Source: a virus. From it: a DNA stretch of 37,510 nt. Positions 1 through 37,510 of this stretch are shown one piece after another; the stretch's first letter is position 1; the number at the start of each line of letters is the position of its first letter. The notes below the pieces were generated by a model that was not told the DNA's origin, made no database searches, and saw nothing but the letters and a program-made list of their open reading frames with translations. The DNA lies in IMG/VR virus record IMGVR_UViG_3300033571_004674, positions 1 to 37,510 of that record; one strand, 5' to 3'. The translations under genes were made by a program, and so were the position numbers.

Positions 1-87
1 GACACCCTTCTTACGAGCAAGTTTGTTGCGTAGAGGAGTTGGTCGAGGGGTTAGGAGCTTTGACGGAGCCTCAAGATCGAAGGCCGC
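1..87. repeat. Terminal direct repeat, left copy
   Basis: These 87 bases are identical to the last 87 bases of the window (37424-37510). The repeat lies inside the major capsid coding sequence, and overlaying the two copies restores a single open frame. It is therefore best read as the assembly overlap of a circular contig. The odd length of 87 would fit a k-mer overlap. A genuine physical terminal repeat is less likely because it would interrupt the capsid gene. Confidence 0.95.
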
Positions 88-384
88 GAACGATGTCGAT
101 AGAGGACTTGTTAGTGTGATGTCCTTTACGATATCGCCCTGAGCTAATCTCTGAGACGCTAGAGCTGAGTTCAGCTGAGCGACTGCGTCGGGTGATAGTG
201 ACTTGTTTGCTACAAGAGCCTCGATCTGAGCGGCCGGATCAACAGTAGGGAACAAGCCCGGTGTGGTGCTTGCGTTGCTGAGTGACTTAGTCAGAGCGTC
301 GAGGTAGGTCTCCATAGCTTTAGCTGACTTCTTTGCGGAGGTCTCTCCGAAAAGATCAACTGACTTTGGCGATTCTAATGCCAT
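1..384 (-). CDS. Major capsid protein, N-terminal part (continues at 37423)
   Basis: This is the first 128 codons of the major capsid gene. The ATG is at 384-382 (MALESPKSVDLF), 2 nt after the TAA of the protease-scaffold gene. The frame runs off the left edge through ...LLTPRPTPLRNKLARKKGV and continues without a shift at 37423. The N-terminal arm with a TPRPTPLRNKL-like stretch is typical of HK97-fold actinophage capsids. Joined to 36167-37423 the protein is 546 residues. It builds the icosahedral shell after scaffold-assisted assembly and cleavage. The call rests on position after protease-scaffold and on family resemblance; the junction is seen directly. Confidence 0.88.
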   Translation of the reverse strand, partial: MALESPKSVDLFGETSAKKSAKAMETYLDALTKSLSNASTTPGLFPTVDPAAQIEALVANKSLSPDAVAQLNSALASQRLAQGDIVKDITLTSPLSTSFAAFDLEAPSKLLTPRPTPLRNKLARKKGV

Positions 385-386
385 AG

Positions 387-2126
387 TTAGACTACTTTCT
401 TTGATTGAGCTTCGAGATCCTCAGCCCAAGCCAAGTAACCCTTTGAGAGCACTCGATCTTGAGTCTGTGAAGCTTTGAAGCGGAGTTCTGTGGCTTTTGC
501 CAACAGATCATTAGTTACGGATTCGGCTTGACCGGTGACTGATCGCTTAGGACCTCCGCCGGCTACTGCCTTATTTGCCGTCGCTAACTCCTCTGCGATC
601 TGAGCTTTCTCGATCCGTTCAGCCTCTAACGCTGACTTGAGTCGAGAGATCTCCTCTGTCACTGATTCCTTAGCCTGTGAAACGGCTTTCTCGACGATTG
701 ACTCGATCTGAGCGTCGTCGAAATCTATGGTAGCTGACTTATCAGCACATTTACACTCTTTCATAAGAGAGTCGCATTTGTCGCACTTCTCGTCAGCCTC
801 AACGGAAAGTAAGATCTCGTCAGCGATCTCCGAGACCTCAGTCTCGCGAGCTTGGATCGGGTTCTCAACCTCGCCGGCTTCAACTTCACCCTCATACCAA
901 CGGAAAAGGTGCTTGACTGAGTCGAGTAGGTGCTCGATTGAGTCCTTCTCATTGTGACCCTCGTCAGCCATCTCTTTAGCTTCAACAATGATCAAGTTTG
1001 CGAGCTCTTGACGAGCACGATCGAAAGTCGCTTGATCAAACTTTAGGAGAGTCTTTGCGGTGTTGAGGAGATCAGCGGCCTTTAGTGACTCTTGATCAGC
1101 GATCACTTCATCGCCTTCTACGACCTCCGGAGTCTCTGAGCTGACCTCAGTCTCGCTAACCGGATCAACTGCCTCCGGTGAGTCAGCTACGACTTCCTCG
1201 ACAACCTCAGTGACCGGCTCAACCGGATCCGCGTTCTTGAATACCTCATTAGGTAGAGGAATATTGATCTGTTCTACTGCCATTAGTTCTCCGCTCTCGA
1301 TTGCTTTAGCAAGCATCAGTTTAGCATTAGGGTTAGCCGGTCTATCGACGAGAGAGACCTCTACGATCTGCCCATCTATAATACGACCTCCGGCCGCTTT
1401 ATCGTCACGGATCACGCGTGGAGATCTGATCCCGATTGAGAAACCTTTGAGGACTCCGGTCTCAACTTTCTTTACGCTCACCGGATCAACAACAAGAGCC
1501 GTGATATAGTGACCATCGTCTTTTAGCTCGTAGTCAGTCGCAACTCCGGCCGCGATGTTTGAGTGTTGCTCTCGGACATTACCTCCGCTTAGCATCCAAT
1601 CCGGCATAGCTCTCTTGAGCCAAGTATCGTCGCAGATCTGTTGGTCGATGTCGATCGAGTCGTCAGTCGCTTTACCATACACAGTCAAAGTGCCGTCAGC
1701 GTTGCGATCAGCTTTAGTAATCTCCGCGTAAGCGTGAGCGGTGCGATCAGTCATATTAGTCCTCGAGTTGATCAGTTGAGTTTCTATTTGTAGTGTAGCA
1801 GTCTTATCGCTGTTTGAGTCAGCAAAAGAGTTAGCCCAAGATCTCCCCGCGTCTCCTCCCCACGCCTCCCACGCGACTCGGCCCGCCGAAGGGTAACCCT
1901 TTTCGCCGGAGTTGAAACCCTCAGCTTTGCGATCGACTTCGTGACGAGCGAAGTAAGATCTCATACGAGCGATAGTCTCCTCGCTGACCGGAGATCCGTT
2001 AGCGAGTTGAGACGCTCGACGGCGACCAACATCAGTGAAACCGGATCCGGCTAATCCCTCTTTGAGCCAATCAAGAGCTCTCTGAGCTGACTCTCTCACG
2101 CCTTTCGGAGCTTGATAAGTTGTCAT
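387..2126 (-). CDS. Prohead protease fused to scaffold, with N-terminal phage domain
   Basis: The protein has 579 residues and three parts. Residues 1-105 form a small domain found in other phage head genes (GFTDVGRRRASQLANGSP, then WEAWGGDAGRSW). Residues 125-275 resemble an assemblin-type prohead protease, with likely catalytic His188 (VREQHSN) and Ser230 (KGFSIG) and the closing motif VSLVDRPANPNA. The rest is an acidic Glu/Val-rich linker, a Cys cluster near 458-470 (CDKCDSLMKECKC) and a C-terminal coiled coil, as expected for scaffold. It should shape the prohead and then cleave itself and the capsid arms. The ATG at 2126 has a weak ribosome site. An internal ATG at 1754 has a stronger one. 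Confidence 0.85.
   Translation of the reverse strand: MTTYQAPKGVRESAQRALDWLKEGLAGSGFTDVGRRRASQLANGSPVSEETIARMRSYFARHEVDRKAEGFNSGEKGYPSAGRVAWEAWGGDAGRSWANSFADSNSDKTATLQIETQLINSRTNMTDRTAHAYAEITKADRNADGTLTVYGKATDDSIDIDQQICDDTWLKRAMPDWMLSGGNVREQHSNIAAGVATDYELKDDGHYITALVVDPVSVKKVETGVLKGFSIGIRSPRVIRDDKAAGGRIIDGQIVEVSLVDRPANPNAKLMLAKAIESGELMAVEQINIPLPNEVFKNADPVEPVTEVVEEVVADSPEAVDPVSETEVSSETPEVVEGDEVIADQESLKAADLLNTAKTLLKFDQATFDRARQELANLIIVEAKEMADEGHNEKDSIEHLLDSVKHLFRWYEGEVEAGEVENPIQARETEVSEIADEILLSVEADEKCDKCDSLMKECKCADKSATIDFDDAQIESIVEKAVSQAKESVTEEISRLKSALEAERIEKAQIAEELATANKAVAGGGPKRSVTGQAESVTNDLLAKATELRFKASQTQDRVLSKGYLAWAEDLEAQSKKVV
1759..1764 (-). promoter_or_regulatory. Internal ribosome binding site within the protease-scaffold gene
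   Basis: GAGGAC followed by TAAT and an in-frame ATG (1754-1752) precedes MTDRTAHAYAEITK, exactly where the protease domain begins. The annotated start at 2126 lacks a comparable site. This suggests two products, 579 and 455 residues, from one frame. It is inferred from sequence only. Confidence 0.5.
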
Positions 2127-2132
2127 AGTTGA

Positions 2133-2414
2133 TTAGATCGAGTAAGTGACTACTACCGCTCCGGCAGAGGTGCCGGCCGCTGAGATCGCATAAACGGAGT
2201 CGCCTCCGTTGAGCCAAAGTTGCTGAGTCGCATTGACCGCGATCGAGTGACCTCGAGTTGCTCCGGTCGCTGTGATCGTCGCGTCACCAATGAACACGGC
2301 GACAGTATCTAAGTTTTGAATCTGAACAGCGATCCCTCGAGCTCCTCCGGTCGGCAGTTGAACGATCTTAGTCGGAGTTGTTCCAACAGTAATGTTCGCG
2401 TGAATAAGAGCCAT
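2133..2414 (-). CDS. Small beta-rich putative virion protein
   Basis: This 93-residue protein starts with MALIHANITVGTTPTKIV. I chose the ATG at 2414, 5 nt inside the end of the upstream gene, over a TTG at 2426. It is rich in Val, Ile, Thr, Ala and Gly in alternating patterns (VAVFIGDATITATGATRG; GGDSVYAISAAGTSAG), which suggests a beta sandwich. It has no Cys, no signal peptide and no membrane segment. Its place between the ParB-like and protease-scaffold genes suggests a head decoration, fibre or accessory protein. I do not recognise the family, so the function is inference from context. Confidence 0.6.
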   Translation of the reverse strand: MALIHANITVGTTPTKIVQLPTGGARGIAVQIQNLDTVAVFIGDATITATGATRGHSIAVNATQQLWLNGGDSVYAISAAGTSAGAVVVTYSI

Positions 2415-2418
2415 AAGA

Positions 2419-2859
2419 TTATCCAATCTCGATCGTGTAAGCCGGAGTCTCAGTCTCGCCTAAAAGCCAAGACGCTAATAACCGGTGGTGTCCATCTATA
2501 ATAACCGGTTTCCCCTCGCAAACGGCAATCATAGGATACTTACGGAAAGGCTTGAGAGCTTGACCCATCGCCTCAATATGTTTAGCAACATTTTTACGCT
2601 TGAGCCAAAGATCAGTTCCGTAGAGATCCTCAAGATCCCAAAGCTTTACGATCGCGTTATCCCAATGATTCGGATCAGTCGTAGGGACCGGGACTGTTCT
2701 CCAAGGTGACTCGACAAACTTTTCCGGATCATCTAACTCAGGGTGGTTAGGGTTAGGGAGGATCGTCAGTCTTGAGAGAGCTCTCTCGACCTCGAGGGGA
2801 CCGGGAACGCCGGTCTTGATCAGTGACGGATCAGCTGACTTATTAGAGTCGTCTATCAT
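2419..2859 (-). CDS. ParB/sulfiredoxin-like protein in the head module
   Basis: The protein has 146 residues. Its C-terminal half has the ParB/Srx-like signature: KPFRKYPMIAVCEG, then PVIIDGHHRLLASWLLGE. The GHHRLLA stretch corresponds to the ParB nucleotide-binding loop. The N-terminal half is charged and proline-rich, with no clear domain. The ATG at 2859 lies 11 nt after GGAGG, a slightly long spacing. It sits between the Mu F-like and small beta genes. Related folds bind CTP or cleave DNA, but no role in head assembly or packaging can be assigned here. This is one of two ParB-like genes in the phage. Confidence 0.75.
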   Translation of the reverse strand: MIDDSNKSADPSLIKTGVPGPLEVERALSRLTILPNPNHPELDDPEKFVESPWRTVPVPTTDPNHWDNAIVKLWDLEDLYGTDLWLKRKNVAKHIEAMGQALKPFRKYPMIAVCEGKPVIIDGHHRLLASWLLGETETPAYTIEIG

Positions 2860-2904
2860 ACCGCGATCAACCTCCTTCTGTGATCAAGAATACTATCTAT
2901 CAGC

Positions 2905-3765
2905 TTACTCGTAGATCTCGATCTGTGACTGATCTCTGACCGGAGTTGAGTCGTCAAAGAAAGGGAGGATCGAGCAACGGCAGTTAGTATGAGCGGGAGG
3001 CTCAGTATCACCGGAGGGAAACTCGTCGCCTAAAGATCTTGGACCCGCGATCGCGTTAGCCTCGCAGTCCTCGCAACCCTCAAGAGCAAACCACTCAACT
3101 TGATCTACGCCGAACTCCTCGTAGCCGTCGATCGTGGCGACGCTCATAGCTCGGTTCATCTCAGTCGTAGCGATCGCTAAAGCTCTTTGAGAGTCTCGAA
3201 CGATCCCTTTGATCCCCGCCTCGATCAAAGATCTCGCGAGAGCAAGATCAGTTTGACCGGTCGCAAGAGCGTCAGAGAGTAAAGTTCCGATCCGATCGAG
3301 ACTCGTCTTGCTGATCCCTCTGAGAGCTCTGACTTTAGTCCTCGTCAAAAGATCTCTCAACGCTCCCGGCGGTCTTACGAGGAGCTCAGCGGGAGTATGA
3401 CCCGGCTTCCATTTCTCCCAATCGATATCGGCGGGTTGAGTCGGATCGTAAGAGTTCGGAGCTTTATTGCGGATCTTACGAGCTTGATAGACCGCTCCTC
3501 GAGCAAAGTCTCGACCTAACATATAACCGGTTGAGTAGATCCGATCAAGAGCTCGACCAAGAGCCCGATCATCAACTCGAATATGTAGTAAAGCCCAATC
3601 TCTCGCTTGAGCGGTAGTCAAGCTTGTTCCAAGAGGGAAAGCGTCGATAAAAGCTTCGGCGATCGCTTGAGGATCAACTGATCCGGCGATAGCGACTCTG
3701 ACCTCGTCAGCGATCCTTGCGGAAGTCCGAACTAAAGCTCCGTCAGCTCGGTTCGCATAACTCAT
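2905..3765 (-). CDS. Mu F-like head morphogenesis protein
   Basis: This protein of 286 residues belongs to the Mu gpF / SPP1 gp7 type of minor head proteins, found next to the portal and needed for head maturation or DNA ejection. The C-terminal region carries the expected motifs: AIATTEMNRAMS, then WFALEGCEDCEANA and HTNCRCSI. The start ATG at 3765 overlaps the portal stop (CAATGA). A longer frame from 3789 exists but has an unlikely start. The Cys pairs (CEDC, CRC) could bind metal. The head module order terminase, portal, F-like, protease, capsid supports the call. Confidence 0.85.
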   Translation of the reverse strand: MSYANRADGALVRTSARIADEVRVAIAGSVDPQAIAEAFIDAFPLGTSLTTAQARDWALLHIRVDDRALGRALDRIYSTGYMLGRDFARGAVYQARKIRNKAPNSYDPTQPADIDWEKWKPGHTPAELLVRPPGALRDLLTRTKVRALRGISKTSLDRIGTLLSDALATGQTDLALARSLIEAGIKGIVRDSQRALAIATTEMNRAMSVATIDGYEEFGVDQVEWFALEGCEDCEANAIAGPRSLGDEFPSGDTEPPAHTNCRCSILPFFDDSTPVRDQSQIEIYE

Positions 3766-5723
3766 TGGAGATAACGCTCCGCATACCACCTAGCTCCGTC
3801 GTAGTCTTTGATCTCTACGAACTTATTGAGCGTCTCAGCGTAAGTCACTGATAGATGTTTGAACTCGAAAGGTCTTGAAGGTGACTTGCGGATCCAACGG
3901 ATAAAAGCTCGAGCCTCGTCGATCGCGTCGAGATCTGATCGCTTGAGGGACTTTTCCTCCTCGTCAGCGTCAGTCTTGACCGGCTCCTCGTCAGCTTGAT
4001 CCTCCGGATCTTGATCCTCTTGATCCTTCGAATCCTGATCTTTCTGATCTTGATCAACTGACTCTTTCGGATCTTGATCAGCTTGATCTTTCGGATCCGC
4101 AGTCGGATCTTGAGTCGGATCCTGATCTGTGATCTGATCCTGTGGCTGATCTTGCTGATCAGTCGCATCAACTAATCCACCGGTCGAGAGATCCATCATA
4201 CCGTTCTCAGTGACGAAGTAAGATCCGGTGCTTGAGGCAAAGATCGGAGAGTCAGCTTCCTCAGCGTCAAGTAGAGGGAGACCGGCTTTAGCTCGAGCTT
4301 CGTTGATCGCGAGCGTTCCGTTCTTGAGGCGGATATCGTCAGCTTGAGCTCCGGAAAGATCATCGTGGCGACCGCTAGGCATAAAGCGGAACTCAAGTTC
4401 GCGAGGCATACCGAGATAGACATAGCTCAAGTGAGAGAGCATACGACCAAGCCATCGTTGTAGAGGGATCAGTCCGATTACCTCGCTTGAGTCAGCTTCG
4501 CCGTTCTGAATACCGGATCCGCCAAGTCCGCCTTTTGGAGCGAAGCCGATCTCAGTAGGTAGAACTCCAAAGTGACCGCAGATCGAGTTGATCAGATACT
4601 CGTCAAACACGGAGCTAAACTTTTCCGCGTAGCCGTCGAACTGAATCGGATCGAGACCGGCGGGGAGTAGTCGAGCTTTCTTACGCTGTTCAGTCTGACC
4701 GCTCAGATCATCATTGAATACATTTTCGTAGGCTCTGAGGAGATCCGGATTATTACCGAAGTTTGAGTCGCTCTTGAACATTAGAGCGGGTAAAACTCCG
4801 TCAGTGTATTCGGCTCTTAGCCACTGCTGACGGCGTAAATAAAGATCAGCTAGAGGGAGAGATCTCTCAACCGGAGAGAACCCATAGACGCTCATTGACC
4901 GGCGGTTACGGATCATATAGCTCAGCTCGTCAGCTGAGAACTCTCCGTCAGCCTCCACAGTTTCGTTAGGAGCTGAGAACTCTGATCTCGGGAAGCCGAA
5001 AAGGATCTGTTGGTAGGCCGCAAACGGAGGTTGAGGTCTCATACCTCTATCGTCGATCAACGGCTTTATTGTTGATCCGTCGAGGATCTGTAATCCGTGT
5101 AGATCCTTACCCACTGTCTTTTGAGGCCACACCGCGAAAGCGTCGAGGACTAAGATCTCCTCAAGAGCCATATTCAACCAATCAGCAAAGATCAGTCCGT
5201 TACTCTGATCCGGGACTCGCCAAAAGTGACGGAGACGAGAGATCTCCGGACCGAACTGATCCTTAGCGATCTGTTGAGCTCGTAAAGCTGAGACTCCCTG
5301 ATCTGAGGCGACTGATTCGGCGGTGTCGTCAGTGAGCACGATATCCCACTCGAGTCCGATCATCTTTGACTTGAGGACCTCAATACAGCGACGGATAATG
5401 TCGATCTGTTCAGCGGCCGCTCTGAGAGTTTTGAAAGGGACTAGACGAGTCTCAGTTATGTTTATGTTTTGAGCGACTTGATACTCGTAGCGTCGAGGAT
5501 CCGGTCTGCCGTCAGATCTTACAGGGTTGATCGCTCCGGGTATGATCGGTCTGCCGGGAGCAAAAGGAACTGAGGCGAGATTAGGATCGCGGTCAAGAGC
5601 GACGGAGGATCCGTAACCGGAGGTCTGTTGAGTGATCTGAGAAGGGTTGATCGGCGTTGCGATCGGAGCGTTCTTGCTGATCTGATCTGCTACACGCTTA
5701 GCGAAGTTATCTAGTAATCCCAT
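3762..5723 (-). CDS. Portal protein
   Basis: The protein has 653 residues. The start is the ATG at 5723 (MGLLDNFAKRVADQ), with AGGA 8 nt upstream and just past the terminase stop. The portal core is visible in IDIIRRCIEVLKSKMIGLEW, YGFSPVERSLPLADLYLRRQ and FGVLPTEIGF. It forms the dodecameric ring through which the terminase pumps DNA and to which the neck attaches. After the core comes a long acidic Asp/Gln/Pro low-complexity tract, then a short charged C-terminal domain (FIRWIRKSPSRPFEFKHLSV). The length exceeds a typical 450-500 residue portal because of this extension. Confidence 0.9.
   Translation of the reverse strand: MGLLDNFAKRVADQISKNAPIATPINPSQITQQTSGYGSSVALDRDPNLASVPFAPGRPIIPGAINPVRSDGRPDPRRYEYQVAQNINITETRLVPFKTLRAAAEQIDIIRRCIEVLKSKMIGLEWDIVLTDDTAESVASDQGVSALRAQQIAKDQFGPEISRLRHFWRVPDQSNGLIFADWLNMALEEILVLDAFAVWPQKTVGKDLHGLQILDGSTIKPLIDDRGMRPQPPFAAYQQILFGFPRSEFSAPNETVEADGEFSADELSYMIRNRRSMSVYGFSPVERSLPLADLYLRRQQWLRAEYTDGVLPALMFKSDSNFGNNPDLLRAYENVFNDDLSGQTEQRKKARLLPAGLDPIQFDGYAEKFSSVFDEYLINSICGHFGVLPTEIGFAPKGGLGGSGIQNGEADSSEVIGLIPLQRWLGRMLSHLSYVYLGMPRELEFRFMPSGRHDDLSGAQADDIRLKNGTLAINEARAKAGLPLLDAEEADSPIFASSTGSYFVTENGMMDLSTGGLVDATDQQDQPQDQITDQDPTQDPTADPKDQADQDPKESVDQDQKDQDSKDQEDQDPEDQADEEPVKTDADEEEKSLKRSDLDAIDEARAFIRWIRKSPSRPFEFKHLSVTYAETLNKFVEIKDYDGARWYAERYLQ
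3985..4167 (-). repeat. Asp/Gln-rich low-complexity coding repeat in portal
   Basis: About 60 codons encode irregular repeats of DQ, DP and DQKDQ (for example DQADQDPKESVDQDQKDQ). On the DNA this is a run of GGATC/TTGATC units, so GATC occurs every few bases. The tract is strongly acidic and probably disordered. It could be a slippage-generated linker between the portal core and its C-terminal domain. Confidence 0.75.
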
Positions 5724-5728
5724 TGAGT

Positions 5729-7087
5729 CTATCCTAACGGCGTATGGCAAGTAGGGCAAAGTTTAGCGGTCTTAGGAGCCGGCATACGACACGACGGACA
5801 GAACTGAGCGAGGGCCGCTATACCTAGCATAGAGGATCCTCCCTCCATCAGATCAGTCATAGCCCATACGAGAGCGTCAAGTCGATCCGGTGAAAAGTCT
5901 GAGTCCGGAGTATAGTTACACATTTGATCCTCAAGAGCGGGGAACGATCCTAAGTGGTGAGCTCGACCTTGCTCGTAGATCGACGCGATCGGCTCAGCTC
6001 TCAAGATCTTTCCGCGAGTGGCGGTCACTTTCTTATAGCTGATTGTCGGATCAACTTGACGGAGTAAAGCCTCGATCATATCTCCGCCGTTATTCGTCTC
6101 ACCAATGATCCGATCGGCTTGGTGGCGGTGATAAGCCTCAACCGCGACGCGAGCCCAAGAGTCCGGTGAGGATCTCCGAGTCAGATCCTCGAGTATGTAG
6201 TAATGTCCGTCAGCGGTCATACCGGCGACTACGATACCGGTCTCGTCGCTTTTCTCTCCGGAGGTCGTCGCCGGATCGATAGCTACTACGACTCTGACGA
6301 GTGGCGGGTGATCAGTGACTCGAGTCTCGTCAAGTTGAGCGAGAGTCCAAAGAGCTCCATCGACCTCGTCTATGATCTCTCCGTAAAGCTCTTGACGACC
6401 TAGACGCGTTCCCTCGTATCTGAGTTTGAGATCTGCTAGAGCGGTCTGAGCGAGGTTCTGAGCGTTATCGAAGGTTGATCCTCGAGTCACGGCTACGGAT
6501 CCGTCAGCTCGAGTCGCAAGAGATCTGATCAGTGAGGTAGGTCGAGGCGTGGTAGTGACGATTACTCGCGGGTGATCTCCGAGACGGAGTCCGAACTGTA
6601 ACTGATCCCAAGCGTCAGTGTAGCGATAGGCCGCTAACTCGTCGCACCAAGCTCCGTGATGTTGAGGACCTCTAAAGCGGTCAGGTTTATCAGCTGAGAA
6701 AAGCTTGATCCTTGATCCGTTGATCAGAAGGATCTCACCAATCGACCGGTTGTAATCTTTGAGAGCTTTATACCGGCGGAGAACATTGAGGATCCCGCTC
6801 TCACCTTCGGCACAGGTATCTCGAGCGTCAGCGTAAGTTGGAGCTACGATCGCCCAACGCGTATTAGGTTGAGAGATCGCTTGATCGGCAAGCCACTCGG
6901 CCGCAGTCCTCGTCTTACCCGCTCCTCGACCGGCGAGGTAAAGCCAAACTGACCAATCAGAGTCCGGAGGTAGTTGCTCCGGTCTCGCTTGCTCCACTCT
7001 CCAACGATAACGGCTTGCTCTGATCCACTTCGTCGAGGAGTCTAATGATCCGCTCGATGTCGTTGTTGTAGTCGAAATTGCCGTCAT
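5729..7087 (-). CDS. terL: Terminase large subunit with C-terminal zinc ribbon
   Basis: The protein has 452 residues. The ATPase half has Walker A at 52-60 (AGRGAGKTR), preceded by the family stretch ARPEQLPPDSDW, and Walker B at 145-150 (GAWCDE). The nuclease half shows VVAIDPATTSG (Asp271) and DRLDALVWAM (Asp404). It is the packaging motor and headful/site nuclease. Unusually, the C-terminus ends in two CxxC pairs (C430, C433, C444, C447; FCPSCRMPAP... LCPTCHTP), a predicted zinc ribbon. The ATG at 7087 follows GGAGG by 9 nt, and the first 131 nt overlap the small subunit gene in another frame. The conserved ARPEQLPP motif lies inside that overlap, so at least part of it is genuinely dual coding. 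Confidence 0.93.
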   Translation of the reverse strand: MTAISTTTTTSSGSLDSSTKWIRASRYRWRVEQARPEQLPPDSDWSVWLYLAGRGAGKTRTAAEWLADQAISQPNTRWAIVAPTYADARDTCAEGESGILNVLRRYKALKDYNRSIGEILLINGSRIKLFSADKPDRFRGPQHHGAWCDELAAYRYTDAWDQLQFGLRLGDHPRVIVTTTPRPTSLIRSLATRADGSVAVTRGSTFDNAQNLAQTALADLKLRYEGTRLGRQELYGEIIDEVDGALWTLAQLDETRVTDHPPLVRVVVAIDPATTSGEKSDETGIVVAGMTADGHYYILEDLTRRSSPDSWARVAVEAYHRHQADRIIGETNNGGDMIEALLRQVDPTISYKKVTATRGKILRAEPIASIYEQGRAHHLGSFPALEDQMCNYTPDSDFSPDRLDALVWAMTDLMEGGSSMLGIAALAQFCPSCRMPAPKTAKLCPTCHTPLG

Positions 7088-7448
7088 AAGTCATTACCTC
7101 CGCTTGAACTTTCTGAGGAGCCTCAAGTCCGAGTAACTTAGCTCTCCTATCCATAACCTTTAGAACTACCTCAGCTGATCTCTTATCAAGATCAACAATC
7201 GCGGGTTTCCAATAAGCTCTTTGAATCCGATCAAGTCGATCAAGCTCAAGATCTCGGATCTGATCAACTGAGTCACGCTGAACCCTCTTGACCACTCTCA
7301 TATAGGCTTTCTGAGCTCCGGAGGCGTTAGCGTAGCCGACCACTTGAGCGATCCGCTCCCAAGTTTCTCCGGATCTCCTCAGCTCGAGGACTTTGTTCTC
7401 TTTATCGAACTGATCCGGCGGGACTGACTTTGATCTCTTTGTCGCCAT
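6957..7448 (-). CDS. terS: Terminase small subunit
   Basis: The protein has 163 residues and starts at an ATG 7 nt after AGGA. The N-terminal region is a helix-turn-helix DNA-binding type: VLELRRSGETWERIAQVVGY and GAQKAYMRVVKRV. A helical central part (QIRDLELDRLDRIQRAYWKP, VMDRRAKLLGLEAP) is typical of small terminase oligomers that recognise the packaging site. The C-terminal 43 codons overlap terL in another frame, ending in a Ser/Gly/Thr-rich tail (LESGASETGATTSGL). Identification rests on these features and direct adjacency to terL. Confidence 0.85.
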   Translation of the reverse strand: MATKRSKSVPPDQFDKENKVLELRRSGETWERIAQVVGYANASGAQKAYMRVVKRVQRDSVDQIRDLELDRLDRIQRAYWKPAIVDLDKRSAEVVLKVMDRRAKLLGLEAPQKVQAEVMTYDGNFDYNNDIERIIRLLDEVDQSKPLSLESGASETGATTSGL

Positions 7449-7464
7449 ATGGTTATCCTACTTT

Positions 7465-7995
7465 CTAGGATAAATAGTATCGTATTTGATCGGCGAGGGT
7501 TTGAGGGGATAAGGATCCGTCAAGTTTGATCGCTCCGTGTCGCTCCGCGAGGTTGAGGTGTTTAGTTTGGCGACCTTTGAGCCAAGATAGGTTTTGAGCG
7601 GGGAGGTTGTGAGCTCGAGATCTGAGGATCCGTCTTGTTTGAGCTTCGACCGGATCTGTGTTGAGGTGAAAGATCAGTGTTTCTCCGTGATCTTGAGCGA
7701 TCTTGATAAAGCGATCATTGGCGAGGCGATCTCCCTCAGCGATTACGAGTCCTTCGATCCCTTCTTGATACCATTGAGCGACTTGAGTTATGACGGCTTG
7801 AGGGAGTGAGTCTGTTCCGCCGAAAGGTGCTCGAGTCCAACCTAGTTGGATAGCGGGTCCGTAGGGAGTTTTGTAGGTTATATGTTTGATCGGGTTGATC
7901 TCTCGCGTCAGCTCAGTCCAAGAGTCCGTGAGCTCTTTGATCAGAGTTGTTTTGCCGGCACCCGGCTCACCTATTAGGATCAGTGTTTTTGTCAT
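7465..7995 (-). CDS. P-loop kinase-like protein
   Basis: The protein has 176 residues. Walker A is at residues 9-17 (GEPGAGKTT), directly after a short beta strand, and IEGLVIAEGDRLAND resembles the core and lid regions of small nucleotide kinases. It has an Arg-rich segment (RRILRSRAHN). The ATG overlaps the stop of the upstream gene (ATGA). Small P-loop kinases accompany TET/JBP dioxygenases and ParB-like proteins in phage DNA hypermodification clusters, where some phosphorylate hydroxymethyl bases. Its position beside those two genes makes that role plausible. A nucleotide kinase or a terminase-associated ATPase is the alternative. Confidence 0.7.
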   Translation of the reverse strand: MTKTLILIGEPGAGKTTLIKELTDSWTELTREINPIKHITYKTPYGPAIQLGWTRAPFGGTDSLPQAVITQVAQWYQEGIEGLVIAEGDRLANDRFIKIAQDHGETLIFHLNTDPVEAQTRRILRSRAHNLPAQNLSWLKGRQTKHLNLAERHGAIKLDGSLSPQTLADQIRYYLS

Positions 7996-8198
7996 TTGTG
8001 TCTTTCGTCAGGTTGAAATCCGAAGGATCTTTCGGGTAAGGGATCAGTTGAGGCGATCTCTGAGGTTCCGCTGACTGAGGCGATAAAGTCCGGTCGCGGT
8101 TGGCATTTGTGATCTTTCCGCCACTCTCGTAAAAGTCTCAGCTCGTCTTTCCGCTCAGCTTGAAAAGAGGATCCGCAAGAGCAAGATTCGCTGATCAT
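7992..8198 (-). CDS. Small Cys-containing protein
   Basis: The protein has 68 residues. Its N-terminus SESCSCGSSFQAERKDELRLL and the later WRKDHKCQP give Cys-x-Cys, a Trp-Arg pair and His-x-Cys. This arrangement is seen in many small actinophage proteins and probably forms a tiny zinc finger. The C-terminal third is low in structure (SGTSEIASTDPLPERS). No strong ribosome site is visible near the ATG at 8198; a GGAG lies 17 nt upstream. It lies between the dioxygenase and kinase genes, but no function can be given. Confidence 0.65.
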   Translation of the reverse strand: MISESCSCGSSFQAERKDELRLLREWRKDHKCQPRPDFIASVSGTSEIASTDPLPERSFGFQPDERHK

Positions 8199-8219
8199 TG
8201 GATAGATCAGTGACTCCTG

Positions 8220-9089
8220 TTATTTGCTGATCTTTGAGGTGCCGGTTTTCAGATCGTCAGCGATACCGATCTCTCTTGAGGTCCGTGACTCTTTAGCTTT
8301 AGCGGTCTCAACGGCGTAGGTAAAGCAGTCTTTCATACCTCGTAGAGCGTAATAGACGACTGTGTAGCGGTAAGCGTCAGCGGTCTTAGGGCTCATTGGT
8401 GTAACTCCGTGAACATACTTGTAGCCGGGAAAGAAACTTACCCAACCATCTCGAGCTGAGAAAGTAAAGTCATATTCGGGGAAGTGTAGATATCCTCCCG
8501 CCATTGAGCGACGGATCACCGGCATAGCTGACCAAGTTTGAAAGTTGAAGCCGTCTCTGTGGTAAGGGAGGGTTGAGCTTTTATTGACTACTCCGGAGGT
8601 CCAAAGAGCGTCGTCAGTCATTTTCCACTCGTTCGAGATCCCTGAGTTGTCCATTGTCGCTTGATCCTGTTCGTAAAGATCCGGAGCAAAGTCTTTGAAC
8701 ATTTTCGCGAACTTTTCAGCGAAGGCGATCAGAACGGCGTGTTCGTCAGGTTGCTCGACCGCGAGCATAGTTGGTCGGCAAGACTCTCGTCTCTGAGTGA
8801 TCTTTCGAGGAGCCATACCGAAGGTCCGAGAGATATTGCGGTTACCGGTCGCTTGACGAGTTGTTCCGACTTGATATCTGATATTGAGGATCGAGGCTCT
8901 GAGCTTATCGACCTCCTCAGTCATAGGGAAGCAAGCAAAGATCGGTTCCTCAGTTTCGTCGTCGATCCAAAGTCCCTCAGCGTGTTCGGTAGGCTCAACC
9001 TCCGGCACGATCGTTCCTACGAGCTCAGTTGCCTCGTCAGCCGTCATAACTCTTTTGATCCGGTAGATCGGTAGATCAGATAGTTTCAT
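8220..9089 (-). CDS. TET/JBP-like 2-oxoglutarate Fe(II) dioxygenase
   Basis: The protein has 289 residues. The iron-binding set is visible: His177 and Asp179 in STLPYHRDGFNF, then His227 in YKYVHGVTP. Arg241 in AYRYTVVYYALRGM fits 2-oxoglutarate binding. The surrounding pattern (WSAMPVIRR, GGYLHFPEYDF, DGWVSFFPG) matches phage TET/JBP-type enzymes, which oxidise 5-methylpyrimidines in DNA. An N-terminal part with TFGMAPRK and CRPTMLAVEQP also fits that family. Its ATG at 9089 overlaps the end of the ParB-like gene by 14 nt, so the two are co-translated. Whether the substrate is thymine or 5-methylcytosine cannot be read from the sequence. Confidence 0.78.
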   Translation of the reverse strand: MKLSDLPIYRIKRVMTADEATELVGTIVPEVEPTEHAEGLWIDDETEEPIFACFPMTEEVDKLRASILNIRYQVGTTRQATGNRNISRTFGMAPRKITQRRESCRPTMLAVEQPDEHAVLIAFAEKFAKMFKDFAPDLYEQDQATMDNSGISNEWKMTDDALWTSGVVNKSSTLPYHRDGFNFQTWSAMPVIRRSMAGGYLHFPEYDFTFSARDGWVSFFPGYKYVHGVTPMSPKTADAYRYTVVYYALRGMKDCFTYAVETAKAKESRTSREIGIADDLKTGTSKISK

Positions 9090-9744
9090 TTGGAGCCTTC
9101 TCTCCGGAGGCTTGCTCGATCAAGTGGATCACCGCGTCAGCGTTAGACGCGATCGAGTGTTTCTCCCTGTAAGCGATCATCTTTTCCATAAGCCAAATAT
9201 ACACATTGTTAGGATAATCAGCGATCAGCATACGCGTTGCCTTCTGATTGTAACGCTCAGCGTAATCCTTGAGGGTAGGTTGCTGATAGGTGCCGTTTTG
9301 ACCGGTCTCTCCGACCTCTACGACTGAGATATTGCCGGAGATCTTAGGAGTTTGAGCCTCTTGGAGCAAAGCTGAGAGATCATCAAGATCAGAGGAGTCG
9401 TAACCGGTTCCCTCAAGATCAGGGAGCTCAGTCAATAACCTCAATAAAGCTGTATTATCAAAGTCTCCGAGCTCTTGAGACCGGTTATCCATAGCTACGA
9501 TCTTGACGGCGGTTTCATCATCAACATCAACATAGACGACATCGATCTCAGTCCAACCAAGACTTTTGGCCGCTAAATAAGTGTGATTACCCGCGAGGAT
9601 CTGACCATCAAGCTTGACTGTGATCGGCTTGTATTGACCATAAAGCTCAAGTGATTCAGCGATCAGATCGACATTACCTTTTCTCGGATTTCCGGGAAAC
9701 TGTTTCAGCTGATCAAGCTTGACGGACTCGACTTTGAGCGACAT
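9076..9744 (-). CDS. ParB-like nuclease-domain protein
   Basis: The protein has 222 residues. The ParB-N fold is clear: VKLDQLKQFPGNPRKGN, ESLELYGQYKPITV, then GQILAGNHTYLAAKSLGWTE, where GNHTYLAA replaces the usual GERR-type motif. It is followed by VVYVDVDDETAVKIVAMDN, normal for phage ParB/Srx proteins that sit next to DNA methylases or modification genes. The C-terminal half is helical and unassigned. The ribosome site is strong (GAGGAGGAGTA before the ATG). A DNA- or nucleotide-binding helper for the adjacent dioxygenase is inferred from context; partitioning is unlikely because no ParA is present. Confidence 0.8.
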   Translation of the reverse strand: MSLKVESVKLDQLKQFPGNPRKGNVDLIAESLELYGQYKPITVKLDGQILAGNHTYLAAKSLGWTEIDVVYVDVDDETAVKIVAMDNRSQELGDFDNTALLRLLTELPDLEGTGYDSSDLDDLSALLQEAQTPKISGNISVVEVGETGQNGTYQQPTLKDYAERYNQKATRMLIADYPNNVYIWLMEKMIAYREKHSIASNADAVIHLIEQASGEKAPNETI

Positions 9745-9986
9745 TACTCCTCCTCGTATTCGATCTCTATCGCGTTGATCTTGAGGAGATCAGCGACAGC
9801 TCTGAACATAAAGGCAAAAGTCTCTCGGCGGTCGCAGGTGTCGCATCCGCAGAATGGCTCCTCAGTGATCGGCTCCGGCTCGATAGTTTCATCATCTACC
9901 GACTCGTAGAGCGTGTTCATATACTCGGTGTAAGCGATCTCTACCGCTTGGACCGCCTCTTGATCCGTGACGAAAACTTTAGTCAT
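9744..9986 (-). CDS. Hypothetical acidic protein with Cys cluster
   Basis: The protein has 80 residues and starts MTKVFVTDQEAVQAVE. Its ATG at 9986 overlaps the SSB stop (TAATG). A longer frame from a TTG at 10034 would overlap SSB further and is less likely. The protein is acidic and helical with one CxCxxC group (FCGCDTCDRRETF), possibly metal-binding, and ends EIEYEEE. It lies between the second SSB and the ParB-like gene. I do not recognise it. Confidence 0.6.
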   Translation of the reverse strand: MTKVFVTDQEAVQAVEIAYTEYMNTLYESVDDETIEPEPITEEPFCGCDTCDRRETFAFMFRAVADLLKINAIEIEYEEE

Positions 9987-10396
9987 TAGAACGGAGTCGA
10001 ATCTGTAATCTGAGTCATTGAGGTATTTCCCCAAGCGGTCGGACTCTCATTAGCTAAAGTAGCTTGAGGGACCGGTCTTTCAGTGATCCTGTGGCAGATA
10101 CCGACTGAGTCAGCGAGGATTACGAGAGACTCTTTCGTCACGCCATCAACCTCATAGACCTCTTTACGAAGGGATCCGGTGACAATGACCTTAGCTCCTT
10201 TGTCATAGACGACCTCCGGGAGTGAGTCCCAAAGAGTCACTTTGAACCAAATAGTTTGACCATCAACCCAATCGCCGTCTTTCTTTTCGCGAGGAGTCTC
10301 AGCGAGGGTTAGCGTGGTGACCGGGCGACCGGTCTTGGTGATCCTTGTTTCTGCCGGGCGACCTAGATAGCCGGTTACTGTGATTTGATTGCTCAT
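9986..10396 (-). CDS. ssb: Single-stranded DNA-binding protein
   Basis: The protein has 136 residues. An OB-fold SSB is evident: ITVTGYLGRPAETRITKTG, VTTLTLAETP, WFKVTLWDSLPEVV, GAKVIVTGSLRKE. The C-terminus ends DSTPF, the acidic-aromatic tip that recruits replication and repair proteins. It should coat single strands during replication and recombination. The ribosome site AAGGAAAGG is 8 nt before the ATG, and the start overlaps the WhiB stop (ATGA). This is the more canonical of two SSB-like genes. Confidence 0.9.
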   Translation of the reverse strand: MSNQITVTGYLGRPAETRITKTGRPVTTLTLAETPREKKDGDWVDGQTIWFKVTLWDSLPEVVYDKGAKVIVTGSLRKEVYEVDGVTKESLVILADSVGICHRITERPVPQATLANESPTAWGNTSMTQITDSTPF

Positions 10397-10686
10397 TTGT
10401 TAGCCTTTCCTTCTTTTATTGTAGCAGTTTTCTTGAGGAGATTTCGTCTTTCAAGATCAGAGAGTCCTCCCCAAACTCCGTCGATCTGATTCTCTTTGAT
10501 CGCAAACGCGAGGCACTTGAGTCTGATCGGGCAGGAGTCGCAAATATCTTTTGCGAGATCAACTGTTCGCGGATCCCACCACCACTCCGGATCTACCCAC
10601 TCGTCAGTACATTTGGCGAGCTCATTTCCCTCAGCGTCTCTTGTCTCTAGGAGCGTGAAGGATTGACTGTGTTCGTTTTGTCCCAT
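10393..10686 (-). CDS. whiB: WhiB-family iron-sulfur regulator
   Basis: The protein has 97 residues. Four Cys fit the WhiB [4Fe-4S] site: C26, C49, C52 and C58 (AKCTDEW, ICDSCPIRLKC). The GVWGG turn follows at about 69 (DGVWGGLSDLERR), then a basic tail. The ATG at 10686 (MGQNEHSQ) has AAGGA upstream and is preferred over the longer frame from 10773, which lies wholly inside rusA. WhiB proteins bind the housekeeping sigma factor and are restricted to Actinobacteria and their phages, so this gene gives the host phylum. It probably modulates host or phage transcription. Confidence 0.93.
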   Translation of the reverse strand: MGQNEHSQSFTLLETRDAEGNELAKCTDEWVDPEWWWDPRTVDLAKDICDSCPIRLKCLAFAIKENQIDGVWGGLSDLERRNLLKKTATIKEGKANK

Positions 10687-11090
10687 TTTATTATCCTTAT
10701 TATTGTTCCCGGCTCTCCCGGTGCGTATCTTTTCTCTGCGTTGATCTCGACAACTTGACTGTCGTCGATCCAAACTGATTTTGACTGAGTGACTCCGTCG
10801 AGTGCGGCCCGGATCAGCTTATCCAAGTCGGGTTTCGTGACCGGATCCGCTCGTCGAGCTGATTTAGGTTTGCTGATCAGAAAGAGGATCTCGACTCTGA
10901 CCGGTTGATCCTTACCCGCGAGATCCCAACCGGATCTTTTAGCCTCGATCTGAGCGTGTAGAGAGACTTGAGATCTCCACTCTTTTAGACCTTTAGCTGA
11001 CTCGACTAATACGATCTTTGATCCTCGACGATAAGCGTTCTTTGATCCTTGAGGTCTCGGAGCTCCGGGCACGATCACTTCGAGGATCAT
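10647..11090 (-). CDS. rusA: RusA-like Holliday junction resolvase
   Basis: The protein has 147 residues and starts MILEVIVPGAPRPQGS. The RusA catalytic pattern is present: TKPDLDKLIRAALDG, followed by WIDDSQVVEINAEKRY. It resolves Holliday junctions or branched DNA before packaging. The ATG overlaps the NlpC/P60 stop (CAATGA), and GAGGGG gives a good ribosome site. The 3' end overlaps whiB by 40 nt. Together with RecT, the Cas4-like nuclease and SSB it makes up a recombination-based replication set. Confidence 0.88.
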   Translation of the reverse strand: MILEVIVPGAPRPQGSKNAYRRGSKIVLVESAKGLKEWRSQVSLHAQIEAKRSGWDLAGKDQPVRVEILFLISKPKSARRADPVTKPDLDKLIRAALDGVTQSKSVWIDDSQVVEINAEKRYAPGEPGTIIRIIKWDKTNTVNPSRS

Positions 11091-11653
11091 TGTTTCCCCT
11101 CGCAGTTCCATATCGCTTGAGCCTCAGTCCTAAAGTTGTCCCAACAGTTCAAGCTTGGTCTTACATAACGGATCTGAGCTCTTTTGTAGTTTGATAACGG
11201 CTCAATAAGAGTAGTTCCGTAATAGCGGTTAGCGTTGATCACTTTGCCGTTACCTATGTAAAGAGCTGAGTGATAAAAGTCTGAGCGACCTTGATAAGCG
11301 AATACGACGATGTCGCCAAGTTTCGGCTTACTGATCCTTTTCCCGATATGACCTTGCTCGTTCGCTGAGTGAGGTAAAGCGATCCCTAGTTGCTCGTAAG
11401 CCCAAGTGACGAGACCTGAGCAATCCCAACCTCGAGGTGAGTCTCCGGAGGGAACATAAGAGGTTTTACCGATATAAGATCTGAGCTTATGTATGACGGC
11501 TTTCATCTTGTTTTGCTCGATCAGTCTCAGGAAAGGATCCGTTACCTGAGTTTGAGTTTCTTGAGCTTGAGCTTGATCCGGTTGATTGACCGGAGCTGAT
11601 CCTAAAGCGATACTGAGGATCACGGCGACAGCTGAGATCTTGACGGCTTTCAT
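11087..11653 (-). CDS. Secreted NlpC/P60 peptidoglycan hydrolase
   Basis: The protein has 188 residues. It begins with a signal peptide (MKAVKISAVAVILSIALGSA), then a short Gln-rich linker. The NlpC/P60 domain runs from about 50: Cys78 in GWDCSGLVTWAYEQLG, His128 in DFYHSALYIGNGKVI and Asn140 as a possible third residue. Such enzymes cut stem peptides in the wall. The ribosome site GAGGAG is ideal. It is odd that a secreted lysin lies among recombination and regulatory genes, far from the late lysis block. It may act at a different stage, for example wall remodelling or exclusion, or as a second endolysin. Confidence 0.88.
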   Translation of the reverse strand: MKAVKISAVAVILSIALGSAPVNQPDQAQAQETQTQVTDPFLRLIEQNKMKAVIHKLRSYIGKTSYVPSGDSPRGWDCSGLVTWAYEQLGIALPHSANEQGHIGKRISKPKLGDIVVFAYQGRSDFYHSALYIGNGKVINANRYYGTTLIEPLSNYKRAQIRYVRPSLNCWDNFRTEAQAIWNCEGKQ

Positions 11654-11675
11654 AAGTCTCCTCGTCTTTGAGTAA

Positions 11676-11756
11676 TCATTTATTTATGATCTCTAAGAGT
11701 ATAAAGATCAAGAGGATCGCTGAGAGACTGACGAAAGATAGAGTGTCGAGGTTCAT
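11676..11756 (-). CDS. 26-residue membrane peptide
   Basis: The ORF encodes MNLDTLSFVSLSAILLIFIL plus LEIINK. Almost the whole peptide is one hydrophobic helix. The ATG at 11756 overlaps the stop of the upstream gene (ATGA), the coupling used throughout this genome, and the NlpC/P60 gene begins 22 nt later. It might be a tiny pinholin-like or regulatory membrane peptide that works with the hydrolase. It is too short to recognise by family. Confidence 0.5.
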   Translation of the reverse strand: MNLDTLSFVSLSAILLIFILLEIINK

Positions 11757-11929
11757 TTGTGACCGGATCCTTTACATTTACCGCAAGGATCAGATCCTCC
11801 GTCAGTCTCGCCGGATCCTTGACACTGATCGCAATCTTGACAGTTGAGACACGCCTCGAGGCAACTTGAGCAAGCCTCGTCAAAGATCTCACAGGATCGG
11901 CAACCGCAACTGATCTGAGTCTCGCTCAT
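11753..11929 (-). CDS. Cys-rich DnaJ-type zinc finger protein
   Basis: The protein has 58 residues, 11 of them Cys. It ends in two DnaJ-like CxxCxGxG units (CDQCQGSG and CGKCKGSGHK), preceded by closely spaced Cys (SCGCRSCEIF, CSSCLEACLNCQDC). It should bind two or more zinc ions. There is no J domain. The start overlaps the previous stop (TAATG) and the end overlaps the next start (ATGA). Its role may be protein binding or redox; this is inference. Confidence 0.65.
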   Translation of the reverse strand: MSETQISCGCRSCEIFDEACSSCLEACLNCQDCDQCQGSGETDGGSDPCGKCKGSGHK

Positions 11930-12075
11930 TAGCGACCGGCTTTCTCAGAGTCGAGGATCAGCTTACGCTTGACCGGATCCCACTTGAGCGGGCGTTTCTT
12001 GAACGCTTTTCCGTTTGGTCGATCAGCTCCGGAGCTTTTCTTGACCGGAGCTTGATTATTGTTTCTTTTACCCAT
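11929..12075 (-). CDS. Small basic protein
   Basis: The protein has 48 residues and starts MGKRNNNQAPVKKSSGADRP. It is rich in Lys and Arg, with WDPVKRKLILDSEKAGR at the end. Its ATG overlaps the methyltransferase stop (TAATG), and AAAGG is nearby. It has no membrane segment or Cys. The composition suggests nucleic-acid binding, perhaps as a partner of the methyltransferase, but the family is unknown to me. Confidence 0.55.
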   Translation of the reverse strand: MGKRNNNQAPVKKSSGADRPNGKAFKKRPLKWDPVKRKLILDSEKAGR

Positions 12076-13094
12076 TAGTTACCTTTCCTAAAAGTGAGTA
12101 TCGGCTCGTATTTGAGACCTCCGTTACGGATCGAGCTAAGTCCGTATTGAAGTGTTGGTAGCTCCTCGAAGCCAAGCTCAAGAGCGATCCTCTGAGTATC
12201 AGCAACAAGATTAGGGTGCTCTTTGACATTAGCGACATTGAGAGCGAGGATCCCGCGAGATCTGAGACCGGTTCGGCAGTTGATCAGAGTTTTACGGAGA
12301 AAGTTATCGTTCCAAGAGATCACAGAGTCGTAGCGGAGATAACTTTGAGCTGAGTCAGAGCTGTATTTCTCGCGACTGAAATAAGGTGGCGAGGTGAAAC
12401 AAAGATCAAGTGAGTTCGGATCCGGCTCAAAGTCCTCAGATCCGCTCTTGATCAGCTCAACCGCTTTACCTTTGATCCTCCACTCGTCACGGATCCGCTC
12501 AAGTCCGTTGAAGGTCTCAGTCGAGGGATCAGTCCCTATGTAAGATCGAGCGTCGCTAGTCAAGTAACCAAAGAGGCGACCGCCAAAGCCGGAGCTCATA
12601 TCCCATACATCTTTGACCTCGTCAAAGTAGTTGTAGATCGCTTTAGCGGCCGTAGGTCTAAAGTTACTGACCCGCTGAACTCCGGAGTAGGTCCGAATAG
12701 CCTTTCGCATTGACGCAGGAGTGATTGTTATCTGATCCCCGATAATGTTGTAGCCTCCCCATTTGAGCCGGCTTGCGACCGCTTTGCGTAATAACTGATC
12801 ATCGTTCCAAACATCAACCGGAGTCAGCATACGACCGGTCCGGATCTGCCAATGGTGAGGAAAGTAATGCCAACAAAGTCCCATAGCTTGTAGAGTCTGT
12901 TTGATCTTGCCGTCACTGATCAGAGATCCGGTGTCGTAGTTGAGGATCTGATTGAACTCTTTTTGTCGCTGAGCTTGACTGAGGTCGTAATGCGGGAAAC
13001 CTCGAGCTCGCCAATCAAGGAATACTGCCTCTATAATCGCGTCTTTCGTCTCAGCTGAGGCGGTCGCGTAATCGGAGGCGGTGACTCTGATCAT
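12075..13094 (-). CDS. DNA amino-methyltransferase (TSPPY type)
   Basis: The protein has 339 residues. The SAM-binding motif is VWDMSSGFGGRL (165-173), followed by YIGTDPST. The catalytic motif is CFTSPPYF (234-239), as in enzymes that methylate N4-cytosine or N6-adenine. Motif I precedes motif IV. The first 150 residues (WHYFPHHWQIR, WGGYNII) are likely the target-recognition or accessory part. No restriction endonuclease is next to it, so it is an orphan methylase, probably protecting phage DNA. Its ATG overlaps the nuclease stop (TAATG). The target sequence is unknown; the extreme GATC density of the genome makes GATC worth testing. Confidence 0.82.
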   Translation of the reverse strand: MIRVTASDYATASAETKDAIIEAVFLDWRARGFPHYDLSQAQRQKEFNQILNYDTGSLISDGKIKQTLQAMGLCWHYFPHHWQIRTGRMLTPVDVWNDDQLLRKAVASRLKWGGYNIIGDQITITPASMRKAIRTYSGVQRVSNFRPTAAKAIYNYFDEVKDVWDMSSGFGGRLFGYLTSDARSYIGTDPSTETFNGLERIRDEWRIKGKAVELIKSGSEDFEPDPNSLDLCFTSPPYFSREKYSSDSAQSYLRYDSVISWNDNFLRKTLINCRTGLRSRGILALNVANVKEHPNLVADTQRIALELGFEELPTLQYGLSSIRNGGLKYEPILTFRKGN

Positions 13095-14023
13095 TACTTT
13101 ACGCTCAACCGGATCGACGGAGATCCGACTTTCTGAGGTAGCGGAGTGTCTCCTAAGATCTTTTGGATCGCCTCAAGATCCGGAGTCTTACGACCGGCGA
13201 TCTCTGACCAACTGACTTTGATTCCGTCAATAGTCACACCGGCGTAACCCTCAAGAGTCGCTTTTATGTTCGCTTGCTCAGCCTCGAGCTCTTTGATCGC
13301 TTGATTTATCTCAAGGTAGCGTTTAGCTCCGTTAGTCGCGTTTTCATCGACGATAGGAGCTCCCGCAAGATCCTTCGGGATCCCTGAGCAAAGTGATCCG
13401 TAGTATGAGCAATACTTCGAGCAGAAGGAGACCGGCTCACGCTCCGGAGCCGGAGCCTCTTTGAGCTGACTGACCTCCTCGAGCCACGCGATAGCTTTAC
13501 GAGCGATCTCCGCGTCATACGGCTCAGAGTGAGTTATGATGTCGTTCTCTGTTCCGTCGCGAGGTATTCCGACTAGCGTCACTGTTCGGACCGGAAAGCC
13601 GGCTTGCTCAAGTAGATAGCCGTAGGTTTGGACCTGCCATCTCTTTTGCTGAGAGACGAAGTAGTCGATGTTCTTGAGCGTGATTGTTTTCCAATCGACG
13701 ACCTCAGCCTCAACCGGATCGTAAAAGTCGATCGTAGCCGGCGGGAGTCCCTCGATCTCGACTCTGTGCTCGATCATTGGTCGATCTATCTCAGGTCGAT
13801 CTTGATACTGATTGAGGATCGCTGACTCGATTGAGGCGTGAATCGCGGTTCCCATTATCGCGGGGAGGTTGAGGGTTGGATTGGTGCCGGTGTCTCCGTT
13901 GAGTTGGTGCCAAACTTTTCGACGGCAACCGCCTAGAGCTGAGACTCCTACGGCGATCTGACGAGATCGAGGTCGAGCCTCGTCAGCTTGCTTTAGAGCG
14001 TTGATCAGAGTTTCTTTATCCAT
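13094..14023 (-). CDS. Cas4/RecB-like PD-(D/E)XK nuclease with Fe-S Cys
   Basis: The protein has 309 residues and starts MDKETLINALKQ at 14023 (TAATG overlap). The nuclease core is TIDFYDPVEAEVVDWKTI, with Asp99, Asp110 and Lys112, plus a His in GTAIHASIE near 62. Four Cys in the Cas4/AddB arrangement (C33, C201, C205, C212; FCSKYCSYYGSLC) suggest a [4Fe-4S] cluster. The C-terminal 100 residues form a coiled coil and a small tail domain. It probably resects double-strand ends to supply single strands for RecT, equivalent to RecE or lambda Exo. Confidence 0.83.
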   Translation of the reverse strand: MDKETLINALKQADEARPRSRQIAVGVSALGGCRRKVWHQLNGDTGTNPTLNLPAIMGTAIHASIESAILNQYQDRPEIDRPMIEHRVEIEGLPPATIDFYDPVEAEVVDWKTITLKNIDYFVSQQKRWQVQTYGYLLEQAGFPVRTVTLVGIPRDGTENDIITHSEPYDAEIARKAIAWLEEVSQLKEAPAPEREPVSFCSKYCSYYGSLCSGIPKDLAGAPIVDENATNGAKRYLEINQAIKELEAEQANIKATLEGYAGVTIDGIKVSWSEIAGRKTPDLEAIQKILGDTPLPQKVGSPSIRLSVK

Positions 14024-14373
14024 TAGTTTTCTCCTTCGATAAACTCTTTTATTGAGATCAGTGAGACGCTGATACCTTGCCCGCAGTGACAACGGATCTT
14101 TCCGTCAGCTTGAGTTTTCATTAGGCAAGTGTGATCCGTTGAGTCGTAACCCTTAGCGATCGCGATGGCGGCCTGAAATCCGTGATCCCACTCCTCGTTT
14201 GGAGTCGCTCCCTCCGGTCCCTCAGTCTCCTCTTGAGTGAGATCAAAGTAGCTCTGTAAGCGGTTGAGGATCCGCTCCCGCTCTTGCTTGATCCCTTCCG
14301 CTATCCAAGCTCGCCGTTGCTCAGCTTGATACGCGTAGAGCTCTCCGACTTGATCAGTAGTTTTCTCTGCCAT
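14023..14373 (-). CDS. Hypothetical protein, coiled coil plus Cys/His end
   Basis: The protein has 116 residues. The N-terminal half is a charged helix (LYAYQAEQRRAWIAEGIKQE), followed by an acidic linker (TQEETEGPEGATPNEE). The C-terminal part has His-Thr-Cys and CHCGQG, which might bind zinc. Both ends overlap their neighbours by TAATG. The position just before the Cas4-like nuclease suggests membership of the recombination operon. The family is not recognised. Confidence 0.6.
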   Translation of the reverse strand: MAEKTTDQVGELYAYQAEQRRAWIAEGIKQERERILNRLQSYFDLTQEETEGPEGATPNEEWDHGFQAAIAIAKGYDSTDHTCLMKTQADGKIRCHCGQGISVSLISIKEFIEGEN

Positions 14374-14591
14374 TAGTTTTCTCCATTTTCTTTTGAGTCA
14401 GTGATCACTTTAGTTTGGACCTCTGACATTTGATCCTCGTCAGCGTGAGCGTCACAGTCGTAACCGGTTGAGCGGTCACAGTCGCGACAGAACAGATCAG
14501 CGAGGAACTCTAAAGTCTCTTGAGACTCGTTGCCGAGCTCTTGAGGGTTGCTCAAGAGCTCGACAGCGGATCTGACTGACTGACGGATCAC
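14373..14591 (-). CDS. Hypothetical small Cys-containing protein
   Basis: The protein has 72 residues. I place the start at a GTG (14591) that overlaps the upstream stop (GTGA) and is preceded by GAAGGA at 7 nt. The longer open frame to 14735 runs inside the upstream gene. It is helical and acidic, with a Cys group FCRDCDRSTGYDCDAHAD that looks like a zinc site. The family is not recognised. Confidence 0.58.
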   Translation of the reverse strand: MIRQSVRSAVELLSNPQELGNESQETLEFLADLFCRDCDRSTGYDCDAHADEDQMSEVQTKVITDSKENGEN

Positions 14592-14854
14592 TGCTGATCC
14601 TTCGGGATTACAGGTCCGTCGATCACGGCAAGGATCCCTTGCCAAAAGTCCGACATCGACTCCTCCGGATCCTTTTCCTGAGTGACGATCCCATAGCCGT
14701 AACCGGTGTCCCAGATCAGCTCGTTCGGTAGCCACGCCTCGAACAGATAAACTCCGCTTGAGGTGTATGACTCCGAGTAGCTCGCTCCCTGAGCGGTGAG
14801 CTTACGGATTACTGATCTTTTACTAACTGATCTTGATGATCTTGATTGACTCAC
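14588..14854 (-). CDS. Hypothetical protein behind a structured leader
   Basis: The protein has 88 residues and starts at a GTG (14854) encoding MSQSRSSRSVSKRS. Its central part is Tyr/Trp-rich (YLFEAWLPNELIWDTGYGYG). It is first in its operon, about 110 nt behind the stop of the previous gene. The start codon lies in the loop and stem of a 6-bp hairpin, as in two other operons of this phage. It is a candidate for translational control. No family is recognised. Confidence 0.62.
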   Translation of the reverse strand: MSQSRSSRSVSKRSVIRKLTAQGASYSESYTSSGVYLFEAWLPNELIWDTGYGYGIVTQEKDPEESMSDFWQGILAVIDGPVIPKDQQ

Positions 14855-14970
14855 TTTGAGTCCTTTCCCTTTTTCTCTAAGAGGTCTTTTGACCTCACCT
14901 CACAATTTTATCAAAGTCAAGCGAGTTCGTAAATAATCTTTTCGGCGTTTGGATCACGATTCGATCACGA
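14848..14970 (-). promoter_or_regulatory. Structured promoter-leader C
   Basis: In transcription order the leader holds the following. Paired TCACGA elements lie at 14965-14970 and 14954-14959 with an 11-nt period. A TTTACG box (14928-14933) and TAAAAT (14905-14910) are 17 nt apart, and a TTGACT (14915-14920) is shared with leaders A and B. A hairpin GAGGTC/GACCTC follows (14881-14886 with 14891-14896), then AAAGG. The start hairpin is GACTCA-AAG-TGAGTC (14848-14853 with 14857-14862) and contains the GTG. Promoter strength is inference. Confidence 0.65.
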
Positions 14971-15300
14971 AATCAGACTTTCGAGCTGAGACTCGAACTC
15001 TGATCGACTTGAGTAAGCGTATTGAGATCCCTCAGAGCTCTCCCAACTGATCTCGTAACCGCGAGACTCGAAAGCTGAGATCAGCTGACGATACGACTTT
15101 GAGAAAACGATCGGATCGCGGTTGATCCTCTGAGCCCAAGCGGTCTCGCTCATAGTTCTAAACTTTGAGGAGATCCCTTTCGGAATCAGTCTCAGGAACT
15201 CGGAGACCGGAGCCTCTTGAGATCGGATAAAGATCGTAAAGGCGTAAGGTTGATCCGTGTAAGCTTTATCGACGCGTAAGCTGATCTTGACCTGAGTCAT
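14965..15300 (-). CDS. Hypothetical protein
   Basis: The protein has 111 residues and starts MTQVKISLRVDKAYTDQPYA. The ATG at 15300 overlaps the upstream stop (TAATG). It is mixed alpha/beta and rich in Ser and aromatic residues (SYRQLISAFESRGYEISW, SSEGSQYAYSSRSEFES). It has no Cys, signal or membrane segment. Its TGA stop lies inside the TCACGA element of leader C. The family is not recognised. Confidence 0.6.
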   Translation of the reverse strand: MTQVKISLRVDKAYTDQPYAFTIFIRSQEAPVSEFLRLIPKGISSKFRTMSETAWAQRINRDPIVFSKSYRQLISAFESRGYEISWESSEGSQYAYSSRSEFESQLESLIS

Positions 15301-15506
15301 TAGTAAGCCTCCCCGCTTGATAGACGCTCGAGAGCTTTATTCCAATAACGGATCTCTTGACGAGTGATCTTGAGATCTTGACGGAGGTAAGCGAGATCCT
15401 CCGGTGACTGACTGACTTTGATCTGAGACTTGAGTCTCTCAGCTCTCAAGAAAGAGCGATTGCGGTAGTTAGTATATTCAGCCTCGCGGTATTCTCTCGG
15501 AGTCAT
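15300..15506 (-). CDS. Small basic coiled-coil protein
   Basis: The protein has 68 residues, very rich in Arg, Lys, Tyr and Glu (MTPREYREAEYTNYRNRSFL; LRQDLKITRQEIRYWNKALE). It is predicted to be helical throughout, probably a coiled coil with nucleic-acid or protein-binding surfaces. TAATG overlaps occur at both ends, so it is translated together with both neighbours. The family is not recognised. Confidence 0.6.
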   Translation of the reverse strand: MTPREYREAEYTNYRNRSFLRAERLKSQIKVSQSPEDLAYLRQDLKITRQEIRYWNKALERLSSGEAY

Positions 15507-15766
15507 TACTTCACCTCCAAGAGCTCGAGGACTACGATCCCTTTTGAGCGGGTGTAGTTGAAACGATCAGTGACCTCAGTCCAACCTAAGTTGATAAAGT
15601 GATCAGCGATCGGATCGATATCGATCAGCTCAGGAGTAGAAAAGATCCTGATCGTATTGTCGTTATCTCCGCGAAGGATCTTGTATCCGGCGATCCTCCA
15701 ATGTTTATTAGTAACCTTGAATCCGCCGTCTTTAGCGATCTGAACCGCCTCTTTGAATTGAGTCAT
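15506..15766 (-). CDS. Hypothetical protein behind structured leader A
   Basis: The protein has 86 residues and starts MTQFKEAVQIAKDGGFKVTN. It is mixed alpha/beta with no Cys (WRIAGYKILRGDNDNTIRIF). It is the first gene after leader A, with a strong GGGAGGAG site. The start codon lies in a GAGTCA-AGA-TGACTC hairpin. The gene below it starts by TAATG overlap. It could be a regulator or an anti-host protein; nothing in the sequence decides. Confidence 0.62.
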   Translation of the reverse strand: MTQFKEAVQIAKDGGFKVTNKHWRIAGYKILRGDNDNTIRIFSTPELIDIDPIADHFINLGWTEVTDRFNYTRSKGIVVLELLEVK

Positions 15767-15891
15767 CTTGACTCCTCCCTATTTTCCGGAGGTCCTCTTG
15801 ACCTCGTGAAATAAGTTTGTCACGGATCCGAATAAAGTCAATACATTTTTACGAAAGTTTTGTAAGTATTTTGATCACGATTCGATCACGG
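15760..15891 (-). promoter_or_regulatory. Structured promoter-leader A
   Basis: The paired element TCACGG/TCACGA lies at 15886-15891 and 15875-15880 with an 11-nt period. It is 33 nt upstream of a TTGACT box (15836-15841), the same distance as in leader C. A weak -10-like CAAACT follows after 16 nt (15814-15819). Then come a hairpin GAGGTC-AAGAG-GACCTC (15789-15794 with 15800-15805), GGGAGGAG, and the start hairpin GAGTCA-AGA-TGACTC (15760-15765 with 15769-15774). Its arms are swapped relative to leaders B and C. Confidence 0.65.
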
Positions 15892-15906
15892 AAAATAAGC
15901 TCAGAT

Positions 15907-16929
15907 CTACGAGTCAAGCCAAACTTTATAGGCCGCCGTGACTCTGCCCTTTACCGGATCGATAAAGTGTAGTCGCTGACTAGGCGTAGCTGAGGCGGCC
16001 AACATTACGCCGGCGTAGCGGTTATCTGACTCAGTTGATCCGGTCTGATAAACGGATCCGAGTCCATTTGCCATAGCCCACTCAGCGTGAGTGTGGTAAT
16101 GACCGATATAAACATCGCGGAACTCCCAAGGGTAAGATCCTGATCTCCACCGGTTCATATGTTGAACGATCGCTCCCGGAGACGCAAAGCCGTTGCGACC
16201 AACCTCGTCTCCGTGAATCAAGAGAGCTCGGTAAGCTCCGATCTCGATCCGTTGAACATCTTCCGGCGAATCCTCCCACTTGAGTCTCTTTTCACCGGCG
16301 AGGAGCTGACGAGCAAACTCGTAGCACATACGATCAAAGTTATCGGATCTCGGAACATTGTCTCTCTTTGATCCGATCCTTCCGTGATTACCCCACTCAG
16401 CGACGACTTGAACTTGCTCGTAGTTCGCTAGAGCCACTCTGATCACATCGACGATCAACCGGCTCACTGTGACGAACTGTTCAAAGATCGTAGCGTCGAT
16501 CTCGAAAGCTTGACCGGGAAAGTTGAAAAGTCCCTCAACCATATCGCCTCCGAAAGCGACTACGCAATCTTTTACCGGGTGATCGGCTCGATGGATATTA
16601 GTGATCGAGATCGCTTTATCGGTGAAACGGAGGACTCTCTCTCTCATAACCTCAGAGTTGTAGGAGGTTGTCCGTTTAGCTCCCTGCCAATCGGTAAGGT
16701 GCCACAAAGCGACCTCAGATCCTTTTCGGCGATCAGCTTTAGGAGCGGGGATCGGCGGGATCGGTCCGAGAGTGATCATAGCGTCGAAGGCGGCCTGTTG
16801 AGTGACCTCGACGAGTTGCTCAGTGCGATCTTTTGCGAGGAGGAGTTGAGACTGAGTCCGTCGTAAAGCTGATCTGAGAGCTTTTACATCCGCCGGCTCC
16901 TCCTCCGGAGGTGTTAGATCCTCGAGCAC
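15907..16929 (-). CDS. Metallophosphoesterase
   Basis: The protein has 340 residues from a GTG at 16929 (MLEDLTPPEEEP). The metal motifs are in family order: HLTDWQG (H77, D80, Q82), AFGGDMVEG (D129), EWGNHGR (N181, H182), LLIHGDE (H239) and IGHYHTHAEW (H277, H279). It resembles calcineurin-like phosphatases of the Mre11/SbcD type found in phage replication regions, and may process DNA ends or nucleotides. A longer start at 17022 lacks a ribosome site and would overlap a conserved small gene by 109 nt. A coiled coil (ALRSALRRTQSQLLLAKDRT) precedes the catalytic core. Confidence 0.85.
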   Translation of the reverse strand: MLEDLTPPEEEPADVKALRSALRRTQSQLLLAKDRTEQLVEVTQQAAFDAMITLGPIPPIPAPKADRRKGSEVALWHLTDWQGAKRTTSYNSEVMRERVLRFTDKAISITNIHRADHPVKDCVVAFGGDMVEGLFNFPGQAFEIDATIFEQFVTVSRLIVDVIRVALANYEQVQVVAEWGNHGRIGSKRDNVPRSDNFDRMCYEFARQLLAGEKRLKWEDSPEDVQRIEIGAYRALLIHGDEVGRNGFASPGAIVQHMNRWRSGSYPWEFRDVYIGHYHTHAEWAMANGLGSVYQTGSTESDNRYAGVMLAASATPSQRLHFIDPVKGRVTAAYKVWLDS

Positions 16930-17144
16930 GAACAGGATCCGTTTCTGTGACTGATCAGCGGATAGCGTGAGATCTCTATCCCCTTCGAGTTCAAAGCCTT
17001 TGTTAGAGCTGAGACGCTCCATTTCAGATCAGCGATCATTTCCTCAAGTTTGATCTGATCTGAGTCACTGAGGTTTTCTTTGATCTTGCTGATCGAGCAT
17101 TTGCTCTCCCTCTTAGGAGGCTCAAGATTATCTAGTAGTCCCAT
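16914..17144 (-). CDS. Small actinophage-type helix-turn-helix protein
   Basis: The protein has 76 residues and starts MGLLDNLEPPKRESKCSISK. The layout is a short PPKR segment with a Cys, a helical core (LSDSDQIKLEEMIADLKW), a helix-turn-helix-like part (SALTKALNSKGIEISRYPL), then SHRNGSCSCSRI. It matches a small protein family common in actinophages, next to endonuclease or phosphoesterase genes. The ATG at 17144 has AAGGG upstream. The function of the family is unknown; DNA binding is plausible. Confidence 0.75.
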   Translation of the reverse strand: MGLLDNLEPPKRESKCSISKIKENLSDSDQIKLEEMIADLKWSVSALTKALNSKGIEISRYPLISHRNGSCSCSRI

Positions 17145-17155
17145 TTTGATCCCTT

Positions 17156-17524
17156 CTATTCTGCTATTTGTGCCCATTGACTTAAGTCTGCCACATTTTT
17201 TACCTCGCGTCGAGATCCTTCATCATTGAGGATCCACCAAGATCCGCTCCACGCCTCAAAGATCGGAGTAGTAGTCGGATCCTCGTAAGCTGAAAGTTTC
17301 CAACCTAACTCTCTGCCGAGCTGAGCGAACTCCGGATCTGACTCGAGAGCTCCGTTAGCGTTAGAGCAGAATACGATTATATTTGAGATCCGATTGCGGA
17401 TCTTTGATCCTCCCATACCGCGACCGGCTCGATGTTGAGGGATCAACTGATCACCGGTGATCCCGCAGTGATAACAGCGTGACTGATCTCGATCTAAATA
17501 AAGTTTGAATTGTTTAGGAGTCAT
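17156..17524 (-). CDS. HNH endonuclease-like protein
   Basis: The protein has 122 residues. An HNH-type zinc fold is suggested by SRCYHCGITGDQLIPQHRAG, then GMGGSKIRNRISNIIVFCSN. The CxxC, paired with QHR and a later Cys-Ser-x-x-Asn-Gly, fits phage HNH proteins. The C-terminal half (GWKLSAYEDPTTTPIFEAWS) may be a small accessory domain. The start ATG overlaps the upstream stop (TAATG) with GGGAAGGGA upstream. It may nick or process phage or host DNA. It is far from the terminase, so a packaging role is less likely. Confidence 0.75.
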   Translation of the reverse strand: MTPKQFKLYLDRDQSRCYHCGITGDQLIPQHRAGRGMGGSKIRNRISNIIVFCSNANGALESDPEFAQLGRELGWKLSAYEDPTTTPIFEAWSGSWWILNDEGSRREVKNVADLSQWAQIAE

Positions 17525-17706
17525 TAGTCCCTTCCCCAACCGGATCCGTTGAAAGTGATCGCCGGAGCGGTAAAGATCCGTTGAGCCGGTTGATCACATT
17601 GAGGGCAAAGAGTCGTCTCAGCTTGATCTCGGATCGCTCGCTCGACTTGAAAAGTGATCGGCTCCGCGTGAGCTTTATCCGAACATTTATACGAATAAAC
17701 TGCCAT
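17524..17706 (-). CDS. FmdB-type zinc ribbon protein
   Basis: The protein has 60 residues and begins MAVYSYKCSDKAHAEPITF, with a second half ETTLCPQCDQPAQRIFTAPAI. This is the FmdB-like single zinc ribbon: an initial Y-x-Y-x-C, then CPxC and a RIFTAPA-type tail ending in GSGWGRD. These small proteins are common in phages and bacteria, and their function is unknown. Both ends overlap neighbours by TAATG. Confidence 0.8.
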   Translation of the reverse strand: MAVYSYKCSDKAHAEPITFQVERAIRDQAETTLCPQCDQPAQRIFTAPAITFNGSGWGRD

Positions 17707-18044
17707 TACGACGCTTTCCACATCAGTTCGACTTGTTTAGCGATCACAGCCGTAGCCATACTCGCTGACTCGAGGGTTCTGATCTTGGTCTTGACTCGAT
17801 TGACCTCAGCTCGAGCGAGATCTCGATCAAGTTTCGCTTTAGCTGACTCGAGCTTAGCGATCGCTTGCCGATCCGTGACTGTTCCCGCCTCAGCGTTGAG
17901 GAGAGCTTTAGCCTCAGCGGTGTCGTAAGCGTTCTCAGCCTCCGCGAGTTTGACCTCAGCTTGATAAAGAGCCTCCGGAGCTTTCTCGAGATCAGCTTGA
18001 ATCCTTTGGAGCTCAGTGATTACATTTTGCGGGATCGGTTCCAT
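17706..18044 (-). CDS. Coiled-coil protein
   Basis: The protein has 112 residues and is almost wholly alpha-helical, with heptads rich in Ala, Glu and Lys (ALYQAEVKLAEAENAYDTAE; LDRDLARAEVNRVKTKIRTL). It has no Cys and no signal. The ATG at 18044 follows AAAGG. Such proteins often accompany RecT or SSB genes in actinophages, but no precise role is known to me. It is co-translated with the FmdB-like gene. Confidence 0.65.
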   Translation of the reverse strand: MEPIPQNVITELQRIQADLEKAPEALYQAEVKLAEAENAYDTAEAKALLNAEAGTVTDRQAIAKLESAKAKLDRDLARAEVNRVKTKIRTLESASMATAVIAKQVELMWKAS

Positions 18045-18046
18045 TG

Positions 18047-18328
18047 TTAGCCTTTCAGATCCGGTTCATTGACGATATGTGTAGGCTCGATACAATCTCG
18101 ATTACCGCAGAGTCGAACTCCCGGTCTAAAGAGTTTTCCCCACCGGTCGAGCGGATTGTCGTTGTAGTCAAAGTCTCCGCGATGTGGCCGGCAGATCCCA
18201 AAGTTGCTCTTGATCTCTCTGACCGGTCGAGCGAGGCAAGATCGACAAAGGATCTCTTGGCGACGCTCTTTACGACGCTCAAGGAACGCGAGATCCTCAG
18301 CGTAACCGCACCGAACGCATTGAAACAA
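18047..18328 (-). CDS. Multi-Cys zinc-binding protein, possibly HNH-like
   Basis: The protein has 93 residues from a TTG start at 18328, chosen because GGAGGAAGGAG lies 5 nt upstream. CxxC pairs occur at 4-7 (FQCVRCGYA) and about 28-31 (LCRSCLARP). A later stretch, CRPHRGDFDYN then RLCGNRDCIEPTHIV, resembles the end of HNH homing-type folds (Cys, Cys, Pro-x-His). It is the first gene behind the 13-bp stem leader. A zinc-binding nuclease or regulator are both possible. Confidence 0.65.
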   Translation of the reverse strand: MFQCVRCGYAEDLAFLERRKERRQEILCRSCLARPVREIKSNFGICRPHRGDFDYNDNPLDRWGKLFRPGVRLCGNRDCIEPTHIVNEPDLKG

Positions 18329-18365
18329 CCTGACTCCTTCCTCCTACTATTGTAAGACGAAAGAG

Positions 18366-18437
18366 GGACCGGCAAGTCTAGCGAAAGGTTGAGCGGAGAA
18401 ATAGGGAATAAACAACGCTCAGAGGACTTGCCGGTCC
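18366..18437 (-). ncRNA. Predicted structured leader RNA
   Basis: A perfect 13-bp inverted repeat (GGACCGGCAAGTC, 18425-18437 with 18366-18378) encloses a second 6-bp stem (TGAGCG/CGCTCA, 18390-18395 with 18416-18421). A promoter-like pair lies directly upstream, so the transcript would begin at or next to the outer stem. The 3' side is followed by CTCTTTCGTCTT and then the ribosome site of the gene at 18328. It could be a riboswitch-like leader, a small stable RNA, a protein-binding site or a DNA hairpin used in replication. Confidence 0.55.
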
Positions 18438-18445
18438 GTATCTTT

Positions 18446-18473
18446 ATTATCTCAGAGCTGATCACGAAATCAA
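18446..18473 (-). promoter_or_regulatory. Promoter candidate before the stem leader
   Basis: TTGATT (18468-18473) and GATAAT (18446-18451) are separated by 16 nt, a good match to a housekeeping promoter. Predicted initiation is near 18438-18440, next to the 13-bp stem. The element GATCACGAAATCA overlaps it and is also present at leader C. It is inferred from consensus only. Confidence 0.5.
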
Positions 18474-18475
18474 AC

Positions 18476-18787
18476 TCACTTGAGTAATAAAGTTTTAGAC
18501 AAGACCGCAAGATCCTCTTTGAAAAGTCCCATCGTCTCAGCTTTGATCATCAAGTTAGCGATAGGGTGTCTCAAGTCGTCAAAGTCACCGGACCAAACAA
18601 GATCCTCATCAATAAGTAAAGTAATCGCGTCTAGGACCTCTTGATTCGGGTGAAGGATCACAAAGCTCCGGTTGATCTTGCGAAAGTGTTTATCGAGGTT
18701 CTTTTGCTGAGATCTCTGAGCTTTTACTCTTTTCTTGAGATCTTTATTTATGACTTTGAGTTGTTTGATTAGAGTTTGATCCGGCAT
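18476..18787 (-). CDS. Hypothetical helical protein
   Basis: The protein has 104 residues and starts MPDQTLIKQLKVINKDLKKR, with AAAGGA 6 nt upstream. The N-terminal 45 residues form a very basic coiled coil (RVKAQRSQQKNLDKHFRKIN). The C-terminal part is a compact alpha domain (NQEVLDAITLLIDEDLVWSG). A longer frame to a TTG at 18871 is not supported by a ribosome site and would overlap the 45-residue gene. The family is not recognised. Confidence 0.6.
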   Translation of the reverse strand: MPDQTLIKQLKVINKDLKKRVKAQRSQQKNLDKHFRKINRSFVILHPNQEVLDAITLLIDEDLVWSGDFDDLRHPIANLMIKAETMGLFKEDLAVLSKTLLLK

Positions 18788-18906
18788 TTGAGTTCCTTTA
18801 GTTTCAGCTTGAGATCCGGCTTTATGAAATAGTGCCACCGGTTCAAGATCCAATGTTTTCTGATCCTCCAAGGGAGGCGGTGAGTCTCGGCTTTATGTCT
18901 AGGCAT
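18769..18906 (-). CDS. 45-residue basic protein
   Basis: This short frame starts MPRHKAETHRLPWRIRKHWI and ends LKLKELKCRIKL. The ATG at 18906 overlaps the TAG of the upstream gene, and GAGG is 6 nt before it. It is very rich in Lys, Arg, His and Trp. The tight coupling and the otherwise empty 110-nt gap support it as a gene. Nucleic-acid binding is possible. The alternative is that the gap is only leader sequence. Confidence 0.45.
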   Translation of the reverse strand: MPRHKAETHRLPWRIRKHWILNRWHYFIKPDLKLKLKELKCRIKL

Positions 18907-19231
18907 TTTGACCCTCGATCATTTCGACGAGCTCAGCGATGTCGCTGACTTTGAGATCAAGCTGACGAGCCCATTTGTTGATCAGCTCGACGCTTTGCTC
19001 AATAGTCTCAGTAATGATCTTTGCTCGCTGATCCTTACAGCGATCACAGCGACATACGCTCAGAGGCTTAGTGTGATCAGATCCGACATCTAAGATAATA
19101 GCTCGAGCCTCGATCAACCCTGCTCTGAATAAGCTCGCGGGGAGCTGATCGACTTCGTATTGGATCTTTTCCGCGATCCGATATCTCTGATTAGTTAGAG
19201 CTCGATCAAGATCTCTCTGATCAGCGGTCAC
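18899..19231 (-). CDS. Hypothetical helical protein with CRCDRC motif
   Basis: The protein has 110 residues from a GTG (19231) that overlaps the upstream stop (GTGA), with GAGGAG upstream. It has long charged helices (LDRALTNQRYRIAEKIQYEV; TIEQSVELINKWARQLDLKV) around a short Cys motif, VCRCDRCKDQRAK, which may bind zinc. The family is not recognised. It lies between a membrane protein gene and the 45-residue gene. Confidence 0.6.
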   Translation of the reverse strand: MTADQRDLDRALTNQRYRIAEKIQYEVDQLPASLFRAGLIEARAIILDVGSDHTKPLSVCRCDRCKDQRAKIITETIEQSVELINKWARQLDLKVSDIAELVEMIEGQNA

Positions 19232-19389
19232 TTTTTAGACTCCTCAACTTTAGCGATCAGCTGACGAGCGTTCTCGATCGTATTTGTTTTCCTCTGAGGT
19301 CGAGTCGCTCGAGCGTAAAGGATCAGGTAGGTTACGCCTAAGATCCCCATTACGATCATCAAGATACCGGCGAAAAGCTCGTATCTCAT
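19228..19389 (-). CDS. Small single-pass membrane protein
   Basis: The protein has 53 residues. MRYELFAGILMIVMGILGVT begins a single transmembrane helix that ends near LILYARATR, followed by a charged cytoplasmic-type tail (TRPQRKTNTIENARQLIAKV). The ATG at 19389 overlaps the upstream stop (CAATGA). An ORF to 19419 lacks a better start. It is expressed with recombination genes, so it may be an early membrane protein rather than a holin. Confidence 0.6.
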   Translation of the reverse strand: MRYELFAGILMIVMGILGVTYLILYARATRPQRKTNTIENARQLIAKVEESKK

Positions 19390-19796
19390 TGGTGACCGGA
19401 TCCTGAACACTCTGAGCAAGGTTGCGTCGCTGAATCATCAAGTCCGGATCCTGAGCACATCTCACAGGTCAGATCCGGCTCAACCGGATCACCTCCGGCG
19501 GTCTCCTCTTGAGGAACATATCTCGGATCAACATAGTCCGGCACTGCCTCCTCAGAGATCCTTCCGATCACTTGACCGGCGACGACTAGACCGGGAACAT
19601 CCATCTCCTCGTCAGTGTAGTATTTTGAGTCTTTGTTCGCCTCAGCTTTCTCTTTAGCTGACTTGAGGAGCTCTAAGACCTCAGTCGCGACTCGAGCTAA
19701 CGCGATCTTATATCCCGCCTCGAACGCTTGTTTCTGAGCTAACTTGATTGTCCCAAAGGTTGTTGAGATCACTTCATTTATGTCGAAATCAGACAT
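19386..19796 (-). CDS. Protein with C-terminal DnaJ-type zinc motif
   Basis: The protein has 136 residues. The N-terminal half is helical (FGTIKLAQKQAFEAGYKIAL), followed by an acidic linker (EEAVPDYVDPRYVPQEETAG). Two CxxCxGxG units end the protein (CEMCSGSG and CSECSGSGHQ), as in DnaJ zinc domains but without a J domain. It resembles the 58-residue gene at 11753 in this feature, so the phage carries two such proteins. The start ATG overlaps the upstream gene by 8 nt. Confidence 0.65.
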   Translation of the reverse strand: MSDFDINEVISTTFGTIKLAQKQAFEAGYKIALARVATEVLELLKSAKEKAEANKDSKYYTDEEMDVPGLVVAGQVIGRISEEAVPDYVDPRYVPQEETAGGDPVEPDLTCEMCSGSGLDDSATQPCSECSGSGHQ

Positions 19797-20100
19797 TTTC
19801 TACCGCCTTCCATACGATACTTTTGCGACCGGAGGGCAGAACAGCTCTGTCTCCGGAGTCGATTACCCAACCTAGTTTTACGAGGTCAGATCTCCGAGTT
19901 CTTATACCGGAGGGACTAGCGAGGTCCCATCCGTATTTTCCGGCGAGCATTAGATACTCGCGGATCAGTTTTTCATCATACATAGCCTCGACGCTGAGGA
20001 GGTTGTAGATAGTTTTCATCAGCTTAGTCACTTTAGCCTCGTCAAGAGATAAAGCGGCCTCTCGGCTAGTCTCAGGATCAGTCCGTCTAAAGTTATTCAC
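19789..20100 (-). CDS. Winged-helix-like DNA-binding protein
   Basis: The protein has 103 residues from a GTG at 20100, preceded by GGAGGTCGCCG. The start FRRTDPETSREAALSLDEAK is typical of small phage proteins with a winged-helix core. Further parts are REYLMLAGKYGWDLASPSGI and RTRRSDLVKLGWVIDSGDRA, ending in GRKSIVWKAVENV. It probably binds DNA. Its exact role is unknown. It overlaps the recT stop by 8 nt, so it belongs to the recombination operon. Confidence 0.7.
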   Translation of the reverse strand: MNNFRRTDPETSREAALSLDEAKVTKLMKTIYNLLSVEAMYDEKLIREYLMLAGKYGWDLASPSGIRTRRSDLVKLGWVIDSGDRAVLPSGRKSIVWKAVENV

Positions 20101-20935
20101 CGGCGACCTCCGGTAGTTCTCGCTGACGAGCTACGATCAAAGTTTTTAGAGTGATCTGATCTCCGAGACTGTTCTCGAACTTTTCGTCAAGTTGATTAGC
20201 GTTAGCTTTCCAAAGCTCGCGGAGCTCAACTTTAGATTTAGCGTTAGCGATCGCTGAGACGACTGAGGAGCGGTCAAACTCGATCACCGGCTCAACTACC
20301 TCAGCTGATCCTTCGACAAGCTCAGAGGCTAATCTGACGACCGGTTTCGCCGGCTCAAGAGTCCTCGAGTCAGCTTGATCCATTTCCTCTGAGGTGTAAA
20401 TACCTGAGAGATCATTAGGGAAAGCTTTACGGAGGGCAAGAGCCTCAGCGACTTTAGCTAACATTACATCCGGCATTTTACGCCACAGTCCGGTAGGAGC
20501 TCCGCTCTTATCAGTTGGCATATACGAGCTGATTGTCGCGACAGCGTAAAGAGGCTCAGCGAAGTTAGAGCGATAAACTCCGATCTTGGCCGCTCGAGGA
20601 GGAGCTGAGCTCAACCAAACATCGACCCATACTCCGTCGTCACCGCACCACTTAGGTTCAGTCTGACCGGCGTATTCTCCGGATCTCTGAGCTATGATCC
20701 TCAGTCCGTCGATTGAGCTTTGAATCGTGTAGCGGTTCCCGCCGGATCTCGAGTCCCACCTGCCGATCATATAGATTTGGCGAGAGAAAGGATCAAGTCC
20801 GGTCCTCTGCGAGTAGTGAAGGAATAGAGCGAGATCTCCCGGAGGAGCGTCGCCTAATCCGATCTGACGGAGGGCCGCTAGTTGTAGCGGATCCCATTGT
20901 TGCTGATCTGATTGAACCATTAGTGCCGTAGTCAT
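20093..20935 (-). CDS. recT: RecT single-strand annealing protein
   Basis: The protein has 280 residues. The RecT family core is plain: LFLHYSQRTGLDPFSRQIYM, RYTIQSSIDGLRIIAQRSGE, GLWRKMPDVMLAKVAEALAL and RKAFPNDLSGIYTSEEM. It anneals complementary single strands and promotes strand invasion, usually after a partner exonuclease has resected the ends; here the Cas4-like nuclease may do so. The ribosome site AGGAGGTCAGAA is excellent, and the ATG overlaps the SSB-like stop (ATGA). The C-terminal part after about 190 is a variable linker plus a helical tail. Confidence 0.93.
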   Translation of the reverse strand: MTTALMVQSDQQQWDPLQLAALRQIGLGDAPPGDLALFLHYSQRTGLDPFSRQIYMIGRWDSRSGGNRYTIQSSIDGLRIIAQRSGEYAGQTEPKWCGDDGVWVDVWLSSAPPRAAKIGVYRSNFAEPLYAVATISSYMPTDKSGAPTGLWRKMPDVMLAKVAEALALRKAFPNDLSGIYTSEEMDQADSRTLEPAKPVVRLASELVEGSAEVVEPVIEFDRSSVVSAIANAKSKVELRELWKANANQLDEKFENSLGDQITLKTLIVARQRELPEVAGE

Positions 20936-21333
20936 TTCTGACCTCCTATTTCATCTTGATCCTCGACTGATCCGTCGAGGGTTGGTGCTGATATGTAGCG
21001 GGTAAAGTTGCTAGTCCCGAAAGTGAGATCGTGTCCCATAGTTCGAGCTTTGATCACGGCGATTAGGACTCGACCATCAGCCGTGTTTTCGTGTATCAGA
21101 GTGAGAGCTCCGGTCAAGAGGATCCGGTCTCCCTTCTTGATTGACTCGTAACCATTTTTAGCGAGGCGACCGCTAGCGATCACATCGTAGTAGTTGATCG
21201 AGTTACCTCCGACTCCGTCAGAGATCGGGAGCGACGCGGTCCCGAACCGGAGGATAAAGCGACGCTCGTCAAGAACAGGGATCAAGCTTGGATTATTAGT
21301 TACGACGACTTGAGTTGTGAGGACTTGTTTCAT
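20932..21333 (-). CDS. Second SSB-like OB-fold protein
   Basis: The protein has 133 residues. It has an OB-like strand pattern with SSB-type phrases: NYYDVIASGRLAKNGYESIK, KGDRILLTGALTLI, VLIAVIKARTMGHDLTFG. It lacks the acidic-aromatic tail of the other SSB and ends DEIGGQK. Direct coupling to recT (ATGA) suggests it feeds or regulates RecT on single strands. The ribosome site AGGAGG lies 8 nt upstream. Two SSB-type genes in one small phage are less usual. Confidence 0.75.
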   Translation of the reverse strand: MKQVLTTQVVVTNNPSLIPVLDERRFILRFGTASLPISDGVGGNSINYYDVIASGRLAKNGYESIKKGDRILLTGALTLIHENTADGRVLIAVIKARTMGHDLTFGTSNFTRYISAPTLDGSVEDQDEIGGQK

Positions 21334-21656
21334 CTCTTAGCCTCCTGCTCTTGAGCCTCGAGCTCGCGGTCCCAATCTTTGAACATTTCTCTTTTACCTA
21401 CTGAGGACTTGACTGAGTAGATAACAATACCGGTCTCTTGACGGATCAGCCAAAGGGATCGACCTTTCGACTCCGGCGGGAGATAACCTCGCTCTACAAG
21501 CTGACTGATCGCGTCGAACTCAAACTGAGATCCGTAGCCGTATTGGAGTCCGGTCGAAAAGACGACTTGACCATCTACCCAAACTTGATTACTAAAGTAA
21601 ATACCGCCGTCACTTTGAGGGATCCACTCGCGACCCTCGATCAAGATAGAGCTCAC
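21330..21656 (-). CDS. Hypothetical protein
   Basis: The protein has 108 residues from a GTG at 21656 with GAAGGAGGT at an ideal 7-nt spacing. The longer frame to 21692 runs inside the upstream gene. It starts MSSILIEGREWIPQSDGGIY and is beta-rich with aromatic residues (FSTGLQYGYGSQFEFDAISQ), ending in a charged helix (KREMFKDWDRELEAQEQEAK). It overlaps its neighbours by GTGA and ATGA. The family is not recognised. Confidence 0.62.
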   Translation of the reverse strand: MSSILIEGREWIPQSDGGIYFSNQVWVDGQVVFSTGLQYGYGSQFEFDAISQLVERGYLPPESKGRSLWLIRQETGIVIYSVKSSVGKREMFKDWDRELEAQEQEAKR

Positions 21657-21829
21657 TTTAGGACCTCCTTCAATACGCGATTGAAAAACCAAACAAAGCC
21701 GGCGATACAGAGAACGATCACTGACTCGTAAAGGTAAGGAACGAGCTTGAGGATCTCGATCAAGAGACCAACTAAAGCCGGTGACAAGATCAGTAGAGCG
21801 ACGATCAAGATATCTCTAAGAGTTCTCAT
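21653..21829 (-). CDS. Two-pass small membrane protein
   Basis: The protein has 58 residues and starts MRTLRDILIVALLILSPALV. Two hydrophobic helices (about 7-27 and 35-50; YESVIVLCIAGFVWFF) are joined by a short loop, with a basic C-terminal end. The ATG overlaps the upstream stop (TAATG). It is produced early, before recT, so it could affect the host membrane or exclusion. A holin is less likely because the lysis block is elsewhere. Confidence 0.6.
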   Translation of the reverse strand: MRTLRDILIVALLILSPALVGLLIEILKLVPYLYESVIVLCIAGFVWFFNRVLKEVLK

Positions 21830-22299
21830 TAGTTACGCTCCGCCTTCTTTGACTCCAACTGCTCGTCAAAGAACAGATCCATAACCTCGTCGCTGAAATC
21901 CTTGAGGTATGACTTGAGGAGTCGAGCTCCGACTCCGCGAGATCCCTCGAGAGCGGTTGCTCCGGAGAGTCCGATCTCTAGGACTCTTTGATCGACTGCC
22001 TTGTTTAGATTGATTAGGAACTCGCTCCAACTGATATCAGCTTGAGCGTTGTTTGAGGCGACTAACGCGACGAACTGCCAAAGCTTTCTACGAGCGTCAG
22101 CTTTGATCATTAGATCGACGCTGAGCCCTTCAAGCTCGTCATAGCTGATCAGATCGCGGAGGTTGATATAAGACTTGACCTCGTCGATCTCGTCGTCTAG
22201 CAACTTGATCGCGTGACTTGTAACGAAGGTGACTGACTTGGTGCTGAACAGATACTCGATCTTTTGATCTAGGCTCTGACCTGATTTGACTTGACTCAT
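21829..22299 (-). CDS. First early gene, hypothetical helical protein
   Basis: The protein has 156 residues and starts MSQVKSGQSLDQKIEYLFST. It is largely helical and acidic (LDDEIDEVKSYINLRDLISY; SYLKDFSDEVMDLFFDEQLE) with no Cys. It is the first gene after the long non-coding region and is led by structured leader B, so it should be among the first products. It has no recognised domain. A regulator, replication initiator or anti-host factor are all possible. Confidence 0.62.
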   Translation of the reverse strand: MSQVKSGQSLDQKIEYLFSTKSVTFVTSHAIKLLDDEIDEVKSYINLRDLISYDELEGLSVDLMIKADARRKLWQFVALVASNNAQADISWSEFLINLNKAVDQRVLEIGLSGATALEGSRGVGARLLKSYLKDFSDEVMDLFFDEQLESKKAERN

Positions 22300-22418
22300 T
22301 TTGAGTCCTCCCTATTTTCTCGTCGAGGCTCTTTTGACCTCGTGAAACAATCATTTCACGCCGGAGCTAAAAGTCAATACATTTTCAACAAGTTTTTTGA
22401 ATCGTGATCTTTTCGTGA
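22293..22418 (-). promoter_or_regulatory. Structured promoter-leader B
   Basis: In transcription order: TCACGA elements in direct repeat (22413-22418 and 22402-22407, 11-nt period) in the opposite orientation to leaders A and C. Next come TTGACT (22372-22377), a 16-nt gap and AATGAT (22350-22355). The -10 region lies in a perfect 7-bp inverted repeat CGTGAAA-n6-TTTCACG. Then come the hairpin CGAGG/CCTCG (22324-22328 with 22338-22342), GGGAGG, and the start hairpin GACTCA-AAA-TGAGTC (22293-22298 with 22302-22307). It would drive the whole early region. Confidence 0.65.
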
Positions 22419-22893
22419 CCTTTGACTGAAACCCTTGAGCCGTAAGGGATCTAAGCCGGTCGGAAGGGGAGGAAGGAAGGGAAGGACCTGATCGGTCCAA
22501 CCCTTCAAGCCGGTCGTATAGGATCGGATTTTCGGTTGGAGAGATCATCACTACAAAGATCTCAACTGCGTCATATCTCGAGCACACTCTCAGGGTTGAG
22601 ACTTTGACCGCAGGGCAGTTCGTATCTACGGCGTGAGCTCGAGGCTTGTTATCCTCTGATTTTTATGTCTAATAACTTGTTGATCCTGACTAGCTCACAG
22701 GATCAGCAAACCCGCCACGCTCTAACCGCCGGTATCTCCGCTTGCTAAGCGTGAGCAGGTTTGACTTTACGACAGTCCAACGATCACTGATCTCTGTCGG
22801 CATTTTTGATTTTGACTTCGACGATCACTGATCTTGTCGGACTCTGATCTTAGTCAGATCATTTATGATTTATCAAGTTTGTCGGCGAGTCGC
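22419..22893. other. Long non-coding region with repeats and hairpins; origin candidate
   Basis: I support no gene here. It holds a purine-rich tract near 22461-22485 and a 10-bp direct repeat AAGCCGGTCG (22452-22461 and 22507-22516). Inverted repeats are TCTCAAC/GTTGAGA (22560-22566 with 22595-22601), TGATCCTG/CAGGATCA (22681-22688 with 22698-22705), an imperfect 14-15-nt pair (22707-22720 with 22749-22763) and TGATCT/AGATCA (22845-22850 with 22856-22861). It lies between the end of the late genes and the first early promoter, where an origin and a terminator would be expected. Confidence 0.6.
22780..22840. repeat. Two iteron-like direct repeats
   Basis: ACGATCACTGATCT(C)TGTCGG occurs at 22780-22800 and again at 22821-22840, with a 41-nt period and one extra base in the first copy. 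Both copies are also preceded by TTTGACTT. They could be binding sites for a replication initiator or regulator. Confidence 0.65.
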
Positions 22894-23088
22894 CTATAAA
22901 GCGTAGCCGGTAATCGCAGTGATCTCAGCGTCAGTCAGTCCGAGATCCCTCAGCTTAGTCACGGCTGAGGCTCGAGCTTGATCGAGATCAGTTGTCTCAG
23001 GATCAGCGACCTCGTATTGCTCGACAATATTGTCGTTCGGCTGATCCGGATCATATCCGCCTATTCCGTAAGTGATATTGAGAGCCAT
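22894..23088 (-). CDS. Small protein at the end of the tail module
   Basis: The protein has 64 residues and starts MALNITYGIGGYDPDQPNDN. The C-terminal half has a helical pattern DQARASAVTKLRDLGLTDAE ending ITAITGYAL. The ATG overlaps the tail fibre stop (TAATG), so it is the last gene of the late transcript. Small proteins in this place are often fibre accessory proteins or chaperones. It is not identified. Confidence 0.65.
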   Translation of the reverse strand: MALNITYGIGGYDPDQPNDNIVEQYEVADPETTDLDQARASAVTKLRDLGLTDAEITAITGYAL

Positions 23089-23918
23089 TAGAAACCTACC
23101 CACATTGAAATAATCGAGGTTGTTTGAATAGTCGTGCCGGTGAAAGTCGCGGGGAAAGAGGTCTGACCTGTTTGTTTCCAACCTAGTCCGTTCGTCAAGC
23201 CTTGAAAGCTCGCGGTCGTAAAAGCCGGGATCATCGTCGTATTAGCTGTTGCTCCGCCCGCCAAAATAGTTCCTGAAATCTCCGACATCGCTTGAGCCGT
23301 GATCTGACCGGTCGTTGGCAAGATCGCCAACCAATAAAGTCCTTGCGATAAAGACTGACTGATTGTGATTTGTTTCGCTCCGGTCGTGGCTAACGATATC
23401 GTTCCCGCGTCTAATAATAAAGTTCCGGGATAATCCTCATTAGCAGAGTTATTGTATATCCCGAGACGAGCAACGCCACCGGCAAAAGCCGTCGTAATGT
23501 TAACTGCGAGTCGAGTCGCCGTCGCACTTGATCCAAGATAAAAAGGTTGAAGTGTCAAAGTATTTACCACTTGGGCCGCGTTTGTTGTTCCGCTCTGATC
23601 AGTTCCAAGATAAGAGTAATAGTAGCCGGTCTTGACTCGAGGAGTTTCAACGACGGAGCTCCCTCCTCCTCCGCCGAAAGCCGTCACAGCTCCGGAGGCA
23701 TTTACATACTTCGGCGTATTGCTCGTCGTATTGAGCCAAATATCTCCAACCCTCAAGTTTGACGGATCACCGGTCGCGGATCCGGTAATAGTAGGTTGAG
23801 TCGGAACCGGAGCCGTCGTAGGCATAGTAAAGCGAGTTGAGTTCTCGAGCTTTTGGAGACGACTCTTGATATCAGCAAAAAGAGCTTGAAGGCTCGGAGG
23901 TAAGTTGATATATCCCAT
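23088..23918 (-). CDS. Putative tail fibre / minor tail protein
   Basis: The protein has 276 residues. The N-terminus MGYINLPPSLQALFADIKSR followed by LQKLENSTRF is a short helix typical of actinophage minor tail proteins. It is followed by a Thr/Pro linker, the phrase GDIWLNTTSNTPKYVNASGA found in many tail fibres, a Gly-run (FGGGGGSS) and a beta-rich Thr/Ser/Gly C-terminal domain. It probably sits at the tail tip and may contact the host. The ribosome site AGGATAGAGCT lies before the ATG. Confidence 0.72.
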   Translation of the reverse strand: MGYINLPPSLQALFADIKSRLQKLENSTRFTMPTTAPVPTQPTITGSATGDPSNLRVGDIWLNTTSNTPKYVNASGAVTAFGGGGGSSVVETPRVKTGYYYSYLGTDQSGTTNAAQVVNTLTLQPFYLGSSATATRLAVNITTAFAGGVARLGIYNNSANEDYPGTLLLDAGTISLATTGAKQITISQSLSQGLYWLAILPTTGQITAQAMSEISGTILAGGATANTTMIPAFTTASFQGLTNGLGWKQTGQTSFPATFTGTTIQTTSIISMWVGF

Positions 23919-23927
23919 AGCTCTATC

Positions 23928-25037
23928 CTAACTTGAGGTTGGCAGAGACAAAGTCAGCGTGACTCTTTCCGGACCGGTCTCTCCCGGAGTCAAAGTCAAA
24001 GCCACAATACGATAGACCGCGTCAAGACCATTGACAAAACGATCATCAAAGATACGGATACGAGCGTCGTCACCCACTTTGTAAGATCCGAAAACCGGAT
24101 CAGTTGAAGGATTAGCCGTCAGCTTGAGCGTCGTAGGAGGGTAAGAGACCGCTGAGACTCGACCGGCCGCTAAGCCTTGTATGATCGAGCCGTCAATAAT
24201 GTCCGTGTAGCTCACTGAGTCCTCGAGGAGCGGCCAACCCGCAGAGATCTTAGTCGAGTCTGTCGCTGAGTAGATCAGCTTAGCGTCACTTGATCCGGCT
24301 CCGGTCGCATAGATCGTGTTAGCGACAAGAGACGCATCCTCCGGATATTCGTATTCGATCACATTACCGGCGGGGAACTCAAAGACCGGCGTAGTAGTTG
24401 AGCTCGCTGAATAGATGTTTCCGGATCTTGGATAACCTAACTTGAGAGTTTTCGTAATGTTATTGGAGTCGCCGTAGGCACAGTCAATAGAGACATCGAA
24501 TCCCGCTGATCCGCCGGATCCGTTTCCCGCATTAGCGAGATCAAGGATCGACTCCCACACTGTCTTTTGTTCGTAGCCGTAAAAGATCCTCGTAGCGTTG
24601 ATCCCGGAGGTCTCGGATCCGACAATAACTCCGATATTTCCGTTGGTCGCTGATTGAGCGGTGTTGATCAACCCTCTTGCGATCGCAAGCTGATCAGTAT
24701 TGAAATAGACGGCGGTTGAGACGATCCTTCGACGCTCAAAATAAGACTCGAACTCTCGAGCGGTCAAGTTGATATGCTGACTTGAGGAGTTGTAGTCTCT
24801 ATGCCATACGATCCCTCCCCAAACGATTACGCCGTCTCGATCAACATACAAAGCTGTTCGACCGGGTATCGTCGCGGACATCGCGTTCTCAGCTGAGTCT
24901 TGACCGGATAAAAGTAAAGTTGCGGAGAGAGTTCCGGCGGAGTTGAGTTGCTGAGTAAAGCTGACTCCGGTCAGATCAAGCTCAGCTATGACTTGATTAG
25001 ATAAAAGATCAGCTAAAAGATATCGGTAAGTCGCCAT
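23928..25037 (-). CDS. ReqiPepy6 Gp37-like tail protein
   Basis: The protein has 369 residues. It begins MATYRYLLADLLSNQVIAEL, with LTGVSFTQQLNSAGTLSATL. Together with VIVWGGIVWHRDYNSSSQHI and LTAREFESYFERRRIV these match the siphovirus Gp37-like family of baseplate/tail hub proteins known from actinophages. The C-terminal part has YKVGDDARIRIFDDRF and RVTLTLSLP. It should form part of the tail tip. It is separated from the other tail genes by the lysis block. Confidence 0.82.
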   Translation of the reverse strand: MATYRYLLADLLSNQVIAELDLTGVSFTQQLNSAGTLSATLLLSGQDSAENAMSATIPGRTALYVDRDGVIVWGGIVWHRDYNSSSQHINLTAREFESYFERRRIVSTAVYFNTDQLAIARGLINTAQSATNGNIGVIVGSETSGINATRIFYGYEQKTVWESILDLANAGNGSGGSAGFDVSIDCAYGDSNNITKTLKLGYPRSGNIYSASSTTTPVFEFPAGNVIEYEYPEDASLVANTIYATGAGSSDAKLIYSATDSTKISAGWPLLEDSVSYTDIIDGSIIQGLAAGRVSAVSYPPTTLKLTANPSTDPVFGSYKVGDDARIRIFDDRFVNGLDAVYRIVALTLTPGETGPERVTLTLSLPTSS

Positions 25038-25046
25038 ACGATCAGA

Positions 25047-25325
25047 CTACTTCTTTTGCTGTTCGTTTGCCTTCTCAATAGCGTCGCGGATCCCCTTTTC
25101 AACATCAGCTTTAGAGGCTCGACCGGTCGTAGCGATTGAGTAACCTAAGACTCCGATAACTCCGATCATCAAAGTTCCCCAAGCGATCACAACTCCGGTA
25201 GCCCAAGATCCGGTAAGGGCCGCACCGACACCGGCGGATCCTCCAAAGATGAAAAGGAAAAGTCCGAAGCCTCGCCACGCGAGGTGAGCTAAGACGCTGA
25301 GGAGCTCGCGAAGGATCTCTTTCAT
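25047..25325 (-). CDS. Holin candidate
   Basis: The protein has 92 residues. Two hydrophobic segments are visible (about 16-37, FGLFLFIFGGSAGVGAALTG; and 42-62, GVVIAWGTLMIGVIGVLGYS), then a charged helical tail (SKADVEKGIRDAIEKANEQQ). This layout fits a class II holin, and the gene directly follows an M23 peptidase whose stop overlaps its ATG (TAATG). A membrane partner with another role cannot be excluded. Confidence 0.7.
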   Translation of the reverse strand: MKEILRELLSVLAHLAWRGFGLFLFIFGGSAGVGAALTGSWATGVVIAWGTLMIGVIGVLGYSIATTGRASKADVEKGIRDAIEKANEQQKK

Positions 25326-25789
25326 TACTTACCTGAGTTCTCGAGGATATGTTTCAACGGATCAACTAGATCATCATAAGCCGATAGGTGAATATTCGGG
25401 TTACCCCAATCTTTATTAGCTTTACCGATCGACAAGTGAAGGTGAGCTCCGGTCGAGGCTGATCCGGAAGGCGTGTTCTTACCGCCTCCGACTTTGCCGA
25501 TCACATCGCCAAGTTTGATCTTGTCACCTTTCTTGAGCGGTGACTGTTCTGCTAAGTGAGCGTAGAGCACAAAGTAGCCGTCTCCCGCTGACTGAATAAG
25601 GATATGACCTAAGACATCAGTCCAAGTATTTACGAACACTGTTCCGGCGGTGATCGCGGGGATCGGTGACTTTTCTTTAGGTGACCAATCTTGACCTCGA
25701 TGTGGCCTTCCGTTGCGATACGGAGCTAGGTTACCGAACTCGTCGCCTCGTAGCTTGGCTGAGAAAGGCTCTTTATATACGGCGGTCAT
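25325..25789 (-). CDS. M23-family peptidase (endolysin candidate)
   Basis: The protein has 154 residues. The LytM-type zinc site is complete: His30 and Asp34 (GRPHRGQDW), His78 (VLYAHLAE), and His116/His118 (GAHLHLSIG). It cuts peptide cross-bridges in peptidoglycan. There is no signal peptide and no wall-binding domain, so release would depend on a holin, and one is encoded next to it. A tail-associated lytic enzyme is the alternative, since tail genes lie on both sides. Confidence 0.87.
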   Translation of the reverse strand: MTAVYKEPFSAKLRGDEFGNLAPYRNGRPHRGQDWSPKEKSPIPAITAGTVFVNTWTDVLGHILIQSAGDGYFVLYAHLAEQSPLKKGDKIKLGDVIGKVGGGKNTPSGSASTGAHLHLSIGKANKDWGNPNIHLSAYDDLVDPLKHILENSGK

Positions 25790-25792
25790 AAT

Positions 25793-26005
25793 CTACGCCT
25801 CCGGTCTTTCGATCTCGTCAGTGAGCTTCTGAGGCTCTGTCTGATCCTCTTGAGGAGCTTCCGTCAGCAGACTCTCAGCTCGAGCGTCATTAGCACAGGG
25901 ATAACAGATCTCACCGGTCTTGGCTCCGTCGATCCCAAGTAGTAGAGCATCGACTCCACTATGAACGATCTGATCCTCAGTCTCGCATTTCAAACATTTA
26001 CTCAC
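25793..26005 (-). CDS. Small zinc-ribbon-like protein
   Basis: The protein has 70 residues from a GTG at 26005. Two CxxC pairs, at 4-7 (SKCLKCETED) and 34-37 (EICYPCANDA), would bind one zinc ion. An acidic Pro/Glu tail follows. It overlaps the upstream membrane protein gene by 4 nt (GTGA). Its place among membrane and lysis genes gives no clear function. Confidence 0.62.
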   Translation of the reverse strand: MSKCLKCETEDQIVHSGVDALLLGIDGAKTGEICYPCANDARAESLLTEAPQEDQTEPQKLTDEIERPEA

Positions 26006-26169
26006 TGATCAGATTTCCTTATCCAATAGCTCAAGATCCAAATAATAATACTGACTATGATACACCAACCGACAATGACTTTAGCTGATCCCTCAAGCAC
26101 GATCCACGCGATAAAGAGACCTACGAGGGTCCAAGTCTGAGCGATCAGATCATTTAGAAAGTGTTTCAT
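26002..26169 (-). CDS. Small two-pass membrane protein
   Basis: The protein has 55 residues and starts MKHFLNDLIAQTWTLVGLFI. Two hydrophobic helices (about 11-25 and 30-48; VIVGWCIIVSIIIWILSYWI) end in a charged RKSDQ. The ATG at 26169 lies just after the upstream TAA (GGTAAAATG). Within the lysis block it is a holin or antiholin candidate, next to the other candidate at 25047. Confidence 0.62.
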   Translation of the reverse strand: MKHFLNDLIAQTWTLVGLFIAWIVLEGSAKVIVGWCIIVSIIIWILSYWIRKSDQ

Positions 26170-26170
26170 T

Positions 26171-26320
26171 TTACCACTCGCATTTACAATCAGACTTTTC
26201 AACTTTATTAGCATTGACTTTGATCACTGCTCGAGTGATCAGATAGACGATACCTAAAATAGTCACGCCTACGACTGATCCCATCAAGACATCGTAGGGC
26301 AGGTTGAGCTCTAGGTTCAT
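26171..26320 (-). CDS. Single-pass small membrane protein
   Basis: The protein has 49 residues and starts MNLELNLPYDVLMGSVVGVT. One transmembrane helix (about 11-31) is followed by a charged tail with CKC (VEKSDCKCEW). The ribosome site AGGAGAAAACT is very good, and the ATG overlaps the PA14-like gene stop (ATGA). It is part of the chain of small membrane proteins in the lysis block; its exact role is unknown. Confidence 0.62.
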   Translation of the reverse strand: MNLELNLPYDVLMGSVVGVTILGIVYLITRAVIKVNANKVEKSDCKCEW

Positions 26321-27585
26321 AGTTTTCTCCTGACTGATCCGGCTCCGCCTACTGAGGCTTGAGTCGCTAATGCGGCCGCTCCGGTCGCGATCTGAGTTAC
26401 AACGACGGCCGCTATGACCTCTTTCTTAGCTTTAGCTCGAGTCTGAGGTGACATATCGGATCCGACATTTCCTAAATAGTTTAGAGCACCAATCACCGCT
26501 ACCGACACATTGCCGATCAGAGGAACGCCGGCGATCTCAGCGGGGACCTCCATATCGTCAGCTTGAGCGACAACGAACAACTGTTCGAGAGCATTTTGAT
26601 ACTCCTCTGACTCAGGATCCGCCGTCAATAAAGTCGTATTTGCGATCTCAAAGAGAGCTACGAGCTCTTGATCAGTGAGGCTTTGCGGATCAAGAGTCGC
26701 CGGATCAGCTGAGGTTACGGCGGTTATCGGATCCTCTTGAGGTTTCGGATCTTTCGGATCAGAAGTCGGAACAGTGATCGGCGGATCGGGATCTACCGGA
26801 ATGATCACCGGCGGATCAACCGGATCAGGATCTACCGGAGTGATCACCGGCGGATCTATCGGAGGATCAGGTATGACCGGCGGATCTACGATCGGAGGAG
26901 TCACAGGATCAGGATCAACCGGATCAGGATCAACCGGATCAGGATCAACCACCGGAGGATCCGGAATAATAGGAGGAACGATCACAGGAGGAGTCGTAGG
27001 CTCCGGATCAGGAACGACCGGATCCGGATCAACAATCGGCGGATCAACAGGATCACTTGAGTAAGAGTCAGATCCGATCACGCCACCGAAACCTTCACCA
27101 TACGCGTAAAGAATATTACAAGCTCCTCCGCCATACTCATACCACCAAGCGTCTAACCGCTGAGACACTCCGGCGATAAAGTCGCGTTGAGCTGAGGATC
27201 CGGAGCAACCTTTCAAAGTCCAATCGTCGATCACCGGCTCGCCGTCAAGCGTCAAGTAAAAGCCATCATCAGCGAAAGATTGAAGGGTTATCGATCCGGT
27301 AACTTGAAAGGTCAGATAGCCGGAGTAATGAATCGCGACAAAGTCACCTCGACAACCGGCGACGATATCTCCGCCAACATCAAAGTTGATCTCTGAGACT
27401 GAGGTAGGGACTGACTCACTGACGCAAGGGATCAGCTTTTCATTGAGTTCGTGATCCGGTAGCGTGTTCGGATCAAAAGTATAAACCTCAATATTGAGAC
27501 CGGATCTCGTCTCAGATAAAGCGGGTGTCGCTGTGATCAGTGAGAGCCAAGATACGATCGCTAAACTGATCAGCAATCGTTTCAC
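26317..27585 (-). CDS. Secreted PA14-like protein with Asp-Pro spacer
   Basis: The protein has 422 residues from a GTG at 27585 with AGGAG 7 nt upstream. The order of parts is: signal peptide (KRLLISLAIVSWLSLITATP, then ALS); a PA14-like domain (FVAIHYSGYLTFQVTGSITL, QSFADDGFYLTLDGEPVIDD); a long VDPDP/PVIIP spacer; an acidic helical region (LTDQELVALFEIANTTLL); and a hydrophobic, Ala-rich C-terminus with a basic end (AAVVVTQIATGAAALATQAS, RRKL). PA14 domains bind carbohydrates. The layout looks like a cell-surface protein rather than a virion part. It may bind host glycans, alter the envelope during infection or aid lysis. Confidence 0.75.
   Translation of the reverse strand: MKRLLISLAIVSWLSLITATPALSETRSGLNIEVYTFDPNTLPDHELNEKLIPCVSESVPTSVSEINFDVGGDIVAGCRGDFVAIHYSGYLTFQVTGSITLQSFADDGFYLTLDGEPVIDDWTLKGCSGSSAQRDFIAGVSQRLDAWWYEYGGGACNILYAYGEGFGGVIGSDSYSSDPVDPPIVDPDPVVPDPEPTTPPVIVPPIIPDPPVVDPDPVDPDPVDPDPVTPPIVDPPVIPDPPIDPPVITPVDPDPVDPPVIIPVDPDPPITVPTSDPKDPKPQEDPITAVTSADPATLDPQSLTDQELVALFEIANTTLLTADPESEEYQNALEQLFVVAQADDMEVPAEIAGVPLIGNVSVAVIGALNYLGNVGSDMSPQTRAKAKKEVIAAVVVTQIATGAAALATQASVGGAGSVRRKL
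26906..26950 (-). repeat. Three exact 15-bp tandem repeats
   Basis: GGATCAGGATCAACC occurs three times head to tail (26906-26920, 26921-26935, 26936-26950) and encodes VDPDP units of the spacer. Degenerate copies flank it from about 26750 to 27055. They are likely expanded by slippage and variable between relatives. Confidence 0.9.
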
Positions 27586-27587
27586 TT

Positions 27588-27809
27588 TTACGCTCCTAAA
27601 GCCCTTACGATCAAGAATACGAGACCGGAGCTTAAACCCGCACTCAGAACTGAGATCAGCCAAGCAGACTGATATCGAGCTTTCTCAAGAGCTCGGATCC
27701 GCTCCTCGTGGTCAGCGACAACTCTGAGCTGAGCTTTGATCTCAGCAATATCCTCGACGACTCTGAGGAGTAAAGCTTGATTGCTCGGAGGCTTGATCTC
27801 GTCAGTCAT
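27588..27809 (-). CDS. XhlA-like membrane-associated lysis protein
   Basis: The protein has 73 residues and starts MTDEIKPPSNQALLLRVVED. It has a coiled coil (IAEIKAQLRVVADHEERIRA) followed by one C-terminal transmembrane helix (SAWLISVLSAGLSSGLVFLI). This is the layout of hemolysin XhlA-type proteins encoded beside holins and lysins. The ATG overlaps the stop of the tail gene (TAATG), which marks the start of the lysis block. Confidence 0.72.
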   Translation of the reverse strand: MTDEIKPPSNQALLLRVVEDIAEIKAQLRVVADHEERIRALEKARYQSAWLISVLSAGLSSGLVFLIVRALGA

Positions 27810-29056
27810 TAGGCGAACGCTCCGATTGTGGTAACTGTGCTCGTTCCGATCGGAGTCAGTTTCATATAAGATCCTGCCTTGACTACCGGAGCTGAGAAAG
27901 TAGTCGCTCCGAAAGTCAGATACGGCATATAAGATCCGGCTGAGTTTGTTCGTAAAAGACCTTTGATACGAGCTACTCCGTAGAAAGTCGCGACGGATCC
28001 TCCGGCACAAACTACCGCTGATCCGGCGATACCGGTTCCTTGAATAGTTGAGATCGCTGATCCGGTTGTCAGACCGGTCGTATTTGAGGTGTAGTCGATC
28101 TGTAACAGAGTTCCCGCTGAGACGCTTGAGCTTCCCGCTTGTAAAGTCGCGGTGACTGTTCCTGACGATACTGTGTATTGATATACGATCTGAACATCAA
28201 GCTCGTAAGTAGTTGAGCTTGAGACCGCGAGACCGGTAGCCAAGTTGAAAACCGGTTGAGTTGCGGTTGAGGCCGCAGTCAAGTTGAGATCAGCAATCGA
28301 GCTGTAAAAGTGAGTCGCCGGAAGTAAAGCTCGACCGCCGTTAGTTGTGTTAGTCGCGGTGCTCTTAGGAGTTGAGTAAGTGACTGTTCCGTCATACTCG
28401 ACCGCTCCACCGGAGACAGTCGTCAAGTTAGTTCCGCTTGTAAACTTGAGCGGAGCGTTAGTGTTAGTTCCGGCGGTGAGAGCTCCGGTCAAAGTCAAGC
28501 CGGGAGCTGTAAGAGATCCGGTCAGCGTTCCTCCGGCGATCGAAAGCAGAGGAAGGTTGCTAGTAGTCAAGACTCGAGTATCAGTAATGTTACCCGCGAC
28601 GATTGTCGTAAAGCCGTTAGCGACGGCGATCGTAGCTAAAGAGATCGAGTTAGCCGGAGTCGCCGGAGCGGTCGGAGAGACCGCCGGAGTTCCCGCGACC
28701 ACAGTAAAAGTCACATTGTTAGTCACGCCGGAGTAGTAGGAGTCATTGACAGTTGCGACGATCCTATCGATACGAGGGTTACCGGAGCTGTTCGCGGTAA
28801 TCGTCAAGTTAGTCGAAGCGTCATTGTAAGCGACATATGTTCCCATATTCGCTTGAGTCGTTCCTACGATCGCGGTCCAACCGGGAGCGACTTTGACAGT
28901 CGCGTCAGGAACAGTCTGAGCGGTCACTTGAAGGATCGTTCCTAAAGCTGTTCCGATCACGCCGGTAGTAGCGTAGATCGCTTGAGCGGTCAAGCGGTCA
29001 TTTTCCGCAGGGTGAGATCCGTTTTGGAGCCAACTTGGAGGGGTGCGTAAAGCCAT
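27809..29056 (-). CDS. Minor tail protein / receptor-binding candidate
   Basis: The protein has 415 residues. MALRTPPSWLQNGSHPAEND followed by RLTAQAIYATTG is a common start of actinophage base-plate proteins, with APGWTAIVGTTQANMGTYVA and NPRIDRIVATVND after it. The middle has Gly/Thr/Leu repeats (LTGSLTAPGLTLTGALTAGT) like fibre shafts. The C-terminal 190 residues form a beta-rich head. It probably attaches to the tail tip and may bind host receptors. The ribosome site AAGGATCTCTG is good. Confidence 0.75.
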   Translation of the reverse strand: MALRTPPSWLQNGSHPAENDRLTAQAIYATTGVIGTALGTILQVTAQTVPDATVKVAPGWTAIVGTTQANMGTYVAYNDASTNLTITANSSGNPRIDRIVATVNDSYYSGVTNNVTFTVVAGTPAVSPTAPATPANSISLATIAVANGFTTIVAGNITDTRVLTTSNLPLLSIAGGTLTGSLTAPGLTLTGALTAGTNTNAPLKFTSGTNLTTVSGGAVEYDGTVTYSTPKSTATNTTNGGRALLPATHFYSSIADLNLTAASTATQPVFNLATGLAVSSSTTYELDVQIVYQYTVSSGTVTATLQAGSSSVSAGTLLQIDYTSNTTGLTTGSAISTIQGTGIAGSAVVCAGGSVATFYGVARIKGLLRTNSAGSYMPYLTFGATTFSAPVVKAGSYMKLTPIGTSTVTTIGAFA

Positions 29057-29065
29057 CAGAGATCC

Positions 29066-29929
29066 TTAGATGTAGGCGTTTCTATAAGTAACAATAGCAG
29101 AAGTAACTCCGGCGGTCGCACCGGTTCCGGTGAAAAATAAGGTCGAGGATCCGGCGGGGATCACGAACCATCTTGATCCGGTAGTCAAGAGGTTACGGAT
29201 CGAGGATCCGTTGAGCGTGACGAGCTTTGAGTTCAGATCAAAGACGAGCTTATCTCCGGTGACTAAAGTCGTATTTACTGTTAGCGTCGAGGTTGATCCG
29301 TCAGAGTTCAGGATCCCAATTTGCGGGTTGATCAGCGGTCCGGAGACTGTGATCGTAGGACTCGTATAAACTCGACCGGAGTTGGTGATCGTTCCGTAGT
29401 TCGCGAGAGTTCCTCCTCCAAAGCTCAAATCATAAGTGCGGTTATATGATCTACCGCTGACTGTTCCCGGAGCTGAGAGAGTGAGAGTCTGAGTCGCGTT
29501 ATCGTAGTAGCGAGGATCAGGGCAAAAGAAACTGACCTGAGCTTTTATGTAACCAAAAGTATATTCCGGGTCGATCTTGGCTCTGAGCAATCTGACTCGA
29601 GCTCCGATCTGTTTCTCAGTCTCACCGCTCGCTAAAAGAAATTGGAGAGTTTGAGTTCCGATCTGTTGAGGTTGAAGGGAGGCTTGAAGTAGATCGTAGT
29701 TCGCTTGAGCTGTAAGTCCGTTACCGGCGAGGATCGTCAGCATCATTGTTATAGTTCTGCCGTTGTAAAAGTCTCGACCGGTGAAAGCTCCGTCATTATA
29801 TCCGCGATTGTCGTCTTGGACTCTGAGCTCCGGAGCTCCCTCAAGTCCCTCGATCTCATTGACCGGGTATGGCGTTCCTGATCCGAAAGTGAAGGATCCG
29901 AAAACGAAGGAGTAGTTAGTTAGAGCCAT
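29066..29929 (-). CDS. Distal tail protein (Dit-like)
   Basis: The protein has 287 residues, directly after the tape measure, the usual Dit place. The beta-rich N-terminal part (LEGAPELRVQDDNRGYNDGA, FTGRDFYNGRTITMMLTILA) and the CPDPRYYDNATQTLTLSAPG segment are typical of siphovirus tail component proteins. A galectin-like C-terminal half (SGRVYTSPTITVSGPLINPQ) follows. It joins the tail tube to the tip complex. The ATG has AAGGATCAGAG upstream. Confidence 0.82.
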   Translation of the reverse strand: MALTNYSFVFGSFTFGSGTPYPVNEIEGLEGAPELRVQDDNRGYNDGAFTGRDFYNGRTITMMLTILAGNGLTAQANYDLLQASLQPQQIGTQTLQFLLASGETEKQIGARVRLLRAKIDPEYTFGYIKAQVSFFCPDPRYYDNATQTLTLSAPGTVSGRSYNRTYDLSFGGGTLANYGTITNSGRVYTSPTITVSGPLINPQIGILNSDGSTSTLTVNTTLVTGDKLVFDLNSKLVTLNGSSIRNLLTTGSRWFVIPAGSSTLFFTGTGATAGVTSAIVTYRNAYI

Positions 29930-29938
29930 CTCTGATCC

Positions 29939-32161
29939 TTAGTGTGTCGGGCTCGCCGGTATAGTCGGAGTTTGAGTAATCCATTTATTTAGCAGATCGG
30001 GAGTGAGCGGAGCTGACTTGATCGGGGTGCCGAACTTGATTCCGTTCGTGATCGCCGTCGCGATCTGCTCCGGAGTCGCGTGAGTCTGAGCGACAACATT
30101 AGTGTTGATCACAGTAGTAGGAGTCACAGTCACGGCTGTTGGAGTCGGAGTCGAAGTCAGAGTCGGAGTCACCGGCGGAGTTACGATAGCTCCGGTTCCG
30201 GATAATCCGAGATCTTTCAGAGCGTTCATTCTCGTAGTTTTGAGCTTTGCCATAGCGGCCTCGTATTTAGTTTGGAGCTGAGCGGTTGAGGTCGCATACG
30301 CGTCGTTCTCGTCTTTGAGAGCCGTTACAAGCTCGCTCTGAGCTGTTACATAAGCGTTCTTGAGTTGCTCAGTCGCGAGACCGGACTTATTATAGATCTC
30401 TCTTGCGAGACTATCGACTCCGTGAGCTGACTCAGTTTGGACTTGAGCGAAAAGATCTTGAACGAGTTGAGCTTGCTCCGGACCGGCCGCTAAAAGTTGT
30501 TGAGTCAGTTGATCCCCAATAAGCGGACCTTGAGCGACGATCGAGTCGATGAACTCTTGAGAGTAACCGGCTCCCGCGAGAGCGGCCGCGTCTTGAGCGA
30601 GACGCTTAGCTCCGGTCAGCTTATCTCTTAGCATTGAGATAAAAGCGGTGACATTTGCTCCGGCACTGATAAACATATTGCCCGCGTCGATCTTAGTCAC
30701 ATCAGCGAACGCGTTACGGAGGAGATCCATTGAGCTTTGAACGATCCCTGAAAGTTTCTCTTGACCGCTCTTAGTGATCTCAGCGATCTTAGAGGTATGC
30801 TCAGCTTGAAGTTTAGCTAAGTTATCGTTGAGCTCTTTTGTCTCTTTGACGACACCTTGGCGATAGGTCCTCATTATTTTTTGAACCTTTTGAGCTGTCG
30901 TCTCAGCTTTAGCTCCGCCTCCGCCTCCGCCTCCGTCACCGGCTCCGAGATCAAACTCACCGGATCCGATATCAGCTATCGCTCCGACACCGGCGAAATC
31001 TCCCATACCTGAGTCGTCATATTGAGGAGCGATCGTAGGCTCAACTTTGATCCCCATTAGAGCCATCAAGCTATCAATAATCGGCTTTAGGAGGTTCTCC
31101 CAAATAGGTCCGACTACCTTCATCAAGTTTTGAAAAGCTCCGACTATGTAATCGCCGATCAAGTTCACAAGCGGAGTCAAGACTTCGATCAGTTTCATAA
31201 AGTAAGGAACGAGGTATTTGATAATGATCTCGCTGAGCATTTTGATAATCGGGAGCAAGACTTTATTGAGGATCTTGAGCAACGGCGGGAGGATCGCTTG
31301 GACTAAGACGAGAACGACTTTTACGATCGCATTGAACGCGGGCATAAGAGCTTTGACGATCGCGACGACCACCGGCATAATCGCTTTTACAAGAACACTG
31401 ATCACTTTAGCGAGCATATTGACGATCGGCATCAGCGGTAGCAGGATCTTAGTCAGCGAGGTCAAGATCGGTAAAAGAGCTTTACCTAAAGTCTCTTTGA
31501 GTCGATCAAAAGCGACTCCGAGACGAGCGTAAGGGTTCGCGTCAGCGGCCGTCTTGGCCGCTCCCTTGAATTGCTTTTGGAGATCTCCCATCAGATCTTT
31601 AGAGTTCTTGAGACCGGGAACCATTTTGTTCAAAGCCATTGTGTTACCGCCTTGAGCTTTGGCGAGGGCCAAGCTGACGGACTCGAGATCTCGACCGGTG
31701 CCGGCACTTATATCCATAGCTAACTTTTGAAGCTTCATAGCCTCAGTTGAGTCGTGCGTCGCTCTAAGTAAGGTCGCGAAACTCGGGCGGATCTTATCGT
31801 CAGCGACACCGCTCATTTCCTCGAGAGCTCCGATCTGAGCTTCAACGGCCGCTTTCTGTTTCGCGTTGGCTCCGGTCGTAACCTCCATTTGACGAGCTAA
31901 AAGAGCTTGGCTTTGCTGATCCTCAACGGCCGCTTTAGCTGAGTCATTTAGGAAAGCGATCACTGCGGCCGCACCTAAAAGTTTTTTGATCGAGCCGGCT
32001 ACACCTTCAAAAGCTCCGCCAAGTTTCTTGACATTACCCGATTGACCGGCGACATTTTTACCCATACTCTCGACTTGAGTAGTGACCTGATTGAGCTGAG
32101 TTTTGAGCTGAGCGGTCTCAAGCTCGATGGCGATCTTGAGGGACTCGATAGTGTCCGCCAC
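29939..32161 (-). CDS. Tape measure protein
   Basis: This is the longest gene, 740 residues, from a GTG at 32161 with GGAG 6 nt upstream. The N-terminal coiled coil (TAQLKTQLNQVTTQVESMGK) is followed by a large hydrophobic region, about 225-370 (PLMPIVNMLAKVISVLVKAI, LLKILNKVLLPIIKMLSEII). Further coiled coils and a Thr/Pro-rich C-terminal part (TPTLTSTPTPTAVTVTPTTV) complete it. It sets tail length and enters the host membrane during DNA injection. Its size suggests a tail of roughly 110 nm by the usual residue-to-length rule. Confidence 0.92.
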   Translation of the reverse strand: MADTIESLKIAIELETAQLKTQLNQVTTQVESMGKNVAGQSGNVKKLGGAFEGVAGSIKKLLGAAAVIAFLNDSAKAAVEDQQSQALLARQMEVTTGANAKQKAAVEAQIGALEEMSGVADDKIRPSFATLLRATHDSTEAMKLQKLAMDISAGTGRDLESVSLALAKAQGGNTMALNKMVPGLKNSKDLMGDLQKQFKGAAKTAADANPYARLGVAFDRLKETLGKALLPILTSLTKILLPLMPIVNMLAKVISVLVKAIMPVVVAIVKALMPAFNAIVKVVLVLVQAILPPLLKILNKVLLPIIKMLSEIIIKYLVPYFMKLIEVLTPLVNLIGDYIVGAFQNLMKVVGPIWENLLKPIIDSLMALMGIKVEPTIAPQYDDSGMGDFAGVGAIADIGSGEFDLGAGDGGGGGGGAKAETTAQKVQKIMRTYRQGVVKETKELNDNLAKLQAEHTSKIAEITKSGQEKLSGIVQSSMDLLRNAFADVTKIDAGNMFISAGANVTAFISMLRDKLTGAKRLAQDAAALAGAGYSQEFIDSIVAQGPLIGDQLTQQLLAAGPEQAQLVQDLFAQVQTESAHGVDSLAREIYNKSGLATEQLKNAYVTAQSELVTALKDENDAYATSTAQLQTKYEAAMAKLKTTRMNALKDLGLSGTGAIVTPPVTPTLTSTPTPTAVTVTPTTVINTNVVAQTHATPEQIATAITNGIKFGTPIKSAPLTPDLLNKWITQTPTIPASPTH

Positions 32162-32596
32162 TTAAACTCCGATCCGCTTCTTGAACTCTCGTATAAAAAT
32201 CTCTTGAGCTCTCGGTCTAACTTTGTTGGCCGCCGGAACTAGATAAGGATAGTTTATACCCGAACTCCACTTCGGGTGACCTAGCTCAACCGCTCTAGCG
32301 TAAATCATTGAGGGTCCAACTGAGGCTACATAGTTACCAAAGCCGTTACGACTGATCTCTGTATGGATTGATCTCTGTAAAGCTCCGGTGACTCTCGCCG
32401 GCCCGGATCCGGGAATAGCTCCGGTCTTAGCTCCTCGCGGGTGAGTTCCGCCTTGCGTAGCATTGAGTTTAGCTTCACGCTCAACCTCGTAGCCAACTCG
32501 AGCGATCGCAAATACGGCCGCTCGCTCAGCTTTATCAACTTGTAAAGTAAGAGATCTGATCACGCCGGAGGCGTTAGTCACTTTGAAATCAGCCAC
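32162..32596 (-). CDS. HK97 gp10-like tail completion protein
   Basis: The protein has 144 residues from a GTG at 32596. The phrases AIARVGYEVEREAKLN, GSGPARVTGALQRSIHTEIS and VGPSMIYARAVELGHPKW are those of the HK97 gp10-like family, which acts in head-tail joining or tail completion. It overlaps the end of the frameshifted chaperone by 8 nt. The order chaperone, gp10-like, tape measure is unusual; gp10-like genes are more often found before the tail tube gene. The basic C-terminus (RAQEIFIREFKKRIGV) is typical. Confidence 0.78.
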   Translation of the reverse strand: MADFKVTNASGVIRSLTLQVDKAERAAVFAIARVGYEVEREAKLNATQGGTHPRGAKTGAIPGSGPARVTGALQRSIHTEISRNGFGNYVASVGPSMIYARAVELGHPKWSSGINYPYLVPAANKVRPRAQEIFIREFKKRIGV

Positions 32597-33139
32597 TCAG
32601 CTTGCTCGCTTTCACTTCATCAACTACTCCGGCGATCGCCGTCAGCCAATCAAGCAAAATAGCCGGTTGATCATCTACCTCAGTCGGAGTCCAACCAAAG
32701 CGATCAGCTAGCATAAAGTAACGCCACTCGTCGTCAGGATAATCGAGATCCGAGTGTCTCTCATTACCCTCAAGTAACCATTTTAGCCGTTGGAGTCTCC
32801 GGTAGGGACTTTTGGGTCAGAGTCTCCGGCAAGATCCTTCGTCAAGCGAGGGAACAATACAGGGATCATATCCTCAGCCTCAGCTTGTAAAGCGTCGTAG
32901 TCGTCGATTGAAAGATCATCTAACGATTCGATCTTGACTGACGGAGGTAGCAGATCAAGAGTCCAAGACTCCACGATCACAGCGATAACTGAGTCATTGA
33001 GTTTAGCTCCGGAGGCGAGAGTCGCGGATCCGTCACCGATAGCCTCATAGACTCGACGGCGATCCTTCTGCTTGAGCTCTTTCGGATCTTTGATTACGGC
33101 GGTCGCTCCGCTAGGGAGCTTGATTGTTTTTGTTGCCAT
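32589..33139 (-). CDS. Frameshifted tail assembly chaperone (long form)
   Basis: A -1 shift at CCCAAAA (32810-32816) joins the first 110 residues of the short chaperone to a 73-residue extension: SPYRRLQRLKWLLEGNERHS, then DLDYPDDEWRYFMLADRFGW, ending KASKLSG. The total is 183 residues. The extension has no start codon or ribosome site of its own and is open only in the -1 frame. This is the gpG-gpGT arrangement of lambda-type phages, where the long form links tail tube and tape measure proteins. Confidence 0.85.
32783..33139 (-). CDS. Tail assembly chaperone (short form)
   Basis: The protein has 118 residues and starts MATKTIKLPSGATAVIKDPK. The middle (LSIDDYDALQAEAEDMIPVL) is helical and acidic, as in gpG-type chaperones, and the gene lies between the tail tube gene and the tape measure. 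It keeps tape measure protein soluble during tail assembly. The ATG at 33139 has AAAGG upstream. The frame terminates at TAA 32783, 8 codons past the slippery site. Confidence 0.85.
   Translation of the reverse strand: MATKTIKLPSGATAVIKDPKELKQKDRRRVYEAIGDGSATLASGAKLNDSVIAVIVESWTLDLLPPSVKIESLDDLSIDDYDALQAEAEDMIPVLFPRLTKDLAGDSDPKVPTGDSNG
32810..32816 (-). promoter_or_regulatory. Programmed -1 ribosomal frameshift site
   Basis: The heptamer C CCA AAA read in the chaperone frame fits the XXXYYYZ slippery consensus. Only downstream of an upstream TGA in the -1 frame is that frame open, and the heptamer lies inside this window. The long open extension starts there. Confidence 0.85.
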
Positions 33140-33166
33140 TTTTAGCCTTTCGTTGAAGTAACGGAC

Positions 33167-33199
33167 CTGATCAAAATAAGGCTAACAAACTTTGATCAG
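33167..33199 (-). terminator. Hairpin between tail tube and chaperone genes
   Basis: CTGATCAAA (33191-33199 on this strand first) pairs perfectly with TTTGATCAG (33167-33175), 9 bp with a 15-nt loop, in the only clear gap (77 nt) of the tail operon. No U-run follows, so it may be an attenuator, a processing site or mRNA stabiliser that keeps tube protein in excess. Confidence 0.5.
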
Positions 33200-33216
33200 A
33201 TCCGCCACATTTAGAT

Positions 33217-34206
33217 CTACTGATAAGTTCCGGAGGCGATTCCGTTCTTGACTGACCATTGGATAGGTGAGTAGAAACCGGCGGTGACCGCGTCAGTAGA
33301 GTTGGCGATACCGGTCAGATCAACCGCTACCTCCACATAATCCTTTGAGCGATCAATAACGGCAGAGTGATAAGCTCCCTTAGTTATTGTCGCCTTGATC
33401 TCAGTTAGGGCCGCTCCCGCTCCACCATTGTTCCAAGTGATAGTGATCGCCGGCTGAGTGTTAGTCAAGTAGCGGGTTAGCTCAGTGTTGTTTTCCATAA
33501 CAAACTTTAGAGATCCGCTGACCTCAAGAGATCCTACGAAAATCTGAAAAGGGTTCTGAGTGTTTGAGAGACCATAAATCGGAGTGACCGGGCGACTCAT
33601 ATGGATTGATCCATCAACCGCGTTAGAGACTGAGGATCCTCCGATAGTAACTGTCGCTTGCCAAACCGGAGTCGCGGTTACTGTGGTAAAGCTTGGAGTA
33701 GGAGTTGAAGCTGACGACGACAACCAACCGGTCGCCTTTGAGTCATACTCGAGCAAACCCTCAGCTGAGAAGTTGAGAGTGAAGTCGTGGATATTTGATC
33801 CGGCGTAAGCTCTTACATCGGCCGCATAAAAGTCAGTCAAAGTAAAAGCTGTTGGCTGAGTCTCGGCCGCAGTCGTAGCTGAGTTCTCAAGAGTGATCAA
33901 GTGTGTATATGGAGCTGAGGCTCCGGTCGTGGTCACTGTTCCGAGCATACCGGCGATTGACCAAGGGATCGTGTCAGCGAAAACCGGACCACCGAACTCA
34001 AAAGTCGAGCGAGTGCGACCCGGAATATAAGCGTATTGCTTGACTACGGATCCTCTGAGACCTTCGTCGTAAAGCGGATCAATAACATCAACCGGCTTTA
34101 GTTTGCTGACGGCTACCGGGATAAACGCGGTCGGTGCGACCGCTGTTCCTCGAGTCGCCTCTTTAGCAATACCTAGATAGGATCTTGAGCTATTTTGAAC
34201 GGACAT
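33217..34206 (-). CDS. Major tail (tube) protein
   Basis: The protein has 329 residues and starts MSVQNSSRSYLGIAKEATRG, with TAVAPTAFIPV after it, a start shared by many siphovirus tail tube proteins. The rest is beta-rich (STFEFGGPVFADTIPWSIAG, LYDEGLRGSVVKQYAYIPGR) with a second domain towards the C-terminus (VEVAVDLTGIANSTDAVTAG). The gene lies between the connector genes and the chaperone. The ribosome site AGGAG is 10 nt from the ATG. A following hairpin fits its need for high expression. Confidence 0.83.
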   Translation of the reverse strand: MSVQNSSRSYLGIAKEATRGTAVAPTAFIPVAVSKLKPVDVIDPLYDEGLRGSVVKQYAYIPGRTRSTFEFGGPVFADTIPWSIAGMLGTVTTTGASAPYTHLITLENSATTAAETQPTAFTLTDFYAADVRAYAGSNIHDFTLNFSAEGLLEYDSKATGWLSSSASTPTPSFTTVTATPVWQATVTIGGSSVSNAVDGSIHMSRPVTPIYGLSNTQNPFQIFVGSLEVSGSLKFVMENNTELTRYLTNTQPAITITWNNGGAGAALTEIKATITKGAYHSAVIDRSKDYVEVAVDLTGIANSTDAVTAGFYSPIQWSVKNGIASGTYQ

Positions 34207-34210
34207 TTGA

Positions 34211-34435
34211 TTAGGCTCCTAGCGTTTCGGTGCTGTCTGATCCGTCAGTGATCGGATCAGTTGTTTCTTGATCAGTCGAGCTCTTGTCGCTGATCTTGGT
34301 CTTTGTTTTTGAGTCAGTGATCGGAACTAATCCGTAGTTAGTCAAGCCCTCCGGTCCCTCAAACTCGTCTCCGAAGTTGAGAGTCACGCCGAGAAGGATC
34401 ACTTCTACTTCGCCGTCATATCTGTATTTTGCCAT
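34211..34435 (-). CDS. Small acidic protein before the tail tube gene
   Basis: The protein has 74 residues. The first half is a small beta unit (MAKYRYDGEVEVILLGVTLN, FGDEFEGPEGLTNYG). The second is a disordered Thr/Ser/Asp tail (TKTKISDKSSTDQETTDPIT). It stops 2 nt before the ribosome site region of the tube gene. Similar small proteins with a single beta domain are seen in actinophage head-tail regions. No function is known. Confidence 0.62.
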   Translation of the reverse strand: MAKYRYDGEVEVILLGVTLNFGDEFEGPEGLTNYGLVPITDSKTKTKISDKSSTDQETTDPITDGSDSTETLGA

Positions 34436-34448
34436 AAATAGATCCTAA

Positions 34449-34937
34449 CTAACTTTGCTTCATTTGGATAACATCAAACTCGATCGCGGCCCAAATCTCC
34501 GTCGCTCCGCCGTCATTAGTCATTGGCTCTCCATACATCACGGAGATATTAGGTTCGGCCGCTTGCCAAATAACATCGCCATCAGTCTTACCTAGTCTAT
34601 GCCCTCCTGCCCTCAGTCTGTCTTTTACCGCGTCTATGATCGCGTCAAAGTCAGTCATAGCGTCTTGAGCGTATTGAGCGACTGAGTGAGTGTAGATCTG
34701 AAACTGAACATCATAGGTAATACGCTTCCAACCGGAGTAAGCTCCTCCGACCGCGATACGATCCTCAGTCTCGCCTCTGATAAAAACAACTCCGGCTCCG
34801 CGAGTGATCTCTCCGGCGGTTGAGTTAGCTTGAAAGTTGATCCTCTTAGGGAAGCTTGTAAAGATCTGATTGAGGTGCGGTATGTTCGCTCCGGCGATCC
34901 AAGTTCCGACAGCGTCTCTGACCTCTGAGCGACTCAC
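34449..34937 (-). CDS. Tail terminator/completion protein candidate
   Basis: The protein has 162 residues from a GTG at 34937 that overlaps the connector stop (GTGA). It starts MSRSEVRDAVGTWIAGANIP, with an alpha/beta pattern (GVVFIRGETEDRIAVGGAYS, WKRITYDVQFQIYTHSVAQY) and YAQDAMTDFDAIIDAVKDRL. This layout and its place before the tube gene suit a tail terminator of the gpU type. The identity is inferred from context. Confidence 0.65.
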   Translation of the reverse strand: MSRSEVRDAVGTWIAGANIPHLNQIFTSFPKRINFQANSTAGEITRGAGVVFIRGETEDRIAVGGAYSGWKRITYDVQFQIYTHSVAQYAQDAMTDFDAIIDAVKDRLRAGGHRLGKTDGDVIWQAAEPNISVMYGEPMTNDGGATEIWAAIEFDVIQMKQS

Positions 34938-35827
34938 CGGATCCTTCTAAACGGCTTGAGGATCTCTTGAGCGTGAGCGATATCATTACCGACCTGTTGA
35001 GATCCGGGAAGCTGTTGTCCCGGTCTAGTCGTCACATCGAGAGTCAGAGACGCGTCACCTCTGATCTTGAGGTAAGCGGAGGTGATCAGAATACACGCCT
35101 CTTTGATCGCGGCCGGTAGAGAGCTGACCGCTACTCCGGTTGAGTGAGCGTAAAGCGTCGCTGAGACAAGAGGGACTGTCGCTGATCCGTAAGTATAAGT
35201 TGAGGCTACGACAACATTTTCAGTTGAGGCTCCGTCGTAGATCTTGAGAGTCTGACCGGCGGTGATCCCTAGACCTGAGTCGAGGATCAAGCTCGTCGCT
35301 CCGATCGAGGAGGCGGTGCTGATCACTGAGACCGGATAACCATTTACATAAGAGTAGTTGATATAAACCTCGCCTCGAGGACCGGGAGCAAACCCTAAAC
35401 CTAGAGGACCTTGACTTGACCAATTCAACTGACCGGAGCTGATCGGAAATACGATCGACTGCTCCTCGATCCAAGCTGACGAAAGATCAGTGATCGTAGT
35501 TGATTGACCCGGATAAGATCCGATACTGAGGGAGTTGAGAGAGACGATCGGAGAATACTTCGGGTGAATCCTGATCGTGCCGTCAGTCCTCATACGGACT
35601 CTTTGTTGCTCAAGATCAAGAGTGCTCGCGAGGACTTGATTACAATACTGATCGATATAAGACGAGGCTCGAGTGATCGCGTTAGTGAGCTCCGCGTCTT
35701 GCTGAGCTTGAGATCCGCCTTGGACAAGGTTGCCATAGTCAAGAGCGGTCGGAGCGTTCTTGTATTCGTCAAGAGTCAGATAAGGTCTGCTCACTTGACG
35801 AATAATCGGACTAACTACTGAGGTCAT
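34934..35827 (-). CDS. Head-tail connector protein
   Basis: The protein has 297 residues from the ATG at 35827 (MTSVVSPIIRQVSRPYLTLD). The outer parts carry a helical connector fold like HK97 gp6/gp15-type adaptors: NAITRASSYIDQYCNQVLAS near 50-70 and AIKEACILITSAYLKIRGDA near 240-260. A beta-rich insert lies between (TSLILDSGLGITAGQTLKIY). It would sit under the portal. An upstream frame to 35893 is excluded by the overlap with the 92-residue gene; the chosen start leaves a 17-nt overlap. Confidence 0.78.
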   Translation of the reverse strand: MTSVVSPIIRQVSRPYLTLDEYKNAPTALDYGNLVQGGSQAQQDAELTNAITRASSYIDQYCNQVLASTLDLEQQRVRMRTDGTIRIHPKYSPIVSLNSLSIGSYPGQSTTITDLSSAWIEEQSIVFPISSGQLNWSSQGPLGLGFAPGPRGEVYINYSYVNGYPVSVISTASSIGATSLILDSGLGITAGQTLKIYDGASTENVVVASTYTYGSATVPLVSATLYAHSTGVAVSSLPAAIKEACILITSAYLKIRGDASLTLDVTTRPGQQLPGSQQVGNDIAHAQEILKPFRRIR

Positions 35828-36089
35828 TTTCAACTCCACACTTCGGGCAGGTAAAGATCGGGAAGGCCGCATTGAACATACAACCCTCGCCAACGCATAA
35901 GTTTCGCTTTGAGTTATTTACTCCGGAGAAAAGTCCCGCCTCGACTAAACCCTCAGCTTTAGCTTGACGGAGATCAGCTGAGTTTTCGATGTTGATAAAG
36001 CCGGTGCGATCAGCTGAGTAAGCTCTAGTTCCTTGAGGAGTTGAGACATCGATCCCTTTGAGACCGGTCGGACCCATCAGTCTTGCCAT
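35811..36089 (-). CDS. Small Cys-containing head protein
   Basis: The protein has 92 residues. It begins MARLMGPTGLKGIDVSTPQG, has GFINIENSADLRQAKAEGLV (a motif seen in small proteins downstream of actinophage capsid genes) and ends with Cys residues (NLCVGEGCMFN, FTCPKCGVEND) that could bind zinc. It is the first gene after the capsid and a terminator-like hairpin. It may be a head-tail accessory protein. Confidence 0.68.
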   Translation of the reverse strand: MARLMGPTGLKGIDVSTPQGTRAYSADRTGFINIENSADLRQAKAEGLVEAGLFSGVNNSKRNLCVGEGCMFNAAFPIFTCPKCGVENDLSS

Positions 36090-36105
36090 TTTGTTTTAGC
36101 CTTTC

Positions 36106-36153
36106 TAAAGAGTGAAGGAGAGATCCTTTGTAAGCGATCCCTCCTCCACTTTA
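36106..36153 (-). terminator. Hairpin after the major capsid gene
   Basis: An imperfect inverted repeat (TAAAGTGGAGGAGGGATC near 36136-36153 pairing with GATCTCTCCTTCACTCTTTA near 36106-36125) lies in the 77-nt gap after the capsid stop. There is no long U-run, so partial termination or mRNA stabilisation are both possible. It would favour high capsid yield over downstream genes. Confidence 0.45.
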
Positions 36154-36166
36154 GCTGAGTCAGTGA

Positions 36167-37510
36167 CTAAGCGGACTTGATACCGCTTACTACTGCGTTC
36201 CAAGCCGGAGCGTAACCAACGAATCCACCACGCCAATAGGTAGAGAACTCGTAGTTGAACTGAGTGACCGGCCACTGAATACCCATATAGTCCTGAACAT
36301 TGACTACTGACCAAACATCAGAGACCTCAGTATCAGGGATAGGTAGTGTGTAAGACAAGACCGGAGCGACACCCTGCGGTAGCCAAGGATGAACGCTCAA
36401 GTTTACAAGCTTACCTGTGATCTCATTGTGGAGACCTCCGATCACCGCTCCGCCGACATAGTTACCCATATCGTCTTGAGTTAGGTTGAGGCGGTAGTTA
36501 GCAGTTGATCCGTTCTTGATCGCGTCGCTTAGTTGCTTGCGGTCAGATCCGTTCAGCCAAATCTCGTCAGGATCAGCTTTTACGCTGTCGTAAAGAGTGC
36601 CGAATACTGATTGGAACTCAGCTCCCGGATTCGAGGTGCTGAACTGAGAGTTGATCTCATTTACAGTTCCTCCGGCGAAAATCTGAGGCAGAATTCCGTC
36701 GTAACCGGTTGCGTAAGCTGAGGTGTCAGCTGTCGGAGCGGTAACAGTTGAGGTGGTCGAATAAACGATGTTATCGTTTGTGGTCGGACCGCCGGCTCCG
36801 TTGATCACTGCTGATAGAGAAGTGAAACGACCCTGATACTTCGCGTTAGCGTTACCGGTTGTAGTTCCAATATAAACCTTTGATCCAAGAGATCCGGAGA
36901 CATTGTTAACTGTTACGGTAAGGACCTGACCTGATGTGATCGCTTGAGACTGAACTGTCGATGAAACTGATTCACCGAAAGATCCTGCGTCAGAAGTTAC
37001 ATACACATAGTAGGTTGTGGCCGCCATCGCAACTTCACCGGTGGCCGCAGTGCGAGCACCTAGAGTCACTGTCGGGGCCGCAAGAGCTCCGCTCAAACCT
37101 GACGCGGTTCCTCTGCTCATAAGAAGCATACGCTCCTCCATAAGCATAGACGCGTAAAGAGTTGAGGTTGAGCTCAGCTGACGGAGATCCTGATAACCCA
37201 TACCTGAGAAGTTAGCGTCAAAGCTGACCGCGTCGCTTAGTGAGTATGAGAAGTAAGGGAACACAACATCGTCAGCGGTGTAGCTGATCTTTGGACCACG
37301 CTCAAAGTTGATCGAGCCGAAAGCGGTTGTTGTGTTTTCAGTGATACCCGGCCAAACCTGACCCTGACCGCCGGTTCCGGTACCGGTGTAACCGGTGATC
37401 CTCTTGATACGGTGGCTTGTGCCGACACCCTTCTTACGAGCAAGTTTGTTGCGTAGAGGAGTTGGTCGAGGGGTTAGGAGCTTTGACGGAGCCTCAAGAT
37501 CGAAGGCCGC
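36167..37510 (-). CDS. Major capsid protein, C-terminal part (continues from 384)
   Basis: This is the larger part of the 546-residue capsid protein; bases 37424-37510 repeat positions 1-87. From the junction it reads GTSHRIKRITGYTGTGTGGQ, then ERGPKISYTADDVVFPYFSY and SLSDAVSFDANFSGMGYQDL. The apparent GTG start at 37264 is internal. The HK97-type layout (arm, long helix near LRQLSSTSTLYASMLMEERM, beta insert with Thr/Ala repeats) is present, and QVSVHPWLPQG-like and WPVTQFNYEFSTYWRG segments close the protein. A beta domain in the middle (TAATGEVAMAATTYYVYVTS) may be an exposed insert of the Ig type. The TAG at 36167 ends it. Confidence 0.88.
   Translation of the reverse strand, partial: AAFDLEAPSKLLTPRPTPLRNKLARKKGVGTSHRIKRITGYTGTGTGGQGQVWPGITENTTTAFGSINFERGPKISYTADDVVFPYFSYSLSDAVSFDANFSGMGYQDLRQLSSTSTLYASMLMEERMLLMSRGTASGLSGALAAPTVTLGARTAATGEVAMAATTYYVYVTSDAGSFGESVSSTVQSQAITSGQVLTVTVNNVSGSLGSKVYIGTTTGNANAKYQGRFTSLSAVINGAGGPTTNDNIVYSTTSTVTAPTADTSAYATGYDGILPQIFAGGTVNEINSQFSTSNPGAEFQSVFGTLYDSVKADPDEIWLNGSDRKQLSDAIKNGSTANYRLNLTQDDMGNYVGGAVIGGLHNEITGKLVNLSVHPWLPQGVAPVLSYTLPIPDTEVSDVWSVVNVQDYMGIQWPVTQFNYEFSTYWRGGFVGYAPAWNAVVSGIKSA
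37424..37510. repeat. Terminal direct repeat, right copy
   Basis: This stretch is identical to positions 1-87 and shows that the contig closes on itself. Coding sequence in it belongs to the major capsid gene and should be counted once. Confidence 0.95.

What the first reader, a model, noticed from the sequence alone, without database searches (positions are those of the whole stretch)
7465..9744. Candidate DNA hypermodification cassette: ParB-like, TET/JBP-like dioxygenase, P-loop kinase
Three consecutive co-translated genes encode a ParB-like protein, a dioxygenase with HRD/H/R residues of the TET/JBP type and a small P-loop kinase, with one small Cys protein between. Phage TET/JBP enzymes oxidise 5-methylpyrimidines, and P-loop kinases are known to act on hydroxymethyl-uracil in phage DNA (established families). 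The combination suggests oxidised and then phosphorylated or further decorated bases. No glycosyltransferase or pyrophosphorylase is seen, so the pathway would be a short or variant one (inference).
Basis: partly seen in the sequence, partly recalled or inferred. Interest (0 to 1): 0.78.

Follow-up and report, generated by a model that had tools for sequence, protein, structure and literature searches.

The report
Minimal phage DNA-base oxidation-plus-kinase cassette
This small phage genome carries a stripped-down gene set predicted to oxidise thymine in its own DNA and then attach a phosphate, a short version of a known phage trick for hiding DNA from bacterial defences; the short version recurs in at least five phage lineages and could be tested directly in phages already in culture.

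Summary
Window 7465-9744 (- strand) encodes a ParB-like protein, a TET/JBP-type dioxygenase with all catalytic residues, a small Cys protein and a P-loop kinase, just upstream of terminase. An exact 87-base end repeat shows the 37,423-b genome is complete, so missing genes are informative: no C5-methyltransferase, dUMP hydroxymethylase, amino acid:DNA transferase (AADT) or glycosyltransferase was found. In 80 related viral contigs the order ParB-TET-[module]-TerS-TerL is nearly constant and the module swaps: kinase+AADT with or without a FAD or PLP-like enzyme, TET-associated glycosyltransferase, two unidentified modules, or kinase alone. Of 65 loci with a full interval, 25 have kinase+AADT, 5 kinase only, none AADT without kinase. 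The closest relatives carry AADT and a FAD enzyme at this spot; the window most likely lost them. Best reading: a TET-initiated thymidine hypermodification pathway stopped after oxidation and phosphorylation (T to 5hmU to phospho-5hmU). TET substrate, kinase substrate and end product are inferred. Main caveat: the same kinase family sits beside terminase in hundreds of mycobacteriophages, most without TET. TET-kinase-AADT phages are already described (Tonitrus); the recurrent kinase-only form is the new part.

The parts
9076..9744 (-). ParB-like (ParB N-terminal fold) protein, 222 aa; proposed DNA-binding or targeting partner
   Evidence: phrog_723 1.5e-45; Pfam ParB_N 7.3e-5, just below its cut-off; also matches the ParB domain of phage DNA methyltransferases, phrog_498 1.8e-27; directly upstream of TET in nearly all relatives
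8220..9089 (-). TET/JBP-type Fe(II)/2-oxoglutarate dioxygenase, 289 aa; proposed thymine C5-methyl hydroxylase acting on DNA
   Evidence: Tet_JBP 1.3e-7, phrog_6059 1.4e-77; H177-x-D179, H227, R241 invariant in 44 homologues; model closest to TET2 Z 18.0
7992..8198 (-). 68-aa Cys protein (CxC...HxC), function unknown
   Evidence: found only in the closest relatives L005-L007 at the same place, 48-53% identical, Cys6, Cys8, His30 and Cys32 kept
7465..7995 (-). P-loop kinase (Ploopntkinase3 family), 176 aa; proposed kinase of 5-hydroxymethyl-dU in DNA
   Evidence: PF18751 1.8e-21, phrog_800 6.9e-17; M6 gp54 (Pfam 5-hmdU DNA kinase) falls in the same PHROG; model pLDDT 94, nucleoside/nucleotide kinase folds as best matches
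8199..8219 (-). TET/Cys68 junction where the closest relatives carry an amino acid:DNA transferase and a FAD enzyme (about 1.7 kb); absent here
   Evidence: L005 AADT 10861-11766, FAD 11763-12578; no match in the window
6957..7448 (-). Probable small terminase (separate gene, so the kinase is not needed as TerS here)
   Evidence: phrog_645 (labelled RNase E) 2.1e-33; position directly before TerL in the relatives
5729..7087 (-). Large terminase
   Evidence: Terminase_6N 8.5e-26, Terminase_6C 2.4e-17
1..87 (.). Terminal direct repeat, identical to 37424-37510: complete, circularly permuted genome
   Evidence: exact 87-base match
37424..37510 (.). Second copy of the terminal direct repeat

Best explanation
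The locus is a TET-initiated thymidine hypermodification module of a phage that probably infects an actinobacterium, reduced to its first two chemical steps. (1) The ParB-like protein targets the enzymes to phage DNA (inferred). (2) The TET/JBP enzyme hydroxylates the C5-methyl of thymine in replicated DNA, giving 5hmU in place of a dUMP-hydroxymethylase route (family shown, substrate inferred). (3) The kinase phosphorylates the hydroxymethyl group (family resemblance shown, substrate inferred). (4) In relatives the phosphate is then replaced by an amino acid (AADT) that is trimmed by FAD or PLP-like enzymes; here those genes are missing from a complete genome, so phospho-5hmU is the predicted end product, and its bulk and charge would block host restriction enzymes.
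For: Profiles, catalytic residues and fold. Complete genome by end repeat with no AADT, C5-MTase or dUMP hydroxymethylase and no glycosyltransferase match. TET phages with AADT+kinase (Tonitrus, CaiB) lack thymidylate synthase/dUMP hydroxymethylase, while M6 with kinase+AADT has it, so TET takes its place as 5hmU source. Nearly constant ParB-TET-[module]-TerS-TerL order with module swapping. Kinase and AADT co-occur: 25 both, 5 kinase only, 0 AADT only, 35 neither. Kinase-only form needs at least 5 separate changes on the TET tree, and the kinase is under purifying selection (dN 0.21, dS 1.6 against L005). Phosphorylating 5hmdU alone is known to make DNA resist more Type II enzymes (PMC7653180).
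Against: The kinase's best family (PF18751) has no tested member known to me, and its family occurs next to TerL in mycobacteriophages without TET; 374 phage records have the kinase and only 93 the TET. Tet_JBP score of the window protein is slightly below Pfam's cut-off. A conserved Asn (N182) sits where TET2 has its cytosine-contacting Asn, so a 5mC substrate is not excluded. An unrecognised gene or a host enzyme could finish the modification. The Fisher test ignores shared ancestry.
Confidence: 0.5

Rival explanations
1. The kinase belongs to the packaging machinery, not to base modification: a P-loop enzyme coupled to terminase that happens to lie next to a TET that makes 5hmU as the final base.
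For: 374 phage records have this kinase but only 93 have TET; in Oline, Knocker and AlanGrant it lies directly before TerL with no TET; PHROG 800 is labelled terminase small subunit.
Against: 35 of 65 TET loci with terminase lack the kinase; window and Kharcho have a separate TerS; kinase presence tracks AADT presence; the PHROG label also covers M6 gp54, the Pfam 5-hmdU DNA kinase, so the label is unsafe.
Confidence: 0.2
2. As in the best explanation, but the phosphate is only an intermediate: an unrecognised phage gene (for example Cys68 or another unannotated ORF) or a host enzyme replaces it with a further group.
For: Many small ORFs of the window have no family; AADT follows TET in 25 of 30 kinase loci.
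Against: No AADT, FAD-enzyme or glycosyltransferase homologue in the complete genome; kinase-only architecture recurs in at least five lineages; Cys68 is absent from most of them.
Confidence: 0.2
3. The TET acts on 5-methylcytosine made by the host, and the pathway is a 5hmC one.
For: Metagenomic phage TETs have been reported to act in cytosine hypermodification (Burke et al. 2021, from memory; paper not held); N182 sits at the spacing of TET2 Asn1387.
Against: No C5-MTase in the window or in the isolates Tonitrus, Kozie, Nigel, Kharcho, CaiB; AADT is a thymidine-pathway enzyme; the NgTet1/TET2 His that reads N3 of 5mC (PMC7854593) aligns with an invariant Leu (L249) here.
Confidence: 0.07
4. 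A decaying remnant: the pathway was broken by loss of AADT and the remaining genes do nothing.
For: Closest relatives carry AADT+FAD at the exact junction; the window lies in a clade where the longer form is common.
Against: TET and kinase are intact with all active-site residues and dN/dS about 0.1; kinase-only form recurs.
Confidence: 0.03

Closest known systems
Proposed thymidine hypermodification cluster of Rhodococcus phage Tonitrus (PMC11955845)
   Same: ParB-like, TET (47% identity), kinase (37%), same gene order near terminase
   Different: Tonitrus also has an AADT (annotated aGPT-Pplase2; PF18724) and a further oxidoreductase-like gene; the window has neither
Thymidine hypermodification pathway of Pseudomonas phage M6 (5hmdU DNA kinase, AADT and later tailoring enzymes)
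   Same: Kinase of the same PHROG; logic hydroxymethyl, then phosphate, then decoration
   Different: M6 makes 5hmdU through a thymidylate-synthase homologue before replication; the window uses TET and lacks AADT and all later enzymes
Mycobacteriophage Nigel and Arthrobacter phage Kharcho genes beside terminase
   Same: ParB-TET-kinase with no AADT, next to terminase: the same kinase-only architecture
   Different: TETs only distantly alike (Nigel 42% identical, Kharcho on a long branch); no Cys68; not described as a modification system in their records
TET plus TET-associated glycosyltransferase (TAGT, PF20691) phage systems
   Same: Same TET family; TAGT occupies the same slot in relatives
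   Different: Window has no glycosyltransferase; uses the kinase branch

Membership tests
TET/JBP dioxygenases | HxD...H iron triad and 2OG-binding Arg in a double-stranded beta-helix | tested here: met
   H177/D179/H227/R241 invariant in 44 sequences; model residues 1-252 align to TET2, Z 18.0 over 237 residues
TET/JBP dioxygenases | Score above Pfam Tet_JBP curated cut-off (34.9 bits) | tested here: inconclusive
   Window 31.5 bits, E 1.3e-7; relatives L046 and L049 score 35.4 and 35.3 bits, above it
TET/JBP dioxygenases | Oxidises 5-methylpyrimidine in DNA | not testable with these tools
   needs enzyme assay or nucleoside LC-MS
5-hmdU DNA kinase (Pfam HMUDK_HMUD1, PF18748) | Match to the family profile | tested here: not met
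   Window kinase matches PF18751 Ploopntkinase3 (1.8e-21); PF18748 is not among the 25 families shown, down to E 0.07. M6 gp54 does match PF18748
5-hmdU DNA kinase (Pfam HMUDK_HMUD1, PF18748) | Detectable relationship to a member (M6 gp54) | tested here: met
   Both in phrog_800; profile-sequence alignment over 143 columns, probability 88, E 2.9e-6
M6/ViI-type thymidine hypermodification pathway | dUMP hydroxymethylase (thymidylate synthase homologue) | tested here: not met
   PF00303 absent from the window, present in M6
M6/ViI-type thymidine hypermodification pathway | Amino acid:DNA transferase (PF18724) | tested here: not met
   No match in the complete window genome; present in the closest relatives
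TET + TAGT glycosylation system | TET-associated glycosyltransferase (PF20691 family) | tested here: not met
   tblastn of the relatives' TAGT-like proteins finds nothing in the window
TET-associated C5-MTase (5hmC) system | C5-cytosine methyltransferase in the genome | tested here: not met
   PF00145 absent from the window
Terminase small subunit (PHROG 800 label for the kinase) | Acts as TerS; no other TerS gene | tested here: not met
   Separate TerS-position gene 6957-7448 between kinase and TerL

The most novel reading that the evidence does not exclude
A natural DNA modification whose finished base is phosphorylated (5-phosphomethyl-dU) and which is installed by only two enzymes, TET and a kinase; it would have arisen at least five times by trimming or swapping the module between TET and terminase.
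Probability: 0.35. Interest if true: 0.65.

Novelty: new variant of a known kind. Interest (0 to 1): 0.45.

Why it matters
If true, phages use a base phosphate itself as the anti-restriction mark, with just a dioxygenase and a kinase, which would give a simple two-enzyme route to charged bases in DNA. The locus also shows one fixed slot (between TET and terminase) where phages exchange amino-acid and sugar chemistries. It suggests that two widely propagated labels are misleading: phrog_6059 'queuine tRNA-ribosyltransferase' covers a TET family, and phrog_800 'terminase small subunit' covers a kinase family that includes M6's 5hmdU DNA kinase.

Tried and rejected
PDB sequence search with single proteins gave nothing for TET and only weak P-loop matches for the kinase; the TET profile found NgTet1 only weakly (0.029) plus a chance match to a de novo protein. 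PDB profile searches of two module families (A3/F8, A4/F4) and the TAGT-like family found nothing; Pfam identified only TAGT; the PLP-type reading of family 6 rests on a weak ACC-deaminase match, E 0.03. Idea that the window's lone SPPY-type methyltransferase explains its GATC excess: contigs with homologues are not GATC-rich. Idea that modification at TC protects GATC: relatives with kinase modules often have no GATC at all, so dropped. Iyer 2013, Burke 2021 and Lee 2022 were not held (an id guessed for Iyer 2013 was another paper); statements about them are from memory. Megablast of 25 kb found no phage record. The genome-contig scan gave two loci, in an Actinomycetota MAG and a Corynebacterium, both with AADT+kinase.

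Full report
WHAT IS THERE. The window is a virus record with every major gene on the - strand. Positions 1-87 are repeated exactly at 37424-37510, the mark of a complete, circularly permuted genome of 37,423 b. Genes include WhiB, RecT, RusA, SSB, terminase, portal and siphophage tail genes. WhiB, and a 71% identical TET on a contig of an Actinomycetota MAG, suggest an actinobacterial host (inference). No known phage record matches a 25-kb stretch of it by megablast.

THE DIOXYGENASE. Pfam Tet_JBP matches at E 1.3e-7, slightly under its cut-off, and phrog_6059 at 1.4e-77. H177, D179, H227 and R241 are invariant in 44 homologues. The AlphaFold model (pLDDT 79.9) is closest to human TET2 (Z 18.0), NgTet1 (16.4), CMD1 (16.3) and CcTet (15.1); FTO and ALKBH come lower (about 13.5) and PHD2, a prolyl hydroxylase, at 13.2. 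The His of NgTet1/TET2 that reads N3 of 5mC (PMC7854593) aligns with Leu249, invariant here. N182, three residues after the HxD Asp, is at the spacing of TET2 Asn1387. Residues alone do not settle the substrate.

WHICH BASE. No C5-methyltransferase is present in the window or in the complete isolates Tonitrus, Kozie, Nigel, Kharcho and CaiB. Tonitrus, Kozie and CaiB have an amino acid:DNA transferase, an enzyme of the thymidine pathway. Of these, Tonitrus and CaiB lack the thymidylate-synthase homologue by which M6 makes 5hmdU (Kozie was not tested). The simplest reading is that TET makes 5hmU from T in DNA (inference).

THE KINASE. Best family is Ploopntkinase3, PF18751 (1.8e-21), not the 5-hmdU DNA kinase family PF18748 that M6 gp54 matches. 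Both fall in phrog_800, and a profile of this kinase family aligns to M6 gp54 along 143 columns (probability 88, E 2.9e-6). The model is confident (pLDDT 94.3) and resembles adenylate, dTMP, deoxyadenosine, uridine and shikimate kinases. It works like a 5hmdU DNA kinase by inference; formal membership of PF18748 is not met.

THE NEIGHBOURHOOD IN RELATIVES. 80 viral contigs encode relatives of the dioxygenase. ParB lies upstream and TerS-TerL downstream with few exceptions. The interval between TET and TerS is a swap site: kinase+AADT+FAD enzyme; kinase+AADT+a PLP-like enzyme (weak ACC-deaminase match); kinase+AADT; TAGT, the Pfam TET-Associated Glycosyltransferase (8 of 10 members scanned, best 1.6e-8); two unidentified modules F4 and F8; or kinase alone. 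AADT identity: PF18724, 2.8e-22. Among 65 loci with a complete interval, 25 have kinase and AADT, 5 kinase only, 35 neither, none AADT without kinase (Fisher 2e-13, which ignores shared ancestry). On the TET tree the module label needs 31 changes, and kinase-only needs at least 5: window; the L045/L046/L049 group; L054; Nigel; Kharcho. Near-identical TETs carry different modules (L008 TAGT against L009 F8; L053 F8 against L054 kinase).

THE WINDOW'S OWN CASE. The closest relatives, L005-L007 (78% TET identity), share Cys68 and carry AADT and a FAD enzyme exactly between TET and Cys68. In the window that junction is 21 nt, and no homologue exists elsewhere in the genome. Loss in the window is the simpler history. 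Kinase and TET remain under purifying selection (dN/dS about 0.1 against L005; the pairwise path cannot date the loss).

HOW IT MOST LIKELY WORKS. T to 5hmU by TET, then 5hmU to phospho-5hmU by the kinase, stopping there. That such a short path would be useful has direct precedent: treating 5hmU-containing SP8 DNA with 5hmdU DNA kinase, converting about 20% of the 5hmU, added resistance to NcoI, NlaIII, PvuII and others and partial resistance to MboI (PMC7653180). The ParB-like domain resembles those fused to phage DNA methyltransferases (phrog_498), which fits a DNA-targeting role (inference).

THE MAIN DOUBT. The same kinase family is found in 374 phage records, mostly mycobacteriophages, while only 93 records have the TET. 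In Oline, Knocker and AlanGrant it sits right before TerL with no TET and no thymidylate synthase homologue. Either those kinases have another substrate or the family has a packaging-linked role. Against a purely packaging role in this group: more than half of the TET loci with terminase have no kinase, and the window has its own TerS gene.

WHAT IS KNOWN. A TET-kinase-AADT-ParB cluster was proposed as a thymidine hypermodification system in Rhodococcus phage Tonitrus (PMC11955845). Gene-cluster prediction goes back to Iyer et al. 2013 (cited in PMC6449724; original not held). So the system is a known kind. The kinase-only form as a recurrent end state, and the fixed swap slot, are the additions here; I know of no report of them, but several key papers could not be read.

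Noticed in passing
window 1-37510: Extreme short-motif bias: ACGT, CATG, GCGC and TGCA are absent, GTAC 2, TTAA 5, CCAG/CTGG 1, and GAAGA/TCTTC 1 against about 193 expected, as if many restriction sites had been purged; relatives avoid other palindromes (many have no GATC, AGCT or ACGT).
   Followed up: partly
window 1-37510: GATC occurs 896 times, 6.1 times the composition expectation, in all flanking contexts and reading frames (Asp before C-starting codons is GAT 232 to GAC 15). No other locus fetched of 8 kb or more exceeds 3.3 times. Unexplained.
   Followed up: partly
window 12075-13094: Lone SPPY-motif DNA methyltransferase-like protein, not found in the TET relatives; only three viral homologues, none GATC-rich.
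   Followed up: yes
L009:1526-2506, L028:2117-3043, L028:3040-3486: Two unidentified decoration modules (F8; F4 with a small partner that weakly resembles HAD hydrolases) occupy the slot between TET and terminase. F8 and F4 carry motifs reminiscent of GT-B glycosyltransferases, but no profile confirms it.
   Followed up: partly
PHROG labels phrog_6059, phrog_800, phrog_645: PHROG labels look wrong or unsafe: phrog_6059 'queuine tRNA-ribosyltransferase' covers this TET family, phrog_800 'terminase small subunit' covers kinases including M6 gp54, phrog_645 'RNase E' covers the TerS-position gene. RefSeq phage records carry the first two labels.
   Followed up: partly
window 5729-7087: The large terminase ends in a short zinc-ribbon-like tail (CPSC...CPTC) beyond its nuclease domain.
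   Followed up: no
L103 (Corynebacterium sp. 13CS0277): A ParB-TET-AADT-kinase set with a TerS-like gene lies in a 139-kb contig of a Corynebacterium genome, probably a prophage.
   Followed up: no
L099 (Mycobacterium phage Indlovu): TET followed by genes annotated glycosyltransferase and glucosaminyl deacetylase, then the kinase: a mixed slot in which sugar genes and kinase coexist.
   Followed up: no
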